64,000 nucleotides of DNA from positions 124,001 to 188,000 of the forward strand of contig JARULB010000007.1 of assembly GCA_029688905.1 (NCBI GenBank). Reading direction: 5' to 3'. Position numbers and translations under genes: made by a program. The notes below the pieces were generated by a model, which was not told the origin of the DNA, ran no database searches, and saw nothing but the letters and a program-made list of their open reading frames with translations. This DNA is from Balneolales bacterium ANBcel1. Lineage in GTDB: Bacteria > Bacteroidota > Rhodothermia > Balneolales > Natronogracilivirgulaceae. The stretch's first letter is position 1. Every line of letters begins with the position of its first letter. Of this stretch, positions 1 to 64,000 are shown in pieces.

Positions 1-294
1 TGCGCCCGGGCGACGCTTTGTTCCATCGGCTGCACCGGAACCGTTAGTATCACTGCCGGTTTGGGACGGACCTCTACCGGCGGATGTCCCGGCAGACGGG
101 GTCGGTTCCAGAGTCCCGGACTTGCCGGCCGCCTCCGCCTCTGAGTAATAGTGTTCGTGCTGCTCCATCTCCCAGACCATCCGGCACCCGAAGCAGCAAA
201 ACAGGGGTGAGTGTTGCGGGGCCCGATGGGTGGATCTGACCGGCAGACCGCAGTGGGTGCAAACCGAAGTATGTTCAGTTTTCGATAAAGGCAT
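1..294 (-). CDS. ccoI: Cu+-translocating P-type ATPase CcoI/FixI, N-terminal part (cut by window edge)
   Basis: The reading frame starts at the ATG at 294-292 and stays open to base 1, giving 98 residues of a longer protein. The N-terminus carries a C-x2-C pair (CTHCG, residues 12-16) and then FCCFGC (about 32-37), the cysteine-rich metal-binding head typical of CcoI/FixI copper ATPases. A Ser/Gly/Thr-rich linker follows, and the transmembrane and catalytic parts lie outside the window. The gene overlaps the end of ccoP by 20 bases. CcoI supplies copper to the CuB site of cbb3 oxidase, which fits its place after ccoNOP. The identity rests on the motif and context, because the DKTGT catalytic core is not visible. 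Confidence 0.72.
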   Translation of the reverse strand, partial: MPLSKTEHTSVCTHCGLPVRSTHRAPQHSPLFCCFGCRMVWEMEQHEHYYSEAEAAGKSGTLEPTPSAGTSAGRGPSQTGSDTNGSGAADGTKRRPGA

Positions 295-916
295 CGAGCT
301 GGCCTTCCGTCCATGCAGCGGTGCGGTCTTCCGAGGCGTTTCGCATTTCGGCCACTTCCTCCGGAGTAACCTCCGGAGCCTCATTTCCAAAAGCGTTCCG
401 GATGTAGGTAACTACCGAGGCAACCTCGTCATCCGAAAGCAATCTTGCGAACCCCGGCATGGCGGCGTTATAGGTGACACCATTCCGGACAATTTGCCCT
501 TCAAAGCCTCTCAGAACAATTTGTACGGGCCGCTCCGGGACTCCAATCACCCAGTCGGATCCGGTCAGCGGCGGGAAAGCTCCCTCAACACCGGAACCAT
601 CCTGCTGATGGCACGCCTGGCAGACCCGCGTATATACCTGGCGGCCGGTCACCATCATATCCAACTCTTCCGGGGCATCTGATACGGCCTGCGGTTCAGT
701 AAAAAGCACATGAGGGCGGTCAGATATCTCCCCGAGGTATCGTCCCATATAGAAAAAGCCGAATGCGAGGGTGAGAATGATAACTGCGTACATCCACAAG
801 GGGCCGCGCTCGTTTCCCTCTTCGGGAATTTCTTCTTCGCGCTCCATAGCGGCCCGGTGCAGCTCCTCAATGCTGCGATCGTCGTCGAGGTCGCCGAAAT
901 ACTTTTCATCCGCCAT
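275..916 (-). CDS. ccoP: cbb3 cytochrome c oxidase subunit III (CcoP), one-heme form
   Basis: This is a 213-residue membrane-anchored c-type cytochrome. An acidic cytoplasmic N-terminus leads to one transmembrane helix (about residues 40-60) and one cytochrome c domain with CQACH at about 99-103 and a likely axial methionine in AAMPGF. The acidic tail has no second heme motif. Classical proteobacterial CcoP is about 300 residues with two CxxCH motifs, so this is a short one-heme version. It passes electrons to CcoO/CcoN in the cytoplasmic membrane. Its ATG shares one base with the ccoO stop (TGATG), implying translational coupling. Confidence 0.85.
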   Translation of the reverse strand: MADEKYFGDLDDDRSIEELHRAAMEREEEIPEEGNERGPLWMYAVIILTLAFGFFYMGRYLGEISDRPHVLFTEPQAVSDAPEELDMMVTGRQVYTRVCQACHQQDGSGVEGAFPPLTGSDWVIGVPERPVQIVLRGFEGQIVRNGVTYNAAMPGFARLLSDDEVASVVTYIRNAFGNEAPEVTPEEVAEMRNASEDRTAAWTEGQLDAFIEN

Positions 917-1491
917 CAGTCCACTCCGGTAATTTGCTGATCCAGTGAAATCAGATACGCCACCAGGTAGCGCGCTTCGTCGGTCGGCAGCACTTTACTG
1001 CCTTCGATACGATATTTTTGCGGCAGGCTGATCCCTTCCCTTCCCGGCCGGGCATCCTCGCTCACAACTTCAAAAAGCCAGGGGAACGGTGGCATGATGC
1101 TCTCATCGTTGATCGCCCTTGGCTGATACAGATTCAGATAGTGCCAGTCGCGGCTGGGCTGACGCGCGCCGATATTGGCGAGATCCGGTCCGGTGCGCAT
1201 CGTTCCCAAATTGTGCGGCAGCAGATTGCGATAATCGGTCGCCAGGCTTGCCCTGCCCCATCCCCTTTCAAAATCCGCACCAAACCCTTCCGGGCGCACC
1301 TGTTTGGAGTGACAGTAGATACATCCTTCCCTGACAAAAATGCGGTGGCCTTCGGTCACTTCGAACGGTGTGAAATACGCCGGCTCTTTCACCCCTTCAT
1401 CAATAAACAGTTTGGGGAGGATGGTGAGGCCGAACATGGCGATCAGGAACGTGGCCAAAATCCCGAAAAGCAAAATGGAATAACGTATCAT
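916..1491 (-). CDS. ccoO: cbb3 cytochrome c oxidase subunit II (CcoO)
   Basis: This 191-residue monoheme cytochrome c subunit has an N-terminal transmembrane anchor (about residues 5-27), the heme c motif CIYCHS (about 58-63), the family stretch following it (KQVRPEG), and a probable methionine ligand in SIMPPFPW. The length and motif order match CcoO. It accepts electrons from CcoP and passes them to the heme b/b3-CuB centre of CcoN. The start overlaps the ccoN stop by four bases (ATGA) and its stop overlaps ccoP by one base, so the three structural genes are translationally coupled. Confidence 0.93.
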   Translation of the reverse strand: MIRYSILLFGILATFLIAMFGLTILPKLFIDEGVKEPAYFTPFEVTEGHRIFVREGCIYCHSKQVRPEGFGADFERGWGRASLATDYRNLLPHNLGTMRTGPDLANIGARQPSRDWHYLNLYQPRAINDESIMPPFPWLFEVVSEDARPGREGISLPQKYRIEGSKVLPTDEARYLVAYLISLDQQITGVD

Positions 1492-2930
1492 ACGGCAAAC
1501 TCCTTCCGGATTTTTTCCCAGAGCTGGGGGGTGGCGGGTCGTTCGCCCGGAGCAAGGACCATTTTAATTACGAGCCAGGCAAAGATGATGTGACCGGAAG
1601 CCATGAGCAATCCGGATACCGACCGTGCGATCAGGTATGGGATGGTCATGGTGACGGTTTCGGTGAAAGGCACATCGGGGTTGTTCATGTCCCAGCCCTG
1701 GAACAGACCGATGTACTGGAGGGCGACGGCATAGATGATAATTCCAATGGCTGTCAGCCAGAAGTGCCATTTGATGAGCGCCTTTGAGTGCCACTCCCGC
1801 AGGGTAATTCTGGGGATGATATAGTAACAGGCACCGAACAGCATCATGGTCACAAAAGCGTACATGCCGATATGGGCGTGAGCTACCACGAAGTGGGTGA
1901 AATGGATGACTTCGTTGACCGACCGCAGCGCCTGCATGCTGCCCTGGAGGCTTACAAACGTGTAACTCATGGCGGCAAAAACCACAAACCTGAGTGTCGG
2001 GGAATACTTCACGGCACTGAAAGAACCGACCACCGTCATGTGATGGTTAACGGCAACGACCACGACGGGGATCACCATCATCACACTGGCCGAAATGGAT
2101 ATGGTGACAAACCAGGTTGGCAGCGGCGAACCGATCAGATGGTGAAATCCGTTCCAGTTGTAGAAAAGTGCAAGGCCCCAGAAGCCGAGCAGCGACAATC
2201 CGTAGCTGTAGATGGGACGGCCGAGCACTTTGGGGATGAAGTAGTAGGCGGCGGCAAGCCCAATCGGAGTAAACCAGAGACCCAGAGCGTTATGAGCGTA
2301 CCACCAGTTCATGCCGGCCTGAACGGTGGGAGTATCAAAAATCGGAAGTGATGAAACGAGTCCGAGCAACGGGAACCAGAGAAACGCCGCCAGGATATAC
2401 CAAACCGAGACGTAGAGTTGTTTGATGGTGCGGGTTGCCAGCATCAGGAACACGGATACCGACATGACCAGTACACAGAGTACGATGACCACCATGACCG
2501 GCACCGGGAACTCGAGCCACTCAATCCCACGTGAATGTCCTGCAAGGATTTGGATACTGCCAACAAGCAGTACAAGGTTCCAGACCGCCCCTGCCACCAT
2601 GATGTATCCCCTCAGGTGAATAGGTGTTTTCAGCAGACGGCTGAAGATCCAGAGGGCAACGCCGGCACCTGTCATGGACGCCCAGCCATACACCATGGTA
2701 TTCAGGTGAAGCGGCCGGACCCTTCCGAAGGTCAGCCAGCTCCAGCTTCCGAGCCAGTCGGGCAGATGCATTTTGACGGATGCCACCAGGGCGAGTACCG
2801 TACCGAACAGCAACCAGAAAATGCCCGACAAAATCAGAAAAAGCACAACATAACGAGCGCTTTTGTCCAGATCAGCGACACTGTATTCCCTTTTTTGCCC
2901 TGTATCAGGACTCACGCTCTTTTGTTTCAT
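1488..2930 (-). CDS. ccoN: cbb3 cytochrome c oxidase catalytic subunit I (CcoN)
   Basis: This heme-copper oxidase subunit has about 480 residues and roughly 12 transmembrane helices. Visible ligands include the histidine before NTMVYGW (low-spin heme side), WWYAHN and GFHHL (CuB histidines), and HFVVAHAH (heme histidines). The tyrosine in MSYTF lies where C-family oxidases carry the cross-linked Tyr. It reduces O2 to water with high affinity and pumps protons. I chose the ATG at 2930 because AAGG sits 9 bases upstream; the frame is open further upstream but that part reads through ccoS. The start overlaps the ccoS 3' end by 26 bases. Confidence 0.95.
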   Translation of the reverse strand: MKQKSVSPDTGQKREYSVADLDKSARYVVLFLILSGIFWLLFGTVLALVASVKMHLPDWLGSWSWLTFGRVRPLHLNTMVYGWASMTGAGVALWIFSRLLKTPIHLRGYIMVAGAVWNLVLLVGSIQILAGHSRGIEWLEFPVPVMVVIVLCVLVMSVSVFLMLATRTIKQLYVSVWYILAAFLWFPLLGLVSSLPIFDTPTVQAGMNWWYAHNALGLWFTPIGLAAAYYFIPKVLGRPIYSYGLSLLGFWGLALFYNWNGFHHLIGSPLPTWFVTISISASVMMVIPVVVVAVNHHMTVVGSFSAVKYSPTLRFVVFAAMSYTFVSLQGSMQALRSVNEVIHFTHFVVAHAHIGMYAFVTMMLFGACYYIIPRITLREWHSKALIKWHFWLTAIGIIIYAVALQYIGLFQGWDMNNPDVPFTETVTMTIPYLIARSVSGLLMASGHIIFAWLVIKMVLAPGERPATPQLWEKIRKEFAV

Positions 2931-3114
2931 TCTTGTCATCCTTGAATATTTGATCCGTGCGTTTTCCGGCGGGTTCTTCCTCGTCGAAGGGAAGCATGCT
3001 CCCCCGCTGAATCCGGTCGAACTGGCCGGTAAAAAACGCCCATAGAAACAGCCCCAATCCACCGCCGATAATCAACAATGATGAGAGCAATAGTATTACA
3101 CCGCCAAAACTCAT
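2905..3114 (-). CDS. ccoS: cbb3 oxidase maturation protein CcoS
   Basis: This small protein of 69 residues has one N-terminal transmembrane helix (about residues 4-25), then the CcoS-type WAFFTGQFD segment, and a charged acidic tail. CcoS proteins are required for cofactor insertion into CcoN. Here it is the first gene of the operon, ahead of ccoN, whereas many genomes place it after ccoI. I start at the ATG at 3114, directly before SFGGVILL, because the frame upstream lacks family features. The 3' end overlaps ccoN. Confidence 0.85.
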   Translation of the reverse strand: MSFGGVILLLSSLLIIGGGLGLFLWAFFTGQFDRIQRGSMLPFDEEEPAGKRTDQIFKDDKNETKERES

Positions 3115-3453
3115 AATCCGACTGATTAGGTGCTGTTGAAGCACCGGAAGTCTGATCTTACTGGTCTGCTCCGCGAAAGTGACATCCACCAGAACTACCG
3201 GCCAGGCAGTTGCCAGGAACGAGATCGTTGACAGCCGGACTACATGACGTCATGCACCCGACACGATATTCAGGTGCTGTCTTGCTGCGGAAAATAACAT
3301 CAGCTTCTGTTTCAAGTTGTGCAGATCACAGGGCCCACACTGAAAATAATCTTGCTTGTGGAAGCGGGGTCCGGCCCGTCATCTGCCCGAAATAGTAACT
3401 CTCGAAAAGGTATTAAATCGGTTTCACAGTTCAAAAAAAAACTCAGAGCGTGG
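3115..3453. other. Intergenic region upstream of the cco operon
   Basis: These 339 bases separate ccoS from the pullulanase stop, both on the minus strand, so the cco promoter should lie here. It contains a 12-base perfect palindrome (catgacgtcatg, 3243-3254) and a small hairpin (GGTGCT-gttga-AGCACC) just upstream of ccoS. I see no FNR-type TTGAT-N4-ATCAA site and no convincing terminator for the pullulanase gene beyond an A-run on the plus strand near 3427-3440. Confidence 0.4.
3243..3254. promoter_or_regulatory. 12-bp palindrome upstream of the cco operon
   Basis: catgacgtcatg is a perfect inverted repeat about 130 bases upstream of the ccoS start. It could be an operator for the oxidase operon. 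I cannot tie it to a regulator family, and a 12-base palindrome can occur by chance. Confidence 0.25.
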
Positions 3454-6387
3454 TTACAGGTCGTTGCAGGGAAACTCTCCCTGCTGGTCCTGTACCGGCA
3501 CGATGAAGACCACTGCTGTAAGCGGCGGAAGATAAAAATGCCCCTCGGTAACAGCTGCCTCCTTCACGACAGAATCGTAGCCATCTCTCAGCACAGGGTG
3601 CAGCACGGCCCGTTCAAGACCCGGAAACGTCTGTGGCAGAGTGAATTCACGCTCCTCCCTGTCGGCATTGAACAGGATCAGTACACCGTCCAGGTCTTCG
3701 TCCAGGTGATCACCCGCACATGGGCCATCGGCAATACTCATGGCGATTATTCCGGGCTCCTGATCGGGCCCCGTATTATGAAATACCAGTCTTCGGTGAA
3801 TATCTGCGGCGGTACCGAGGCGGAACAGCGGCGAGCTGTAACGAACCTTCAGCTGATCGAGAAAAATTCTGTGTGCCAGCTCCATGTGGTGCTGCTCCAC
3901 GTTCAGGCCGGACATCCGCAGGAATTCGCGCATGAGATCCCATCGTTCGCTGTTATCCCATCCGGGAGGAAGCCCGATGCCCCAATTGTGAGTTTGCAGG
4001 CTGAAGTCGACGGCATTGTACCAGTCTCCCGAGTCAAAACTGTTGCGATCGAGCGACTTGGAGCGGAGGATATCGGTTCCCATCTGATAGAACGGCACAC
4101 CCTGGCCGTAGTTGATGAACGCGTTGCTCAGGAGATGCACTCTTACCCGCTCGTCCATGGTCATATCGACCGGCAGTTTGACCTGCGTATTGTCCCAGAG
4201 CGTTTCGTTGTCGTGCTTGTCGATGTAGTTTACCGACTCTTCCGGGCGTAGGGCGAATCCGATCATTCCGGTGGCACCGTCAACGCGTTCGCCATGCCGG
4301 TTGACATAGGGGTAGGTGGCAAGGTTTCCGGCCATACCCACGCGAATGAGATCTGCCGCCTCCAGGAGTATGCCAAGGTTCTGCTGCTGATCTGGGTTTG
4401 CTTCCTCGTTGGGAAACAGGTAGAGGCCGCTGGCAAAGCCTTGTGCACGGCGATTATCCGTTACATTTCCACCGCGGATGGCGTCGCGTATGCGGTCATT
4501 GAAATTGCCTATTCCTGTTCCGCCCATATTGAACTGGGTGGCCTGCTCAAATATGCGATCGTCCGCCACTTCTCCGAAATTCCATCCCTCGCCATAGACA
4601 TAGATATTGTCCCCGTCCACTCCGTCCTCTTCAAGCGTCAGTTCGGCGAGTGCCAGTTTGAGGTTTTCCATCACATAGCGGGGATGATGGCCCATCAGGT
4701 CAAATCGGAATGCATCGATTTTGTATTCACGCGCCCAGAGCAAAACAGAGTCGATGATCAGTTTTTCCATCATGGCGTGCTCGGCGGCCGTATTGTCGCA
4801 GCAGGTTGACGTCTCCATTTCACCAGTGTCGGGATGATACCGGTGATAGTAGCCCGGGACCACTTTGTCGAGTACCGATTGGGGCGAAAGGCCGGAAGCG
4901 AAGGTGTGGTTGTAAACCACATCCACGACAATATGCAGCCCGACCTGGTTCAGTGCCCGAACCATTTCCCTGACCTCCATTATGCGTGCCGGGCCGTCCG
5001 GATCGGTGGCATAGCTGCCTTCGGGCACATTAAAGTGTAACGGGTCGTATCCCCAGTTGAAACCATCATAGGAAGCAAGCCCCTCCATCCTTCCGGGCAG
5101 ATAATAGGGTTTCTGAATCTCTTCAGTAGCCGGATCCTGCTCAGCCAGCTTTTCAAACACCTCCCGTATGGGAGTTGCACCATACTCGTTACACCGTTCT
5201 GCGATCTCAGGGTGGTCTATAAAATCACAGATGCGTTCGTATGGATGATGGAGATCCACGCGATCGGCCGGATCTTCGTTCACCGTGGCGATATCATTAA
5301 TCGGCAGAAGATGAACATGTGTAAGCCCCGCATTGGACAATCGCTGCAGGTGAGTCATGCCCCGCGATAAACTGCGGTCTTCCCGCCCGTTGTGGGTGAA
5401 TGCCAGGTAGGTGCCGCGGTGTGCCTCAGGCACCGACGAATCAAAAATACTGAAATCCCTCATGTGAATCTCATACAACGATATATCGGTTTTATTCGGG
5501 AGGCTTTTTTTCAGGCTTCCCCAACCATCGGGCATAAGGCTCTCATCTCCTGACAGATCCACTAATTGGCTGTATTTACTATCTGTAGACAAACTAACAG
5601 AGTAGGGATCCGTTACATCAAACGTGTTCACCTGATTATTTTCATGATGATATACCGTCACTTCAAAACGGTAGAGCATCCTGTCAAGATTCGACTTTTC
5701 ACCGCTAAATCGCCATACACCATCCAACGGAACATCCGCTTTGTCGTGATTATCCGGGCTCAGATGGTCGGCGTGCAGGGTCTCAATCCGCTCTTTCTCC
5801 CTGTTGTATAAATTCAGGGTCACATTTTGCGCAGTGGGGGCCCAAAGCGATACGGTAATATGCTGCCCGTCGTAGCGCGGACCCAGGAGGCCGTCATAAG
5901 CATATAAATCATCGATAACATGCGGCATCTGGACTCTGGTGGCGGTCAACGGCCTGCCGTTTTCGTCATAAGCAATGGCCACGAGCTGTCCCTTGACTGC
6001 CCGCCTCACCGTTTCTTGATCTGCGTTAACCGAGAACACCGGGCGCCCGGCGATATGACGCATGCGCTCAACCCGTTCATCGTCCAGATAAGCGTGTTCT
6101 CCCACTGCAATAACGTTGCCGCCGGTAACTGCGTCGTGGTCCACCCTGATATCCGCCTGATGGCTATACCGAATCTCGCGAGTTGCGGTTTGCGGTCCGC
6201 TGTCCCAGACCAGGCGGTCGATGGCAACCCAATGAGCGGAAGCGCCCACCACCCCGTTGTCCACCGGGGTTTCCGGATCGTTTTCCTGCGAAGCAGTGCT
6301 ACCATCCCCCATAACAGCACAGGAAGCAATGATCAGCGACGCACTCAAAACCAGAACTATCATCACAAACCAGGTCATATTTCTCAT
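3454..6387 (-). CDS. Pullulanase-type alpha-1,6-glucosidase, predicted lipoprotein (GH13)
   Basis: This protein of about 977 residues hydrolyses alpha-1,6 branches in pullulan, starch or glycogen. A signal peptide ends in an IIASC lipobox, so it is probably anchored on a membrane facing the periplasm or outside. An N-terminal beta region and a CBM48-like module (around ITVSLWAPTAQ) precede the GH13 barrel. Barrel motifs are VVDVVYNH, the pullulanase-specific CCDNTAAEH stretch, FRFDLMGHH (nucleophile Asp), YVYGEGWNF (acid/base Glu) and the late KHDNETLWD Asp. All three catalytic residues are present. The upstream frame begins with GTG at 6420, but 6387 is the first in-frame ATG and gives a proper signal peptide. 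A GH97 glucosidase lies 115 bases upstream on the same strand. Confidence 0.92.
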   Translation of the reverse strand: MRNMTWFVMIVLVLSASLIIASCAVMGDGSTASQENDPETPVDNGVVGASAHWVAIDRLVWDSGPQTATREIRYSHQADIRVDHDAVTGGNVIAVGEHAYLDDERVERMRHIAGRPVFSVNADQETVRRAVKGQLVAIAYDENGRPLTATRVQMPHVIDDLYAYDGLLGPRYDGQHITVSLWAPTAQNVTLNLYNREKERIETLHADHLSPDNHDKADVPLDGVWRFSGEKSNLDRMLYRFEVTVYHHENNQVNTFDVTDPYSVSLSTDSKYSQLVDLSGDESLMPDGWGSLKKSLPNKTDISLYEIHMRDFSIFDSSVPEAHRGTYLAFTHNGREDRSLSRGMTHLQRLSNAGLTHVHLLPINDIATVNEDPADRVDLHHPYERICDFIDHPEIAERCNEYGATPIREVFEKLAEQDPATEEIQKPYYLPGRMEGLASYDGFNWGYDPLHFNVPEGSYATDPDGPARIMEVREMVRALNQVGLHIVVDVVYNHTFASGLSPQSVLDKVVPGYYHRYHPDTGEMETSTCCDNTAAEHAMMEKLIIDSVLLWAREYKIDAFRFDLMGHHPRYVMENLKLALAELTLEEDGVDGDNIYVYGEGWNFGEVADDRIFEQATQFNMGGTGIGNFNDRIRDAIRGGNVTDNRRAQGFASGLYLFPNEEANPDQQQNLGILLEAADLIRVGMAGNLATYPYVNRHGERVDGATGMIGFALRPEESVNYIDKHDNETLWDNTQVKLPVDMTMDERVRVHLLSNAFINYGQGVPFYQMGTDILRSKSLDRNSFDSGDWYNAVDFSLQTHNWGIGLPPGWDNSERWDLMREFLRMSGLNVEQHHMELAHRIFLDQLKVRYSSPLFRLGTAADIHRRLVFHNTGPDQEPGIIAMSIADGPCAGDHLDEDLDGVLILFNADREEREFTLPQTFPGLERAVLHPVLRDGYDSVVKEAAVTEGHFYLPPLTAVVFIVPVQDQQGEFPCNDL

Positions 6388-6502
6388 GATCTCAATTTTT
6401 CGGTATTTGTCATTTCGCACATCTGTTCGGTGTCATTACCGGCAATGCCACGTATCCGAGTTGCCTGCACAATCAGCTTCCAGCAGGCGACCCGGTTAAA
6501 AA

Positions 6503-8557
6503 TCAATCCAGCGCCCGGAAGCGGATAGCCTGCCCTCCGCCGGGGGCCAGTTCCAGAGGCAGCATGGTGTTATTGTCCACCTCGATCTCTTCGATGACAA
6601 TATCATAGGGATTCTCTTCCCAGTCAGCCGCAGCGCCGTCCCGGTAGATTTCGGCCACATAACGGCGTCCGCTATCCAGAAAAGAGAGGTCTGCGTTCAG
6701 GACTCTGGGCTGTTCGTCTGTAATACTGCCCAGATACCAGTCATCACTGTTACGATCGCGCCTGACTATAGTCACATACCGTCCGATGTCGGCGTGCAGT
6801 ATTTTCGTGTCATGCCAGTCTACCGGCACATCCTTAATAAACTGAAAAGGTTCCGGATTTGCCTCATAGTTTTGCGGCAGATCAGCGGCCATTTGAAGCG
6901 GACTGAAGATTGTGACATAGAGCGCCAGCTCTTTTGCAAGAGTATGTTTGACGCGGTTATCGGGCCTGTATTCATCAAAATGCAGTTCAAAGATTCCCGG
7001 AGTGTAGTCAAAGGGCCCGGACAAAGAGCGCGTAAACGGGAGCGTCACTACATAATCGGGTGGATTGCCGCCCCACTCACCCCATGCGTTATACTCCTGA
7101 CCCACAGCCACCTCCCGCGTCATAAGATTTGGCCAGGTGCGTCGTAAACCCGTATCCTTGACTCCTTCATGAACATTCAGGGAAATCTTGTGGGATGCGG
7201 CCAGCTCCACGACTCTCTGGTGATGGTCGACCATAAACTGCCCGTGATGCCATTCGAACTGCTCGTTCCCGTGTTCATCATAACGCATAATTTCGCGGCC
7301 GTGACCGACATAGCCGGTTTTAACGGCACGCACCCCGAGGGATTCATAAAGGGCAAAGCCCTCTTCCATCTGTGACTCATAATGCAGCACGGTGGCGGAA
7401 TTTTCGTGGTGCCCCATCAGGCGGGTTCCCCTGTCCAGAGCGTACTGCGCCACACCTTCGAGATCGAACTCGGGAATAGACTCGGTAAAATCAAACACTA
7501 CGCCGCTGTCGTACCAGTCGCCATCCCAGCCAGGGTTCCATCCTTCCACCAGCACATGGTCAATGTCATGTTCGGCGGCAAAATCGATATAGCGCATCGC
7601 ATTTTCGGTAGTTGCCCCCAGATTTGGTCCGCGGCCCCAGGTGGATTTATCCAGATGCATCTCCCACCAGATGCCAACATATTTTCCCGGTTCAATCCAG
7701 GAGGTGTCCTCAATTTTGTTCGGTTCATTCAGGTTGAGAATCAGGTAGGAGGTGATGAGATCACCGGGGCGGTCGGCCAGCTGGATCGTCCGCCAGGGGG
7801 TTACCATGGGTGCGGATCCACGGACCCGAACGCCGTCCGACCAGGGCATCAGGTTTGCTTTGAGGGTGTAACCGTCCACCCGCTCCAGTGTCATGGTAGT
7901 GAAATCCACCAGAGCCGCCTCGTGGAAACTGATATAAAGGCTGTCGGCCGTGCGCATGGTCAGTGGAGTGTGCACGGTATCGGCCTGTGAAAGCGGTGTG
8001 TTTTCAAACAGGTATTCAAAACGGTTCCATTGGTAGGCATCGACATACCAGGACTCATGGTCGCCGGTCAAGTCAAACTCCGTCAATTCATCCATGATAA
8101 TCAGGGTATCCAGGTTTGGCTGTTCCGGAAACTCGTAACGAAATCCGACACCGTCGTCAAAGGTCCGGAATACCACTGTCAGCTCCCTTCCCTCGGGAGC
8201 CTCTTCAGCCAGGCGGACCGTCATCTCCTCATAATGATTGCGCACATGTCGTTTTTCACCCCAAACCTGTTCCCAGGTTTCATCAAACGAATCGTATTCA
8301 ACGGACTGTATCCGGAAGTTGCCCGACAAACTGCCGCCCTCGGCAAGCTCAAAGCCCATCCGTGATGGCTCGATCACGCTCACTCCTTTTCGCTCAACGG
8401 AATAAAACGGCACTCCATCGGCGTCCAGATTAAAATGAACCGTATTTATGCCCCTTGGTGAAGTAACGGAATGGGTGCTCTCCCGCGGCTGGCATCCCGA
8501 AACGATTATCATAAGCATAATCCAAAGAGTGGCTGAGATACGAAATCCTGAATTCAT
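6503..8557 (-). CDS. Glycoside hydrolase family 97 alpha-glucosidase (SusB-like), predicted lipoprotein
   Basis: This 684-residue protein has a signal peptide ending in the lipobox IVSGC (Cys22), an N-terminal GH97 beta-sandwich, a central barrel (KYVGIWWEMH, GHHENSATV, VRAVKTGYVGHG, LNVHEGVKDTG, RRTWPNLMTRE), and a C-terminal beta domain. The Glu in NVHEG and the E-rich stretch after it fit the inverting SusB-type subgroup, a tentative reading. It would release glucose from the non-reducing ends of the oligosaccharides made by the neighbouring pullulanase. AGGA lies about 9 bases before the ATG. The divergent promoter region with the amidohydrolase gene spans 8558-8785. Confidence 0.92.
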   Translation of the reverse strand: MNSGFRISATLWIMLMIIVSGCQPRESTHSVTSPRGINTVHFNLDADGVPFYSVERKGVSVIEPSRMGFELAEGGSLSGNFRIQSVEYDSFDETWEQVWGEKRHVRNHYEEMTVRLAEEAPEGRELTVVFRTFDDGVGFRYEFPEQPNLDTLIIMDELTEFDLTGDHESWYVDAYQWNRFEYLFENTPLSQADTVHTPLTMRTADSLYISFHEAALVDFTTMTLERVDGYTLKANLMPWSDGVRVRGSAPMVTPWRTIQLADRPGDLITSYLILNLNEPNKIEDTSWIEPGKYVGIWWEMHLDKSTWGRGPNLGATTENAMRYIDFAAEHDIDHVLVEGWNPGWDGDWYDSGVVFDFTESIPEFDLEGVAQYALDRGTRLMGHHENSATVLHYESQMEEGFALYESLGVRAVKTGYVGHGREIMRYDEHGNEQFEWHHGQFMVDHHQRVVELAASHKISLNVHEGVKDTGLRRTWPNLMTREVAVGQEYNAWGEWGGNPPDYVVTLPFTRSLSGPFDYTPGIFELHFDEYRPDNRVKHTLAKELALYVTIFSPLQMAADLPQNYEANPEPFQFIKDVPVDWHDTKILHADIGRYVTIVRRDRNSDDWYLGSITDEQPRVLNADLSFLDSGRRYVAEIYRDGAAADWEENPYDIVIEEIEVDNNTMLPLELAPGGGQAIRFRALD

Positions 8558-8785
8558 AATAGTAGTCCTGTTACTGATTTTTTCCTGTTATTGCAGCACT
8601 TGCCTCTGCCGGCCGCAACCCTTTCTGCTCCAGTTTGTGATATAGAAATATCCGACACCAATCGACCATCCGCAAGCCCTGGTGTGGCGATCGGGCAATC
8701 TCCTCCGAAGGTTTCACAACTCTGCTTTTTTGAAAAACTTTTCCCATATTGGCGGTTTGTCCCATCCCCAAAGAAAATCAAGAAT

Positions 8786-10129
8786 ATGAGCTTTTTACAA
8801 GGATCATCGCGGGCCTGGCGAAGGATTATCCGAACAATAGTATACTGGGCTGCAGGGTGCTGGCTGCTTTACGCCGGACTCTCAACTCCCGCTTCCGCAC
8901 AGCAGAACACACTTGCCTTCACAGGGGCGGAAGTAATCACCGTTACCGGAGCGACTTATGAGAACGGAGTACTATTGGTCCGTGACGGGATCATTTTGGA
9001 GGCCGGTTCGGTCGAAACGGTTACCATACCGCCGGATGCCGAAGTCGTTGATGTCACAGGAAAAGTGATCATGCCGGGGCTGGTGGATCCGCACTCTCAT
9101 GTCGGTGAAGGTGATGGCGGCGACCGCTCATCGGCCATGCATCCTGACGTGCGCATCCTGGATACCATCAACCCCGGAAGCGACACTTTTCGAAAAGCGC
9201 TGGCCGGAGGGATTACCTCTGTCAATGTGATGCCGGGATCGGGTCACCTCATAAGCGGCCAGACCGTCTACCTGAAATTGCGCCGCGTGAATACCGTGGA
9301 AGAGATGCTGGTATACGTGGATGAGGAGAACGGGATTTATGGCGGACTCAAGATGGCCAACGGCACAAATCCCCTGCGGCAGCCTCCGTTTCCCGGCACC
9401 CGGGCCAGATCGGCTGCCATGGTAAGGGCTCTGTTTATCCAGGCTATGGAATACCGTGACAGGATGGCCGCGGCGGCATCCGATCCGGAGCGTATGCCCG
9501 ATCGTAACCTGACCCTGGAGACTCTTGTGGAAGTGCTTGACGGCAAGCGGATTGTGCATAACCACACCCATCGCCACGACGATATCCTCACCGCTATCCG
9601 GTTGGCGGATGAATTCGGATACCGCATGGTGTTGCATCATGTTACCGATGCATGGAAAGTGGCGGATGAAATCGCCGCATCCGGATATCCCGCTTCCATT
9701 ATCTACATCGACTCGCCCGGGGGGAAGATGGAGGCGGTTAACCTGCTTCCAAAATCGGCACCCGTTCTAGAGCAAGCTGGTGTTGATTTCGGTTTCCACA
9801 CCGACGACGGCGTTACCGATTCGCGGCTGTTCCTCCGCTCACCGGCATTCGGAATGCGCGAGGGGTTGAGCCACCAGAAAGCCCTTGAATCGGTGACTAT
9901 CGCCAATGCCAGGCAAATGGACATGGAGGATCGGGTCGGCTCCCTGGAAAAAGGCAAGGATGCGGATTTTATCATTTTGTCGGGGGATCCGTTCAGCGTC
10001 TACACCCGGGTGCTGCAAACATGGATCGAAGGAACCAGGGTTTGGGATTATGACGATCCGGAAGATCGCAAATTTGCCACCGGCGGTTACAATGTGTTTA
10101 ACGGCGGCGGCTACGGGCATCACCGTTGA
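8786..10129 (+). CDS. Secreted metal-dependent amidohydrolase (imidazolonepropionase-like family)
   Basis: This protein of about 447 residues has a signal peptide ending near TPASAQQ. The amidohydrolase fold is marked by MPGLVDPHSHVGEG (HxH metal ligands), HNHTHRHDDI and VLHHVTDAW (further His ligands), FHTDDG (the late Asp), and the C-terminal GSLEKGKDADFIILSGDPF. The catalytic metal site therefore looks complete. The substrate cannot be read from sequence; relatives act on cyclic amides or N-acyl/dipeptide bonds. The frame is open upstream to 8591, but the signal peptide begins at the ATG at 8786. A degenerate paralogue follows 102 bases downstream on the same strand. Confidence 0.85.
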   Translation: MSFLQGSSRAWRRIIRTIVYWAAGCWLLYAGLSTPASAQQNTLAFTGAEVITVTGATYENGVLLVRDGIILEAGSVETVTIPPDAEVVDVTGKVIMPGLVDPHSHVGEGDGGDRSSAMHPDVRILDTINPGSDTFRKALAGGITSVNVMPGSGHLISGQTVYLKLRRVNTVEEMLVYVDEENGIYGGLKMANGTNPLRQPPFPGTRARSAAMVRALFIQAMEYRDRMAAAASDPERMPDRNLTLETLVEVLDGKRIVHNHTHRHDDILTAIRLADEFGYRMVLHHVTDAWKVADEIAASGYPASIIYIDSPGGKMEAVNLLPKSAPVLEQAGVDFGFHTDDGVTDSRLFLRSPAFGMREGLSHQKALESVTIANARQMDMEDRVGSLEKGKDADFIILSGDPFSVYTRVLQTWIEGTRVWDYDDPEDRKFATGGYNVFNGGGYGHHR

Positions 10130-10231
10130 CCTCCCCGATCCAACCGCACATGAACACACCTGCCCGGATAATAACCGGTGAATGAACCTCCGCCATCAGA
10201 TACGGCACCATCCATCAGACCATAAACTCCC

Positions 10232-11461
10232 ATGAAGCGTAATATCACCCCTGTCTTGATCGCACTTTCGGCTGCGGCGGTAATAGCGTTTTTTTACCCG
10301 CCTGAACTGAACGCGCAAATTGCGGTAACCGCCGATACCCTGTATACCATGGAAGGTCCGCCTGTTACCAATGGTGTCGTTCTGATACGTGACGGACGCA
10401 TTGAGCAGGCCGGTCGGCGTGACGACCTCGCCATCCCGCAGGGCTACAAGCAATACAATGCACAAGTAGTAACCCCGGGACTTATTGACGCGCGTACTGT
10501 TGTCGGTCTGGCAGGGTATTACAACCAGGACCACGACCAGGATCAGCTTGAGTATTCGCATGCACTGCAACCGGATCTGCGTGCTTTTGACGCGTATAAC
10601 GCACGAGAGGAGTTGGTCGGTTTTCTGCGTCAAAACGGTATCACCACCATGCACACGGGACATGCCCCCGGCGCGGTAATCAGCGGCCAGACCATGATCG
10701 TAAAAACGGTCGGCCATACCATCGACCAGGCCATTATCGACTCGACTACCGCGCTTGCCATCACCCTGGGCTCAACCGTCGGAAACAACTTTGACACACC
10801 CGGCACCAGGGCCAAAGGAGTTGCCATGCTGCGTCAGGAACTCATCAGAGCAAGGGAATACAGTGAAAAACGCGAAAACGAAGATGCGGGCGGCAGGCCC
10901 GGCACGGACCTCAAGCTTGAGGCGCTCGCCGGGATGCTTGAAGGGAAAACCCGTGCGCTTATCACCGCCCAGCGCTCCCAGGATATCATGACGGCGCTTC
11001 GCCTGCGTGACGAGTTCGGATTTCCCCTGATCCTGGATGGTGCCGCGGAATCTTTCATGCTCATTGAAGAGCTTACAACCGCCGATGTGCCGGTACTGAT
11101 CCATCCTACCATGGCCAGAACCAGGGGTGATATGGAAAATGCCGCTTTCGATACCGCTTCAAAACTGGCGGAAGCGGGCATTCTTTTTGCATTTCAAAGC
11201 GGATACGAATCCTATGTCCCGAAAACCCGTGTGGTACTGTTTGAAGCAGCTATTGCTGTTGCAAATGGCTTGAACCGGATTCAGGCACTGGAAGGCCTTA
11301 CGGTCAATCCCGCCGCAATCTTGAATATTTCGGACAGGGTCGGGTCCATTGCCCCCGGCAAGGACGCCGATCTGGTGCTGTTCAACGGCGATCCCTTCGA
11401 ATACACCAGTCGGCCTACGCATGTGATTATCAACGGGGAAGTGGTGTACGAGTTTGAATAA
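10232..11461 (+). CDS. Amidohydrolase-family paralogue lacking the metal ligands (probable pseudoenzyme)
   Basis: This 409-residue secreted protein (signal peptide about 1-29, ending PELNAQI) aligns along its length with the preceding amidohydrolase. Shared landmarks include GVVLIRDGRI, VISGQTMIVK, a long central helix region, and the C-terminal GSIAPGKDADLVLFNGDPF. The expected HxH motif is replaced by LIDARTVVG, the HNHTHRHDDI region by ITAQRSQDI, VLHHVTD by LILDGAAES, and HTDDG by FQSGYES. It is thus unlikely to bind metals the usual way and may be a non-catalytic partner of its neighbour. Its stop codon directly abuts the stop of the convergent kinase gene. Confidence 0.85.
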   Translation: MKRNITPVLIALSAAAVIAFFYPPELNAQIAVTADTLYTMEGPPVTNGVVLIRDGRIEQAGRRDDLAIPQGYKQYNAQVVTPGLIDARTVVGLAGYYNQDHDQDQLEYSHALQPDLRAFDAYNAREELVGFLRQNGITTMHTGHAPGAVISGQTMIVKTVGHTIDQAIIDSTTALAITLGSTVGNNFDTPGTRAKGVAMLRQELIRAREYSEKRENEDAGGRPGTDLKLEALAGMLEGKTRALITAQRSQDIMTALRLRDEFGFPLILDGAAESFMLIEELTTADVPVLIHPTMARTRGDMENAAFDTASKLAEAGILFAFQSGYESYVPKTRVVLFEAAIAVANGLNRIQALEGLTVNPAAILNISDRVGSIAPGKDADLVLFNGDPFEYTSRPTHVIINGEVVYEFE

Positions 11462-13609
11462 TCAGGAAATCGGGAACCGACAGGTAAAGGTACTTCCCTC
11501 TCCCTGTTTGGTTTGGAGCTCAATCGTACCTCCAAGGCGCTCAACGAGCATATGTACGGCGTAGAGTCCCAGACCGGTTGAAGCTTCTCCACCCGTAGGC
11601 TGCGCCGACAGCCGGGCGAACATCTGATACAATTTTTGCCGATCCTCTTCGGAAAAACCCGGACCGGTGTCCGATACCTTCAGCTCCCACCAGTCGCGGT
11701 TTTTCATACCGACTTTTACCGTCACTTTCGCTCCGGCGGGAGAAAATTTTATGGCATTGGAGAACAGGTTATCCAGGATCCGGCTCACATACGGCTCATA
11801 CGTCTGAACCTCCATCGGCTCAGCATCGACGCTCAATTGGATCTCCTTGCTGCGGGCATTGTCACGGTAGCTTTCGACCATACCGGACACCATTTCATCC
11901 ACCCTGGTTGATTTCATTTCGAGGTCTTCGGCCTGTTTCTCAAGAGAATGCACATCCAGAAGGCTGTCGATCAGATGATTCAGCCTGTAAGCTGATTTTC
12001 GGGCCATTTCGAGATACTTCTGCTCTTCTTTATCATGTACAGACTCGGCGACCACATCCAGAAAACCTATAACGCCAAACAGCGGATTTCTGAGGTCATG
12101 GACGATAATGTCGATCAACCGGTCCTTGTCGATGTTCAGCTGTTTAAGATCACTGTTAAGCTCTTCGAGCTGTTTGTTCTTTGAGATTATTTCATCGGAC
12201 TTCAGCTCCAGGTTGTGATAGGTGTTTTCCAGCTTTCTGTGATTGCGGTACATCACTATGAGTAAACCGGCAAAAATCAGCCCGGTGACGACAAGCACAA
12301 CCAGCAGGGTCTGCTGAACCGTACTCAGGCGCTCCCTGTAGTCCAGCTCCTGCCTCAGAATTTCATTTTCGGCTTCCGCCAGATCCACTTCATAGGCTGC
12401 CCTGACCTCTTCAAACTCTTGATCACGCCTGCGCTGGTTCAGAGAATCAGAATACGCCATCACCATTTTGTAGGCTTCGACAGCCTCACTGTAGGCTCCC
12501 TCTGTTTCCATCAACCGGGCCTCCATTTCCCAGCTCTTTGCCGTCATATCCATATTGTCTATCCGTCCGGCTATGGCTCTGGCCTCTCGGATACGCGTCA
12601 AAACCTCGCCATGGCGTTGCGTTTCCATAAGGGCTTCAGCGAGTCCCATGGACAGATACATGATTCCGGGAGGAAAACCGATTTCCCGGCTCATTTCATA
12701 TCCCTGTCGAAAAAAAGAATAGGCCAGGTCCAACTCCCCGGTTTCGAGGTAGACATTTCCGAGATTATAATTATTCTGAGCTACCCGGCTTGTCACCTCC
12801 AGCTCTTCGTTAATTTCGAGGGCGTTCATCAGTGCCAGTACCGCTTCCTCATACCTCTCCAAAAGCTTCAGGGTATTGGCCTGGTTATTGTATATGATAG
12901 CCATGTTGACCTTGTCACCGGCGTCATGGTTCAGTTCCAACGCGCGCTCAAACTCTTCAAGGGCCTTTTCATGATCTCCCTGTCTGTGCAATATCCTGCC
13001 GATATTGTTCCTGATGGTGGCTTCATTTGTCGTGGCCCTCTCCCGCCTGAAAATTTCCAGGGCTTCATAACTGAACTCCAGTGCCTCTGCGGGATTTATC
13101 TCAGACACCAAGCCTCCCCTTGTAGCGTAAACCCGAGCCACAGTCACCGGATCATCCACGTCCGGAATCAGTGCCATGCCCTGTTCAATGGTTTCCAGAG
13201 CTTCCGGGCGCCGGTTCAACCTGTCCAGCGCGAACGTTTTCCGGACCTTCACCATAACGGCCTGCTCCGGAGTGGCATATTCTTCAACGTATTCCAGCGC
13301 CTTCTCCGTGGTTGTCAGGGCTTCATCATACCGCCCGCGATCCATCAGTGCCCTGGAGTAATGGGTGTAAGCTGTTATCAGAGCACTGTAATTATTACGT
13401 GATTTTGCCGTTTCAATAATTTGCACGTATAATGAATCTGCCTCCTCGTAACGGCTTTCAAGCACGAGCACATCCAGGGATTCATTTAACGCGGACAACT
13501 CATCGGCCGCTTCACGGTCTTTGGGAGGATCGTATTGGCAGGATGATAAAATAACAGGCAGCACAACCATTGAGACAACCCAGCATCGGACACCCCAAAA
13601 GTTGATCAT
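11462..13609 (-). CDS. TPR-containing histidine kinase with lipobox-like N-terminus
   Basis: This protein of about 715 residues starts with a hydrophobic segment ending in LSSC (Cys24), a candidate lipobox. About ten TPR-like repeats follow (for example GDHEKALEEFERALEL), then one transmembrane helix (around TLLVVLVVTGLIF), a coiled coil, a HisKA domain with the phospho-acceptor His in VHDLRNP, and a HATPase domain (N box NLFSNAIKF, DTGPGF, STGLGLYAV). The repeats are predicted periplasmic and the kinase cytoplasmic. No response regulator is adjacent on its strand, but the divergent kinase/regulator pair starts about 250 bases away. The frame is open upstream to 13684; 13609 is chosen because the signal sequence starts there and AAGGAAG precedes it. 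Confidence 0.85.
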   Translation of the reverse strand: MINFWGVRCWVVSMVVLPVILSSCQYDPPKDREAADELSALNESLDVLVLESRYEEADSLYVQIIETAKSRNNYSALITAYTHYSRALMDRGRYDEALTTTEKALEYVEEYATPEQAVMVKVRKTFALDRLNRRPEALETIEQGMALIPDVDDPVTVARVYATRGGLVSEINPAEALEFSYEALEIFRRERATTNEATIRNNIGRILHRQGDHEKALEEFERALELNHDAGDKVNMAIIYNNQANTLKLLERYEEAVLALMNALEINEELEVTSRVAQNNYNLGNVYLETGELDLAYSFFRQGYEMSREIGFPPGIMYLSMGLAEALMETQRHGEVLTRIREARAIAGRIDNMDMTAKSWEMEARLMETEGAYSEAVEAYKMVMAYSDSLNQRRRDQEFEEVRAAYEVDLAEAENEILRQELDYRERLSTVQQTLLVVLVVTGLIFAGLLIVMYRNHRKLENTYHNLELKSDEIISKNKQLEELNSDLKQLNIDKDRLIDIIVHDLRNPLFGVIGFLDVVAESVHDKEEQKYLEMARKSAYRLNHLIDSLLDVHSLEKQAEDLEMKSTRVDEMVSGMVESYRDNARSKEIQLSVDAEPMEVQTYEPYVSRILDNLFSNAIKFSPAGAKVTVKVGMKNRDWWELKVSDTGPGFSEEDRQKLYQMFARLSAQPTGGEASTGLGLYAVHMLVERLGGTIELQTKQGEGSTFTCRFPIS

Positions 13610-13858
13610 CTTCCTTATTATATTTGAATACATGTGCATGTAAAATGCAAAATTATCAAGCGCAGATAATCGTTCCGAGCTCAATGATATCTCCTCAGGC
13701 TATCTGTCAACACACAACCGTATGACCCAAAAGGACATTATTGCAAAACCACCCGGCGTAACTTAGTGATACTTGTGGAAAAACAATATCACTTTCTCCA
13801 TTATTACCTTTAAAATAAACGGAAAAGATCTACGGGCAACCTCTCTTCCAATCAGATT

Positions 13859-15541
13859 ATGAATCAGTTCAAATATGTTCGATGGGTATTTCTTGCGATG
13901 GGGCTTGTCGCAATTTTCGGCCTCACCGGCATGAATGTATATTCACTGTATGCCCTGCATGACAATGCCGTGAAAAATTCGGTTGAAAAACAGAAGCGTC
14001 AGATGCTGGAATACAGTGATCAGATCCGCAGCCGGCTGCGATATCCCCGATCCGAGCTATGGCAGCTTGACATGCCCCGCATCAAAAGTACCCTGACCGC
14101 TCCCGACCAGGTGGCAGAGGAACTTGTTCATGCCCTGCAAACTGCAGGTAACGATTCCATTTTCTCTACAATCTACCTCTCACCGGCCGAATGCAGTACC
14201 TGTGACAGGCAGGGTGGCCCCATCTGGAGATACGAACCCGAGTCGGGACGTTTTCATGACGCTCCTGATTACAGCCATCTTGTGAGCGACGGACTGACCA
14301 TGGCAAAAACACGCATGAGTTCACTTATTAATGAGTATCAATGGAATACGCACGTTTTTTTCGATACCCATAACAGCATGACCATTGCGCTTATCCATGT
14401 ACCCGGCCAACAGATTATCGCCTATCTCACTTTTTTGATCGACCGGGAGTATCTGGTGCAACAATATATGAGCCCCAAGCTGCTCCGTTCTTTTGGAGAG
14501 GGAAAGGAGTCCGGTATCGTACTATGGCTTCACGACTGGACAAAAAACGAAGTACTGGCAACCAACGACCCCGGAGTCGACTTCAGCTACCAGAAAGTGG
14601 ACTTCATCCAGAACTTCCCTGACCTGCTCAACGACTGGAATCTGAAAGCGGCGTTTACCGCCAACCCTGACATAGCCGCATCCCGGGCATCCCTGACGCG
14701 CAATCTATTTGTCTTGGGAGGAGCCGTGTTCCTCATCATTGCCGCAATGGCATTTATCTTCTACACCGCGCAAAGAGAGCGGTCGCTGGCCGAACGCCAG
14801 GCGACATTCCTGGCCAATGTGACCCATGAATTGCAAACACCGCTGTCGGTGATTCTTGCCGCCGGGGAGAACCTCTCTGACGGCAGGGTAAACGACTCCG
14901 GGCGCCTGCGATCTTACGGAAAACATATCTACAATGAGTCACTGCGTTTACGGGCCATGATCGAGCGCCTGTTGGATACGGCCAGAGTCAGTACCGGAAA
15001 TATTCAACCCCGGCAAGAATTACTGGATTTATCCCCTTTCACCCGCAGTCTGCTAAAGAGAAAACAGAGCTGGCTGGAAAGCAGCGGAGTCCAGATAACG
15101 TTTGAGGCCGAAGACAAACCTGCCCATATTTACGCGGATCCGGGCGATCTCACCTCATCCATCAGTAATTTGATTGAGAATGCTATTAAATACAGCCCGG
15201 AAGAAAAGTTCCTTGCAATCCGTATATTGCAGAGGAATGGCTCGGTTGACCTGGAAGTGGAAGACCACGGTATCGGCATCCCTAAAAAAGCACAAAAGCA
15301 TATATTCGACAAGTTTTTTCGGGTGGAAGATGCCCTGACGGCAAAGACCAAGGGTCACGGGCTCGGCCTTGCCATCGTTAAAGACCTGGTCAGCCGCAAT
15401 GGCGGATCTGTTCATGTCGCCAGTACTCCAGGGAAAGGATCCACGTTTACCATCCGATTCCCGGCCGGTGCAACCGGCAAATCATCAGAATTTAAAGAAG
15501 ACCAAAAGACTAACGCCCAGGAAACCACCCATGTCTCATAA
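13859..15541 (+). CDS. Membrane sensor histidine kinase
   Basis: This 560-residue kinase has transmembrane helices at about 10-32 and 281-303 enclosing a periplasmic sensor domain of about 250 residues. That domain contains a C-x2-C pair (CSTCDR, residues 112-117). The cytoplasmic part has a HisKA box with His323 in VTHELQTPLS, then a HATPase with NLIENAIKYS, DHGIGIP and GHGLGLAIV. It should phosphorylate the OmpR-type regulator encoded downstream, whose start lies inside this gene's last 11 bases. The signal is unknown; the cysteine pair suggests a redox or metal input but is not proof. Confidence 0.92.
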   Translation: MNQFKYVRWVFLAMGLVAIFGLTGMNVYSLYALHDNAVKNSVEKQKRQMLEYSDQIRSRLRYPRSELWQLDMPRIKSTLTAPDQVAEELVHALQTAGNDSIFSTIYLSPAECSTCDRQGGPIWRYEPESGRFHDAPDYSHLVSDGLTMAKTRMSSLINEYQWNTHVFFDTHNSMTIALIHVPGQQIIAYLTFLIDREYLVQQYMSPKLLRSFGEGKESGIVLWLHDWTKNEVLATNDPGVDFSYQKVDFIQNFPDLLNDWNLKAAFTANPDIAASRASLTRNLFVLGGAVFLIIAAMAFIFYTAQRERSLAERQATFLANVTHELQTPLSVILAAGENLSDGRVNDSGRLRSYGKHIYNESLRLRAMIERLLDTARVSTGNIQPRQELLDLSPFTRSLLKRKQSWLESSGVQITFEAEDKPAHIYADPGDLTSSISNLIENAIKYSPEEKFLAIRILQRNGSVDLEVEDHGIGIPKKAQKHIFDKFFRVEDALTAKTKGHGLGLAIVKDLVSRNGGSVHVASTPGKGSTFTIRFPAGATGKSSEFKEDQKTNAQETTHVS

Positions 15542-16238
15542 AAATCCGGTCATCATGATCGTCGAGGATGAGCCCAGTTTAATTTTCACACTGCGCGACA
15601 CCCTTGAAAACGAAGGCTATGACACTATTGTAGCAGAGAACGGAAGCAAGGCTCTCGAAATGCTTCAGGAGCAGAAACCAGATCTGATGATACTGGATAT
15701 CATGCTCCCCGGTTTAAGCGGATTCGATGTCTGTCAAAAGGTGCGGGAACGCAAACTGACATTTCCAATCATCATTCTCACGGCCCGTGATCAGGAGATC
15801 GACAAGGTAACCGGATTGAATATTGGCGCAGACGACTACATCACAAAACCGTTTGGTGTGAAAGAGCTGCTGGCCAGAATCAAGGCCCGGCTTAGAAGAA
15901 CTGACTCCAAACCCTTGCGCAACAGTGATATCATTTCACTTGGGGACATTCAAATTGATCTCAACGCCTCCAGCGTAAGCCGCCCAGATGGCAATATGGA
16001 GCTAACAACAAGAGAGGTGGAACTGCTGCGCTTTCTTGCGTCATGGCCAAATGAACCGGTTACCCGCAAATCATTGCTCGAAAATGTCTGGCGATACGAA
16101 CACAGTTCCAACACCCGAACCGTTGATGTCCATATTTCCAAACTCCGGTCTAAAATCGAACTGCAACCCGATGATCCCCGTTACCTGGTTACGATGCATG
16201 GGGTTGGTTATATGCTAAAGATGCAACAAAACGGATAA
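15531..16238 (+). CDS. OmpR/PhoB-family response regulator
   Basis: This protein of about 235 residues has a receiver domain (acidic pair in IVEDEPS, phospho-acceptor Asp in MILDIMLPG, TAR threonine, Lys in YITKPFG) and a C-terminal winged-helix trans_reg_C domain (LTTREVELLRFLA, NTRTVDVHISKLR, TMHGVGYML). It is a transcription factor activated by the kinase encoded just upstream. The ATG at 15531 is chosen because the receiver begins directly after it, giving an 11-base overlap with the kinase gene. Its last 50 bases overlap the convergent FMN reductase gene. Confidence 0.93.
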   Translation: MSHKNPVIMIVEDEPSLIFTLRDTLENEGYDTIVAENGSKALEMLQEQKPDLMILDIMLPGLSGFDVCQKVRERKLTFPIIILTARDQEIDKVTGLNIGADDYITKPFGVKELLARIKARLRRTDSKPLRNSDIISLGDIQIDLNASSVSRPDGNMELTTREVELLRFLASWPNEPVTRKSLLENVWRYEHSSNTRTVDVHISKLRSKIELQPDDPRYLVTMHGVGYMLKMQQNG

Positions 16239-16752
16239 AACCCTTCACCTGGCTCTCGAGCAGTTCTGCCACCATCTTGTCCTTGATTCCCTCATCTTCG
16301 CTAAAGTTGTTCCTGACTCTCTGGATAAATACTCTCTCCGGATAGTTGTGGGCATTCCGATACGAACAGACCATTTGAAGCTGTTCCACCGCTCTGAGTG
16401 CCCCGAATGCTCCCGCCGCTTCACCAACAAAGGCGATCGGTTTCTTGTCAAACGCCTCGGGGAAAGGTAGATAGTCAATAAACACCTTGAGGATACCCGG
16501 GAATGAACCGTTGTACTCCGGGATCACCATTACAATCCCGTCGGCTTCCAGCACTCGATTCCGAAACGCCTCCACCTCAGGCAGAGACTGTCCATATTTG
16601 CCCCCGGCCACTTCTCCAAGAGGAAACTCTTCGAGGCTAATAACCCTCGCCTCCACACCATGGGCTTCATACAGTGGTTTGATGTGGTTGGCAACTTTAA
16701 GCGCCTGTGATCCGGGACGGTCGGTCCCACTAAGTATTGCTATGGTATTCAT
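16189..16752 (-). CDS. NADPH-dependent FMN reductase-like flavoprotein
   Basis: This 187-residue flavodoxin-fold protein has the NAD(P)H:FMN reductase pattern: an N-terminal beta strand and loop (MNTIAILSGTDRPGS, FMN phosphate site), IVMVIPEYNGSFPG (FMN-binding motif), and FVGEAAGAFGALRA. Related enzymes reduce quinones, azo compounds or chromate with NAD(P)H and are cytoplasmic. The gene is convergent with the response regulator gene, and the two coding regions overlap tail to tail by 50 bases. The last residues (LAYNQPHAS) are thus encoded antisense to the regulator's C-terminus. Confidence 0.88.
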   Translation of the reverse strand: MNTIAILSGTDRPGSQALKVANHIKPLYEAHGVEARVISLEEFPLGEVAGGKYGQSLPEVEAFRNRVLEADGIVMVIPEYNGSFPGILKVFIDYLPFPEAFDKKPIAFVGEAAGAFGALRAVEQLQMVCSYRNAHNYPERVFIQRVRNNFSEDEGIKDKMVAELLESQVKGFIRFVASLAYNQPHAS

Positions 16753-17090
16753 TGCTTTCGTGGATTGATGTTCGTTTTGATATCGAGCCGGTGCTTCTCT
16801 GAAAGTAATGCCTTTTCATAATACCTGCATTAAAACTTCACCCCAGGCAGCACCGACAACTTAACGTGCAAGCACCTCCATATCATTCATTCTGAGAGCT
16901 AAAAAAACACCTGTTTTAAAAGCGCTTTTCTAAACCAATAAAGCTTATTATTTTAATTAATAGCATGATTAAGATAATTTTATATTGCATTTTTTAATTT
17001 TTGCCTTACTTTTTAACGCAACAAGGCGATAAGCTTTTATTAAGACAAAGAGCACGGAAACCCAAAAAACCATAATCAAACAGAATACTT
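16753..17090. other. AT-rich divergent promoter region (FMN reductase / amt)
   Basis: These 338 bases become strongly AT-rich from about 16910. A 12-base palindrome, AAAAGCGCTTTT (16918-16929), lies about 165 bases upstream of the ammonium transporter start and is a candidate operator. I see no sigma-54 GG-N10-GC element and no coding sequence. Confidence 0.4.
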
Positions 17091-18476
17091 ATGAAGTCTA
17101 TGATACCAAAGAGATGGCCAGGCAGAACGGCCGCGATTTTATCAGCCTTACTGCTGTTGCCGGGCATAAGCCTGGCCTCCGACGGCACATACGACACACT
17201 GGAGGCGTTCAAGGCGTCTGCGGAGTATGCCGTCTTTGTAATTGACAACTTATGGATTCTTCTGGCTGCAGCCATGGTTTTTATCATGCACCTTGGCTTT
17301 GCAACGGTTGAAAGCGGGATGTCCCAGGGTAAGAATTCCATTAATGTCATTTACAAAAACGTGTTTATTCTTACGACCGGGATTCTGACCTACGCAGTTA
17401 TTGGGTTTCAGTTGATGTACCCCGGAGATTTCAATGGTATCCTTGGATTCGGAGGATTTGGAATTGGAGTGGATGAGTCCGATCCTGTCGGGATGTTTAC
17501 TCCTGCCTATGGTGAAGAGATGACCATCTATGCCGATTTCATCTTTCAGGCCATGTTCGCAGCAACCGCCGCCACCATCGTATCCGGTGCCGTAACCGGA
17601 AGAATCAAAATCTCCGCTTTCATGATCTTCGGTGCGCTGTTGGTGGCGTTTTGCTACCCGATAACCGGTAGCTGGGTCTGGGGCGGAGGCTGGCTTGACG
17701 GACTTGGATTCTACGATTTCGCTGGATCCACACTGGTTCATGGGGTTGGCGGTGCTGCCGGACTGGCCTGTGTCATTATTCTCGGCCCGCGAATCGGCAA
17801 ATTTTTTAACGGCACATCCCATAGTATCCCCGGACACAGCGTTCCCCTTGCCACCGTCGGAGTTTTCCTGCTCTGGTTCGGCTGGTTCGGTTTCAACGGC
17901 GGATCCGTGCTCAGTGCCGATCCTGTAGAAGTGTCCTATGTATTTGTCACCACAGCCATTGCCGCCTCCGCAGGCGCACTTCTGGCCATGCTTACCGCCA
18001 GAATTGTGATTAAGAAGCTGGATGCCGAAATGGCTCTGAACGGCATTCTCGCCGGGCTGGTTGGTATCACCGCCGGTGCAGACGTAATTTCACCGCAGAT
18101 GGCCGGAGTTGTCGGTGGAATCTCCGGCATCATCGTGGTTCTCTCCATCCTTATGTTCGACAAACTGAAGATTGATGACCCGGTAGGTGCCATTTCCGTG
18201 CATGGCGTTTGCGGTATTTGGGGAACACTTGCTGTAGGTATCTTCTCTGCCGCAGGTACAGTCGGTATCCAGCTGCTTGGAGTGGTAGCAATTTATGGAA
18301 CCACGTTCCTCTTCTCCCTCGCCGTATTCGCAGCCATTAATGCCGTGATGGGTGTCAGGGTCTCGAAGGAATACGAAACCCGCGGTCTCGACCTTTCCGA
18401 ACACGGAGTGGCCGCATACCCGAACTTTACGATGATTGACTCCAGCTTTATTGGAGCGAAATCAGATCCAACCTGA
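17091..18476 (+). CDS. amt: Ammonium transporter (Amt family)
   Basis: This 461-residue membrane protein has a cleavable-looking N-terminal signal (to about residue 30, LPGISLAS) followed by 11 transmembrane helices. Family marks are GFATVESGM, DFAGSTLVHGVGG and GAISVHGVCGIWG; the twin pore histidines are His217 and His371. It conducts ammonia/ammonium into the cell. No glnK/glnB PII gene lies next to it, unlike the usual amtB-glnK arrangement. A strong intrinsic terminator follows 30 bases after the stop. Confidence 0.96.
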   Translation: MKSMIPKRWPGRTAAILSALLLLPGISLASDGTYDTLEAFKASAEYAVFVIDNLWILLAAAMVFIMHLGFATVESGMSQGKNSINVIYKNVFILTTGILTYAVIGFQLMYPGDFNGILGFGGFGIGVDESDPVGMFTPAYGEEMTIYADFIFQAMFAATAATIVSGAVTGRIKISAFMIFGALLVAFCYPITGSWVWGGGWLDGLGFYDFAGSTLVHGVGGAAGLACVIILGPRIGKFFNGTSHSIPGHSVPLATVGVFLLWFGWFGFNGGSVLSADPVEVSYVFVTTAIAASAGALLAMLTARIVIKKLDAEMALNGILAGLVGITAGADVISPQMAGVVGGISGIIVVLSILMFDKLKIDDPVGAISVHGVCGIWGTLAVGIFSAAGTVGIQLLGVVAIYGTTFLFSLAVFAAINAVMGVRVSKEYETRGLDLSEHGVAAYPNFTMIDSSFIGAKSDPT

Positions 18477-18505
18477 TCCTTCCCCAACAATAAAATGCTT
18501 CACAG

Positions 18506-18543
18506 AAAAGCCATTCCGCCTGAAAACGGAATGGCTTTTTTTA
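18506..18543 (+). terminator. Intrinsic terminator of amt, possibly bidirectional
   Basis: A 13-bp perfect stem (AAAAGCCATTCCG, 18506-18518, with CGGAATGGCTTTT, 18527-18539) with an 8-base loop runs into a T-tract. It ends the amt transcript. The 3' T-tract overlaps the stop codon of the convergent rarA gene, and the A-rich 5' arm could also terminate rarA transcripts. Confidence 0.92.
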
Positions 18544-19887
18544 TTTCTTGCTGTCAGTGCCGGTTTGAATCTGCCGGAGCCGTTCCCAGCGCCGCGCCTC
18601 CAGCCCCTGATCTCCCGGCTCATACCAGCGCGCACTCTTGAGTGAATCCGGCAGGTACTGCTGCTCCACCCAGTGACCGGGATACAGATGAGGATATTTG
18701 TACTGATCCGACGGATTATCACTCTCCATGTAACGCGCCTTTTTCGAATTGGCAGTCTTGTCTCTGAGATGATCCGGCACAGGCCTGGTTCCCTTCTCCC
18801 TGTGCTCCTGCGATACTGCAAAAATCGCTCCGGTGCTGTTGCTTTTTGGCGCCAGCGCCAAATGCAGACAGGCATGAGATAAAAAATAGAACCCTTCCGG
18901 CATTCCGCACTTCTCAAACGCCTCATGGGCGCTGTTAACAACTGAGAGCGCATGGGGATCGGCCAACCCGACATCCTCTGATGCGAATATGAGCAGACGC
19001 CGAAATACAAAATTCGGATCTTCTCCACCCTCCAGCATGGCGGTCATCCAGTAAAGCGAAGCATCCGGATCAGACCCGCGCAGCGATTTGATCATTGCCG
19101 AGGCAAAATGATAATGCTCATCACCGGTGCGGTCGTACCGCAGATAGCGCTTCTGAATGGATTCCCTGGCTACATCCAGATCCACTCTCTTGACGCCATC
19201 CTCCCCCTCACTGCTGGTGAGCACCGCCATTTCAAGAGCGTTCAGCGCATGGCGGATATCACCGCCTGAATACTCGGTAAAATAGTCGAGCGCCTCCCCC
19301 GTAACGGTGACCGAATACGCCCCAAGTCCACGCTCCCTGTCGGCAAGTGCCCGCTCAAGCAGCAATCGGACATCCCCGGCATCGAACGGATGCAGCTCGA
19401 AAAGCTGACAGCGTGAGAGCAGGGGTCCGACCAGCGAATAGAACGGATTAAGTGTGGTTGCACCGATCAGCGTGATCAATCCGGATTCGATATGAGGCAG
19501 CAGCGCGTCCTGTTGCGCCTTGTTCCAGCGGTGAATCTCATCCACAAAAAGAATGGTTTTCTTGTGATAGAGTTTTTGCAACTCCCCCGCCTTGTGCACC
19601 ACCTCGCGAAACTCTTTTACCCCGTCAAGTACCGCGTTAAGAATCACAAAGTCCGCGTCAATTTCCCTGGAAATAACATGTGCCAGCGTGGTTTTACCAC
19701 TGCTCGGCGGACCGTAAAAAATCATGGATCCAATCCGGCCGCTTTCAATCATCCGACGCAACAGCTTTCCCTCTCCGATCAGATGCGACTGACCCGCATA
19801 CTCCTCTACCGAAACAGGGCGCATCCTTGTAGCCAGAGGCCCACTCTTCATACTCCTGCCCTTCTCCGAGTCGTCGAACAGATCCAT
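18541..19887 (-). CDS. rarA: Replication-associated recombination protein A (RarA/MgsA AAA+ ATPase)
   Basis: This protein of about 448 residues begins with MRPVSVEEYAGQSHL, typical of RarA. It has Walker A GPPSSGKTT, Walker B ILFVDEIHR, sensor 1 IGATTLNPF, and the C-terminal tetramerisation region (SLRGSDPDASLYW, EDVGLADP, YKYPHLYPGHWV). RarA acts at stalled replication forks with SSB and RecA. I use the ATG at 19887 because MDLFDDS precedes the conserved core directly; the frame upstream runs into the arsR 3' region. Its stop overlaps the amt terminator. Confidence 0.95.
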   Translation of the reverse strand: MDLFDDSEKGRSMKSGPLATRMRPVSVEEYAGQSHLIGEGKLLRRMIESGRIGSMIFYGPPSSGKTTLAHVISREIDADFVILNAVLDGVKEFREVVHKAGELQKLYHKKTILFVDEIHRWNKAQQDALLPHIESGLITLIGATTLNPFYSLVGPLLSRCQLFELHPFDAGDVRLLLERALADRERGLGAYSVTVTGEALDYFTEYSGGDIRHALNALEMAVLTSSEGEDGVKRVDLDVARESIQKRYLRYDRTGDEHYHFASAMIKSLRGSDPDASLYWMTAMLEGGEDPNFVFRRLLIFASEDVGLADPHALSVVNSAHEAFEKCGMPEGFYFLSHACLHLALAPKSNSTGAIFAVSQEHREKGTRPVPDHLRDKTANSKKARYMESDNPSDQYKYPHLYPGHWVEQQYLPDSLKSARWYEPGDQGLEARRWERLRQIQTGTDSKK

Positions 19888-19912
19888 AGTAACGCGTCCG
19901 TAATTCAGTGCG

Positions 19913-20212
19913 CTATTGTGTGCTGCAGCGCTCCATAATCTCAATGATCTGGGTTATCTGGCGATGCTTCAATTCATAACGCATATTCTTGCCTTCTCTT
20001 GTCGAAATCAGCACCCCCTTGTTCTTGAGTATTCCAAGATGATGCGAAGCAACCGCCTGCTCCACGTCAAGCTTCTCGTGTATTTCGGATACCGACAGCT
20101 TCTCGTGCTCTTCCAGCAGCTCAATGATCGCGATTCTGAGCGGATGAGCTATAGCCTTCAGTATTGAAGCACATTTTTCAAGTTTAAAAACGCCTGTTTT
20201 TGCATCCAGCAT
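19913..20212 (-). CDS. ArsR-family winged-helix repressor of the sulfur module
   Basis: This 99-residue ArsR/SmtB-type regulator has the HPLRIAIIELL helix, SVSEIHEKL, the recognition helix AVASHHLGILKN, and a beta wing (GVLISTREGKNMRYEL). Its only cysteines are Cys14 and Cys96, near the two ends. The ELCVC metal site of arsenic sensors is absent, so a redox or persulfide signal (as in BigR/SqrR) is possible but inferred. AAGGA lies 7 bases before the ATG. An AT-rich palindrome sits about 35 bases upstream, consistent with autoregulation. It is the last gene of the co-directional sulfur group. Confidence 0.85.
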   Translation of the reverse strand: MLDAKTGVFKLEKCASILKAIAHPLRIAIIELLEEHEKLSVSEIHEKLDVEQAVASHHLGILKNKGVLISTREGKNMRYELKHRQITQIIEIMERCSTQ

Positions 20213-20233
20213 CAGCTTATCCTTTTGTATTAA

Positions 20234-20265
20234 AATATATACATATCATATATATGAAATATATA
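20234..20265. promoter_or_regulatory. AT-rich palindromic operator candidate upstream of arsR
   Basis: This run of alternating A/T bases contains the perfect 10-base palindrome CATATATATG (20247-20256) with further ATAT repeats on both sides. It lies 35-45 bases before the arsR start, where ArsR-family repressors commonly bind. The same core recurs at 41179-41188, and a related inverted repeat lies upstream of the sulfur operon at 24896-24917. Confidence 0.5.
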
Positions 20266-20385
20266 GTTTCCTGACTATAAATCAAAATAACCGGTGACTG
20301 CAGGACGGCTACCAATTATTACACCATTACGAAGCTTCCATTTCAGCTTCCTATCAGGCCAACGGCTGTAGACGGAATCCGGCCG

Positions 20386-22143
20386 TTACACTCTTTGCCC
20401 CTCCTCTTTGAAGAAGGAATCGATAGCATCCTGAATTTCAAGATGTGTGAAGGGGTTCGAAACCGTGCCATCACCGGTGGCAGATTTTGGCTCCAGTCGT
20501 TTCATCTCGAGCGGATCTTCACCGTTTTCGGGAGACTCCGATCCGAAATCGCATCGCGTGAGCATATCCCGAACCGGGCCGTGTACTGCTGCAAAACGGA
20601 GTGATACTCCCTCGCTATCCAGCTCTTCCTTCAGCTCCATCAGCATGTGTACCCCGGTGGTATCGATGGAGTTGATACCGGAGGCATCCAGCACCAGCAG
20701 TCTGAGATCCGGTTTCTTCGCGGCTGCAAAACGTATCACCGTTTCCTTGAAGAAATCGGCATTTGCATAAAACAGAGGTGCGTCAAAACGGATGACCAGG
20801 ATGTCGTCCCTGTCGCGGGCATCGCTGAAGCGCGCCAGGTTCCGGTAAAGCCTGGTCCCGGGAAGTTGTCCGAGGCGGGCCACATGGGGTTTGCTGCTGT
20901 GGTAGATCACCACTCCCAAAGAGGCAACCACACCGGTCAAAATTCCCTGTTCAATGCCAACAAAAAGTGTCACCAGAAACGTGACGGCCATCATAGCGAA
21001 ATCATCTTTCCTGGCCTTCCAAAGAAACCGCATTTCGCCGGTATCAATCAGGCCGAGCACTGCGGTAACAATGATGGCGCCGAGTACTGCATTGGGCAGA
21101 TAGTAAAACAACGGAGTAAGAAAAAGCAGGGTTAGTCCCACCAGCAGCGCACTGATAATGCTTGCCATTCCCGATTTGGCCCCGGCCTGGTCGTTTACCG
21201 CCGAACGCGAGAATCCTCCCGTAACCGGAAATGCCTGAAAAAAGGAGCCGCCCAGATTGGCACTTCCGAGGGCTACCAGTTCCTGATTGGCATCCAGTTT
21301 ATAATCGCGGTGGCGGGCCTGAATGGAGCGGGCAACGGCGATGGATTCCATGAATCCTACCAGGGAGATGGCAACAGCCATGGGCAGCAGGCTGTAGACC
21401 GCATCCATCCCGATCTCGGGAATACCAAAGCCGGGCAACCCTGTGGGAACTTCGCCAATGATTCCGATCCCGGCCCGATCCCATCCTGTAAGCGCGATGA
21501 TTCCTATGCCCGCCGCTACAACAACAAGCGCTGCCGGCAGACGGCGATTCCATCGCTTTAGGCCCATGAGGACTGCGATGGCGCCCAGGCCCAGGGCTGC
21601 AGTCCCGGGGTGGATATCCGACCGCATCCGAATGATATCGAATATGGTCTGATGGATATGCTTCGAGCTCTCTATCGGGATACCCAAAATATTGTGCGCC
21701 TGACTGAATGCGATGATCAGTGCCGTTGCCGCGACAAATCCGGTTATGACCGGATGGGAGAGAAAGTTCACCAGAAAGCCCATCCTGAACAGGCCCATGC
21801 CAATCTGGATGACGCCCACCATGAACGCCAGCAAAATGGCAAGCTGGATATACTCATTGCTCCCAGGCTCCGCCAAATCAGCTACGCCCGCCGCAACCAG
21901 GAGAGCCACAACGGCAACCGGACCAACACCCAACTGCCGAGACGTGCCCATCACACCGTAGATAAACAACGGTACCAGCGCAGCATACAGTCCGTATACC
22001 GGAGGAAGCCCGGCAATAAGCGCATACGCCATTGCCTGGGGAATCAGCATGACGCCAACGGTCAGACCCGCCGCCAGGTCGCCTTTAAGCATTCCCGAAT
22101 GATACTCGGGCAGCCAGGACAATATGGGAAGATATCGTTTCAC
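20386..22143 (-). CDS. SulP-family anion transporter with C-terminal STAS domain
   Basis: This membrane protein of about 585 residues belongs to SLC26/SulP. Family features are LKGDLAAGLTVGVMLIPQAMAYA, GTSRQLGVGPVAVV, an approximately 12-14-helix core, VTGGFSRSAVN, and a cytoplasmic STAS domain (around LLVLDASGINSIDTTG). It moves sulfate, bicarbonate or similar anions. I propose the GTG at 22143 (VKRYLPILSWLPEY), which matches the usual SulP N-terminus; the next in-frame start is 126 bases upstream at 22269 and adds residues unlike the family. Its place beside a persulfide dioxygenase suggests movement of a sulfur oxyanion, which is inference. Confidence 0.92.
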   Translation of the reverse strand: MKRYLPILSWLPEYHSGMLKGDLAAGLTVGVMLIPQAMAYALIAGLPPVYGLYAALVPLFIYGVMGTSRQLGVGPVAVVALLVAAGVADLAEPGSNEYIQLAILLAFMVGVIQIGMGLFRMGFLVNFLSHPVITGFVAATALIIAFSQAHNILGIPIESSKHIHQTIFDIIRMRSDIHPGTAALGLGAIAVLMGLKRWNRRLPAALVVVAAGIGIIALTGWDRAGIGIIGEVPTGLPGFGIPEIGMDAVYSLLPMAVAISLVGFMESIAVARSIQARHRDYKLDANQELVALGSANLGGSFFQAFPVTGGFSRSAVNDQAGAKSGMASIISALLVGLTLLFLTPLFYYLPNAVLGAIIVTAVLGLIDTGEMRFLWKARKDDFAMMAVTFLVTLFVGIEQGILTGVVASLGVVIYHSSKPHVARLGQLPGTRLYRNLARFSDARDRDDILVIRFDAPLFYANADFFKETVIRFAAAKKPDLRLLVLDASGINSIDTTGVHMLMELKEELDSEGVSLRFAAVHGPVRDMLTRCDFGSESPENGEDPLEMKRLEPKSATGDGTVSNPFTHLEIQDAIDSFFKEEGQRV

Positions 22144-22301
22144 TTCAATTGCGTGTGTCAGGAATTGGCACGCCAATATCTCGGAACATGGCGCCGCATC
22201 CCTTGTATTATTTTGTGATTCCGTTTTCTTCCGGCCGGGCAGATAAGCCGCTGCAAAGGCGACTATCAACCATTCTGCCCGGAAACCGGAGCTTAAAGGG
22301 G

Positions 22302-22334
22302 AAAAAAGGGCCCCGGGAATTCAGCCCGGAGCCC
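22302..22334 (-). terminator. Intrinsic terminator after the persulfide dioxygenase gene
   Basis: On the minus strand a GC-rich stem (GGGCTCCGGG with CCCGGGGCCC, one mismatch) closes a 6-base loop and is followed by TTTTTT. It lies 22 bases after the dioxygenase stop and 160 bases before the SulP start. Transcription of the upstream sulfur genes should mostly stop here. Confidence 0.85.
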
Positions 22335-22355
22335 ACAAAACAAACGGCGGCTTAA

Positions 22356-23783
22356 TCAGCCGGCAATCGTTTCATTATTATTGAACCAGGCGGCAAAGTC
22401 ACCATCAACATAGGCAACTTCGTGGCCGAATCTCTGGACCAGTGCGGCCGCAACTGCCGATCTTCCACCCGCTGAGCAGTGGACATATACGGTTTTTCCA
22501 TTGGGCTCCACCTCATCGATGCGTTCAAGGAGGCGGGTATGCGGGATGTTTTTCGCACCCTCGATATGCCCCTCGGCAAACTCCGATGCTTTACGAACAT
22601 CCAGCACGTAGGAGTCATCCTCAAACAGCTTGTTGCCATCCTCCTGGAAGTTAAGGTGAGGAATCGCTGTTGCCGCACTGTTAGCGTCGAGCCACTGCTC
22701 GTACTCCCCGACAGGGATGTAACCCTCGATTTTGTCCAGACCGACATTAATCAGGTCACGCACAGCATCCTCGAGGTTTTCCTCGTCGATCACCAGGTAG
22801 ATCGGTTGCTCTTCGGTGACATAGGAACCGGCAGTGGTATTGAACTGCTTGTCGAGTGGTGAGAAGATTGCGCCCTTCAGATGCCCGTTCATGAACGCTT
22901 CCCGGCCGCGTGTGTCGATGAGCGCTACTTCGCGATTGTTCTCAAACCCGGAGAGTTGGGAAACATCCGTCTTGGGAGGGATGGGGAGTCCGCCAAGGAC
23001 TGGTGGACCCATTTTATTATCCCGCTTCATCTGCTTAAAATAGAGCGGGGGCTCAGGCTGCCCTTCCAGAATGAAGTTCACGAAATTCTCCTCCGAACTG
23101 GCTTCACGCAATGAGGCGTTGAAGTTCATTTCGTAGCCGACCGTACTTTTAGGCACGGCCCCCAAAGCCTTGCCGCATGCGCTGCCGGCTCCGTGTCCGG
23201 GCCAGACCTGCATATACTCCGGCATGGTTTTGAATTTCTCAAGCGACTTGTAGAGCGTCTGTGCGGAAGGTTTCATGACGTCCTTCATGCCTGCGGCCGA
23301 CTCCAGCAGATCCGGACGACCCACATCACCCACAAACACAAAATCTCCGGTAGTCACACCCATGGGCTTGTCAGCACCGCCTCCTTTGTCTGTAACCGAG
23401 AAAATCAGGTGCTCGGGCGTGTGTCCCGGTGTGTGGATGGCGCGGATTTCGATATTCCCTATCATGAACGTATCGCCATCCTTGAGCAGCTCGTAATTGT
23501 AATCGCTGCCAATCAGCCATTCGTACTTCCAGTCGGCATCGCCCTCGTCGGAAGCGTACACTTTTACTCCCCGCTCGGCCAGTTCCCGGAGTCCGGAAAT
23601 ATAGTCGGCATGAATGTGCGTATCGGCGCCTGCCGTGATGTTCAGCTTCTCCTTTTCCGCAATATCATAGTACTGCTGGACATCCCGCATGGGATCAATC
23701 ACAACGGTTTCACCGGTTTTCTGGCAACCGATCATATATGAGTATTGCGCGAGTTTTGGATCGAAGATTTGACGGAAAAACAT
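22356..23783 (-). CDS. Persulfide dioxygenase-rhodanese fusion (ETHE1-like metallo-beta-lactamase fold)
   Basis: This 475-residue protein has an N-terminal ETHE1-type metallo-beta-lactamase domain: THIHADYISG (His56, His58, Asp60), TPGHTPEH (His121), GDVGRPDL (Asp153) and WPGHGAGSACG (His197). Two rhodanese domains follow. The first (about 283-365) lacks the active-site cysteine. The second has VHCSAGGRS with Cys436. Such fusions oxidise glutathione or other low-molecular-weight persulfide to sulfite and transfer sulfane sulfur. AAGGAG lies 6 bases before the ATG. It follows two YeeE/YedE-type genes in an apparent operon and is closed by a terminator. Confidence 0.94.
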   Translation of the reverse strand: MFFRQIFDPKLAQYSYMIGCQKTGETVVIDPMRDVQQYYDIAEKEKLNITAGADTHIHADYISGLRELAERGVKVYASDEGDADWKYEWLIGSDYNYELLKDGDTFMIGNIEIRAIHTPGHTPEHLIFSVTDKGGGADKPMGVTTGDFVFVGDVGRPDLLESAAGMKDVMKPSAQTLYKSLEKFKTMPEYMQVWPGHGAGSACGKALGAVPKSTVGYEMNFNASLREASSEENFVNFILEGQPEPPLYFKQMKRDNKMGPPVLGGLPIPPKTDVSQLSGFENNREVALIDTRGREAFMNGHLKGAIFSPLDKQFNTTAGSYVTEEQPIYLVIDEENLEDAVRDLINVGLDKIEGYIPVGEYEQWLDANSAATAIPHLNFQEDGNKLFEDDSYVLDVRKASEFAEGHIEGAKNIPHTRLLERIDEVEPNGKTVYVHCSAGGRSAVAAALVQRFGHEVAYVDGDFAAWFNNNETIAG

Positions 23784-23827
23784 GGTTATCTCCTTTTTTG
23801 GTTGTTATTTATGAAGTTCTTTATCGT

Positions 23828-24244
23828 TTAATGGGGAAGGCTCTCACGGAACGCACCGTAAACATAGGTTCCTGCCAGCGCCGCCAGAATGGGTACTATA
23901 AAAATCGTGATACCACTTCCGAAAAGGGCAAAAAGCGGGGCGGGACATGCACCGGTGAAGGCCCACCCAAATCCAAACAGGGTACCACCGATCACATATC
24001 GTTTCTTCTGTGTGAAGTCTTTTGGCGGAATGCTAATCGGGGCACCTTCCTTGTCCCTCAGATTCCATTTTTTGATGATTTGTATTGAAATCATTGCTAC
24101 CAGCACGGCGCTGCCCAGCACACCGTACATGTGAAAATCCTGGAATCGAAACATTTCCTGGATGCGGAACCAGGATATTACCTCGGCTTTCGTCAGTATG
24201 AAGCCGAACAGAACGCCTACAATCAGATACTTGATGTAATTCAT
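23828..24244 (-). CDS. YeeE/YedE-family membrane protein, short form (DUF6691-like)
   Basis: This 138-residue protein has about four transmembrane helices and the family motif GFGWAFTGACPAP, with a conserved Cys in a membrane half-repeat. It starts MNYIKYLIVGVLFGF, a typical N-terminus. YeeE/YedE proteins carry sulfur species such as thiosulfate across the membrane through cysteines. Here two short halves are encoded side by side and may form one transporter. The frame is open upstream to 24481, but that part is antisense-like and overlaps the partner gene; the ATG at 24244 fits. Confidence 0.88.
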   Translation of the reverse strand: MNYIKYLIVGVLFGFILTKAEVISWFRIQEMFRFQDFHMYGVLGSAVLVAMISIQIIKKWNLRDKEGAPISIPPKDFTQKKRYVIGGTLFGFGWAFTGACPAPLFALFGSGITIFIVPILAALAGTYVYGAFRESLPH

Positions 24245-24270
24245 AGTAATAAACCGTTGAATTTTGGGGA

Positions 24271-24831
24271 TTAAAAGATCAGGGGATAGAGAAGGTGGGT
24301 GACGATGAGTCCCCCGATAAAAAAGCTTACCGCTGCGGTAACCGAAGCCAGCTGCAGGTTGGAAATACCGCTGATGGCGTGGCCGGAAGTGCATCCGCCG
24401 GCATACCTTGCACCGAACCCTACCAGAAAGCCGCCGAGTACCATTACAATGAGCCCCTGAGCCGTTAGAAGATTGCCCCATGAAAATATATCAGAGGGGA
24501 CGAATCCCGAAAAATCAGTTACTCCCAGGTACTGCAAATCAGCTATCGTTGAAGCCGACAAAGCGATGGGTTCCGGATTCTGGAATACATATCCACCGAG
24601 GAATCCTCCGATAAAGACTCCAAGAACCAGAACCAGGTTCCACATTCCCTCGGACTTCCAGTCATATTTGAAAAAAGGAATGTTGCCGGGCACGCATGCC
24701 GCACATGTGTGCCTGAGGCTTGAGGAGATTCCAAATTGCTTGTTGCCCAGAAAGAGCAGCAGGGGAACAAATAACCCGATAACGGGACCGGCCACATACC
24801 AGGGCCAGGGCTGTGTTAACAATTCAAACAT
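24271..24831 (-). CDS. YeeE/YedE-family membrane protein, long half
   Basis: This 186-residue membrane protein has about five transmembrane segments, a loop with [10 protein letters not shown], and the family motif [16 protein letters not shown] with its conserved cysteine. It is the first gene of the sulfur operon; its partner starts 26 bases downstream. By family it should import or move thiosulfate or a sulfane-sulfur compound that the downstream dioxygenase-rhodanese can process. An AT-rich inverted repeat is centred about 75 bases upstream of the start. Confidence 0.9.
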
Positions 24832-25318
24832 ATCATATCCTGTTTGGTGATAATTGATATTAGAAATAAGCGCATTCTGTCTTCATTGATAATATACATA
24901 TATAAATATCTATATGTCAAGCAATGCAAGCTATCATCCGGTTAGATTTTCTTAATTATTTACCCTTGCTCGTACACCGGCAGACGGATCACAGCCGATA
25001 ACCGGGGAGCCGGAGGAGTGTTTCAAAGAATGAGTCTCGTTCCCTTATGTTGTATGGAAATTCACTTTACAGATCCACCCCGGCCGACTGGAAGTACCGG
25101 CCGACACGTTCTATAATTACGTAACATGCGAAAATTAGGAGCTGTTCCCTGTCCTGTTCTTTGTGGCGATCACTCAAGTTGATGAATCTTGAGCGGGATC
25201 AGGATAATATAACCTGATATCTTCATTGAAAAAGAGGATAAGCACACTATGGTGCTATAAGAGCGTTTCTGAACCGTTCTTAAATTGGGACAGGATCTCT
25301 TTGCGTATAATTGAGGCT
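24832..25318. other. Intergenic region between the sulfur operon and the DUF6544-like gene
   Basis: These 487 bases hold the sulfur operon promoter and the inverted repeat at 24896-24917. They also contain a small GC hairpin near 25078-25103 (GGCCG...CGGCC). I find no convincing coding frame and no T-tract terminator for the gene ending at 25319. Confidence 0.4.
24896..24917. promoter_or_regulatory. AT-rich inverted repeat upstream of the sulfur operon
   Basis: ACATATA (24896-24902) and TATATGT (24911-24917) form an exact inverted repeat with an 8-base AT-rich spacer, 65-86 bases upstream of the first YeeE-type gene. The spacing and composition suit an ArsR-family operator and resemble the palindrome in front of the arsR gene at 19913-20212. 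Confidence 0.5.
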
Positions 25319-26134
25319 TTACGCGTTTTCTACTGCTACTTTTTTCATTTTCCCAGAAGCAACATTCAGTGAGAGATCATTAACAGAACAGGTGAGCCAG
25401 GTTTCACCGGTATTTCCCCAGGAAATATCCAGATCCGGCAGCATTTGGCCATTGCGTTTGCTCCATCGCCTGACAGTCACAACCCAGGGAAGCCTGGGAC
25501 CATCCAGCCCGGGACGAAGTGCCGAGAACTCACTTGCCAGCCCGGTCCTGGCATCAAACCGGATCGAAGCTTTCTCCCGGCTTTCCCGAACCGGCAAGAC
25601 CATTTGCACACGCCCCGCTTTTCCGTTGGCCGACCAGCCAATTTGCCGGTTTTCATTCCAAACGGAGGGCATAAGCAGCGACTCTGTCCACATCAATATT
25701 AGCTGGCTGACATCCGTTTTGGGGCCCATCGACAATACTTTTTTCAATCCTTTCATACGGATTGTTCCGGTTTTATTCAGATAAGACTCTGTCCCGCGAA
25801 CGATGGGTAATCCATACCACAACAATTCAAACTCTCTGTAAAAGTTCTTGCCCGGAATACTCCATGTCCTGAAACGGAAGGGTACCTGCAAAAACCGGTA
25901 CTTCAATCGGCCGGTTCCATTGTAAACAGCGGTCCGAACTACCGGCACATGCTCACCATACATACATGTCAGGCATTCTTTAATACCTGCCGGCAGTTCA
26001 TTTGAAACCGGCTTGGCAACGGTTTCGATCTCATTTTCCGATTCCTGAGCATCATCAGGAGCATAAAGAAATCCTCCCAGTACAACGCCTGCCAATAACA
26101 CAAAACCAAGTAAAATCAATACAATCAATGTCAT
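25319..26134 (-). CDS. DUF6544-like membrane-anchored protein of unknown function
   Basis: This 271-residue protein has an N-terminal transmembrane helix (about 2-25), then a soluble domain with Trp/Arg-rich beta strands (RFRTWSIPG, ELLWYGLPIVRG) and a segment MWTESLLMPSVW followed by GWSANG. That pattern resembles the DUF6544 family, in which a W/E-rich loop is conserved; this assignment is from memory of the pattern. It has CLTCMYG near residue 54, not an obvious metal site. No function is known. It stands alone between the sulfur operon and tonB. Confidence 0.7.
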   Translation of the reverse strand: MTLIVLILLGFVLLAGVVLGGFLYAPDDAQESENEIETVAKPVSNELPAGIKECLTCMYGEHVPVVRTAVYNGTGRLKYRFLQVPFRFRTWSIPGKNFYREFELLWYGLPIVRGTESYLNKTGTIRMKGLKKVLSMGPKTDVSQLILMWTESLLMPSVWNENRQIGWSANGKAGRVQMVLPVRESREKASIRFDARTGLASEFSALRPGLDGPRLPWVVTVRRWSKRNGQMLPDLDISWGNTGETWLTCSVNDLSLNVASGKMKKVAVENA

Positions 26135-26298
26135 CTATAATTCATTTCGAAGGTGCAGTAAAATACAATGCTACATGTTGTGCAATACCAATGCAGAAGC
26201 GACTGTGACCATACTAAATCTGCAATGCATTGTTAAATAGTCTCACTACAAATAACGTTCCAAAACAGGGACGAGAATAAAAATACTTTTTTCATTAC

Positions 26299-26406
26299 AT
26301 GGATCAGGAGATCTCTGCCTCTGAATATTTTGTTGCAGATGAACCGAAAAACAAAACATCTCTTGACTTGGCGGTGATAAAAACGGTTAAATTTCCGACT
26401 TTCTGA
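26299..26406 (+). other. 35-codon open frame, possible small protein or transposase remnant
   Basis: The ATG at 26299 opens a 35-residue frame ending in TGA at 26404-26406. The product is acidic then basic and contains EYFVADEPKNKTSLDLAVIK, loosely like the N-terminal (F/Y)VG(I/V)D-x-(S/A)K-x-x-LD-x-AV strand of IS110-type transposases. There is no clear ribosome binding site, and flanking sequence shows no further transposase or inverted repeats. It may be a relic or chance. Confidence 0.15.
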
Positions 26407-26460
26407 CCCCAGTGTGAAGTAATAAATAAAACGACGCTTCTGAATAAAAAATAATTCAGA

Positions 26461-26495
26461 CAAAAAAAGCTGCCTGCCGAATTTGGCAAGCAGCT
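26461..26495 (-). terminator. Intrinsic terminator of tonB (first copy)
   Basis: On the minus strand AGCTGCTTGCC pairs with GGCAGGCAGCT (11 bp with one mismatch) around a 6-base loop and is followed by T7. It lies 33 bases after the tonB stop. Confidence 0.9.
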
Positions 26496-26527
26496 CTTCT
26501 ATACACTCAGTTTGCAAGACTGACGGA

Positions 26528-27196
26528 TCAGCTGGACAACCGGAAGGTAATGGGCAGGGAATAGCGAACCCGAACCGGTCGACCGCGCTGACGTCCCGGC
26601 TCAAACTCCACTTGCTTCACGGCTTCGATTGCTGCTTCATCGCATCCACCTCCGATGCCTCTGACCACTACGGGGTCGACAACCTGGCCATTTTCATCGA
26701 TAATAAACTGTACAACCACCCGGCCTTCGATTCCGGCCTGGCGTGCCAGTTCCGGATACCTGAGGTGCTCATATATGGCCTGCATTCCGCCCTTCAATTG
26801 AGGCATATCCTCCACAATGGTAAAAACTTCCGGCTCCTCATCCTCTTCATCGTCTTCCGGGGGAGGCGGAGGGGGCATATCCATCGGAGCATCCAGATCC
26901 AGCTCCGTATCCAGATCAAAAAACTGATCCTCAATGATCTCATCATCCGGAACCGGTTCCGGAGACGGCGGACGTGGTGGCGGAGGCGGAGTCACTTCCT
27001 GCTCCGTCTGAACGATCTCCTCCATTTCGATCACTTCCTGTTCTCTTTCCGTTATCTCAAATTCACCTCCGGGCTGCAGGTTTATGCGAAACAAGGTGAT
27101 CAACACCAACAATGTTACGATAAAACCAATCTGCAAATTGATCATGTAATACTTGTACAGATTTGCCTTGGGCTTTTTGCGCTGCAAGATATTCAT
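26528..27196 (-). CDS. TonB-family energy-transducing protein (copy 1)
   Basis: This 222-residue protein has an N-terminal cytoplasmic basic segment, one transmembrane helix (about 19-40), and a proline-rich, strongly acidic periplasmic linker with runs of five or six prolines and DDEEDEE. The C-terminal TonB domain follows (FTIVEDMPQL, YPELARQAGIEGRVVVQFIIDE, GCDEAAIEAVKQVEF, SLPITF). It couples inner-membrane proton motive force to outer-membrane transporters. No exbB/exbD is adjacent. A close paralogue is at 50955-51632. The acidic linker differs from the Lys-Pro/Glu-Pro linker of enterobacterial TonB. Confidence 0.92.
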   Translation of the reverse strand: MNILQRKKPKANLYKYYMINLQIGFIVTLLVLITLFRINLQPGGEFEITEREQEVIEMEEIVQTEQEVTPPPPPRPPSPEPVPDDEIIEDQFFDLDTELDLDAPMDMPPPPPPEDDEEDEEPEVFTIVEDMPQLKGGMQAIYEHLRYPELARQAGIEGRVVVQFIIDENGQVVDPVVVRGIGGGCDEAAIEAVKQVEFEPGRQRGRPVRVRYSLPITFRLSS

Positions 27197-27787
27197 TGTT
27201 CAAACTCCCTGGCCTTCCGAAAAGAGACCGCTTTTTTTACATATCTGTTAAAGAATCCTTCATTTGCCATGAAAAATACAAAATTTAAAATGAAGGTACC
27301 GCTTTTTTTTGGTATCGCTTTCAGCTGCTATAACCAACAACGTAAACTATTATTTTTATTAATTGTTACAAGAGCCGACCACCATGTCTCCTGCCGTCTT
27401 ATTTCTTCTGGTAAATCTATGCCATTTCCGGGGCCACGCCGGTCAAAAAAACGATTCCGCGGTGAGATGAATACTTTTCCATCACCCGGCTTGCTCCTGT
27501 TAACGCAAGCAAAAAAACGCTTTCCCATCACTAACGTTCAAGATTACCATTTCGTCTGCAAGCGGTCACAGCCAAAAGCAGTTCCGGTTCCTGACAATGG
27601 CCGGCATTGCCACGATGTGGTTGACAGTAAAAAACGATATTTTGCAGCATTCTCATCCGAACTCAGGCGTTTTTTTGAAAACCGGAAAAAGGGCAAACCA
27701 CTCGCTTCTCGCCAGGCAATTCAACACCCCATAATACGTTTCACGATGACTTCCCTGTATTGCGGATAAACCGATTTCTCTTCAACC
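27197..27787. other. Long intergenic region between tonB and hemN
   Basis: These 591 bases separate divergent tonB and hemN and should hold both promoters. A plus-strand frame stays open from inside tonB to 27769, but its product is basic, resembles no family I know, and starts antisense to tonB, so I do not call it. Homopolymeric A and T runs are frequent. Confidence 0.35.
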
Positions 27788-29155
27788 ATGCTAACACCCA
27801 CTGAACTTGTAGACAAATACAGCCGCCAGGCGCCAAGATATACCTCCTATCCGTCGGCCCTGCACTTTCAGGAGGTCGAGGACCCGGCAGCTGCGGCGGC
27901 TTTTATCGAACAAAACAACCGTTCCGCACGTCCGCTGTCTCTCTACATACACATCCCTTTCTGTGCATCCCTTTGCTGGTACTGCGGTTGCACCAGGGTT
28001 ATTACCCGCCGACCCGGCGACAGCAGCAAATACCTCCGGAACCTGTTTCGTGAAATGGAGGCGATGAGCAAAAAACTCAATCCGGGCCACCGTATCGTGC
28101 AGGTTCACTTTGGCGGCGGAACACCCACTTTCCTCACACCGCAAGAGCTTCGGGAAACCGGCGAAAAGCTGCATGACCTCTTTCAGTTCGATGAAGATGT
28201 GGAGTTTTCCGTGGAGGTCGATCCCCGTCGCATTTCTGAGGATCACGCGGCCGCACTTGCTGAAATCGGATGTAATCGCGTTTCCATCGGCATCCAGGAC
28301 ATCCACGAAAACGTCCAGGAAGCCATCAACCGGATACAACCGATGGCAGTCAATGAACAGGCGGTGAACTGGTTTCGAAATGCCGGGATTCACCACATCA
28401 ATGTGGATCTGATCTACGGACTTCCGCTGCAGTCCCTGCAAAGTTTCGAACAAACACTTGAAGCTGTGAAGACTCTGGATCCCGACCGGTTCGCCATATT
28501 TCACTACGCGCATGTACCATGGATGATGCCCTCGCAGAAATTGCTGGATCGCTATCCCATGCCGGACGCCCATGAGAAGTTTTCCATGCTCCAGATGATG
28601 GTTGGCAACCTCACCCGCTCCGGCTATACATTCATCGGCATGGACCATTTTGCGAAAACCGGAGACGAACTCTCCCGCGCCCGGGAGAACGGCACCCTTC
28701 AAAGAAACTTCCAGGGATACAGCACACGGGCCGACACCGACATTTACGGCTTCGGCATGTCCTCCATCTCCCAAATCGCAAACGGGTATCTTCAGTCGAT
28801 CAAGGATCTCGATGCATACTACGGGTGCATCGAAGCCGGCCGGCTGCCGTATGTCCGTGAATACCGGCTGACGCGCGATGACGAGATCCGCCGCCATACG
28901 ATTGTCCGGTTGATGTGCGACCTCAAGCTGGATTTCAGCTCAATAAGTGAAACCTGGGGCATTGATGCGGCCTCCTATTTTTCACAGTCTATTGCAGCCC
29001 TTGATGATATGGCTTCCGACGGACTCGTGCAAATGCAGAAAGACGGCCTTCAGGTTACACAGACCGGGCGCCTATTTCTCAGAAACATCGCGACTGCATT
29101 CGACCTCTACTATGCTTCCGGGGAAAACAGCAACAGGTATTCAAAAACTGTTTGA
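27788..29155 (+). CDS. hemN: Oxygen-independent coproporphyrinogen III oxidase (HemN)
   Basis: This 455-residue radical SAM enzyme carries the Fe-S motif C-x3-C-x2-C in HIPFCASLCWYCGC, the HFGGGTPT glycine-rich SAM motif, and the HemN C-terminal domain. The extra cysteine after the motif (WYCGC) marks true HemN rather than HemW. The N-terminal RYTSYPSALHF stretch is also characteristic. It decarboxylates coproporphyrinogen III to protoporphyrinogen IX without oxygen, in the cytoplasm. This supports heme supply under low oxygen, in line with the cbb3 oxidase at the window start. Confidence 0.96.
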   Translation: MLTPTELVDKYSRQAPRYTSYPSALHFQEVEDPAAAAAFIEQNNRSARPLSLYIHIPFCASLCWYCGCTRVITRRPGDSSKYLRNLFREMEAMSKKLNPGHRIVQVHFGGGTPTFLTPQELRETGEKLHDLFQFDEDVEFSVEVDPRRISEDHAAALAEIGCNRVSIGIQDIHENVQEAINRIQPMAVNEQAVNWFRNAGIHHINVDLIYGLPLQSLQSFEQTLEAVKTLDPDRFAIFHYAHVPWMMPSQKLLDRYPMPDAHEKFSMLQMMVGNLTRSGYTFIGMDHFAKTGDELSRARENGTLQRNFQGYSTRADTDIYGFGMSSISQIANGYLQSIKDLDAYYGCIEAGRLPYVREYRLTRDDEIRRHTIVRLMCDLKLDFSSISETWGIDAASYFSQSIAALDDMASDGLVQMQKDGLQVTQTGRLFLRNIATAFDLYYASGENSNRYSKTV

Positions 29156-29237
29156 CCCTGTTTGCAGTAGATGGTATATATAATGTATCATATGAGATAA
29201 CGCTCTGAGTTATACTTCCGTAACTCCGGACAAGTCA

Positions 29238-30146
29238 ATGAAGAACTCCAGATACGATGTTCTAATGAAAAATCCTCGAATTTTAGTACCGACCGATCTG
29301 TCGGAGTTAAGCCTTACAGCTTTTGAATCCGCCGGTTACCTTGCGGAAATTCTCGACGGAACGATCATCCCTCTGTATGTTTATCAGCCTGAGAAAGAGG
29401 GTACCAGCTTTCCGGTTGCACCTACACCGCCCCGGAAGATCCAGGATATTGAAAAGGATCTGGACGAGAAGGCCCGGAAATTTGTGAGTGAAGAGTTACT
29501 TGAGCCATGCATTGTCGCCAAGGGCAAACCGTGGAAAGTCATCATGGAAGAGTCGGAAGATGCCGACATTCTGGTGATGACCACTCATGGCAGGTCCGGT
29601 TTTTCGCGGCTGTTTCTGGGTTCGGTCACCGAGCGTGTGGTTCGATTCAGCAAGGCACCGGTACTTCTGGTGGAGAAGGAGTCAAAAATCAAACCGCTGA
29701 GCAGTATCCTTCTCACCACTGATTTCTCCGACCACTCGCTTCAGGCATTTGATTACGCCCGGTCCCTGGTCAAGCAAACCGGGGCTCAGATCCATCTCGT
29801 GCACCTCATCAGCATGGATCATTTCAAAAAAATCACGGCCTTTGAGAATCAGATCGCCCTCATTCAGGAAAGGCTGCACAGTTGGGTTGACGAATACCTG
29901 TCGGATATCCGGTCAAAAATCACCGCTGAGGTACTGCCGGTCGATTCTTCGGTACATGAGGCCATTGTCAAGCTGACCAATCAGAAGAAATACAACCTTG
30001 TGGTGATGTCCACACTGGGTCATAGCGGCCTTGAGTACCTCCGGCTTGGAAGCACCGCCGCCAATGTCCTGCGGCTGGTGAAAACCGCCGTGCTGAGTAT
30101 CAACCCGAAGATGGACGAAGCCATCGGCGATGAACACCGTCAGTAG
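29238..30146 (+). CDS. Tandem universal stress protein (two UspA domains)
   Basis: This 302-residue cytoplasmic protein has two Usp domains. The first has ILVPTDLSELS and the nucleotide motif MTTHGRSGFSRLFLGS; the second has ILLTTDFSDHS and STLGHSGLEYLRLGS. Both therefore retain the G-x2-G-x9-G-S ATP-binding pattern. An internal ATG at 29265 is an alternative start directly before the first beta strand. It precedes a GCS2-CBS fusion gene by 53 bases on the same strand, with a small hairpin between them, so the two may be co-transcribed and linked to energy or redox stress. Confidence 0.92.
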   Translation: MKNSRYDVLMKNPRILVPTDLSELSLTAFESAGYLAEILDGTIIPLYVYQPEKEGTSFPVAPTPPRKIQDIEKDLDEKARKFVSEELLEPCIVAKGKPWKVIMEESEDADILVMTTHGRSGFSRLFLGSVTERVVRFSKAPVLLVEKESKIKPLSSILLTTDFSDHSLQAFDYARSLVKQTGAQIHLVHLISMDHFKKITAFENQIALIQERLHSWVDEYLSDIRSKITAEVLPVDSSVHEAIVKLTNQKKYNLVVMSTLGHSGLEYLRLGSTAANVLRLVKTAVLSINPKMDEAIGDEHRQ

Positions 30147-30151
30147 CCACG

Positions 30152-30171
30152 CATCCGTTCCATGACGGATG
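30152..30171 (+). other. Small hairpin between usp and the GCS2-CBS gene
   Basis: CATCCGT (30152-30158) and ACGGATG (30165-30171) form a 7-bp stem with a 6-base loop just after the usp stop. There is no T-tract, so it is more likely an RNA-stability or processing element than a terminator. Confidence 0.4.
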
Positions 30172-30199
30172 ATACTCCTCACGTCTTATTTCCGGGCTT

Positions 30200-32113
30200 A
30201 TGGAACCTGTCTCCTCTGCTCAAAATCCGGAGAACCTCCGGACCTTCACCAAGTATTTGATCCGGGACCTCAAGGCGCTCGAACAGATGCTTGCGGATGA
30301 TATGTTTGAACGGGATACGAAGCGTATCGGTGCCGAGCAGGAGTTGTTCATCATCGACCGGGCCAGTCGTCCCCACCCCGTCAACACCCAGGTGCTGGAG
30401 GATATCAATCACCCCCACTTTACCCATGAGTTGGCACGGTTCAACCTGGAATTCAACCTGGATCCGCTAACCTTCGGGGGGAACTGCCTGAAGGAACTCG
30501 ACAACCAGCTCAAGTCCCATGTCAAAAAGAGCCGGGAAGCGGCGGAGCTGCACAAGGGGGAAATACTGCTGACCGGATCGCTGACAACCATCAAAAAGTC
30601 GGATCTGGGCCTGGAGAACCTCACTCCCCTGCCACGCTACTACATGCTCAACGATGCGCTCACCCGTGTAAGGGGAGCAGAGCACGAGCTGAAAATCAAA
30701 GGGGCCGACGAGCTTCATGTCAAGCACGACTCCGTGATGATGGAATCCTGCAACACCAGTTTCCAAATTCATTTTCAGGTATCTCGCGACGACTTTGCGC
30801 GCCTCCACAACATCGCGCAGCTGGTCACCGCGCCGGTGCTGGCCGTTGCCGCCAACTCGCCCTTCCTTTTCGGAAAACAGCTCTTGCATGAAACACGTAT
30901 CGCCGTTTTTCAGCAATCCATTGACAACCGGAAGGCGGAGGATTTTGTTAATGAGCGCAAACCCAGGGTACAGTTCGGTTCCGACTGGGTCCATGAGTCG
31001 GTGATGGAGATTTTCAGGGAGGACATTGCCCGCTTCCGGGTGTTATTTGCCACAGACGACATAGAAGATCCGTTTAAAGCACTGGAAGCCGGCCGGGTTC
31101 CCAAACTTGACGCACTCCAGTTGTTCAATGGCACCATTTACCGGTGGAATCGTCCGTGTTACGGTATCACCGGCGGGAAACCGCACCTTCGTATTGAAAA
31201 CCGCGTACTGCCGTCCGGGCCGACCGTGGTGGATGAGGTGGCAAACGCCGCATTCTGGCTGGGTCTGATGGCGGGCGTATCTTCCGGGTACGACGACATC
31301 ACCCGGCTGATCTCCTTTAAGGAGGTGGAGTCCAATTTTCTGAATGCAGCCCGGCAGGGCCTGCTCTCCCAGATCAAATGGATCGACGGAGGCAGCTATC
31401 CGGTACAGGAGCTGGTCTTGAACGAATTGCTTCCGATTGCCCGGCAGGGCCTGGCACAACACAATATTGACGAGGAAGACATCGACTGTTATCTGGGGAT
31501 TATTCAGGAACGGACCAAAAGCGGGCGAAACGGCGCAATATGGCAACTGGAGTCGTATCTCAACCTTGATGACATCTGGAGCCGCAACGAAAAAATGACG
31601 GCGATTGCGGATGCCACCCTGAAACATCAGAAAACGGGCAAGCCGGTTCACACCTGGCCCAAAGCCACCGTCGTCCGAAAGAATCGCTGGGAGAAGGCGT
31701 TTGCCACAGTGGGCCAGTTCATGACCACCGACATCTTCACCCTGAATGAAGACGATATCATCGACCTGGCCGCCAACGTCATGGAATGGCAGAGGATTCG
31801 ACATATCCCCGTGGAGAACCGGGAGCATCAGCTGGTGGGAATGGTTACCTACCGATCGATGATCAGTACCCTGAACAACATCATCGCACGAAACCTCGAC
31901 CACGCCAATGTGTCGGTGAGTAACATCATGGACCGAGAAGTTGTAACCGCCTCGCCTGCAACCCCTTCCACGGAAGCCATAGAACTGATGCAGAACAACG
32001 ATATCTCCAGCCTCCCCGTTGTGGAAAACGGAAAACTGGTGGGCATCGTAACCGAGTACGACTTTACCCGCATCGCCGCCGAACTGTTAAAAGACCGCCT
32101 CAAGAAACGTTAA
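30200..32113 (+). CDS. GCS2-type glutamate-cysteine ligase-like (carboxylate-amine ligase) fused to two CBS domains
   Basis: This 637-residue protein has an N-terminal GCS2-superfamily ATP-grasp-like ligase region of about 490 residues: RIGAEQELFIIDR, FNLEFNLDP, MMESCNTSFQIHFQV and RIENRVLPSGPT. Two CBS domains follow (about 503-560, VGQFMTTDIFTL, and about 575-632, VSNIMDREVVTA). GCS2 enzymes join glutamate, or a related acid, to an amine such as cysteine; the substrate here is not known. The CBS pair probably senses adenine nucleotides. The adjacent ATP-binding tandem Usp protein makes a stress-linked role plausible. Confidence 0.85.
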   Translation: MEPVSSAQNPENLRTFTKYLIRDLKALEQMLADDMFERDTKRIGAEQELFIIDRASRPHPVNTQVLEDINHPHFTHELARFNLEFNLDPLTFGGNCLKELDNQLKSHVKKSREAAELHKGEILLTGSLTTIKKSDLGLENLTPLPRYYMLNDALTRVRGAEHELKIKGADELHVKHDSVMMESCNTSFQIHFQVSRDDFARLHNIAQLVTAPVLAVAANSPFLFGKQLLHETRIAVFQQSIDNRKAEDFVNERKPRVQFGSDWVHESVMEIFREDIARFRVLFATDDIEDPFKALEAGRVPKLDALQLFNGTIYRWNRPCYGITGGKPHLRIENRVLPSGPTVVDEVANAAFWLGLMAGVSSGYDDITRLISFKEVESNFLNAARQGLLSQIKWIDGGSYPVQELVLNELLPIARQGLAQHNIDEEDIDCYLGIIQERTKSGRNGAIWQLESYLNLDDIWSRNEKMTAIADATLKHQKTGKPVHTWPKATVVRKNRWEKAFATVGQFMTTDIFTLNEDDIIDLAANVMEWQRIRHIPVENREHQLVGMVTYRSMISTLNNIIARNLDHANVSVSNIMDREVVTASPATPSTEAIELMQNNDISSLPVVENGKLVGIVTEYDFTRIAAELLKDRLKKR

Positions 32114-32224
32114 CTCCGATTCTGTTCCTAAACGTGGCCACCACCCCGGCTCTTGGGAAGCGAAGGCACCATATGGTGTTTAGTCACAATTCCGTATCTT
32201 TGGGCAACAAATAAAAACGGACAG

Positions 32225-32587
32225 ATGGAGATTTACAAGGAATTTCAGTTTGAAGCGGCGCATTATTTGCCCAATTTACCCGAGAGCCACAAATGCCGCA
32301 GGCTCCATGGCCACTCCTACCGGGTGCGCCTGTACATAAAAGGCCCCATCGACCCGGAGATTGGCTGGGTCAAGGACTTTTCAGATATCAAAAAGGCGTT
32401 TTCTCCGGTGTACGAGCAGCTGGATCACTACCTGCTCAACGACATCGAGGGGCTTGAGAACCCGACCAGCGAGAATCTGGCCCTGTGGATTTGGGAGAAG
32501 ACCCTGCCGCTGCTGCCGGAGCTCTCCCGGATCGAGGTAAAAGAGACATGCACTACCGGATGTGTCTATGCCGGAGAAGATTCCTGA
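32225..32587 (+). CDS. queD: 6-carboxy-5,6,7,8-tetrahydropterin synthase (QueD)
   Basis: This 120-residue T-fold enzyme has zinc-binding histidines in FEAAHYLP and LHGHSY, the catalytic Cys in [16 protein letters not shown] (catalytic Asp/His) and the C-terminal [11 protein letters not shown] with the substrate-binding Glu. It converts dihydroneopterin triphosphate to 6-carboxytetrahydropterin in queuosine synthesis. The ATG at 32225 matches the family N-terminus; the longer frame begins at 32153. Upstream is a 12-base palindrome (caccatatggtg, 32167-32178). I see no preQ1 riboswitch and no other que genes nearby. Confidence 0.92.
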
Positions 32588-32802
32588 ACCGGCCGGGCTC
32601 ACTTTCCTGAATCCGGCAAGGCAGTTCGGTAAATACAGGGACCGGATTCCAAAGCAAGCTTGCAACTTCCTTCCACCTTGATTTCTCTTATAGAAGAGGG
32701 CAACGCACTACCCTGAGCAATCAGCTGCCAGTCCTTTCCTTGGTCTGCCGGAGTGTCATGCTAACAAAAACGAATTCAGAAGATATCTTTCGAAAAACAG
32801 GA

Positions 32803-33456
32803 TCAGGGTGCCAGGCGCCTGATGGTCCATCGACCGTTTCCGGCAGGCAGATATTCGAGTCGATCGTGCAGCCGGTTAATGCGACCCTGCCAGAACTCGA
32901 AACGCTCGGGCCTCACCAGATATCCTCCCCAGGTATCGGGCCGTGAAATTTCCTCACCTTCCAACTCGCGCCGCACCTCCTCCACCCGTTTCTCCAGTTC
33001 CGACCTGGAGACGAGCACTTTGCTTTGCGGCGAAGCAACGGCACTTATCCGGCTGGAAACCGGGCGGCTTCGGAAGTAGGCGTCCGACTGCGACTCCGGC
33101 ACCTTTTCGGCCACGCCTTCAATGCAGACCTGGCGAACAAGATCAGGCCATTGAAACGTCAGCGCCACATGCGGGTTCTTCATAATCTGGAGCGATTTAC
33201 GGCTTTCGTAATTCGTATAGAAAACGATTCCGTCATCATCGAACCCTTTCATGAGTACCGTTCTTGCCGATGGGCGGCCGTTATCATCAGCTGTGGAAAG
33301 CACCATGGCGTTGGGGTCATCCCTGATAATTCCGGCCGCTTCTTCGAACCAAAGTTCAAACTGTTGGATGGGATTCGGACTCACGCTCTTTTCTTCGAGA
33401 GGTTTTCCCTGATACTCCCTCCGCAGCATTGCCACAGACTGGCGCGCAAATTTCAT
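32803..33456 (-). CDS. pdxH: Pyridoxamine/pyridoxine 5'-phosphate oxidase (PdxH)
   Basis: This flavoprotein of about 217 residues contains LRREYQGKPLEE, NAMVLSTAD, RTVLMKGFDDDGIVFYTNYESRKS (FMN-binding), ALTFQWPDLVRQVCIEG, the RPVSSRISAVASPQS loop and the C-terminal RINRLHDRLEYL. It oxidises pyridoxine or pyridoxamine phosphate to the active cofactor PLP using oxygen. The homology-based start is the ATG at 33456. An ATG at 33486 with a close AAGGTGG upstream is a real alternative, and a GTG at 33516 is less likely. Confidence 0.94.
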   Translation of the reverse strand: MKFARQSVAMLRREYQGKPLEEKSVSPNPIQQFELWFEEAAGIIRDDPNAMVLSTADDNGRPSARTVLMKGFDDDGIVFYTNYESRKSLQIMKNPHVALTFQWPDLVRQVCIEGVAEKVPESQSDAYFRSRPVSSRISAVASPQSKVLVSRSELEKRVEEVRRELEGEEISRPDTWGGYLVRPERFEFWQGRINRLHDRLEYLPAGNGRWTIRRLAP

Positions 33457-33827
33457 GGGCTTACGCACTTCATCCCTGGCCGGCATCCACCTTTTTATAA
33501 ATCGTATCACGCTCACTATACCATTTTAGATGTGCTGAATTTGTAGAAAAACCGCTTCATGCCACAAAATATCCAATGCCCTCACATTTGGTGGCAGCCT
33601 TGCCACTCAGGAATTGCAGCCTGAAAAAACGGGCAATACGAAAAATATGGACATTACCCTGTAATTCCAGATCAAAAAAAAGAGCCCTTCCGAAATATAT
33701 CGAAATGGCTCTAAAAAACCGTCTGCGAAGCATGTGTATAGCCAGGCCTTTTGAGGAAAACGTAGTTACCCGTCAATTCGCATTATGGCTCATCAGCAGG
33801 CCTGGCCAGGTGACGGCGTCCAGCTTG
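33457..33827. other. Intergenic region with terminator
   Basis: This stretch holds the pdxH promoter side and a strong minus-strand terminator at 33673-33712 that closes the transcript of the small gene ending at 33828. The 115 bases between that stop and the terminator show no coding signal. Confidence 0.45.
33673..33712 (-). terminator. Intrinsic terminator downstream of the 33828-34271 gene
   Basis: On the minus strand AGAGCC pairs with GGCTCT and the stem extends inward through partly paired bases (about 26 bases between the arms). It is followed by T8. It lies about 115 bases after the stop codon. Confidence 0.8.
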
Positions 33828-34271
33828 TTACAGGTTCCATTGCATATGCCGCTTATATTGATGCAGGAACTCTTCGATGATTTGATCCTTGTTGTAGTTG
33901 GTCACGTCATGATACAACGGACCGTCTTTGAGAAAAACCTCGGCGCGATAATAGTCGCCATTATCATCTCTGAGCGGAAGTACGGGGAACGAGAATTCCT
34001 TTTCGCGATAGGGCCGTGACCGTATAGAAAAGAAAAACTCTTCATTTCCCTCATGATAGACCCGGATGGTGGCTGCCATACGCTCCGTCTCCACATCGAT
34101 ATCCCGGCCGTACTCCTTCAGCTCGTCGGCCACTTCTTCAAAAGCGGGTTCCACAATATCATAAATAAACCGTTTGACGCGGAGCTTGCCGTCCGACTCC
34201 GCCTCTTTTTTCTTGCTCTTTTGAAGCTCGTGGTCAAAGATCTCCTTCAACGTTTCTTTCCATTCACTCAT
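33828..34271 (-). CDS. Conserved small protein of unknown function
   Basis: This 147-residue soluble protein has no signal peptide or membrane segment. A charged N-terminal helix (KETLKEIFDHELQKSKKKE) precedes a mixed alpha/beta core with FFFSIRSRPY and a C-terminal pattern D-V-x2-Y-x3-QII-x2-F-L-x-QY-x-RH-x-x-W. I associate the C-terminal pattern with short hypothetical proteins of halophilic Rhodothermota, from memory only. It lies 37 bases downstream of the BCCT transporter gene stop, on the same strand, so it may be co-transcribed with it. No function can be assigned. Confidence 0.75.
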   Translation of the reverse strand: MSEWKETLKEIFDHELQKSKKKEAESDGKLRVKRFIYDIVEPAFEEVADELKEYGRDIDVETERMAATIRVYHEGNEEFFFSIRSRPYREKEFSFPVLPLRDDNGDYYRAEVFLKDGPLYHDVTNYNKDQIIEEFLHQYKRHMQWNL

Positions 34272-34307
34272 GATAAACTCCGTTTACATTTCGATTGATC
34301 ACCAAGG

Positions 34308-35888
34308 TTATTCTGCCGGTTTGTCTTTATCCGGGGATTCCCGGGTATCTCCGCTTTTGGCCTTGAATGTTTTGCGGCGAACCAGGCGCTCGGTTCCTTC
34401 AAGCCGCAGCCCTTTCAGGAGGCTGTAACACATGAGCAGCAGAACAATAGTGAATGGCAGACCAGTACTTATTGCTGCAGTCTGCAAAGCTGCCAGGCCT
34501 CCGGCAAGCAGCAGTACGGCAGCAACAGCTCCCTCTGAAACTGCCCAGAATACACGCTGTCCAACGGGAGGGTTGGGATTTCCACCGGAAGCGAGCATAT
34601 CGATAACCAGCGAACCGGAGTCAGAAGAAGTGACAAAGAAGGTAATGATTACCAGAGTAGCGGCAACGGAAGAAATAGAAGCAAGAGGCAGACCATCCAG
34701 CATGGCAAACAGCATTTGCTCGGTAGCCAGTTCGGAGATGCCTGCGCCTTCAAAAATTTCCATACTGAGTGCAGTGTTTCCGAAAACAGTCAGCCAGATA
34801 AATGTGAAGGCTGTTGGAACCAGAAGCACTCCGCTTACAAATTCCTGAATGGTTCGGCCTCTGGAAATCCGGGCAATAAACATGCCGACAAAAGGAGACC
34901 ATGCGATCCACCATCCCCAGTAGAACAGGGTCCAGCCGGCAAGCCAGCCGTCAACACCATCGCCATCAAATGTACCCATCCAGAATGATGACCCTATGAG
35001 ACTCTGGAGGTAATTTCCGGTATTTTCAACTGTGGCATTCAGGAGATAGATTGTCGGGCCAAAGATAAATACAAAAATTATCAGCCCGATTGCTATGGCA
35101 ATATTGAAGTTACTCAGCCTCCGTATCCCTTTGTCCAGACCAAGAACAACGGAAACGGTTGCTATAGCCGTAATACCTGCAATCAGCAATATCTGCACCG
35201 TAGTTGATATCTCCACGCCAAACAGATATTCCAGACCGGCGTTAACCTGCATTACACCGAGACCCAGAGATGTAGCTACTCCGAACATGGTTCCGAAAAT
35301 AGCCAGGATGTCAATTACATTGCCTTTCCAGGTGTAAATACCATCGCCAAGAAGCGGATAAAAAGCTGATCGTATGGAAAGAGGAAGTCCCTTTCTGAAA
35401 TGGAAGTAAGCCAGGGACATACCGACGACAATATACATCCCCCAGGGATGAAATCCCCAGTGGAAGAATGTCAGCCGCATGGCTTCGCGTGCCGCTTGCA
35501 TAGTCTCACCTTCCATGGTAGGCGGAGCCAGATAATGGAACATCGGCTCTGCCACACTGAAAAAGACCAGTCCGATACCCATACCGGCACTGAAAAGCAT
35601 GGTAAACCAGGATGCATAGCTGTAATCAGGTTCGGAGTCATCCGGACCCAATTTGATTTTCCCAAAACGGCTGAAAAAGAGAAAAATCACAAAAACCAGA
35701 AAGATGGCCATGGCAAGTGTATAAAGCCATCCGAATTGATCAGCGATAAATGCCTGGACGCTTCCAAATAGCTCACCCATGCGATCCGGCATAGTGACAC
35801 CAAACAAAAGAAATATCAGTATCACCCCGATCGAGATGAAGAAGATGTAGGGGTTGACATCCAGATTTAGTTTTTTATGCAGGGACAT
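34308..35888 (-). CDS. BCCT-family betaine/choline/carnitine transporter
   Basis: This 526-residue protein has 12 transmembrane helices. BCCT marks are the GMGIGLVFFSVAEP glycine-rich segment of TM3, and the family signature FYWGWWIAWSPFVGMFIARISRGRT in TM8. The glycine-rich segment fits the sodium-coupled betaine transporters (BetP-like) more than carnitine exchangers. It imports a trimethylammonium compatible solute for osmoprotection. A strong ribosome binding site (AAGGAGG, 4 bases before ATG at 35888) decides the start over an in-frame ATG at 35912. It lies next to a ProU/OpuA ABC system. Confidence 0.95.
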   Translation of the reverse strand: MSLHKKLNLDVNPYIFFISIGVILIFLLFGVTMPDRMGELFGSVQAFIADQFGWLYTLAMAIFLVFVIFLFFSRFGKIKLGPDDSEPDYSYASWFTMLFSAGMGIGLVFFSVAEPMFHYLAPPTMEGETMQAAREAMRLTFFHWGFHPWGMYIVVGMSLAYFHFRKGLPLSIRSAFYPLLGDGIYTWKGNVIDILAIFGTMFGVATSLGLGVMQVNAGLEYLFGVEISTTVQILLIAGITAIATVSVVLGLDKGIRRLSNFNIAIAIGLIIFVFIFGPTIYLLNATVENTGNYLQSLIGSSFWMGTFDGDGVDGWLAGWTLFYWGWWIAWSPFVGMFIARISRGRTIQEFVSGVLLVPTAFTFIWLTVFGNTALSMEIFEGAGISELATEQMLFAMLDGLPLASISSVAATLVIITFFVTSSDSGSLVIDMLASGGNPNPPVGQRVFWAVSEGAVAAVLLLAGGLAALQTAAISTGLPFTIVLLLMCYSLLKGLRLEGTERLVRRKTFKAKSGDTRESPDKDKPAE

Positions 35889-36187
35889 TGAACCTCCTTG
35901 TTTATTGACCATTTGGGGAGATAGTAAAGATTAAAACTGCCGCTATGCTTCATGAGCGCTCCATACCTGATAGTTTCAGTAAAGCTTCATGCTGTCGACA
36001 GTCCCCGGTATTGTATTTACAGTTTTATTCTGGTAAAAAATGGCAGACTGTATGAACATAAAGAAAACCACACAGACCCCAAAGCATTAAAAAAAACAAC
36101 CACATACCTTATGCGTTTCGACACCTGGGCGGACCATTGCCTGCGGATTCAGATTGTGAGGGACAGGCATTATACCGGCACGGCCCG
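35889..36187. other. Intergenic region upstream of the BCCT gene
   Basis: About 300 bases lie between proW and the BCCT gene, both read on the minus strand. The BCCT promoter should be here. An A-rich stretch occurs at 36080-36105. I see no clear terminator for proW and no coding frame with family features. Confidence 0.35.
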
Positions 36188-37024
36188 TCAGGCTTCTTTC
36201 TTCTGCTGGCCGAAACCTGCCGTGATCCGGTCCAGGATGATTGCCAGGATGACAACAACCAGGCCTGCTTCAAAACCCTGGCCGACCTGCAGTCGCTGGA
36301 TTCCTCTCAAAACATCGGCTCCGAGTCCGCCGGCACCAATCATGGCCGCTATCACCACCATGGAGAGTCCGAGCATAATGGACTGGTTGACACCTGCCAT
36401 AATGGTCGGGGTGGCAACCGGGATCTGGACCTTGAACAGCTTCTGGCTGGTGGTGGCTCCAAAAGCATCCGCCGCTTCCACCAGTTCATGGGGCACCTGG
36501 CGGATACCGAGGTTGGTCAGTCGTATGAGGGGAGGCAGGGCAAAGACAAACGTCGCAACAACACCTGGAACAAGACCCAGTCCGAAAAACATCACCGCCG
36601 GGATCAGGTAAACAAAGGCCGGCATGGTCTGCATGAAATCCAGGATGGGCCTTACGATTGCGTTGAATCGGTCATTCCTCGATGCCAGTACTCCGAGTGG
36701 AAGCCCTACAACCATGACCAGAAGTTCTGCGGTAATCACAAGAGCCAGGGTTTCGACAAATGCCTGCCATAGTCCGATGTTTTCCGAAAGCAGAAGCCCG
36801 ATTGCCGCAAAGAGGGCGGTACGCCATCCGGCCATATACCAGGTGATCCCGGCGATGATAACGATGAGAATCACAGGATGGAGAGCCATCATCCCGTCTT
36901 TGAGATTGTTCACCAGGAAATAGACGAGAGCGCTGAAACCGTCAAATACAGCCGCGTATTCACTTACCAGGTAATCAACGGCATCAGAGATCCAGTCTTT
37001 TAACGGAATTCGAAAGGGAAACAT
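36188..37024 (-). CDS. proW: Glycine betaine/proline ABC transporter permease (ProW/OpuAB)
   Basis: This 278-residue inner-membrane permease starts with an amphipathic segment (ISDAVDYLVSEYAAVFDGFS), has about six to seven transmembrane helices, and shows the permease loop ELVEAADAFGAT that contacts the ATPase. TMPAFVYLIPAVMFFGLG and MAGVNQSIMLGLSMVVIAAMIGAGGLG are strongly ProW-like. It forms the channel of the osmoprotectant importer with ProV and ProX, encoded just upstream. The gap to proV is 54 bases, consistent with one transcript. Confidence 0.96.
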   Translation of the reverse strand: MFPFRIPLKDWISDAVDYLVSEYAAVFDGFSALVYFLVNNLKDGMMALHPVILIVIIAGITWYMAGWRTALFAAIGLLLSENIGLWQAFVETLALVITAELLVMVVGLPLGVLASRNDRFNAIVRPILDFMQTMPAFVYLIPAVMFFGLGLVPGVVATFVFALPPLIRLTNLGIRQVPHELVEAADAFGATTSQKLFKVQIPVATPTIMAGVNQSIMLGLSMVVIAAMIGAGGLGADVLRGIQRLQVGQGFEAGLVVVILAIILDRITAGFGQQKKEA

Positions 37025-37078
37025 AGAATATTTTTCAAAAGGTTAATAATTGAGATCGACAGTGTTCCGGGGTTTCAG

Positions 37079-38353
37079 TCATTCTTTCTTGTCACCGGCA
37101 TTTTCAACGGATGACGGGCTGCCATCCTCCGGTTTGTCATCCAGTTCGATTTCATACCCTTCGGAAAGTGCGGCGATGATGGCGCCCCGTACGATCACTC
37201 CCATAAGTCTGTTTTCGGAATCCAGAACGGCAATCGGACCATAATCCGATTCGTGGTACACATTGATGACGTCACTCAGCGGCATGTCTTCCTGAACGGT
37301 GTACGCTTCACGCATGAGTGACTTGTCAAATGTGGCATCCTCCTCTTTTTTGAAACTTTTCAGATGTTCCGCCAGTTCATCCGCAAGAACATATCCCTTC
37401 AGATGTCTTTTTGCATCGGTAACCATGATGCCGGACAAACCATACCGCCGCATTTTCCGTAACATGGTGCGCGGGCCGTCACTGGTAAAGGCGGTTTCTT
37501 TGGCAGGCTGCATGATGGTTCCGGCTGTCAGAACGGCTGCTCGATCCATATCCTCAACGAACGCTTTGACATAGTCATTGGCAGGCTTCGATATGATTTC
37601 CTCGGCGGAACCAATCTGAACAATGATTCCATCTTTCATAATGGCGATGCGATCGCCGATGCGAAAGGCCTCATCCAGGTCATGCGTAACAAACAGGATG
37701 GTTTTTTTCATGCGGGATTGCAGTTCGATCAGTTCATCCTGCATTTGCCGCCGAATAAGCGGATCAAGGGCGCTGAACGCCTCATCCATAAGAAGAATAT
37801 CGGCATCCACTGCCAGGCCCCGGGCCAGGCCTACCCGTTGCTGCATTCCTCCTGAAAGCTGAGAGGGATAGCTCTCTTCATTCCCTTTGAGACCAACAAT
37901 TTCGATAATTTTACGGGCCTTTTTCTGTCGCTCCTCTTTGTCAACGCCTTGCAGCTCGAGGCCAAACTCAACATTTCCCAACACGGTTCTGTGAGGCAGT
38001 ATGGCAAAGTTCTGAAAAACCATCCCGCAGAAATTTTTCCGCCGGAAATCGCGCAGTTCCTGAGAGCCAAGCTTGACGATATCCGTCCCCTTGATTACGA
38101 TTTCACCCTGGGTTGGTTCATGCAGGCGATTGATCAGGCGCTGGAGAGTCGACTTTCCACTGCCTGAAAGGCCCATGAGCACAAAGGTCTCCCCTTCCCT
38201 GACGGAAAAATTGATATTGTGAACACCCACAACCTGCTTGTGTTTCTCAAGAATTTCATCCTTCGACATTCCCTCCTCAAGCGCTTTGATCGCTTTTTGG
38301 GGATTATCACCGAAAATCTTGAATAGGTTCCTGACCGTAATTATGTCGCTCAT
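37079..38353 (-). CDS. proV: Glycine betaine/proline ABC transporter ATPase (ProV/OpuAA) with CBS pair
   Basis: This 424-residue cytoplasmic ATPase has Walker A (GLSGSGKST), a Q-loop (MVFQNFAILPHRTV), the signature LSGGMQQRVGLARGL, and Walker B (ILLMDEAFSALD). A C-terminal pair of CBS domains follows (from about residue 270). In OpuA the CBS pair senses ionic strength or c-di-AMP and gates transport. AAGGA lies 5 bases before the ATG. An intrinsic terminator between proX and this gene probably lowers its expression relative to the binding protein. Confidence 0.97.
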   Translation of the reverse strand: MSDIITVRNLFKIFGDNPQKAIKALEEGMSKDEILEKHKQVVGVHNINFSVREGETFVLMGLSGSGKSTLQRLINRLHEPTQGEIVIKGTDIVKLGSQELRDFRRKNFCGMVFQNFAILPHRTVLGNVEFGLELQGVDKEERQKKARKIIEIVGLKGNEESYPSQLSGGMQQRVGLARGLAVDADILLMDEAFSALDPLIRRQMQDELIELQSRMKKTILFVTHDLDEAFRIGDRIAIMKDGIIVQIGSAEEIISKPANDYVKAFVEDMDRAAVLTAGTIMQPAKETAFTSDGPRTMLRKMRRYGLSGIMVTDAKRHLKGYVLADELAEHLKSFKKEEDATFDKSLMREAYTVQEDMPLSDVINVYHESDYGPIAVLDSENRLMGVIVRGAIIAALSEGYEIELDDKPEDGSPSSVENAGDKKE

Positions 38354-38422
38354 AAATATCCTTGTTTCTGTGGATGATTAAATAATAATCCGGTAATACC
38401 GGGCCACCACCGGAGATCTGAC

Positions 38423-38456
38423 AAAAAAAAATGGTGCACCTTATCAGGGTGCACCA
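38423..38456 (-). terminator. Intrinsic terminator between proX and proV
   Basis: On the minus strand TGGTGCACC and GGTGCACCA form a perfect 9-bp stem with a 7-base loop, followed by T9. It begins 9 bases after the proX stop and ends 69 bases before the proV start. It may act as a partial terminator that sets a high ratio of binding protein to membrane complex. Confidence 0.92.
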
Positions 38457-38465
38457 TAAAAGCTG

Positions 38466-39335
38466 TTAGTTAAGCCATTCCTGAACCCGATCGGGATTCT
38501 CGGAAATCCATGTCCGGGCGGCATCAATTGGCTCCATGCCCTCTTCAATGTACACCATTACGGCTCCCATTTCTTCCGGTGTCCAGAAGAAGCTGTCAAG
38601 GAAGCTGTAGACGTCCGGGTGCCTTTCCTGAAGATCCGGAGTGACGATGGTGGCAATATGTTCGGCATCTCCGAAGGCATTCAGTGGATCCTCGAGATAC
38701 TTGAGATCATGAGCGGCGAACTTCCAGTGCGGAGTCCATCCGGTAACCACAATCCATTCATCGCGCTGAATGGCTCGTGCAAGAGCGGCGGTCATTGCGG
38801 CATCGGAACCTGAAATCAGGTTATAGTCCAGGTCATATGCCTCGATGGCGTCTTCACTGGCGGCCATGAGTCCGGCACCGGGATCGATACCGGTGATATC
38901 ACCACCAAATTCGTCAATATAATCATTGAGTTCATCGATGCTGTTAACGGTGACGTATTCCGGAACTACCCATCCGATTTTGGCTCCTTCGAGATTGGGG
39001 CCGAGATTTACGATATCATCCTGGGTTTGCTCCAGGTATGCGGCGTGGGTGTTGGGCAGCCACGCTGCTACAATGGCATCGAAATCGCCGCGAGCCATGC
39101 CGGTCCACATCGGTCCGGCGTCCACAGCCGTCAGATTGACGTCATGGCCAAGTTCATCCTGGATGACAGCTGCTACAACATGGGTTGATGCGATTTCAGA
39201 GTCCCACTGGACGTACCCCAGCTCAATTTCGCCTGTCTCTGTTTCACAGGCTTGCAAACCGACAAGTGCCGCAACGGCAACGATTAGAGCCGTCCAGCCG
39301 GATTTCCATGTAGGGGTTGATTTTTTCGTTTGCAT
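38466..39335 (-). CDS. proX: Glycine betaine-binding lipoprotein (ProX/OpuAC)
   Basis: This 289-residue substrate-binding protein has a signal peptide ending in the lipobox GLQAC, then the OpuAC fold: ELGYVQWDSEIASTHV, FDAIVAAWLPNTHAAY, GIDPGAGLM, VTGWTPHWKF. The tryptophans in QWDSE, WLPNTH and GWTPHW probably form the aromatic cage for the quaternary ammonium group. It delivers betaine to ProVW. AGGA precedes the ATG at 39335; the frame upstream to 39389 lies over a hairpin. It is followed by a terminator and then proV. Confidence 0.95.
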   Translation of the reverse strand: MQTKKSTPTWKSGWTALIVAVAALVGLQACETETGEIELGYVQWDSEIASTHVVAAVIQDELGHDVNLTAVDAGPMWTGMARGDFDAIVAAWLPNTHAAYLEQTQDDIVNLGPNLEGAKIGWVVPEYVTVNSIDELNDYIDEFGGDITGIDPGAGLMAASEDAIEAYDLDYNLISGSDAAMTAALARAIQRDEWIVVTGWTPHWKFAAHDLKYLEDPLNAFGDAEHIATIVTPDLQERHPDVYSFLDSFFWTPEEMGAVMVYIEEGMEPIDAARTWISENPDRVQEWLN

Positions 39336-39363
39336 ATTCCTGTCTTTTTTGGGTTTAAATGAC

Positions 39364-39386
39364 ATACAGCCGGTTATCGGCTGTAT
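39364..39386. other. Perfect hairpin between porin gene and proX
   Basis: ATACAGCCG (39364-39372) and CGGCTGTAT (39378-39386) make a perfect 9-bp stem with a 5-base loop, 28 bases upstream of the proX start. There is no good T-tract on either side. It could stabilise the proX transcript 5' end after processing, or be a weak terminator. Confidence 0.6.
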
Positions 39387-39452
39387 CATGAAAATTCCTG
39401 CACGCGGGATATCAAAGACACCTCACATGCAGGAACTTGACACGGTCTTCTT

Positions 39453-40802
39453 TTAGAAATAGTAGCCGATATTGATATTGAACCGTACATTCCAGTCCAA
39501 GTCTTCAACAGGTATGGGCACACCGTTGGCATCAAGGTGGCCGGCACCCAGACCGGTTCCGAAGCTATCTGTCAGCCATGGCTGATTTTTACCCATGGCC
39601 AGATCGACATAGGTGAAGACGCTGCCGGCGGAAATGAGGAAGCCGGGCACCAGCATGTGAGTGTCTTCAAAGTCGTAGGATTGTCCGCCAACATCAAGTG
39701 ATCCATCTTTGGTCATGTAAGAATAGTTGATGTAGGGCTGGATGTTGGTGATCGGGCCAATATTCACATCGTGTGAGTAGGCAATGCCCGCAGTCACGAT
39801 ATTCCCGCCAGCGGCAACACCATCACCGTAGTAGGGATCGCCGTAGGCACCCATCTGCACGCGCTCCAGGTCGTTCCCGGCGTCATCCTTGGCGGAGTAG
39901 TCGTAGTTGATGAACTGGAGTTTGATGTTGAACAGACCGGCGTTTAGATCCGCGTGCGCGGCAACCGCATGACCATATTCGGTGTCGTCGAGTGCCGAGT
40001 TGTAGATTCCTTTCAGCTTACCGGAAACGCCCAATTCCATTCCGGGAGCCATCGTGTAGGCGGCACGGATGTTAAACTGATTCCAGTCCTGAATGCTGGA
40101 AGTAGCGCCTGTTGACGAGAGTACTCCACTGTCATCAGGAATCACATTATAGGAATAGGTACCGGCACCCGGTCCGCCAAAGGAGGCAGAACCGTAAGCG
40201 GGTCCGGCCGGTTCCTGTTGACGAAAATAGGCGGCCATGATGTTAAAATCATCAGTCACATCATAGCTGAATTTGATACCCATGTTAAAGTCATCCTCCA
40301 TTCCCAGATAGTAGGGGAGGTTGAACCACCAGCTGTGGGAATTGTACATCAGGTTACCGAAAGGCACCTGGGTAACACCGATTTGCATGTTCAGCGCATC
40401 ACTGAAATCATACCCCAGCCAACCCTGCTTGATGAAGTGGGTGTTGAAGGTGGGATAGAAACGGTACTCAAAGTTGAGGGAAATACCTCCTGATTGTCCG
40501 CTCACGTTCAGGCGCCATGTATCAAATGTAGCATAGGTGCTGGTAGCCGTAGCGTCGCTTTCGTAGTGCTGGCTGACAATATTGTAGCGCAGTGCACCAC
40601 CGATGTGAAAACCGTCCTCGTCATCCTGGGCAGCTGCCGACGATGACGAACCCAGATTCGTGTTGGTGTAAGCGATGCTCGGTGCAAATAAATTGCTGGT
40701 CAGGCTTAGACCCGAACCGGCCTCAGACGACTTTGCCTGGGCGCCGAAAATCGGCAGGATGATTATTAAAACTGTCAGAAAGAGTCCTGTAAAAAACTTC
40801 AT
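39453..40802 (-). CDS. Outer-membrane beta-barrel porin-like protein
   Basis: This 449-residue protein has a signal peptide ending at GAQA, then alternating beta strands rich in aromatic residues (RYNIVSQHYES, WRLNVSGQS, LNFEYRFYP, GWLGYDF) and a terminal strand ending NINIGYYF, the C-terminal Phe expected for BAM recognition. The shape resembles OprO/OprP-type or general porins, but substrate is unknown. AAGGAG lies 8 bases before the ATG. It is upstream of proX on the same strand, so it may provide outer-membrane passage for compatible solutes. Confidence 0.8.
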   Translation of the reverse strand: MKFFTGLFLTVLIIILPIFGAQAKSSEAGSGLSLTSNLFAPSIAYTNTNLGSSSSAAAQDDEDGFHIGGALRYNIVSQHYESDATATSTYATFDTWRLNVSGQSGGISLNFEYRFYPTFNTHFIKQGWLGYDFSDALNMQIGVTQVPFGNLMYNSHSWWFNLPYYLGMEDDFNMGIKFSYDVTDDFNIMAAYFRQQEPAGPAYGSASFGGPGAGTYSYNVIPDDSGVLSSTGATSSIQDWNQFNIRAAYTMAPGMELGVSGKLKGIYNSALDDTEYGHAVAAHADLNAGLFNIKLQFINYDYSAKDDAGNDLERVQMGAYGDPYYGDGVAAGGNIVTAGIAYSHDVNIGPITNIQPYINYSYMTKDGSLDVGGQSYDFEDTHMLVPGFLISAGSVFTYVDLAMGKNQPWLTDSFGTGLGAGHLDANGVPIPVEDLDWNVRFNINIGYYF

Positions 40803-40994
40803 ATATCTTTCTCCTTGTTTGGTTGCGATTTATGCCGCTGCTTCTTCAGTTTTCTTGTCATGCACAGCTGATTTACGTACATGGAATATTCAATAATAAC
40901 AGGGCTTTGGTTAGATTGTGCCGACTATATTTCAGAGATAATTTTCATGAAATGAATCATGATATAAACCCTGTGCTATATCGGAGCATAACTT

Positions 40995-41035
40995 AAAAAA
41001 AAATATGCGCCATTCAAAAAAAACGGCAAATGGCG
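40995..41035 (-). terminator. Terminator-like hairpin downstream of arsR2
   Basis: On the minus strand CGCCATT and AATGGCG form a 7-bp stem with a long 14-base loop, followed by CATA and then T9. It is about 230 bases after the arsR2 stop and about 140 bases after the palindrome at 41174-41193. It is weaker than the other terminators in this window because of loop size and the gap before the T-tract. Confidence 0.5.
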
Positions 41036-41173
41036 TTTAATACTGCATAACCATTGACATATAACAATGCTTACACAGATAGCATTCGTTTTTTTTTGCA
41101 ATAGACAGTCCGACACTGACCACTCACAGGCAAGGGAACTAAAACAGAAGCCTGACTCGAAAGAAGTGCTGTT

Positions 41174-41193
41174 TTTACATATATATGTAAAAC
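41174..41193. promoter_or_regulatory. Perfect 20-bp AT-rich palindrome, candidate ArsR-type operator
   Basis: TTTTACATATATATGTAAAA is an exact inverted repeat. Its core CATATATATG is identical to the core in front of the other arsR gene (20247-20256). It lies 74 bases beyond the stop of arsR2 and about 370 bases upstream of the porin gene. A strong operator in this position suggests an unrecognised promoter here or a long porin leader. Confidence 0.55.
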
Positions 41194-41266
41194 ACAATAC
41201 TAGTAATTTTTTTTGAATAGTTTTTCAGAATTCAGTTGAAACGAAATCTGTAATTATGGCGACTGT

Positions 41267-41659
41267 TCAACTCTCCTTTTGGCGGGAGATCCTGGAAAAG
41301 GGAACCGACCCCACCACGCATCTCCCTTTTTCCCGGTAAGCGAGACGTGCGTTAATTGCCAGTTCATCACCATCCAGCTGTTCAGAAACCAAAAATTTTT
41401 CCAGAAAGTCAAACAGCTGTTTCCGGAATCCCTGTACTTCATTCAGATAGTAGTATGACCAGGCGCCCCGTTTGTTCACCTTGAGCAAGCCGGCCTCTTT
41501 CAGGTGGCGAACGTGCCGTGATATGCGGTATTGAGGCAAATTGAGGGCATCAACCACTTCGCAGACACATAATGCCTGTCTCGTTCTGACGAACAGCGCT
41601 ATTATCCTCAATCGGTTTTCATCACCGAGGCTTTTAAAAATATCTTCAAATGTTTCCAT
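41267..41659 (-). CDS. ArsR-family metalloregulator with CxC sensing motif
   Basis: This 130-residue winged-helix repressor has LGDENRLRIIALF, then ALCVCEVVDAL, which places a C-x-C pair in the helix used by arsenite-responsive ArsR proteins, and the recognition helix LPQYRISRHVRHLKEAG. A third cysteine lies in GRCVVG near the C-terminus. It probably releases DNA on binding a thiophilic metal or metalloid. No arsenic resistance gene is adjacent. Its target may be the palindrome about 75 bases past its stop, or genes elsewhere. Confidence 0.9.
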   Translation of the reverse strand: METFEDIFKSLGDENRLRIIALFVRTRQALCVCEVVDALNLPQYRISRHVRHLKEAGLLKVNKRGAWSYYYLNEVQGFRKQLFDFLEKFLVSEQLDGDELAINARLAYREKGRCVVGSVPFSRISRQKES

Positions 41660-41769
41660 GGCACCGGTAAGGGCAAAAAAGTCGGCCAGGCGAGTGCCGG
41701 TCCGGGCATTGAAAAAAAGCGCGACTCAACCTGTTTTCCCGGGGGAGAAACCGGTCAGAGTCCAGCCTT

Positions 41770-41817
41770 AAAAAAAACGCGGCCTCCGGCAAATGCCTGC
41801 GCATCACCGGAAGCCGC
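41770..41817 (-). terminator. Intrinsic terminator of ppdK
   Basis: On the minus strand GCGGCTTCCGG pairs with CCGGAGGCCGC (11 positions, one mismatch) with a 17-base loop and is followed by a T8 run. It lies 14 bases after the ppdK stop. Confidence 0.88.
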
Positions 41818-41830
41818 ATTATCAACAATA

Positions 41831-44479
41831 CTATTTATTCTTTTCACGAATGGCCACCTGCGCGACAGCAAGTCGGGCGATGGGAATTCGGAAAGGCGAG
41901 CAGGAGACATAACTTAATCCCTGCTTGTGGCAGAAAGCGATCGATTCCGGATCGCCGCCATGCTCACCGCAGATACCAAGCTTGATATCGGGCTTGGCCG
42001 TACGTGCCAAATCGACAGCCTCGGTAACCAGTTTGCCGACTCCCCTCTGATCGAGTGTCTGGAAGGGATCGGTTTTCAGGATCTTCTTTTCAAGGTATTC
42101 CGGAAGGAATTTACCGATATCGTCCCGGCTGAACCCGAACGTCATCTGGGTAAGGTCGTTGGTTCCGAAAGAGAAGAAGTCGGCCAGGGGAGCAATCTCA
42201 TCGGCAACCAGCGCAGCACGCGGCACTTCGATCATGGTTCCGATCAGATAGTCGACCCGTTTGCCTTTCTCTTCAAACACCTGCTCGGCAGTCCGCTTGA
42301 TCACTTCTTTCTGATCCGCCAGCTCTTCACCGGATCCGATCAGCGGAACCATGATCTCCGGGAACACCTTAATGCCCTTCTCAACCACTTCAACGGCGGC
42401 CTCCATCATGGCGCGGGTCTGCATTTCGGTAATCTCGGGGAAAGTGATCCCAAGCCGGCAACCACGGTGGCCGAGCATCGGGTTGGCCTCCTGCAGAACC
42501 GCCACTTTCTCCTTCACCTTTCTGAACGGCATGTCGAACTGTTCGGCCAGTTTCTTCATGTCCTCTTCATTGTGAGGAAGGAATTCGTGGAGTGGGGGAT
42601 CCAGAAGTCTGACCGTGACAGGGTCACCGTCCAGGGCTTCGTAAATGGCCTTGAAATCTTCTTTCTGGTAAGGCAGGAGTTTCTCAAGGGCCTTTCTGCG
42701 CTCATCCTCGTCGTCACTCATGATCATCCGGCGTACATCCACAATGCGCTCGCCTTCAAAAAACATGTGCTCGGTACGGCAAAGCCCGATCCCTTCCGCT
42801 CCGAATTCCTTGGCTTTAAGCGCATCCTCGGGCCGGTCGGCATTGGTGCGGATTTTCATGTCACGGAACTTATCCACCCATCCCATGAACTTGTTGAAAT
42901 CCGCGCTCAGTTTTGGCGGCGAGAGGGGCAGCTGACCGAGAACCACTTCACCGGTTGTCCCGTTGATGGAGACCCAGTCACCCTGATGGACCGTATGGTT
43001 GCCGTCGGTGAGCGATTTATTCTTATAGTTGATAACAATTTCATCGCAGCCTACCACACAGGGTTTTCCCCATCCGCGGGCGACCACAGCGGCATGGCTG
43101 GTCATTCCTCCTCGGGATGTCAGGATGCCTTCAGACGCGTTCATTCCACCGACATCATCCGGACTGGTTTCGATCCGGGCAAGAATTACTTTCTCCCCTT
43201 CCAGCTGGGCATCTTCGGCTTCCTGCGATGTAAAGTAAACCTTGCCGACCGCAGCGCCGGGGGAAGCAGGAAGGCCAACTCCGACAACCGTTTTCTCTTT
43301 GATGGCCTTTTCGTCAAATTGCGGATGCAGCAACTGATCGAGCTGCGCGGTAGTAACCAGCTTGCTGACGGCCACTTCTTTTGTAACCAGCCCCTCCTTC
43401 ACAAAGTCAACGGCGATTTTAAGGGCGGCCGGACCGGTACGCTTTCCGCTTCGCGTTTGAAGAATGTACAGCTGCTCTTCCTGGATGGTAAATTCGATAT
43501 CCTGCATATCCTGATAGTGCTTCTCCAGTCTCTGGGTCAGCGCATGCAGCTCATCATACACTTTTGGCATCTCTTTCTTCAGATTCTTGATGGGCTCGGG
43601 AGTACGGGTTCCCGCCACAACATCTTCACCCTGTGCATTTTTCAGATACTCGCCGTAAAGCTTGTTTTCACCGGTATTGGGGTTCCGGGTAAACAGTACA
43701 CCGGAGCCGCTGGTTGGACCCATGTTGCCGAATACCATCGCCTGCACGTTCACCGCGGTCCCAATCAATCCGGTAATTTTGTTGATTTTCCGGTACTTGA
43801 TGGCCCTGTCGCTGTTCCATGATCCAAAAACCGCATTCACGGAAAACTTCAACTGCTCCATCGGATCATTCGGAAACATGAACCCGGTCTCTCGGCGGTA
43901 AATAGCCTTGAAACGGTCGACGAGGTCTTTCAGGTCACCTACCGACAAATCGCTGTCGGTTTTGGCTCCACGCTCTTCCTTGAGCTTGGCCATGGCATCT
44001 TCAAAATGATCATGGGAAACCCCCATCACCACATCGGCAAACATATCGATAAACCGGCGATAGCTGTCGTATGCAAACCACTCATTGCCGGTTTTTTCGG
44101 CCAGGCCTTCGACAACCTTGTCGTTGATACCAAGATTCAGAACCGTATCCATCATACCGGGCATGGACACCGCTGCTCCCGAACGAACGGATAACAGAAG
44201 AGGATTAGCCGGGTCGCCAAGTTTGGCGCCAAGCTCTTTTTCCTGAGCGGCAATTCCCTTTTCGATCTGCTCTTGCAAACCCTCAGGCCATTGTTCATCA
44301 TTTTTGTAATAGTGATTACAAGCTTCGGTGCTGATGGTCAGGCCCGGAGGCACCGGGAGACCAACCTTGCTCATTTCAGCCAGATTGGCGCCTTTGCCAC
44401 CCAGCAAATCGCGATAACTGCGATCGCCTTCCCCTTTGCCGCCACCGAACGTGTAAACATATTTAATCTGCTTCGACAT
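41831..44479 (-). CDS. ppdK: Pyruvate phosphate dikinase (PPDK)
   Basis: This 882-residue enzyme interconverts pyruvate, ATP and phosphate with PEP, AMP and pyrophosphate. The N-terminal ATP-grasp domain starts MSKQIKYVYTFGGGKGEG and includes LLGGKGANLAEM and VRSGAAVSMPGMMDT. The phosphohistidine domain has GGMTSHAAVVARGWGKPCVVGC with the catalytic His. The C-terminal PEP-binding barrel has GAEGIGLCRTEHMFF, MLGHRGCRLG, FSFGTNDLTQ and GICGEHGGDP with the catalytic Cys. The ATG at 44479 has AGGA 8 bases upstream; the longer frame to 44689 lacks family residues. No PPDK regulatory protein gene is adjacent. Confidence 0.97.
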   Translation of the reverse strand: MSKQIKYVYTFGGGKGEGDRSYRDLLGGKGANLAEMSKVGLPVPPGLTISTEACNHYYKNDEQWPEGLQEQIEKGIAAQEKELGAKLGDPANPLLLSVRSGAAVSMPGMMDTVLNLGINDKVVEGLAEKTGNEWFAYDSYRRFIDMFADVVMGVSHDHFEDAMAKLKEERGAKTDSDLSVGDLKDLVDRFKAIYRRETGFMFPNDPMEQLKFSVNAVFGSWNSDRAIKYRKINKITGLIGTAVNVQAMVFGNMGPTSGSGVLFTRNPNTGENKLYGEYLKNAQGEDVVAGTRTPEPIKNLKKEMPKVYDELHALTQRLEKHYQDMQDIEFTIQEEQLYILQTRSGKRTGPAALKIAVDFVKEGLVTKEVAVSKLVTTAQLDQLLHPQFDEKAIKEKTVVGVGLPASPGAAVGKVYFTSQEAEDAQLEGEKVILARIETSPDDVGGMNASEGILTSRGGMTSHAAVVARGWGKPCVVGCDEIVINYKNKSLTDGNHTVHQGDWVSINGTTGEVVLGQLPLSPPKLSADFNKFMGWVDKFRDMKIRTNADRPEDALKAKEFGAEGIGLCRTEHMFFEGERIVDVRRMIMSDDEDERRKALEKLLPYQKEDFKAIYEALDGDPVTVRLLDPPLHEFLPHNEEDMKKLAEQFDMPFRKVKEKVAVLQEANPMLGHRGCRLGITFPEITEMQTRAMMEAAVEVVEKGIKVFPEIMVPLIGSGEELADQKEVIKRTAEQVFEEKGKRVDYLIGTMIEVPRAALVADEIAPLADFFSFGTNDLTQMTFGFSRDDIGKFLPEYLEKKILKTDPFQTLDQRGVGKLVTEAVDLARTAKPDIKLGICGEHGGDPESIAFCHKQGLSYVSCSPFRIPIARLAVAQVAIREKNK

Positions 44480-44970
44480 AATAAATCCTGTATATGGTGT
44501 TGATGTTAATGGAGGATATTCCCTGCCGGTGTTCATTTCCAGTCGTTGCCCTGCCTCTGCGTGTGCTCTAACCCGGAAAAGGAATCGTGATCGCTTTCCA
44601 TGGAAACTGATCTGCAACTCTGGATAAACCGGCAATATTTGGCGACTAATGTACCTATTGACCCCGCCAATCTCAAGGACAAAAACCACAGATTACTATA
44701 TATGCGCATGTTTGCATATGGTGATTCCGAACAAAGTGATACCATTCACAATGCGGCAAAGGCGCGGATGCGGGGCACCACCGGCCTCCCCCCCCCCCCG
44801 TTTTTTTTCATGGCTATTGCGCAGCGCGACGCAGTCGCTTCATAATTCATTCAAATAGATTTGCTATTCTTGGCGCATGCCCCGTTTATGACTCTGACAA
44901 GATTCGGAGAATTTATTATCATTGACGAACCAGGGTTAAAACAATTATTTAGACTAGGACTTTATTCGAC
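44480..44970. other. Divergent intergenic region with C12/T8 homopolymer tract
   Basis: These 491 bases separate divergent ppdK and the DASS transporter gene. They hold a C12 tract directly followed by G and T8 (44788-44808), about 165-180 bases upstream of the transporter start. I see no gene here. Confidence 0.45.
44788..44808. repeat. Homopolymer tract C12-G-T8
   Basis: Twelve C residues (44788-44799), one G and eight T residues follow one another. Such tracts slip during replication and, in a promoter region, can vary expression between cells. The exact count may also be a sequencing artefact. Confidence 0.7.
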
Positions 44971-46602
44971 ATGAAATCAGGTTTACTGGGACTCACCTAC
45001 TTACAGCTGGCCGGTCTGATACTCGGCATTCTCGGCCTCTTCCTCCCTTTCTTGCTCCCGTTAGGAGGGCTCTCATTTGCCGGGCAAATCGGACTCGGGA
45101 TCTTTTTTCTGGCAGCCATTTTCTGGATGTTTGAACCCATTCCCATCTATGCCACCTCGATGCTGGTCATTTTTCTGCAGATCGTCCTGCTCAGTTCGCA
45201 GGGCCCCATGTTCATGGATGCCGAACTGCCGGTCAGTGAGCCGGCAGCCCTGGAAGAACAGCACTGGCAAATTCCCGCCAGTGCTCTGCAGGATGACAAC
45301 ACCATCCTCATTGCCACGGCACCGGGGGAAACCGAATCCTTCAGGGTCCAGGTTATTGATCGAAACGGACAACACGTTGTCGTTAGCAGCCCTGAGCTGG
45401 AGTCGGACATGGCCGTAGTAACCGACCCCAGCCACCGCAAGGTCAATTACGAGCCCAACAGCTATACCGACTATCTGGGCACGCTCGCCCATCCCATCAT
45501 CATTCTCTTTCTCGGGGGATTCATGCTGGCCGAAGCGTCGGTTAAATACAATCTGGACCGCAACCTTACCCGCTATCTTCTCGGCCCGTTTGGAACCCGG
45601 CCCCGGTTTATTGTACTGGGACTGATGCTGGTAACCGCCATGCTTTCGGCTTTCATGAGCAACACCGCAACGGCCGCGATGATGGTCACCGTCATTCTGC
45701 CCATCATCGCCCAGCTGGATCCGGCGGATCGTTTCAAATTTGGCCTGGCCCTGGCGATTCCCATTGCCGCCAACGTGGGAGGCATCACCACACCGATCGG
45801 AACACCGCCAAACGCTATTGTCATTGCAGCGCTAACAGAGCATGGAATTGATTTGTCGTTCACCGATTGGATCATCATTGCCGCTCCACTGGTGGTAGTG
45901 ATGCTAGTGGTCTCGTGGTGGCTGCTGCTCACCCTGTTCCCGCCAAGTATTGACCGTCTCAAGCTTGACCTCAAGGGAAAACTGAACTTGTCTCCAAAGG
46001 CTATCGGGCTCTATGTTATTTTTGGGGCGACTGTTCTGCTCTGGATCACCGAGAACCAGCACGGGATACCCAGCAGTATGGTCGCATTTGTTCCGGTGGC
46101 GGCACTGGTAACCGGCCGTATCCTCGGAAAAGCCGATATCCGGAAGCTTCCATGGGATGTACTCTGGTTGATGGCCGGCGGTATTTCTCTGGGTATCGGG
46201 ATGGACAAAACCGGCCTGGCCGTCTGGATGATCTCGGGATTTGACTGGGGCGCGATGGGTTACATCACCCTGGTCATCACCTTTGCCCTGGTGGCGATTG
46301 CCATGTCCAATTTCCTTTCCAACACAGTAACCGCAACACTTCTGATGCCGCTGGTAATCAGCCTGCAGGCATCCGGAGTCATGGGTGAGGAATTCAGCCT
46401 CCTGATTACCGGAATTGTGGTAGCCGTTGCCTGCAGCCTTGCCATGGCGCTGCCCATATCCACCCCCCCCAATGCCATTGCCATGTCCACAGGATTCATC
46501 AAAACGAAGGACATGGCCAAGATGGGTATCATTATCGGAGTCATCGGCGTTCTGATGATTCTCGCCTATGCCATCTTCTACTGGCCGCTCGTTACCAATT
46601 AA
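44971..46602 (+). CDS. DASS/SLC13-family sodium-coupled anion transporter with inserted soluble segment
   Basis: This 543-residue protein has about 11-12 membrane segments. Both SNT motifs are present (SNTATAAMM and SNTVTATLL), each followed by a proline-rich loop (TPIGTPPNA and ISTPPNA), as in DASS transporters of dicarboxylates, sulfate or phosphate with sodium. Residues about 78-168 form a hydrophilic, beta-rich insert between early membrane helices that I do not expect in typical members. Genes for a receiver protein and a kinase follow 17 and 77-580 bases downstream in the same direction. The substrate is unknown. Confidence 0.9.
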   Translation: MKSGLLGLTYLQLAGLILGILGLFLPFLLPLGGLSFAGQIGLGIFFLAAIFWMFEPIPIYATSMLVIFLQIVLLSSQGPMFMDAELPVSEPAALEEQHWQIPASALQDDNTILIATAPGETESFRVQVIDRNGQHVVVSSPELESDMAVVTDPSHRKVNYEPNSYTDYLGTLAHPIIILFLGGFMLAEASVKYNLDRNLTRYLLGPFGTRPRFIVLGLMLVTAMLSAFMSNTATAAMMVTVILPIIAQLDPADRFKFGLALAIPIAANVGGITTPIGTPPNAIVIAALTEHGIDLSFTDWIIIAAPLVVVMLVVSWWLLLTLFPPSIDRLKLDLKGKLNLSPKAIGLYVIFGATVLLWITENQHGIPSSMVAFVPVAALVTGRILGKADIRKLPWDVLWLMAGGISLGIGMDKTGLAVWMISGFDWGAMGYITLVITFALVAIAMSNFLSNTVTATLLMPLVISLQASGVMGEEFSLLITGIVVAVACSLAMALPISTPPNAIAMSTGFIKTKDMAKMGIIIGVIGVLMILAYAIFYWPLVTN

Positions 46603-46619
46603 CCTAATCCCGTCACACT

Positions 46620-47123
46620 ATGGAAACATCCGATATTTATATCCTTTGCATCGAAGACGAACAGGAAGTACTTGACGCAGTGGTAAGGGATCTGGAAAGG
46701 CTTGAGGAGCAGTTCCCGGTCGAAACAGCTACTTCGGCGGAGGAGGCGCGATCGGTCATTGAGAGGCTGGTGTCCGACGGCAAAAGAATCGGCCTGATTC
46801 TGTGCGACCACATACTGCCCGGAGATAATGGTGTGGAGCTGCTCATTGAGCTGCACAAAGATGAGCGGCTGCATCATTCCCGCAAAGTGCTGCTCACCGG
46901 CCAGGCCGGTCTGGAAGACACCGTGAAGGCACTGAATCAGGCCCGGCTGCACCACTACATTTCAAAACCCTGGACAAAAGATGATCTGCTCAGCGTTTCC
47001 GTTGATCTTCTCACCGATTACGTTATTGAGAAGGAAGAGAATGTCCTGCCCTATATGAGCACCCTCGACGCCAACAAGCTTTCGGAATCCATCCGCAGCC
47101 GAAGAAGCGTCAGTGATGATTAG
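46620..47123 (+). CDS. Stand-alone receiver-domain response regulator
   Basis: This 167-residue protein has an acidic pocket (CIEDEQ), phospho-acceptor Asp63 in LILCDHILPG, a conserved Thr in LLTGQAG, and Lys116 in YISKPW. There is no DNA-binding output domain; the C-terminal 40 residues are helical and Ser/Arg-rich. It begins 17 bases after the transporter stop and precedes the kinase gene by 60 bases, so the three genes probably form one transcript and the regulator is the kinase partner. Confidence 0.9.
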   Translation: METSDIYILCIEDEQEVLDAVVRDLERLEEQFPVETATSAEEARSVIERLVSDGKRIGLILCDHILPGDNGVELLIELHKDERLHHSRKVLLTGQAGLEDTVKALNQARLHHYISKPWTKDDLLSVSVDLLTDYVIEKEENVLPYMSTLDANKLSESIRSRRSVSDD

Positions 47124-47183
47124 ACACAGCGGCAAGGTCCCTGGCCGACAGGTCGGGGGGCTTCACTAACGGAGCACAATGCC

Positions 47184-48641
47184 ATGATCCTCAATTTCGC
47201 AAAAAACTGGCTGCAGGACCCTACCCGCATCACCGAGCAGATAGCCCGGTATCTTCAGAATTCGGAAGAGTTTCATGCCGAGACCATTGAGTTCGACAAG
47301 GATGATCTTTTTTTTGAGGAAGGGGATCTGAACGATTCCGTTTACATCCTTCTGGAAGGAACGGTACAGCTCTCAAAGGCGGCACAGGGTGGGCGGTCTA
47401 TCGGCATTGACTGGTTGCGTCCCGGCGCGCTGGTCGGTCTCATTTCGTTTGTAACCGGTGAGCCCGTTCTCACTACGGCCACGGCCGCCAGTCCATGCAA
47501 GGCGTTGAAGCTGGATGAAGAGGACTTCCTGAAGCTTCAGCAGACCAACAGCGAAATCGCCATGCTTGGTCAGCAGCTGATTATCGGAAACCTCATCGAT
47601 CGTTACCACCATGTGGTTTCGGTCCATGTAGAGCTCGAGAGTATTAACGACACCTTGCAAAAAGAGCGCAACCATCTTCAGGAGGCGCTCAAGCAACTGG
47701 AAGAGACGCAGCACAGGCTCGTGAGCCAGGAAAAGATGGCGACTCTCGGCCAGCTGGTTGCCGGGATCGCCCATGAAATCAACAATCCCGCTGCGGCCAT
47801 GCTCCGCGCCTCGGACAACCTGCTGGAATACCTGCCCAAGATTATTGCCGAGGCCGATCCCGATCAGGAGCGGTCTTATGACCGGTTTTTCAGGATCGGG
47901 CTCAAGCGAAAGCTTCGCGACTCCGACCAGCAGCGTGAAAAACTTCGGGAGTGGGAGAAGTCCTACCCCAAGCTTCCCCGAAGCCTGCTCAGAAAAATCA
48001 CCTCCATGAATGACGAAGCGCTGGAGTTTGTACAGAAGCAACTGGGCAAGAAACCGGGATCCGAACAGCGGGCCCAGCTTGAAAATGTGATCCTTTTCTA
48101 TGAAAGCGGCTATTTCCTGAGAAACCTGCAGTCCAGCACCAAGCGTATCGGAGAGATCGTCTCAAGCCTGAAGAATTACAGCCGCCAGGACAAAGGGCAA
48201 TACGAGAAAACCGACCTGCGCGACGGACTCAACGACACTCTGCTGCTGCTTTCCAACCGCCTCAAAAAAGTGGATGTAGTATTGAATTTCTCGGAAATCC
48301 CGGCGGTGAACGTAATCTCAGGAGAGATCAACCAGGTCTGGACCAACCTGATCATCAACGCCTGTGACGCCATGCAGGATCGCGGCGAACTGGTTATTTC
48401 ATGTGACAATGACGACCGTTTCGTGTGGGTTTCCATTCGCGACAGTGGGCCGGGCATCAAGCCCTCAGCCGTTCGTGAAATCTTCAAACCGACCTTCACC
48501 ACCAAGCAGAAAAACAGCAGCTTTGGCCTGGGCCTGGGGCTTTCCATCTCCCAGCAGATCGTCCTGAAGCATGGCGGACAAGTCCACGCCAAAAATGCCG
48601 ATGAAGGCGGAGCCGAATTTACCGTATACCTCCCGCTGTAA
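47184..48641 (+). CDS. Soluble histidine kinase with N-terminal cyclic-nucleotide-binding domain
   Basis: This 485-residue protein has no membrane helix. An N-terminal cNMP-binding-like domain (about 20-140: FFEEGDLNDSVYILLEGTVQL, GALVGLISF) is followed by a coiled coil, a HisKA-like segment with His in LVAGIAHEINNP, a long helical insert, and a HATPase domain (NLIINACDAM, DSGPGIK, FGLGLGLSI). It would sense a nucleotide or other small ligand in the cytoplasm and phosphorylate the receiver protein encoded 60 bases upstream. The RE/RxS phosphate cassette of true cAMP binders is not evident, so the ligand is uncertain. Confidence 0.9.
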   Translation: MILNFAKNWLQDPTRITEQIARYLQNSEEFHAETIEFDKDDLFFEEGDLNDSVYILLEGTVQLSKAAQGGRSIGIDWLRPGALVGLISFVTGEPVLTTATAASPCKALKLDEEDFLKLQQTNSEIAMLGQQLIIGNLIDRYHHVVSVHVELESINDTLQKERNHLQEALKQLEETQHRLVSQEKMATLGQLVAGIAHEINNPAAAMLRASDNLLEYLPKIIAEADPDQERSYDRFFRIGLKRKLRDSDQQREKLREWEKSYPKLPRSLLRKITSMNDEALEFVQKQLGKKPGSEQRAQLENVILFYESGYFLRNLQSSTKRIGEIVSSLKNYSRQDKGQYEKTDLRDGLNDTLLLLSNRLKKVDVVLNFSEIPAVNVISGEINQVWTNLIINACDAMQDRGELVISCDNDDRFVWVSIRDSGPGIKPSAVREIFKPTFTTKQKNSSFGLGLGLSISQQIVLKHGGQVHAKNADEGGAEFTVYLPL

Positions 48642-48996
48642 GCCCTCTTAACGGACGGCATCCGCCATGCCAATGTAGCCGCCTTTATCTGTAAATCATT
48701 TACATGCTCAATTTAGGCTTGCCACAAAGCCATGAAATAACTTTATTAAGAGTAGTTTTCTTAATATGATATTCAAATTTAACCGCTATTTTGCGGGCAT
48801 AATCAAAAGCAGAGAATTATAAATTTTCTGTACATACGGGTAACGTCCCCTAATCTGTTTCGGTTAACAGTTAATCCCGGTCATTGATACCGGGCCTGTC
48901 ACGGGGGTACGACCGAATGATGATTTATTTCAAACAGAACTTTTATGTTCAACGGCCGAAAGGCTGATATTGTAAACCATTAACTGGAGTACCATT
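48642..48996. other. Promoter region of PEP carboxykinase gene
   Basis: These 355 bases between the kinase gene and pckG are AT-rich in the middle. They contain a perfect 15-base palindrome (48690-48704). A Shine-Dalgarno-like CTGGAG lies 8 bases before the pckG ATG. I see no terminator after the kinase gene. Confidence 0.45.
48690..48704. promoter_or_regulatory. 15-bp palindrome upstream of pckG
   Basis: TGTAAATcATTTACA is an exact inverted repeat with a single central base, about 290 bases upstream of the pckG start and 50 bases after the kinase gene. It resembles binding sites of small dimeric repressors, but the regulator is unknown. Confidence 0.4.
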
Positions 48997-50835
48997 ATGA
49001 ATCATCCAAACTGGGTTAAGCACAAAGAGCTTATAAAGTGGGTGGAGGAGACGGCCGCCCTCACCAAACCCGATAACATTGAATGGGTTGACGGCTCACA
49101 GGAGGAAAACGACCGGTTGTGTCAAACTCTTGTCGATGGCGGAACCTTCATCAGACTGAATGAGGAAAAACGCCCCAACAGTTTTGCCGCTTTCTCCGAT
49201 CCTTCCGACGTTGCCCGTGTGGAAGACCGTACCTACATCTGCAGCAGACGAAAGGAAGATGCCGGTCCCACCAACAACTGGATCGAACCCAACGAAATGA
49301 AAAACACGCTGGGCAAATTGTACGATGGTTGTATGAAAGGCCGGACCATGTACGTCATCCCGTTCAGCATGGGCCCCATCGGTTCCCCGATTTCCCATAT
49401 CGGCGTTGAGCTCACCGACTCCGCCTATGTTGTTGTCAACATGCGGATCATGACCCGCATGGGGAAAAAGGTACTGGATGCTCTGGGAGCCGAAGGCGAG
49501 TTTGTCAAGTGTCTGCACTCAGTAGGTGCCCCTCTCGAGAAAGGACAGAAGGATGTGCCCTGGCCCTGCAACAAGACCAAGTACATCTCCCACTTCCCCG
49601 AAGAGCGTTCGATCATGTCCTTCGGTAGTGGCTATGGCGGGAACGCCCTGCTCGGAAAGAAATGCTTCGCCCTGAGGATCGCTTCCACCATGGCACGTGA
49701 CGAAGGCTGGCTGGCCGAGCACATGCTGATTCTGGGCGTGGAGTCTCCGGAGAAAGAGAAAACATACGTTGCAGCCGCCTTCCCGAGTGCGTGCGGCAAG
49801 ACCAACTTCGCCATGCTCATCCCCCCGAAAGAGATGGAAGGATGGAAAGTTACCACCATTGGTGACGACATTGCATGGATCAAAAAAGACGAAAACGGAC
49901 AGCTTCGGGCGATCAACCCGGAAGCAGGATGGTTCGGGGTAGCACCAGGCACCAACGACAAGTCCAACCCCAACGCCATGCTCTCTCTGGAGAAGAACTC
50001 CATCTTCACCAACTGTGCCCTTACCGATGACGGCGATGTCTGGTGGGAAGGAAAAACCAAGGAGCCCCCGGCAAACATGACCACATGGCAGGGTGAAAAG
50101 TATGATCCCAATTCAGGAAAAACAGCCGCGCACCCGAACGCACGCTTTACAGCGCCTGCTGCTCAGTGCCCGTCAATCGACCCGCAGTGGGAAGATCCTG
50201 CCGGTGTACCGATCAAAGCGTTTATCTTCGGCGGACGACGCAGCACCGCGGTACCCCTCGTGTACCAGTCGGTTAACTGGAACTTCGGTGTCTACATGGC
50301 CGCAACCATGGGCTCTGAAATGACTGCCGCTGCTGCCGGTACCCTCGGGAAAGTCCGCCGCGACCCGTTCGCGATGCTGCCCTTCCTTGGCTACCATGCC
50401 GCAGATTACTTCAACCACTGGCTGCAGATCGGACGCGAACTGCCCAACCCGCCGCGTATTTTCGGCGTCAACTGGTTCCGCACCGATGAGAACGGTAAAT
50501 TCATCTGGCCCGGATTCGGTGATAACATGCGTGTTCTGAAGTGGGTGGTACAGCGTGTTCGCGGCGAAGCATTCGCTCTTGAGAGCCCGCTTGGCTGGAT
50601 GCCGCGCTACGAAGACCTCGACTGGAGAGGACTTGAAGACTTCTCGGAAGAAGAATTCAACGATCTGATGACCGTCGACCGTGAAGTCTGGAAAGATGAG
50701 GTTCTCGGACACGAGGAGCTGTTCTCCAAACTGTACGACCGCCTCCCGAAAGAGTTCCTCTTTATGCGCGAACTCATTCGCTCCAGCCTCTGGCGCTCCC
50801 CGAAAAACTGGGGAATGGAGCCTGAGCGGTTCTAA
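48997..50835 (+). CDS. pckG: Phosphoenolpyruvate carboxykinase (GTP)
   Basis: This 612-residue cytosolic enzyme converts oxaloacetate and GTP to PEP, GDP and CO2. It has the GTP-type kinase-1a motif [12 protein letters not shown] with the reactive Cys near residue 266, the kinase-2 region [33 protein letters not shown], and the guanine-binding part [14 protein letters not shown]. The length matches the GTP family, not the shorter ATP family. Together with PPDK upstream it controls carbon flow between the C4 pool, PEP and pyruvate. A strong terminator follows. Confidence 0.97.
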
Positions 50836-50876
50836 ATCCCTATTTGTATCCGGATATTACCGGGTATGATCTCTGT

Positions 50877-50915
50877 AAAAAAGGGGCAGTGATTCATTTC
50901 GCTGCCCCTTTTTTT
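50877..50915. terminator. Bidirectional intrinsic terminator between pckG and tonB2
   Basis: GGGGCAG (50883-50889) pairs with CTGCCCC (50902-50908). The plus strand continues with T7, and the minus strand reading of the A-run at 50877-50882 gives T6. It serves the convergent pckG and second tonB genes. Confidence 0.92.
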
Positions 50916-50954
50916 GATACCCGGGAAAACACCGTGTGCTCGCAATTCACCTAT

Positions 50955-51632
50955 TCAGCCGGAGAGGCGGAATGTGATTGGAAGCGAATAACGAACCTTG
51001 ACCGGCCGCCCGCGCTGCTTGCCCGGTGTGAACCGGATTTTCTTTACCGCCTCCAGAGCCGCTTCATCAAGGCCTCCACCGACACCACGAACCACCACGG
51101 GATCCTGGACATTGCCGTTTTCATCAATGACAAACTGAACGATCACCCTTCCTTCGATACCCGCCATTCGTGCCAGCTCGGGATACCTGAGATGCTGATA
51201 AAGCGCACTCATTCCGCCAATCAGCATCGGCATCTCCTCAACGATGGTAAAAACGTCAGGCTCGTCATACTCTTCCTCCAAATCCACTGGCGGAGGGGGT
51301 GGCGGTGGCAGGAACCCCAGTTCGTCGTCCCACTCAAGATCGGCAGACAAATCAAAAAACGGATCGTCAATAATCACATCATCCGGCACCGCACGCGGTG
51401 CAGGGGGGCGTGGCGGAGGGGGCGGGCGATTAATCTGCTCCGTTCTCACCACTTCTTCCATCCTGATTACCTCCTGTTCTATCTCTTTGAGATTCAAATC
51501 CGTAGAAAAATCCAGATTGATTCGAAACGCGATAATCAGCAGCAAGAGTGTGACAATAAAACCCGTTTCAAGATTAATCAGATAGTAGTCACGCAGTTCC
51601 GCGCCGGGCTTCTTATTCCTGATTAAAGTCAT
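50955..51632 (-). CDS. TonB-family energy-transducing protein (copy 2)
   Basis: This 225-residue paralogue of the protein at 26528-27196 has the same layout: basic N-terminus, one transmembrane helix (about 22-40), a linker with runs of prolines and acidic stretches (EEEYDEPDVF), and a C-terminal TonB domain (YPELARMAGIEGRVIVQFVIDE, GLDEAALEAVKKIRF, SLPITF). A strong GGAGG is 4 bases before the ATG at 51632; the frame upstream starts with GTG at 51650. No exbB/exbD gene is adjacent. The two copies probably serve different outer-membrane transporters. Confidence 0.92.
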   Translation of the reverse strand: MTLIRNKKPGAELRDYYLINLETGFIVTLLLLIIAFRINLDFSTDLNLKEIEQEVIRMEEVVRTEQINRPPPPPRPPAPRAVPDDVIIDDPFFDLSADLEWDDELGFLPPPPPPPVDLEEEYDEPDVFTIVEEMPMLIGGMSALYQHLRYPELARMAGIEGRVIVQFVIDENGNVQDPVVVRGVGGGLDEAALEAVKKIRFTPGKQRGRPVKVRYSLPITFRLSG

Positions 51633-51899
51633 GATACCTCCCAAGTACACAGAATAAACGTTTCACAGCATCCTGTTACCGCGACTAAGCACCCGTCATC
51701 GCGGCCGAAGGCCGGAGATACAAACCTTCGTGCTATCGGATCAGAAAGGCATTGATCCGAATACACCCGCAACAGAAAAAGGCCAAAAAAGCAAACCCTG
51801 CTTACATTATAATACGTTTCAGACGGTATTTAGTTATACTTGTCCTTACCTTTTCTACTGATTATAACTACAACACGATCACCATTAGACTGCGTTTTT

Positions 51900-52943
51900 T
51901 TGCACATCCGTAATAATTATATCGTCCGGGAACGGGTTTCGCTTAAGGCCTGTAACAGCTTCGGACTGGAAGTCAGTGCCGCATATTATGCCGAAATCAC
52001 TCACCCCGACGAGTTTCTTAAACTTATGGATACCGGGGTTTATCAGACCGGGCCCCGCTTCATCCTCGGCGGGGGCAGTAATGTTCTGTTTTCGGACGAC
52101 TATCAGGGGCTCATTATCAGAAACAACATTCCCGGAATCAGCTTGATTGCTGAAGACGAACAGACCGTCCGTGTTCGCACGGGAGCAGGAGTCGTCTGGG
52201 ACGACCTTGTCCGCCATACCATCGAAAAAGGATGGGGCGGACTGGAGAATCTCTCCATGATTCCCGGCCTTACCGGTGCTGCACCCATCCAGAATATCGG
52301 TGCCTACGGAGTGGAACTCGACCAGGTGTTCTATTCGCTGGATGCCCTTTCTCTGGAAACCGGGCGACAACGGCAATTCCACCGCGAAGAGTGCCGCTTC
52401 GGATACCGGGACAGTATTTTCAAATCCGGTCAAAAAGATCAATGGCTGATCACTTCGGTCACGCTTACACTGAACAAAAAACCGAAGATCAATACGGACT
52501 TCGGTAACCTTGTGGCGGTACTGTCCGGTTGGGGGATCCGCAAACCGGATATCCGGGATATCAGCCGGGCGGTACGTCACATACGGTCAACCAAACTGCC
52601 CGACCCGGCCACTACCGGCAACGCGGGCAGCTTTTTCAAAAACCCGATCGTTCCGGACTCCCGTTATTCGGAATTGCAGAAAATGTACCCGGACTTGCCC
52701 GGCTATCCGTCCGGAAGCAGCCAAATGAAAATCCCGGCGGCCTGGCTCATTGACCATTGCGGGTACAAAGGTTTCCGCTCAGGTGATGCCGGTATCCACG
52801 AGCACCACGCCCTGATCATCGTCAACTACGGAAACGCTACCGGCAGGCAACTGATTGATCTTGCAAAACAGATACAATATTCCGTATTTCAAACGTTTGG
52901 TATTCAACTGGAGCCTGAAGTCAATATTATTGGACCGAAATAA
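51900..52943 (+). CDS. murB: UDP-N-acetylenolpyruvoylglucosamine reductase (MurB)
   Basis: This flavoenzyme of about 347 residues makes UDP-MurNAc for peptidoglycan. FAD-binding motifs are FILGGGSNVLFSD and GLENLSMIPGLTGAAPIQNIGAYG; GYRDSIFK and NAGSFFKNP (catalytic Ser) and the late Glu in LEPEVNIIG complete the type I MurB set. No ATG lies upstream of the conserved CNSFGLEV region. I propose TTG at 51900 as the start; TTG at 51840 is the other in-frame option. Either way it uses a rare start codon. It is divergent from the second tonB. Confidence 0.94.
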   Translation: MHIRNNYIVRERVSLKACNSFGLEVSAAYYAEITHPDEFLKLMDTGVYQTGPRFILGGGSNVLFSDDYQGLIIRNNIPGISLIAEDEQTVRVRTGAGVVWDDLVRHTIEKGWGGLENLSMIPGLTGAAPIQNIGAYGVELDQVFYSLDALSLETGRQRQFHREECRFGYRDSIFKSGQKDQWLITSVTLTLNKKPKINTDFGNLVAVLSGWGIRKPDIRDISRAVRHIRSTKLPDPATTGNAGSFFKNPIVPDSRYSELQKMYPDLPGYPSGSSQMKIPAAWLIDHCGYKGFRSGDAGIHEHHALIIVNYGNATGRQLIDLAKQIQYSVFQTFGIQLEPEVNIIGPK

Positions 52944-53095
52944 TTCCCAGTTCCCTGCCTCTTCCCCATTGGCACGGGATTTGACCGGAACACTACCGGA
53001 CAAATTCCCCCGTAATTTGAGCTTCTTCCGTTTCCCAACAATCAACATTTATCGATTTAAAAAAACCCATCTGCATGGGCCACTTTGTTTCATAC

Positions 53096-54193
53096 ATGAA
53101 GCCTTTCCTGCTGTTTCTCGTACTGTTTGCCATCGGCAATGATTCCAGCATCAGTTACGGAGAGAAGAAAGAGTATGAAGAGGAAGTGATCATCTACACC
53201 ACTTACGGTTATCTGGACGGCGACGAATGGATTGTTCCGATGCGAATCTATGTGGTTGAAGACCGGGATTATCTGGAAAGCCTGGTTACCGGCCTGATTG
53301 GATGGTCTCAAAGCCTCACTCAGGAAGAAAAGGAGATATTCGCATCCCGGATATCGGATTTTGTTAAGGACAGCGAATCGCGTGAAGAGGTGATCTTTGT
53401 TTTTGAAAACGATCCGCAGGAGGAAGCCTTTCAGGTGCAGGATGATGACGGCAATTATCCCCGGACCAACCTGAACGGAATTATCGAAGGCCACATACGC
53501 ATACCGGAAGCCCGTGCGGAGGAATTACTGGATGCACAGAATTCGGACACCGGATGGCTCGAAGTCCGGGTCGTTTCCGATGAACACATCGGCGGGGGAA
53601 GAATCCGGCTGATCGAACCGGCCGGCCTGTCGGTGATTTCCGACATCGACGACACGGTAAAAATCACCGGAATGCCTATGGGGCTGAATTACATCATCCG
53701 AAAAACCTTTCTGGAAGAATACGTTGCGGCACCCGGCATGGCCGATCTCTATCAAACATGGAGTGAGTCCCCGTTCCATTATGTCTCCGGAACTCCCTGG
53801 CAGTTTTACAGACCCCTTACCGCCTTTCTGTTTTCTGAGGAGGCCGGATTTCCACCCGGCTCCATGCATATGAAATTCACACCGAAAAATTTCGGCAGCC
53901 GGATTACCTGGAGCACACTCTCCAATCTTGTGACCAATGAGCTGGTCACCTACGAGCAGAAACTGGAACAAATCAGTACCATTTTCCGCCATTTCCCCGG
54001 CAGGGAATTTGTTCTGATCGGAGACTCCGGCGAGCGGGATCCCGAAGTTTACAGGGAAATCGCCAGGCTATACCCTGATCAGGTCCGGGAAATCTATATA
54101 CGGGATGTCATCAACGACCGGGAGCTAAATCCGGAGCGGCTTGAGGGAATGGCCATCATCCCGGCACCCACATTTGAGCGCACGGACCGGTAA
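53096..54193 (+). CDS. App1/DUF2183-family phosphatidate phosphatase-like protein
   Basis: This protein of about 365 residues has a short signal-like hydrophobic N-terminus (PFLLFLVLFAIG). The C-terminal half carries SDIDDTVKITG (DxDxT catalytic motif, around residues 183-187), YVSGTPWQFYRPL, and LIGDSGERDPEVY, the HAD-like pattern of App1/DUF2183 lipid phosphatases. The N-terminal half is a beta-rich region. It may dephosphorylate a phospholipid or other phosphate ester in the cell envelope. An ATG at 53075 is an alternative start. The gene is convergent with the next one, with 12 bases between stops. Confidence 0.85.
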   Translation: MKPFLLFLVLFAIGNDSSISYGEKKEYEEEVIIYTTYGYLDGDEWIVPMRIYVVEDRDYLESLVTGLIGWSQSLTQEEKEIFASRISDFVKDSESREEVIFVFENDPQEEAFQVQDDDGNYPRTNLNGIIEGHIRIPEARAEELLDAQNSDTGWLEVRVVSDEHIGGGRIRLIEPAGLSVISDIDDTVKITGMPMGLNYIIRKTFLEEYVAAPGMADLYQTWSESPFHYVSGTPWQFYRPLTAFLFSEEAGFPPGSMHMKFTPKNFGSRITWSTLSNLVTNELVTYEQKLEQISTIFRHFPGREFVLIGDSGERDPEVYREIARLYPDQVREIYIRDVINDRELNPERLEGMAIIPAPTFERTDR

Positions 54194-54205
54194 CATACTT
54201 CGGAC

Positions 54206-55696
54206 TTACCCTTTCCTTCCCTTTTCCAGGAAGCGGGTCTGCATGCGATCGGTGAAATCGATCGCCGTATCGGAGTAGATATCAATCAGATTCCGGTTGA
54301 AGATTTCGCGGGTGATATATATTCCGGCCTGTTTCCAGTCGGGAAACTGCGCGATCCGGTCCAGTGCATCCAGATAGGCGTTTTCATCCCCTCCGAACAG
54401 CTCTTCTACAAATTCCGCCTCCATATCGCTCGCATACTTTCGGATTTCATCGAGCCTGAATCTGTCGGCATGAGATGGATCGCCGGGTGCGCCACTTTCG
54501 TCGTCCTCCTCCGTATCCATGCCGGAGAAACGCTGCCAAATCGGGACATCCTCTTCGTCTTCGCTCTTTCGGTGGCCGCTCAGTTTTTCAAACAGCGGCT
54601 CTTCCTCCTCGTCTTCCTCCCCGTTATCTGATTTGAGATTTTCATAAAGCGGCCGGTCCTCCTCATCCGTCTCGTCTTTCCGGAACCGGGCCAACAGATT
54701 CTCTTCCCTTTCCGCTTCGCTTTGCTGGAATCGCGACGCCGATTGCCGGCTTTCGGATTTTTGAAGGGTGGATGCTTTCTGCTGCTCCGATTCGCCGTCC
54801 TCTTTCTCCGTTTTCCGGTAATCCTCCGAATGAGCCTGATCCCTGCCTGATTCCGTCGGTTGCCGGCCGGTTTCGCCCCCGGGCGACTGTTCCTTTTTTA
54901 GCGCGGTTTCCCGGACGCCGGCACTCCCGGCTTTACCGATGCCTCCTGAGTCCGTCCTGGAATCTTCGCTCTCATCCTCAAGGGGCGGTCTTGACAGGAT
55001 TTCGATCAGCCGGCCCCGAGGAACGGGCTCCTGCTCAAGCCTGAAATGACGCGCAATACCGGGTTGCGCCTTGTCCATAAAAAAACGGGCAAACAGGTCC
55101 GGCTCAATACGCTCCCCGATCAGCTCAAACCACGGCTCAAACAACTGCGCCCAGTTGAGGGAGGTATAGTGGCTGGTCACCCGTTCGTCAAGTCGCTGCA
55201 CGATACGTACAGCCTGCTCTCTTGTCAGTGTGTCGCGCTCTTTCTTCTCCATGAAACGGGGTATGGCCGAAGCGAAATAGCTGTAGACGACGATCCATTC
55301 GCAGCGCTCCCGCACCGCCTCGAGATCCAGCCGGTCATCGGATCCGAAAATATACTCCGGGATGGTTTCTCTCGGGGTGATCAGGAGTTCGAGGAGATCT
55401 CCGACCGCCGACTCAATCACCGGTCTGGCGTAGCTTCCGGGCAGGCGTGTCTCCTCCCGGATGGTGCCGAGAAAGGTCCGCCATGACTCCCTGACCGAAT
55501 CGGCATGCATATTGGCCCAATCGCTTTCGGGAGGCTGAAGGGTGTCCTGCAGATTCCGGATCAGCTCCAGGCGTATGCGGGCGGTGAGAAAATCGGGGAA
55601 ACCGGCTTCCACCAGTTCGGCCTGCGAAAAAAACTCGCGGCCACTGCTCAGCTTGTTCAAATAGTGATCGGTGATGGTACGGATGAGTCGTTCCAT
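54206..55696 (-). CDS. Large acidic protein of unknown function with disordered middle
   Basis: This protein of about 496 residues has an all-helical N-terminal domain (to about 240). A long low-complexity segment (about 250-400) rich in Glu, Ser, Asp and Arg follows, including DEEDEEPLFEKLSGH and repeated FEKL/YENL-type motifs. The C-terminal helical domain (EFVEELFGGDENAYLDALDRIAQF) resembles ends of conserved Bacteroidota hypothetical proteins. There is no signal or membrane helix. The repeated short motifs in the linker look like partner-binding sites. No function can be assigned. It is divergent from the CcmA-like gene. Confidence 0.8.
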   Translation of the reverse strand: MERLIRTITDHYLNKLSSGREFFSQAELVEAGFPDFLTARIRLELIRNLQDTLQPPESDWANMHADSVRESWRTFLGTIREETRLPGSYARPVIESAVGDLLELLITPRETIPEYIFGSDDRLDLEAVRERCEWIVVYSYFASAIPRFMEKKERDTLTREQAVRIVQRLDERVTSHYTSLNWAQLFEPWFELIGERIEPDLFARFFMDKAQPGIARHFRLEQEPVPRGRLIEILSRPPLEDESEDSRTDSGGIGKAGSAGVRETALKKEQSPGGETGRQPTESGRDQAHSEDYRKTEKEDGESEQQKASTLQKSESRQSASRFQQSEAEREENLLARFRKDETDEEDRPLYENLKSDNGEEDEEEEPLFEKLSGHRKSEDEEDVPIWQRFSGMDTEEDDESGAPGDPSHADRFRLDEIRKYASDMEAEFVEELFGGDENAYLDALDRIAQFPDWKQAGIYITREIFNRNLIDIYSDTAIDFTDRMQTRFLEKGRKG

Positions 55697-55787
55697 GGGC
55701 TGGGTCTCGTTTGGGAAATTATTCGGCAAGATACAGTTTTCAAACGAATTCGTTGGTCGTTTTCGTCACTCTGCTTACTTTAATGGC

Positions 55788-56459
55788 ATGATAACAGCAG
55801 AGTGCCATGAACTTGGGAAGCGTTTCGGAAAAACCATTGTTTTCAGGGGTGTGAACCTCCGGTTTGAGGGGCCAGCCGTCATCGGGATTCAGGGTGCTAA
55901 CGGAAGCGGGAAATCGACATTGCTCAAGTGCCTCTCCGGACTCCTGAGGCCGAGTGAAGGGCGCGTCACATGGCACATCCGGGGAAAGCAAGTCAAGCTG
56001 CAGCAGATCCGTTACCAAATCGGCTTTACCGCGCCGCACATACAGATGTATCACGATCTGACCGTAAGCGAAAATCTCTCCTTTCTGCAGCGCGTTCGCC
56101 CGGCTCTTCCCGAACCTGAGATACCCCACTTTGCAGATAGTCCGGACCGACTGGCAGCCGTCACGGGCATCGGACATCTGGCGGATCAACCGTACGGAAC
56201 CCTCTCCTCCGGCCAGCAACAGCGTGTGCGCCTGGCCGGTGCATTGGTCTCCGCCCCACCCGTGCTGATGCTCGACGAACCCGGCACAAACCTGGACCGT
56301 GACGGAATCGCCCTGGTGAATGACATCATCATCCACCAGAAAAACGCCGGCGGGATGGTGTTTCTCGCATCCAACCGCCAGGAGGAACTCGACCTTTGCG
56401 AGCGGATCGTCGACCTGCAATCCCTTTCCTCCACCGACACACGGCAGGTTGCAGATTGA
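55788..56459 (+). CDS. ABC transporter ATP-binding protein (CcmA-like)
   Basis: This ATPase of about 223 residues has Walker A GANGSGKST, signature LSSGQQQRVRLAGAL, Walker B VLMLDEPGTNLD, and a switch His replaced by NRQEE. The N-terminus AECHELGKRFGKTIVFRGVNL and short overall length resemble CcmA of the heme/cytochrome c maturation exporter. No ccmB or ccmC gene follows, so CcmA identity is tentative; an orphan small ABC ATPase is the alternative. Cytochrome c maturation is needed by the cbb3 oxidase in this genome. Confidence 0.72.
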   Translation: MITAECHELGKRFGKTIVFRGVNLRFEGPAVIGIQGANGSGKSTLLKCLSGLLRPSEGRVTWHIRGKQVKLQQIRYQIGFTAPHIQMYHDLTVSENLSFLQRVRPALPEPEIPHFADSPDRLAAVTGIGHLADQPYGTLSSGQQQRVRLAGALVSAPPVLMLDEPGTNLDRDGIALVNDIIIHQKNAGGMVFLASNRQEELDLCERIVDLQSLSSTDTRQVAD

Positions 56460-56521
56460 CGCGAGACGCAAGGCTCAAGCTCCACGGAACCACAATTTCA
56501 ACGATGACACAAAGACATAAC

Positions 56522-57619
56522 ATGATCGATTACAACGACCGCAAACTTGCCGAACTCATCCTTACTCACAGCGTTGACCTCGGGGAAGGAGAGCGCATAT
56601 TGATCAATCTCATCGGGTTCAACGGAATCGGGCTGGCACGCGCTCTGGTAGTCGGAGCCAGGGAGCGCAACGCCCTGCCCTATGTGGATATTGCGGATTC
56701 CGATATCCAGCGCTTGCTGCTGGAGACCGGGGACGAATCGTTCTGGAAAGATCAGGCCGAGGTCGGCGGACTCCCTTTGATGAAGCGGATGGATGCCTAT
56801 GTGGGCATTCGCGCTTCGGAAAATATTTACGAAACCTCGGGGGTGTCTTCGTCGGCAAACGAGGCCTTTCAGCGCCACTACCTCCAGCCCGTCCACTTTG
56901 AAGAGCGTGTCAAAAAGACAAAGTGGTGCGTGCTGCGCTATCCCTCTGCCGCCTTTGCCATGAACGCCCGTATGTCCACCGCCGCATTTACCGACTTCTT
57001 CTACCGCGCCTGTCTGCTCGATTATGCCAGGCTCAGGGATGCCATGAAGCCGCTGGAGGAACGCCTTCGCAAGGCGAGTGAGGTGCATCTAAAGGGAAGC
57101 GGTACCGACATCCGGCTGCATGTGGACGGGCAGGAGTGGGTTAGCTGCCATGGAACCCGCAACATACCGGATGGCGAACTGTTTTCATCACCGCTGATCG
57201 ACTCGGTCAACGGCACCATCCGCTATGCCCCAAGCGTCTATCAGGGGAAACCGTTCGACTTCGTATCACTGACCGTAAAGGACGGTGTGGTGATCGACTC
57301 CGACGCTTCCGACCGGAAGACCCTCGAATGCATCCTGGATACCGATGAAGGAGCACGCCGGTTCGGGGAGTTCAGTTTCGGGACCAATCCCGTCATTGAG
57401 AGCCCCATGTACGATATTCTCTTCGATGAGAAGATTTACGGATCCAACCATCTGACACTCGGGCAGGATTACGATGAAGCCCCCAACGGCAACAAAAGCC
57501 AGATTCACTGGGATCTCGTTTGCATCGGGGCGGATGTCTACCTTGACGGAGAATGCATCCGGAAAGGGCGGCGGTTCCTGCCACAGGACCTTCACGGGCT
57601 GAATCCGGAGCAGTTCTAA
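56522..57619 (+). CDS. M29-family aminopeptidase
   Basis: This protein of about 365 residues shows the thermophilic aminopeptidase (AmpS/T) pattern: NIPDGELFSSP with a metal-binding Glu, FGEFSFGTNPVIESPM, SNHLTLGQ with a metal His, and NKSQIHWDLV with the His-x-Asp ligands. These cytoplasmic metallo-aminopeptidases remove N-terminal residues from peptides. I use the ATG at 56522 that opens the conserved DYNDRKLAELIL; 56504 is an alternative. It lies 62 bases after the CcmA-like gene and is convergent with purU. Confidence 0.92.
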   Translation: MIDYNDRKLAELILTHSVDLGEGERILINLIGFNGIGLARALVVGARERNALPYVDIADSDIQRLLLETGDESFWKDQAEVGGLPLMKRMDAYVGIRASENIYETSGVSSSANEAFQRHYLQPVHFEERVKKTKWCVLRYPSAAFAMNARMSTAAFTDFFYRACLLDYARLRDAMKPLEERLRKASEVHLKGSGTDIRLHVDGQEWVSCHGTRNIPDGELFSSPLIDSVNGTIRYAPSVYQGKPFDFVSLTVKDGVVIDSDASDRKTLECILDTDEGARRFGEFSFGTNPVIESPMYDILFDEKIYGSNHLTLGQDYDEAPNGNKSQIHWDLVCIGADVYLDGECIRKGRRFLPQDLHGLNPEQF

Positions 57620-57627
57620 CCGGCCGC

Positions 57628-58521
57628 TTATTGAAACACGATGGTCCGGTTCTCAAACACCAGCGTCCGGCGCTGCAAATGATGCCATATCGCCCTGGCA
57701 AGGACGACCTTCTCCAGATCCCTTCCCTTGCGCGCCAGATCCTCCACCGAATGGCGATGGTTTACGTGGATGACATCCTGCTCGATAATCGGGCCCTCGT
57801 CCAGGTCTGCCGTCACATAATGGCTGGTTGCGCCAATGATTTTCACTCCACGCTCAAAAGCGGAGTGGTACGGCTTGGCGCCGGGGAAAGCCGGCAGGAA
57901 CGAATGGTGAATATTGATGATTCGGCCGGGGTAATCGGAGACGAAATCATCCGAAAGGATCTGCATATACCGCGCCAGGACCATCACATCGATGCGGTAT
58001 TCCGCCAGGAGCTTCTTCTGCATCTCTTCGGCTTTGCGCTTATGTTCCCTGGCAACGTTAATCTGGTGATAGTCGATTCCGTATCGATCGGCTACCCGTT
58101 TCATATCCGCATGGTTGCTGATGATCAGGGGAATCTCCACATGCCACTCGCCGCTGTCGTAACGGGCCAGCATATCGTGCAGGCAGTGGCCGTAGCGGGA
58201 TACAAAAATCGCCATGCGCGGCTTTTCCCTCGAAAAGAAAAGCTGCCAGCTCATATCGAACGGTTTGGCAATCTGCTCGGAAAACTCCTTGCGGATATCA
58301 TCATCCGGAATCAGAAACCCGTTCAGGTCCCACTCCACCCGCATGAAAAAAACTTTTTTCAGCTTGTCCACATGCTGGTCTATCTCCAGGATATTCCCGT
58401 TATTATGGGCCAGAAACCGGGTCACCGCCGAGACCAGCCCTTTTTTATCCGGACAGTGGATGAGTACGATCGCCGAGTTTCTTCCGCCATTGGTAGAGCC
58501 TGCTTCCATATCTGCTGCCAT
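57628..58521 (-). CDS. purU: Formyltetrahydrofolate deformylase (PurU)
   Basis: This protein of about 297 residues has an N-terminal ACT domain (VLIHCPDKKGLVSAV, NGNILEIDQHVD) and a formyltransferase-fold domain: IPLIISNHAD, RYMQILSDDFV, IINIHHSFLPAFPGAKPYH, and GATSHYVTADLDEGPII. It hydrolyses 10-formyl-THF to formate and THF, balancing one-carbon pools for purine synthesis. The first codon of the longest frame is TTG at 58539; ATG at 58521 is chosen. It is convergent with the aminopeptidase gene, with 8 bases between stops. Confidence 0.95.
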   Translation of the reverse strand: MAADMEAGSTNGGRNSAIVLIHCPDKKGLVSAVTRFLAHNNGNILEIDQHVDKLKKVFFMRVEWDLNGFLIPDDDIRKEFSEQIAKPFDMSWQLFFSREKPRMAIFVSRYGHCLHDMLARYDSGEWHVEIPLIISNHADMKRVADRYGIDYHQINVAREHKRKAEEMQKKLLAEYRIDVMVLARYMQILSDDFVSDYPGRIINIHHSFLPAFPGAKPYHSAFERGVKIIGATSHYVTADLDEGPIIEQDVIHVNHRHSVEDLARKGRDLEKVVLARAIWHHLQRRTLVFENRTIVFQ

Positions 58522-58677
58522 TAGTCTGTGGTACCGCAAACGGGTCTCCGAATGGTTCCGGGAAAGCCCCCGCTTTTGTTAATGAATCAATTGGTGCAAG
58601 GGATGCCGTCGTTCAACAAGCGGAAGTTCGAAAAAAAACCGGTCGCGCCGAATTCGGCACCCGTGCAATGGGTGAAA

Positions 58678-58714
58678 ATAAAAAAAGGTGACAACATTAT
58701 CGCCATCACCTTTT
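58678..58714 (-). terminator. Intrinsic terminator of clpB
   Basis: On the minus strand AAAAGGTGA and TCACCTTTT form a 9-bp stem with a 14-base loop, followed by more T residues. It lies about 57 bases after the clpB stop. Confidence 0.88.
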
Positions 58715-58770
58715 CAAACAGGAGCGCCGGCGCCGTTTCCGGTACGCCGCAGGGCAACAGGCTGTGAGCT

Positions 58771-61404
58771 TTACTCCGACCACGCCTCAACGTCATCAAA
58801 CACCTCGACAAAGACAAGCTTGTCGCCGCTCTTGTCGACGTTGACCTCATAGGTCACTTCGGTGTCATCCGCCCGGGAGATCAGCAGCGATGCCAGCTTG
58901 TTGGTAACCTCCCGCTGGATCAACCTCTTGAGCGGCCGCGCGCCAAACTGGGGATCGTAGCCGCGCTCGGCGAGCCAGCGCCGCACATCATCCCCGATAC
59001 GGAGGGTGATATGCTTCTTCTGAAGCATCTTGTCGACCCGCTGCAACTGGATGTCCACAATACGGCGAATCTCATCCCTGCCAAGCGGATGGAAGACGAT
59101 GATATCGTCGATTCGGTTGAGGAATTCGGGCCGGATGGTCTGCTTCAGGGTAGCCAGCAACCGTGACTGCAGCTCATCGTACTCCTTGTCAGAGAGTTCG
59201 CCTTTCGACTCCTCGATTTTTTTGCGGATTTCCTGTGAGCCGATGTTGCTGGTCATGATCACAATGGTGTTGGTGAAATCAACGGTTACGCCCTTGTTGT
59301 CGGTCAGGCGCCCGTCATCCAGCAGCTGCAACAGGACGTTGAACACGTCCGGGTGCGCCTTTTCGATTTCATCCAGCAGCACCACCGAATAGGGTTTGCG
59401 GCGAACCGCCTCGGTAAGCTGGCCGCCTTCATCATATCCCACGTACCCCGGAGGGGCCCCGACCAGGCGGCTGACGCTGTGCCGCTCCATGTACTCACTC
59501 ATATCGATGCGTACCATCGCGTTTTCATCATCAAACAGGTAGTCGGCCAGTGTGCGGGCCAGCTCGGTCTTGCCCACACCGGTGGAACCCAGGAAGATGA
59601 ACGAACCGATAGGCCGGGAGATGTCCTGCAGGCCGGCACGTGAACGGCGCACGGCATGGGATACGGCATCGATGGCCTGGTCCTGGCCGATCACCCGCCG
59701 ATGCAGCTCATCCTCCATCGACAGCAGTTTTATCCGTTCGCTTTGAAGCATTTTCCGAACGGGAATGCCGGTCCAGCGCGACACGATTTCCGCGATGTGA
59801 TCCGCTTCCACCTCCTCTTTGAGCATGGGCGATTCCGCCTGCATGGCCGCGAGCTTCTCCCTGGTCTGCTCCAGCTCTTTTTCCAGATTGTTGATGGTGC
59901 CGTAGCGAAGTTCCGCCACCTTTTCGTAATCGCCGGTGCGCTCGGCCTTATCGGCTTCGTTCCTGGCGGTTTCAATGGCCTGCTTCATACCCCGGATAGA
60001 CTGAATCAGATCTCGCTCGCTGTTCCAGCGCGATTTCAGCTCCTTGTATTTCTCGTTCAGGTCGGCCAGCTCGCGGTTCAGTTCCTCCAGCTTTGTTTCG
60101 TCCTGTTCGCGTTTGATGGCTTCGCGCTCGATTTCGAGCTGGCGGATCTGCCGGTCGATGTTGTCGAGTTCTTCGGGCATGGAGTCGATTTCGATTCGCA
60201 GCCGGGATGCGGCCTCATCCATGAGGTCAATGGCCTTGTCGGGCAGGAACCGCGCGGAGATGTACCGGTGTGACAGTTCGGACGCGGCGATGATGGCCCC
60301 GTCGGTGATTCTCACACCATGGTGCAGCTCGTACTTCTCCTTGAGTCCGCGCATTATGGAGATGGTATCCTCCACCGACGGCTCCCCCACATAAACGGTT
60401 TGCAGGCGCCGTTCAAGCGCTTTGTCCTTTTCGATAAACTTGCGGTACTCGGTCAGTGTAGTGGCACCAATGGCGCGCAGTTCTCCGCGTGCCAGGCTCG
60501 GTTTGAGGATGTTGGCGGCGTCCATGGCCCCTTCCGAAGCACCGGCTCCCACGAGGGTATGGATTTCGTCGATAAACAGGATGATCTCTCCTTCGGCATC
60601 GATTACTTCCTTGACCACCGCCTTGAGCCGGTCTTCGAACTCACCGCGGTATTTGGCGCCAGCCACCAGTGCGCCCATGTCAAGTGCCAGAACCCGCTTC
60701 GATTTGAGTCCCTCCGGAACATCCCCCTGGATGATCCGCAGGGCGAGGCCTTCGGCAATAGCCGTTTTACCGACACCCGGCTCCCCGACAAGCACCGGAT
60801 TGTTCTTGGTGCGGCGGGTCAGTATCTGCATGATACGACGGATTTCCTGATCTCGCCCGATGACCGGATCCAGTTTGTTTTTCTCCGCGAGCTCGTTGAG
60901 ATCATTGGCGTATTTCTTAAGTGCCTGATAGCGCCCTTCCGCGTTTGGGTCATCCACCTTTTGACTTCCCCTCACCTCCTGCAACACATTCATGATAACC
61001 TCGCGCTTCACCCCCTGATCCTTGAGCAGACGCGAAACCGGACTGTCCTGCTCAACCAGAGCCAGCAGTACATGCTCGGAACTGACATACTCGTCCCCGA
61101 ACTCCGAAGCCGACTTGGATGCCTTGTCAAACAGCGCCCTGGTATCGTTCGACATATACTGACCCGATACCGAGGCACCCTTAACAACTGGCACCTTTTT
61201 GAGGAGATCCTCCAGACTGTTTTCGAGGCTGCTCATGGAAACCCCTATCTTTTGCAGAATGGTGACCGAAATATTTGAGGGGTCGGAAATAAGAGCTTTC
61301 ATGAGGTGCACCGGTTCCAGTGACTGGTGTCCTTGATCCGCGGCCAGCTCAAGCGCCGATTGAATAGCTTCCTGTGCCTTTACTGTGAATTTGTTCAGAT
61401 TCAT
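58771..61404 (-). CDS. clpB: Disaggregase chaperone ClpB
   Basis: This 877-residue AAA+ protein has a Clp N-terminal repeat domain (1-145), a first AAA domain with GEPGVGKT (207-214) and LFIDEIH, a coiled-coil middle domain (about 400-530) rich in Glu and Lys, and a second AAA domain with GSTGVGKT and [12 protein letters not shown]. Length and the presence of the middle domain mark ClpB rather than ClpA/C. It extracts polypeptides from aggregates together with DnaK/DnaJ. It is followed by its own terminator. A cbpA-type dnaJ gene lies 319 bases upstream on the same strand. Confidence 0.97.
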
Positions 61405-61723
61405 AACTCTAAATTGTTTTGTGTGACAGGGTCATCACCTTTTGCCTGAACGATTGGCCGCTTTTACGGGTATCTGCACTGCCGGCTTATGTGATTCCTT
61501 CTGTCGAAATTCATTTTCCTGAAATCGTTGCCAAATTCATACCATATATGCTGCGCCAAAGCGAATATGACGATATGGCAGATCAGGCGACTTTCGGTAT
61601 CTGCCCGACTGCTTTCACCGGCGCAAATGCGGTATGGCGGATCTATCACGCCTGGAATGATATATACGGCAATTCCGCCTCCTTCCGCCACCTGAATGAG
61701 AACTACGCATCATCCGGTCTTTT
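61405..61723. other. Intergenic region between dnaJ and clpB
   Basis: These 319 bases should hold the clpB promoter and the end of the dnaJ transcript. I see no CIRCE element (TTAGCACTC...GAGTGCTAA) and no clear T-tract terminator. Short open frames here are on the wrong strand and featureless. Confidence 0.35.
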
Positions 61724-62737
61724 TCAGGCGGTTTTTTCGCCCCGGATGTCGGCCAGCTCCCTAAAGAGCTTTTTCTCTTTTCCGGTAAGTTTCTCGGGGA
61801 GTTTAACTTGAAGTGTCGCGTACAGGTGCCCTTTTTTTTCTTCTGATTGCAATACAGGCATACCATAACCTGCAATCCTCATCACTTTACCGGGCTGTGA
61901 CTCCGGCGGGACCTTGATTTTCACGTTGCCGGTCATGGTGGGAACGGTGACGACCCCGCCAAGCAGCAGCTGATACAACCCGACATCGATGGTGGTATAC
62001 AGATCATCTCCTTCGCGAGTGAACACGTCATGGGGTTTGATTTTGATCCGTATGTAGAGATCGCCGGCTTCCCCTCCATTCGTGCCCGGTAATCCCTTGC
62101 CCCGCAGCTTGAGTTTCCGGCCTTCGGGGATGCCTTTCGGGACTTTGATTTTCATCGGTCTTTTGTTGACACGCACCGACTTTTCAACTCCTTTATACGC
62201 TTCCTCCAGACTTATTTCCAGTTCGGCATTTACATCCTTGCCCTTGCGGGTCGCCGTATCTGCCCCCCACTGGTATGCGGTGTCGCGGAAATCGGCGCCG
62301 GGGCGGGTGCGGCGTTGCTGTTGTTGCGATCTGCCAAATCCTCCGCCGAAAACCTGCTCAAAAAACTCGGAAAAATCACCGCCCGAGAAAAAATCACCTC
62401 CGGTTTGTGATCGATGCTGGCGTCCGGCCCGACCAGCACCCTGGTCGCGTGCCCATTGCTGCCAGTTGAACCCGCCGCTTTGGCCGCCTCCCTGCTCACC
62501 GGCCCGTTTGTAGTGTTTCCAATCGGCACCGAGCTGGTCATAGAGCTTGCGATTTTCATCGTTGCCAAGCACTTCGTATGCCTCACTGATTTCATTGAAT
62601 TTCTTGGCCGCACCCTTGTCATCCGGATTGACATCCGGGTGGTGCTTTCTGGCCAGTTTTCTGTAGGCCTTCTTGATCTCGTCTTTGGAAGCCTGTTTAC
62701 CGACTCCCAGAGTTTTGTAGTAATCTTTATAATTCAT
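61724..62737 (-). CDS. DnaJ-type co-chaperone, CbpA-like (no zinc fingers)
   Basis: This protein of about 337 residues has an N-terminal J domain (NYKDYYKTLGV, HPD in KHHPDVN), a Gly/Phe-rich linker (GGDFFSGGDFSEFFEQVFGGGFG) and two C-terminal beta domains. It lacks the CxxCxGxG zinc fingers, so it is of the CbpA/type II class. It stimulates DnaK ATP hydrolysis and passes substrates on for refolding with ClpB, encoded downstream. The ATG at 62737 precedes the J domain directly; the longer frame starts at 62773. Confidence 0.94.
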   Translation of the reverse strand: MNYKDYYKTLGVGKQASKDEIKKAYRKLARKHHPDVNPDDKGAAKKFNEISEAYEVLGNDENRKLYDQLGADWKHYKRAGEQGGGQSGGFNWQQWARDQGAGRAGRQHRSQTGGDFFSGGDFSEFFEQVFGGGFGRSQQQQRRTRPGADFRDTAYQWGADTATRKGKDVNAELEISLEEAYKGVEKSVRVNKRPMKIKVPKGIPEGRKLKLRGKGLPGTNGGEAGDLYIRIKIKPHDVFTREGDDLYTTIDVGLYQLLLGGVVTVPTMTGNVKIKVPPESQPGKVMRIAGYGMPVLQSEEKKGHLYATLQVKLPEKLTGKEKKLFRELADIRGEKTA

Positions 62738-62910
62738 GATCCAATATCGTATTAAAAACTGACAAAGTGGCAAAAATATGGTCAGCCTGTGGCCTGCTGC
62801 AGCTTTGACAGACGATAAAAGCCGTATCTATTCGGTATTCCGTTGTACAGCTATCCGGTGCAAAATCCCTGCCATTAATTCTTTAACTGCGATTTGTCGC
62901 AAATTTGTCA

Positions 62911-62947
62911 AAAAAAAGCCCCGGCTAAACATGTCAACCGGGGCTTT
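62911..62947 (-). terminator. Intrinsic terminator of the DegP-type protease gene
   Basis: On the minus strand AAAGCCCCGG and CCGGGGCTTT form a perfect 10-bp stem with a 13-base loop, followed by T residues. It lies about 72 bases after the protease stop and upstream of the dnaJ promoter. Confidence 0.92.
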
Positions 62948-63019
62948 ATCAGTTAAGGGAGCACAAAACTGCGTCTGGCGGCAACAACGCCATCCCTGCT
63001 GTTGCGCAGTTCGATCAGA

Positions 63020-64000
63020 TCAGGAGCTTTGAAGTTCAAATGCAATAAACAGCCGGCTGTTGCCCCGAATAACCTGGAGCAGCAGTGATTCTCCGGTTTC
63101 CATGGCCGAAATCGCTTCGTTAAACTCCACAACCGAGGTAACCGGCAATCTATTGAGTGCAACGATCACATCACCCTGCTGCAGTCCGTTTTGCGCCGCT
63201 GCGCTGTTCCGATCCACTTCTTCAACCACAACCCCTTCGACATTGCTGCGAAGCCGGAGGTGCTCGGCAATTTCAGGCGTCAGTTCCGTCACGGAGAATC
63301 CGATGATCTCACGGATCGACTCCTGGTCAACGGAAGCAAGGTCATCGGTCGGCATTTCATCAAGGGTGACACTCAGCTCGATCTCCTGTCCATCGCGTAC
63401 AAGGGTAAGTGTAATCTCTGTTCCCGGCATTTTCTCCGCGACATTCCTGCGGAAGTCCGATCCGGAGTCAATGCGACGGCCGTTGAAACGGGTGATCACA
63501 TCCTCCGGCTGAATACCGGCTGCTTCGGCCGGTGACTCACTTTGCACTTCGGTAACCAGCACGCCCCGGTCATCCGGAAGCTCCAGCGCCCGGGCGATAC
63601 TTTCGCTCATCGGCTGAAAACGGATACCGATATAACCGCGGACAACCCGGCCGGTCTGAATGATCGACTCCATAACATTTCGAGCCATATTACTGGGAAT
63701 CGCGAAACCGATCCCCTGAAACCCACCGGATTGAGACGCGATGGCCGTATTGATGCCGATGAGCTCTCCGCGCATGTTGATGAGCGGACCACCGGAGTTC
63801 CCCCGGTTGATAGCCGCATCGGTCTGTATGAAATTCTCATATCCTTCACTTCCAAGCAGTTCCAGATCGCGCCCCTTGGCGCTTACAATGCCCTGTGTAA
63901 CCGTATGGGCCAGAGCCGCGCCAAGCGGACTCCCGATCGCCATCACCATTTCTCCGACCTGAAGCTCTTCACTATCGCCAAACCGCATGTACGGGAGATT
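63020..64000 (-). CDS. Do/DegP-family periplasmic serine protease, C-terminal part (cut by window edge)
   Basis: The visible 326 residues start inside the protease domain ([18 protein letters not shown]) and include the catalytic Ser in NRGNSGGPL, the FAIPS stretch, and two PDZ domains ([10 protein letters not shown] and a second ending in a [12 protein letters not shown] pattern). The His and Asp of the triad and the signal peptide lie outside the window. The frame is open to base 64000; the Met at 63988 is internal. It degrades misfolded envelope proteins and may act as a chaperone. Its own terminator separates it from dnaJ and clpB. Confidence 0.94.

Follow-up and report, generated by a model that had tools for sequence, protein, structure and literature searches.

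The window, by which we mean the whole stretch of 64,000 nucleotides of DNA that was analysed, encodes a member of an uncharacterised subfamily of GCS2-type ligases that carries a C-terminal pair of CBS domains. In other genomes this subfamily has a recurrent hydrolase partner, and the universal stress protein (Usp) gene that adjoins the ligase gene in the window is adjacent by local synteny. On balance, we consider it probable that the enzyme is a nucleotide-gated ligase that makes a small gamma-glutamyl-type amide, which is balanced elsewhere by an AstE-type hydrolase. The features of the locus are as follows.

29238..30146, + strand: tandem universal stress protein with two Usp domains, 302 aa (Pfam PF00582, 147.1 bits, in two stretches)
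30147..30199, + strand: spacer between the Usp and ligase genes, 53 nt (range 51-68 nt over 16 distinct loci, the window among them, from its family; the sequences are unlike)
30200..32113, + strand: GCS2-type ligase with C-terminal CBS pair, 637 aa (Pfam domains and AlphaFold2 model fold)
30200..31690, + strand: ligase catalytic domain, residues 1-497 (28-row alignment; model residues 27-478 on YbdK 1r8g, Z 25.4)
30329..30343, + strand: GhExE motif G44-A-E-Q-E48, strand 1 of the ligase superfamily (G44, E46 and E48 in 110/110 rows)
30764..30772, + strand: [HQ]x[NH] motif Q189-I-H191 (Q189 and H191 in 110/110 rows)
31196..31204, + strand: ExR motif E333-N-R335 (110/110 rows)
31706..32083, + strand: CBS domain pair, residues 503-628 (Pfam; best structural matches are AcuB bound to AMP, ADP or ATP, Z about 17)

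The genes on the + strand of the window run in the order hemN (27788-29155), tandem Usp, ligase-CBS and a QueD-like gene, and the Usp and ligase ORFs are both intact. A previous sequence-only reading of this DNA had placed two Usp domains 53 bases ahead of a GCS2 ligase with two CBS domains, and the ORFs and Pfam matches agree with its coordinates, spacing and domains. A short hairpin in the spacer was considered as a conserved element and was rejected, as it is not kept in relatives. No tRNA genes were found in the window, and a PADLOC search for anti-phage defence gave no match for the Usp protein, the ligase or one of the AstE partners described below.

The Pfam match of the window ligase to GCS2 scores 32 bits (cut-off 21) and covers only residues 189-279, so the ligase domain belongs to GCS2 as a remote member, of which Pfam detects just a part. 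A ligase domain of full length is supported because the 28-row alignment, which includes the window protein, matches GCS2 (26 of its 28 members, E <=1e-2, that is 0.01) and because the model has the corresponding fold. The protein is the sole GCS2 match in its genome. The signature of the carboxylate-amine ligases, as set out in the part of Iyer et al. (2008; PMC2588565) available to us, comprises GhExE in strand 1, acids in strands 2 and 3, [HQ]x[NH] in strand 4 and Ex[RK]x2D in strand 6. Across 110 rows (107 distinct loci and three second ligase copies), GhExE, E84, QxH (189-191) and ExR (333-335) are invariant, and E77 is present in 109 rows. The position of the published ExRxxD Asp is occupied by P338 in the window ligase, and P338 is found in 107 of the 110 rows; D345 is invariant.

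The absence of the ExRxxD Asp could indicate an enzyme that has no ligase activity and acts as a hydrolase or a sensor, and Dop provides a precedent, since it shows that the same fold can hydrolyse amides. However, no variation is seen across several phyla in the GhExE, E84, QxH or ExR residues, and a separate hydrolase gene adjoins the ligase gene in many genomes, so we regard a loss of ligase activity as highly improbable. The window protein would instead act as a ligase, as its retained active-site residues suggest.

We modelled the ligase with AlphaFold2 from 18 sequences, and the model is of middling confidence (pLDDT 69.7, pTM 0.68). Its best fold matches are the YbdK structures 1tt4 (Z 25.7) and 1r8g (Z 25.4), with the first 480 residues aligned, followed by plant glutamate-cysteine ligase (GCL; 2gwc, Z 22.7 over 350 residues, 19% identity); PafA and Dop are more remote (Z 15.8-19.9, 8-10% identity). 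The C-terminal 135 residues of the model fit nucleotide-bound AcuB. These comparisons place the catalytic domain in the fold class of the carboxylate-amine ligases, as far as a model of this confidence allows. A search of the PDB with the 28-row profile returned no sequence relatives of the catalytic domain at E <=1.

The window protein reaches none of the cut-offs of the GshA, EgtA and YbdK models. TIGR02050 (YbdK) is the only model listed for its catalytic part, at 19.5 bits against a cut-off of 176.4. Although the fold is like that of YbdK, the catalytic part is about 490 residues long, compared with 352-358 residues for the YbdK chains, and the CBS pair is extra. Plant-type GCL is also alike in fold, but the window protein differs from it in having the CBS pair, its family has an AstE partner elsewhere, and its genome has no glutathione synthetase over the cut-off. 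Among the literature titles listed, with subscription journals thinly covered, none was recognised as dealing with a GCS2-CBS ligase or a ligase-AstE pair. A review of amidoligases attributed to Iyer and colleagues (2009) may cover part of the present findings. The sequence-only reading had proposed an energy-gated ligase of undescribed product next to a Usp; of this, the membership of the carboxylate-amine superfamily, a near-complete version of the published active-site signature, a CBS pair of the nucleotide type and the lack of a named family hold, while the functional tie to Usp does not.

The CBS domains of the window ligase score 91.9 bits in two Pfam stretches. The nucleotide motif of CBS domains is GxxTxxD. 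The second CBS domain retains it as G615-I-V-T618-E-Y-D621, and in the first a Ser replaces the Asp. The CBS pair is present in 103 of the 110 rows. Over these 103 rows, the Thr position of the second-domain motif is T or S in 101, and its Asp position is D in 77 and N in 18; the Asp of the first domain is mostly replaced (D in 10/103). Nucleotide binding at one CBS site at least is thus plausible from the motifs. The CBS pair is alike in fold to AcuB and DarB, of which AcuB has structures with AMP, ADP, ATP or Ap4A and DarB with AMP or c-di-AMP; in contrast to these, the pair in the window protein is fused to a ligase. The seven rows that have no CBS pair (five from family f27 of the Bacteroidota and two from plasmid records of Actinomycetota) indicate that the ligase can stand alone and that the sensor has been either gained or lost, and their existence means that CBS control is not essential to the ligase reaction.

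The ligase is widely distributed. Seventeen of 20 genomes of the window's family have the ligase or a piece of it, and the other three matched genomes have CBS-type matches only. In the class sample (the class is presumably Rhodothermia) it occurs in 145 of 195 genomes at E <=1e-30, and in the phylum sample in 116 of 395 at E <=1e-60; the Acidobacteriota-centred and Phycisphaerae-centred phylum samples contain it in 45/247 and 57/246 genomes, respectively. Relatives in the genome collection that share about 80% identity are MAGs of Balneolales or Balneolaceae. Gene neighbourhoods were surveyed at 107 distinct loci (108 rows, of which L084 is the same stretch as L003), chosen by hand: roughly one for each genus of the class, and elsewhere mostly those with the best scores. 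Several of these loci end at contig edges, the phylum labels follow the centre of each sample, two loci (L188 and L189) were counted with the window's own order, and the neighbour genes surveyed were ORFs of at least 70 residues.

The conserved-neighbourhood comparison shows that the recurrent partner of the ligase is an AstE/AspA-type deacylase and not Usp. At 45 of the 107 distinct loci, from several phyla, the ligase has an AstE homologue on its own strand no more than 6 kb away: 14/22 loci in the Planctomycetota-centred set, 8/18 in other Bacteroidota, 15/42 in the window's class, 7/21 in the Acidobacteriota-centred set, 1/2 in Gemmatimonadota and 0/2 in Actinomycetota. Two of the partners match AstE_AspA_cat (PF24827) with 70.1 and 63.0 bits (cut-off 25), and HxxE, R84, H137 and E193, which we take to be the zinc and catalytic residues, are present in 23 of 23 seeds. 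The score is only 27-34 bits at four of the 45 loci, which are CBS-less loci of family f27. An automatic filter for a directly downstream position is passed by 34 of the 45 loci; reading of the coordinates shows that the others have AstE behind a second ligase (three), directly upstream (three) or with a start called too early (five). The gap between the ligase and AstE genes is often -4 to +40 nt. In genus g18, two ligase genes and AstE stand in series (LIG1-LIG2-AstE), and one genome (G111) has two separate ligase-AstE units. The catalytic residues are kept in the three second ligase copies that were checked.

With a one-protein AstE query, 65 of the 195 genomes of the class sample gave matches, all in Balneolales family f3 and at 66 places, and 64 of the 66 matches lie within 600 nt of a ligase. 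Of the remaining two, one (in G204) is beside a second ligase copy at L219, and the other (in G151) is near a contig start, with the ligase on another contig. The f3 ligase-AstE pair is itself embedded in a larger stretch of synteny that includes PriA, ScpB and RluB; because of this, the f3 rows are not independent and represent about one event, and the weight of the linkage lies on the other phyla. A quick FastTree, in which many forks are weak, requires at least 13 switches of the AstE state, and AstE is also found among the CBS-less rows; this count shows only that the linkage is scattered. Among the first 45 clusters of other recurrent neighbours, those found at many loci are antisense ORFs or are mostly confined to the class. 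Scans upstream and downstream of the ligase (41/73 and 41/51 candidates, respectively) yielded no family of more than three members among the first 25 of 74 and the first 25 of 55. We consider the AstE deacylase context to be more telling than the adjacency of Usp.

There is no AstE nearby at 62 of the 107 loci, the window's included, and the genome of the window has no AstE_AspA match at E <=0.001. The make-and-break cycle proposed below therefore cannot run there as described, and the product in this genome would be stable, used otherwise, or cut by an unrelated enzyme.

GCS2-type ligases of known product, such as EgtA and plant GCL, use the gamma-carboxyl of glutamate. AstE splits succinylglutamate, the acyl part of which resembles a gamma-glutamyl group. 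For these two reasons, we propose a gamma-glutamyl amino acid as the product. The carboxylate that the ligase would activate is most likely the gamma-carboxyl of glutamate, and the amine of a small molecule would then be joined to it. The CBS pair may sense adenine nucleotides and tune the ligase to the energy state, and in several phyla the AstE/AspA-type zinc deacylase probably splits the amide again, which would give a make-and-break cycle. The pairing of ligase and deacylase in several phyla, with no third gene recurring across phyla in the neighbours examined, fits a two-step cycle on one amide.

The same pairing could also be read as a reversible modification of a protein or peptide, in which glutamate or another amino acid would be put onto a macromolecule by the ligase and taken off by the AstE homologue, in the manner of PafA and Dop with Pup. 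PafA and Dop have in common with the window ligase the superfamily fold, by the model comparison, and the GhExE motif, by the part of PMC2588565 available to us; the tight linkage of the ligase and hydrolase genes would suit such a system. However, no tag gene recurs among the clustered neighbours of at least 70 residues, a size limit that a smaller tag could escape. We judge this explanation to be very unlikely, and a small amide remains the preferred product. Pairing of this general kind has a parallel: the same part of Iyer et al. (2008; PMC2588565) describes GCS2-like ligase genes beside genes for a glutamine amidotransferase-like peptidase or an Aig2-type cyclotransferase. The gene pairing of ligase and hydrolase is alike, but here the partner is of the AstE/AspA type and the ligase is fused to CBS domains.

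We also considered that the enzyme could be an ordinary glutamate-cysteine ligase, making gamma-glutamylcysteine as a thiol or for ergothioneine (the EgtA role), with AstE replacing EgtC and the CBS pair merely modulating. The model fold, which is that of YbdK and plant GCL, is consistent with this, and 15 of the 28 ligase members match EgtA (TIGR03444) remotely at E <=0.01. Ergothioneine genes adjoin the ligase in two loci: EgtB and EgtD are immediately 5' of LIG1-LIG2-AstE at L120, and EgtB is in that position at L096. At a third, L200, EgtD is 2.7 kb upstream. Over the 195 genomes, EgtD and the ligase occur together in 100, the ligase alone in 45, EgtD alone in 17 and neither in 33, a co-occurrence above expectation (Fisher p 2e-5, ignoring kinship). 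On the other side, no TIGR03444 match is listed for the window protein, which also falls below the GshA and YbdK cut-offs, 17 genomes have EgtD and no ligase, and EgtB adjoins the ligase in only 2 of the 24 Balneolales loci checked, several of which have little upstream sequence. The genome of the window has BshC (435.7 bits, cut-off 265.8), its best glutathione synthetase score is 20.5 bits against a cut-off of 299 (with the TIGR01380 model only), and EgtD is absent from it at E <=1e-20, as it is from the eight other sampled members of the family. Taken together, an ordinary glutamate-cysteine ligase seems rather doubtful. The link to thiol chemistry that had been suggested for this locus is weakened for the window's genome, where we reject a glutathione route on the BshC and glutathione synthetase results and an ergothioneine route on the absence of EgtD. 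The ergothioneine route is weak for the ligase family on the adjoining egt genes, and some relatives may have a role in thiol chemistry.

The Usp protein was suspected of forming one functional unit with the ligase, to which it would deliver a stress or ATP signal. The ATP-binding Usp motif is G-2x-G-9x-G-S/T. Both Usp domains of the window protein keep G-9x-GS, but in G-2x-G the leading Gly is replaced, by Thr in domain 1 and by Ser in domain 2; ATP binding by the protein is putative. The Usp gene stands at a similarly short distance 5' of the ligase in the 16 distinct family loci listed above, which would suit a functional unit. However, the whole block TonB-hemN-Usp-ligase-QueD-PdxH is syntenic in the family (in 16 relatives, with the same order in most, and with BCCT and ProWV also in the block where contigs extend so far), and because of this the adjacency of Usp and ligase says little. 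The hemN gene is upstream of the ligase in all 16 relatives and Usp lies between them in 15; in the exception (L034 of genome G014, same family), Usp is missing and 100 nt separate the end of hemN from the ligase. Over the whole survey, neighbour clustering, which divergent Usp genes could escape, places Usp within 6 kb of the ligase in only 7 of 108 rows, and the window's family accounts for three of these. A tandem Usp gene directly upstream of the ligase on the same strand is found at one locus of the Acidobacteriota-centred phylum sample (L144), the sole such locus surveyed outside the family. It speaks for a unit as far as it goes, and is either a coincidence or a weak echo. We therefore rule out Usp as an obligate partner of the ligase on the synteny and the Usp-less site, and consider a Usp-ligase unit to be unlikely; the functional tie is not supported, and in the window's lineage Usp is probably a local, incidental neighbour.

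These results describe a ligase family with conserved residues, present in most genomes of the class sample and in several phyla, that is without a named product. With AstE as a repeated partner, the product can be sought among amides on which the ligase and the deacylase would both act, and the presence of the CBS pair points to the energy state as a direct control on the amide-forming step. More speculatively, and with considerable doubt, the family could represent a widespread and so far undescribed metabolic switch, in which the energy state would decide whether one amide is formed, by a ligase under adenine-nucleotide control, or broken down, by a zinc deacylase dedicated to it. This amide could be a gamma-glutamyl amino acid, or else a larger molecule could carry it as a glutamyl mark. 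Such a switch would extend at least over Bacteroidota, Planctomycetota, Acidobacteriota and Gemmatimonadota, and the lineage of the window would keep only the ligase half, possibly with Usp-linked control. Once identified, the product might turn out to be a new osmolyte, a new precursor of thiols or a new regulatory amide.

In the window, the ligase gene is followed six genes on by a transporter ATPase gene:

37079-38353, minus strand, ProV-like glycine betaine transporter ATPase, adjoining ProW and BCCT transporter genes

Judged by eye, the C-terminal part of this ATPase also resembles a CBS pair. Elsewhere in the class Rhodothermia, a small 4Fe-4S ferredoxin-like gene is found 3' of the ligase gene in several genomes (e.g., loci L087, L090, L092, and L094), and these genomes lack the AstE/AspA-type deacylase (AstE) gene at that site. 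A CBS-less relative of the ligase on a Streptomyces fungicidicus plasmid (locus L082) has a hydrogenase gene set downstream:

L082 5965-13434, CBS-less ligase relative and, downstream of it, NiFe hydrogenase gene set, including DUF5947 and DUF6084 proteins

Tandem ligase genes with AstE are directly preceded by the ergothioneine genes egtB and egtD at L120 (genome G052), and egtB is located directly 5' of such an arrangement at L096 (genome G147). Genome G111 carries the ligase-AstE unit twice, at separate places (L212 and L213), and the ligase of its second unit shares just 37% identity with the first-type query ligase.

The loci of genus g18 (e.g., L201-L204 and L206-L212) show the gene order first ligase (LIG1), second ligase (LIG2), and then AstE. 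The catalytic residues are retained in all three second copies checked from these tandem pairs, so that LIG1 and LIG2 could possibly form a hetero-oligomer or act on different substrates.
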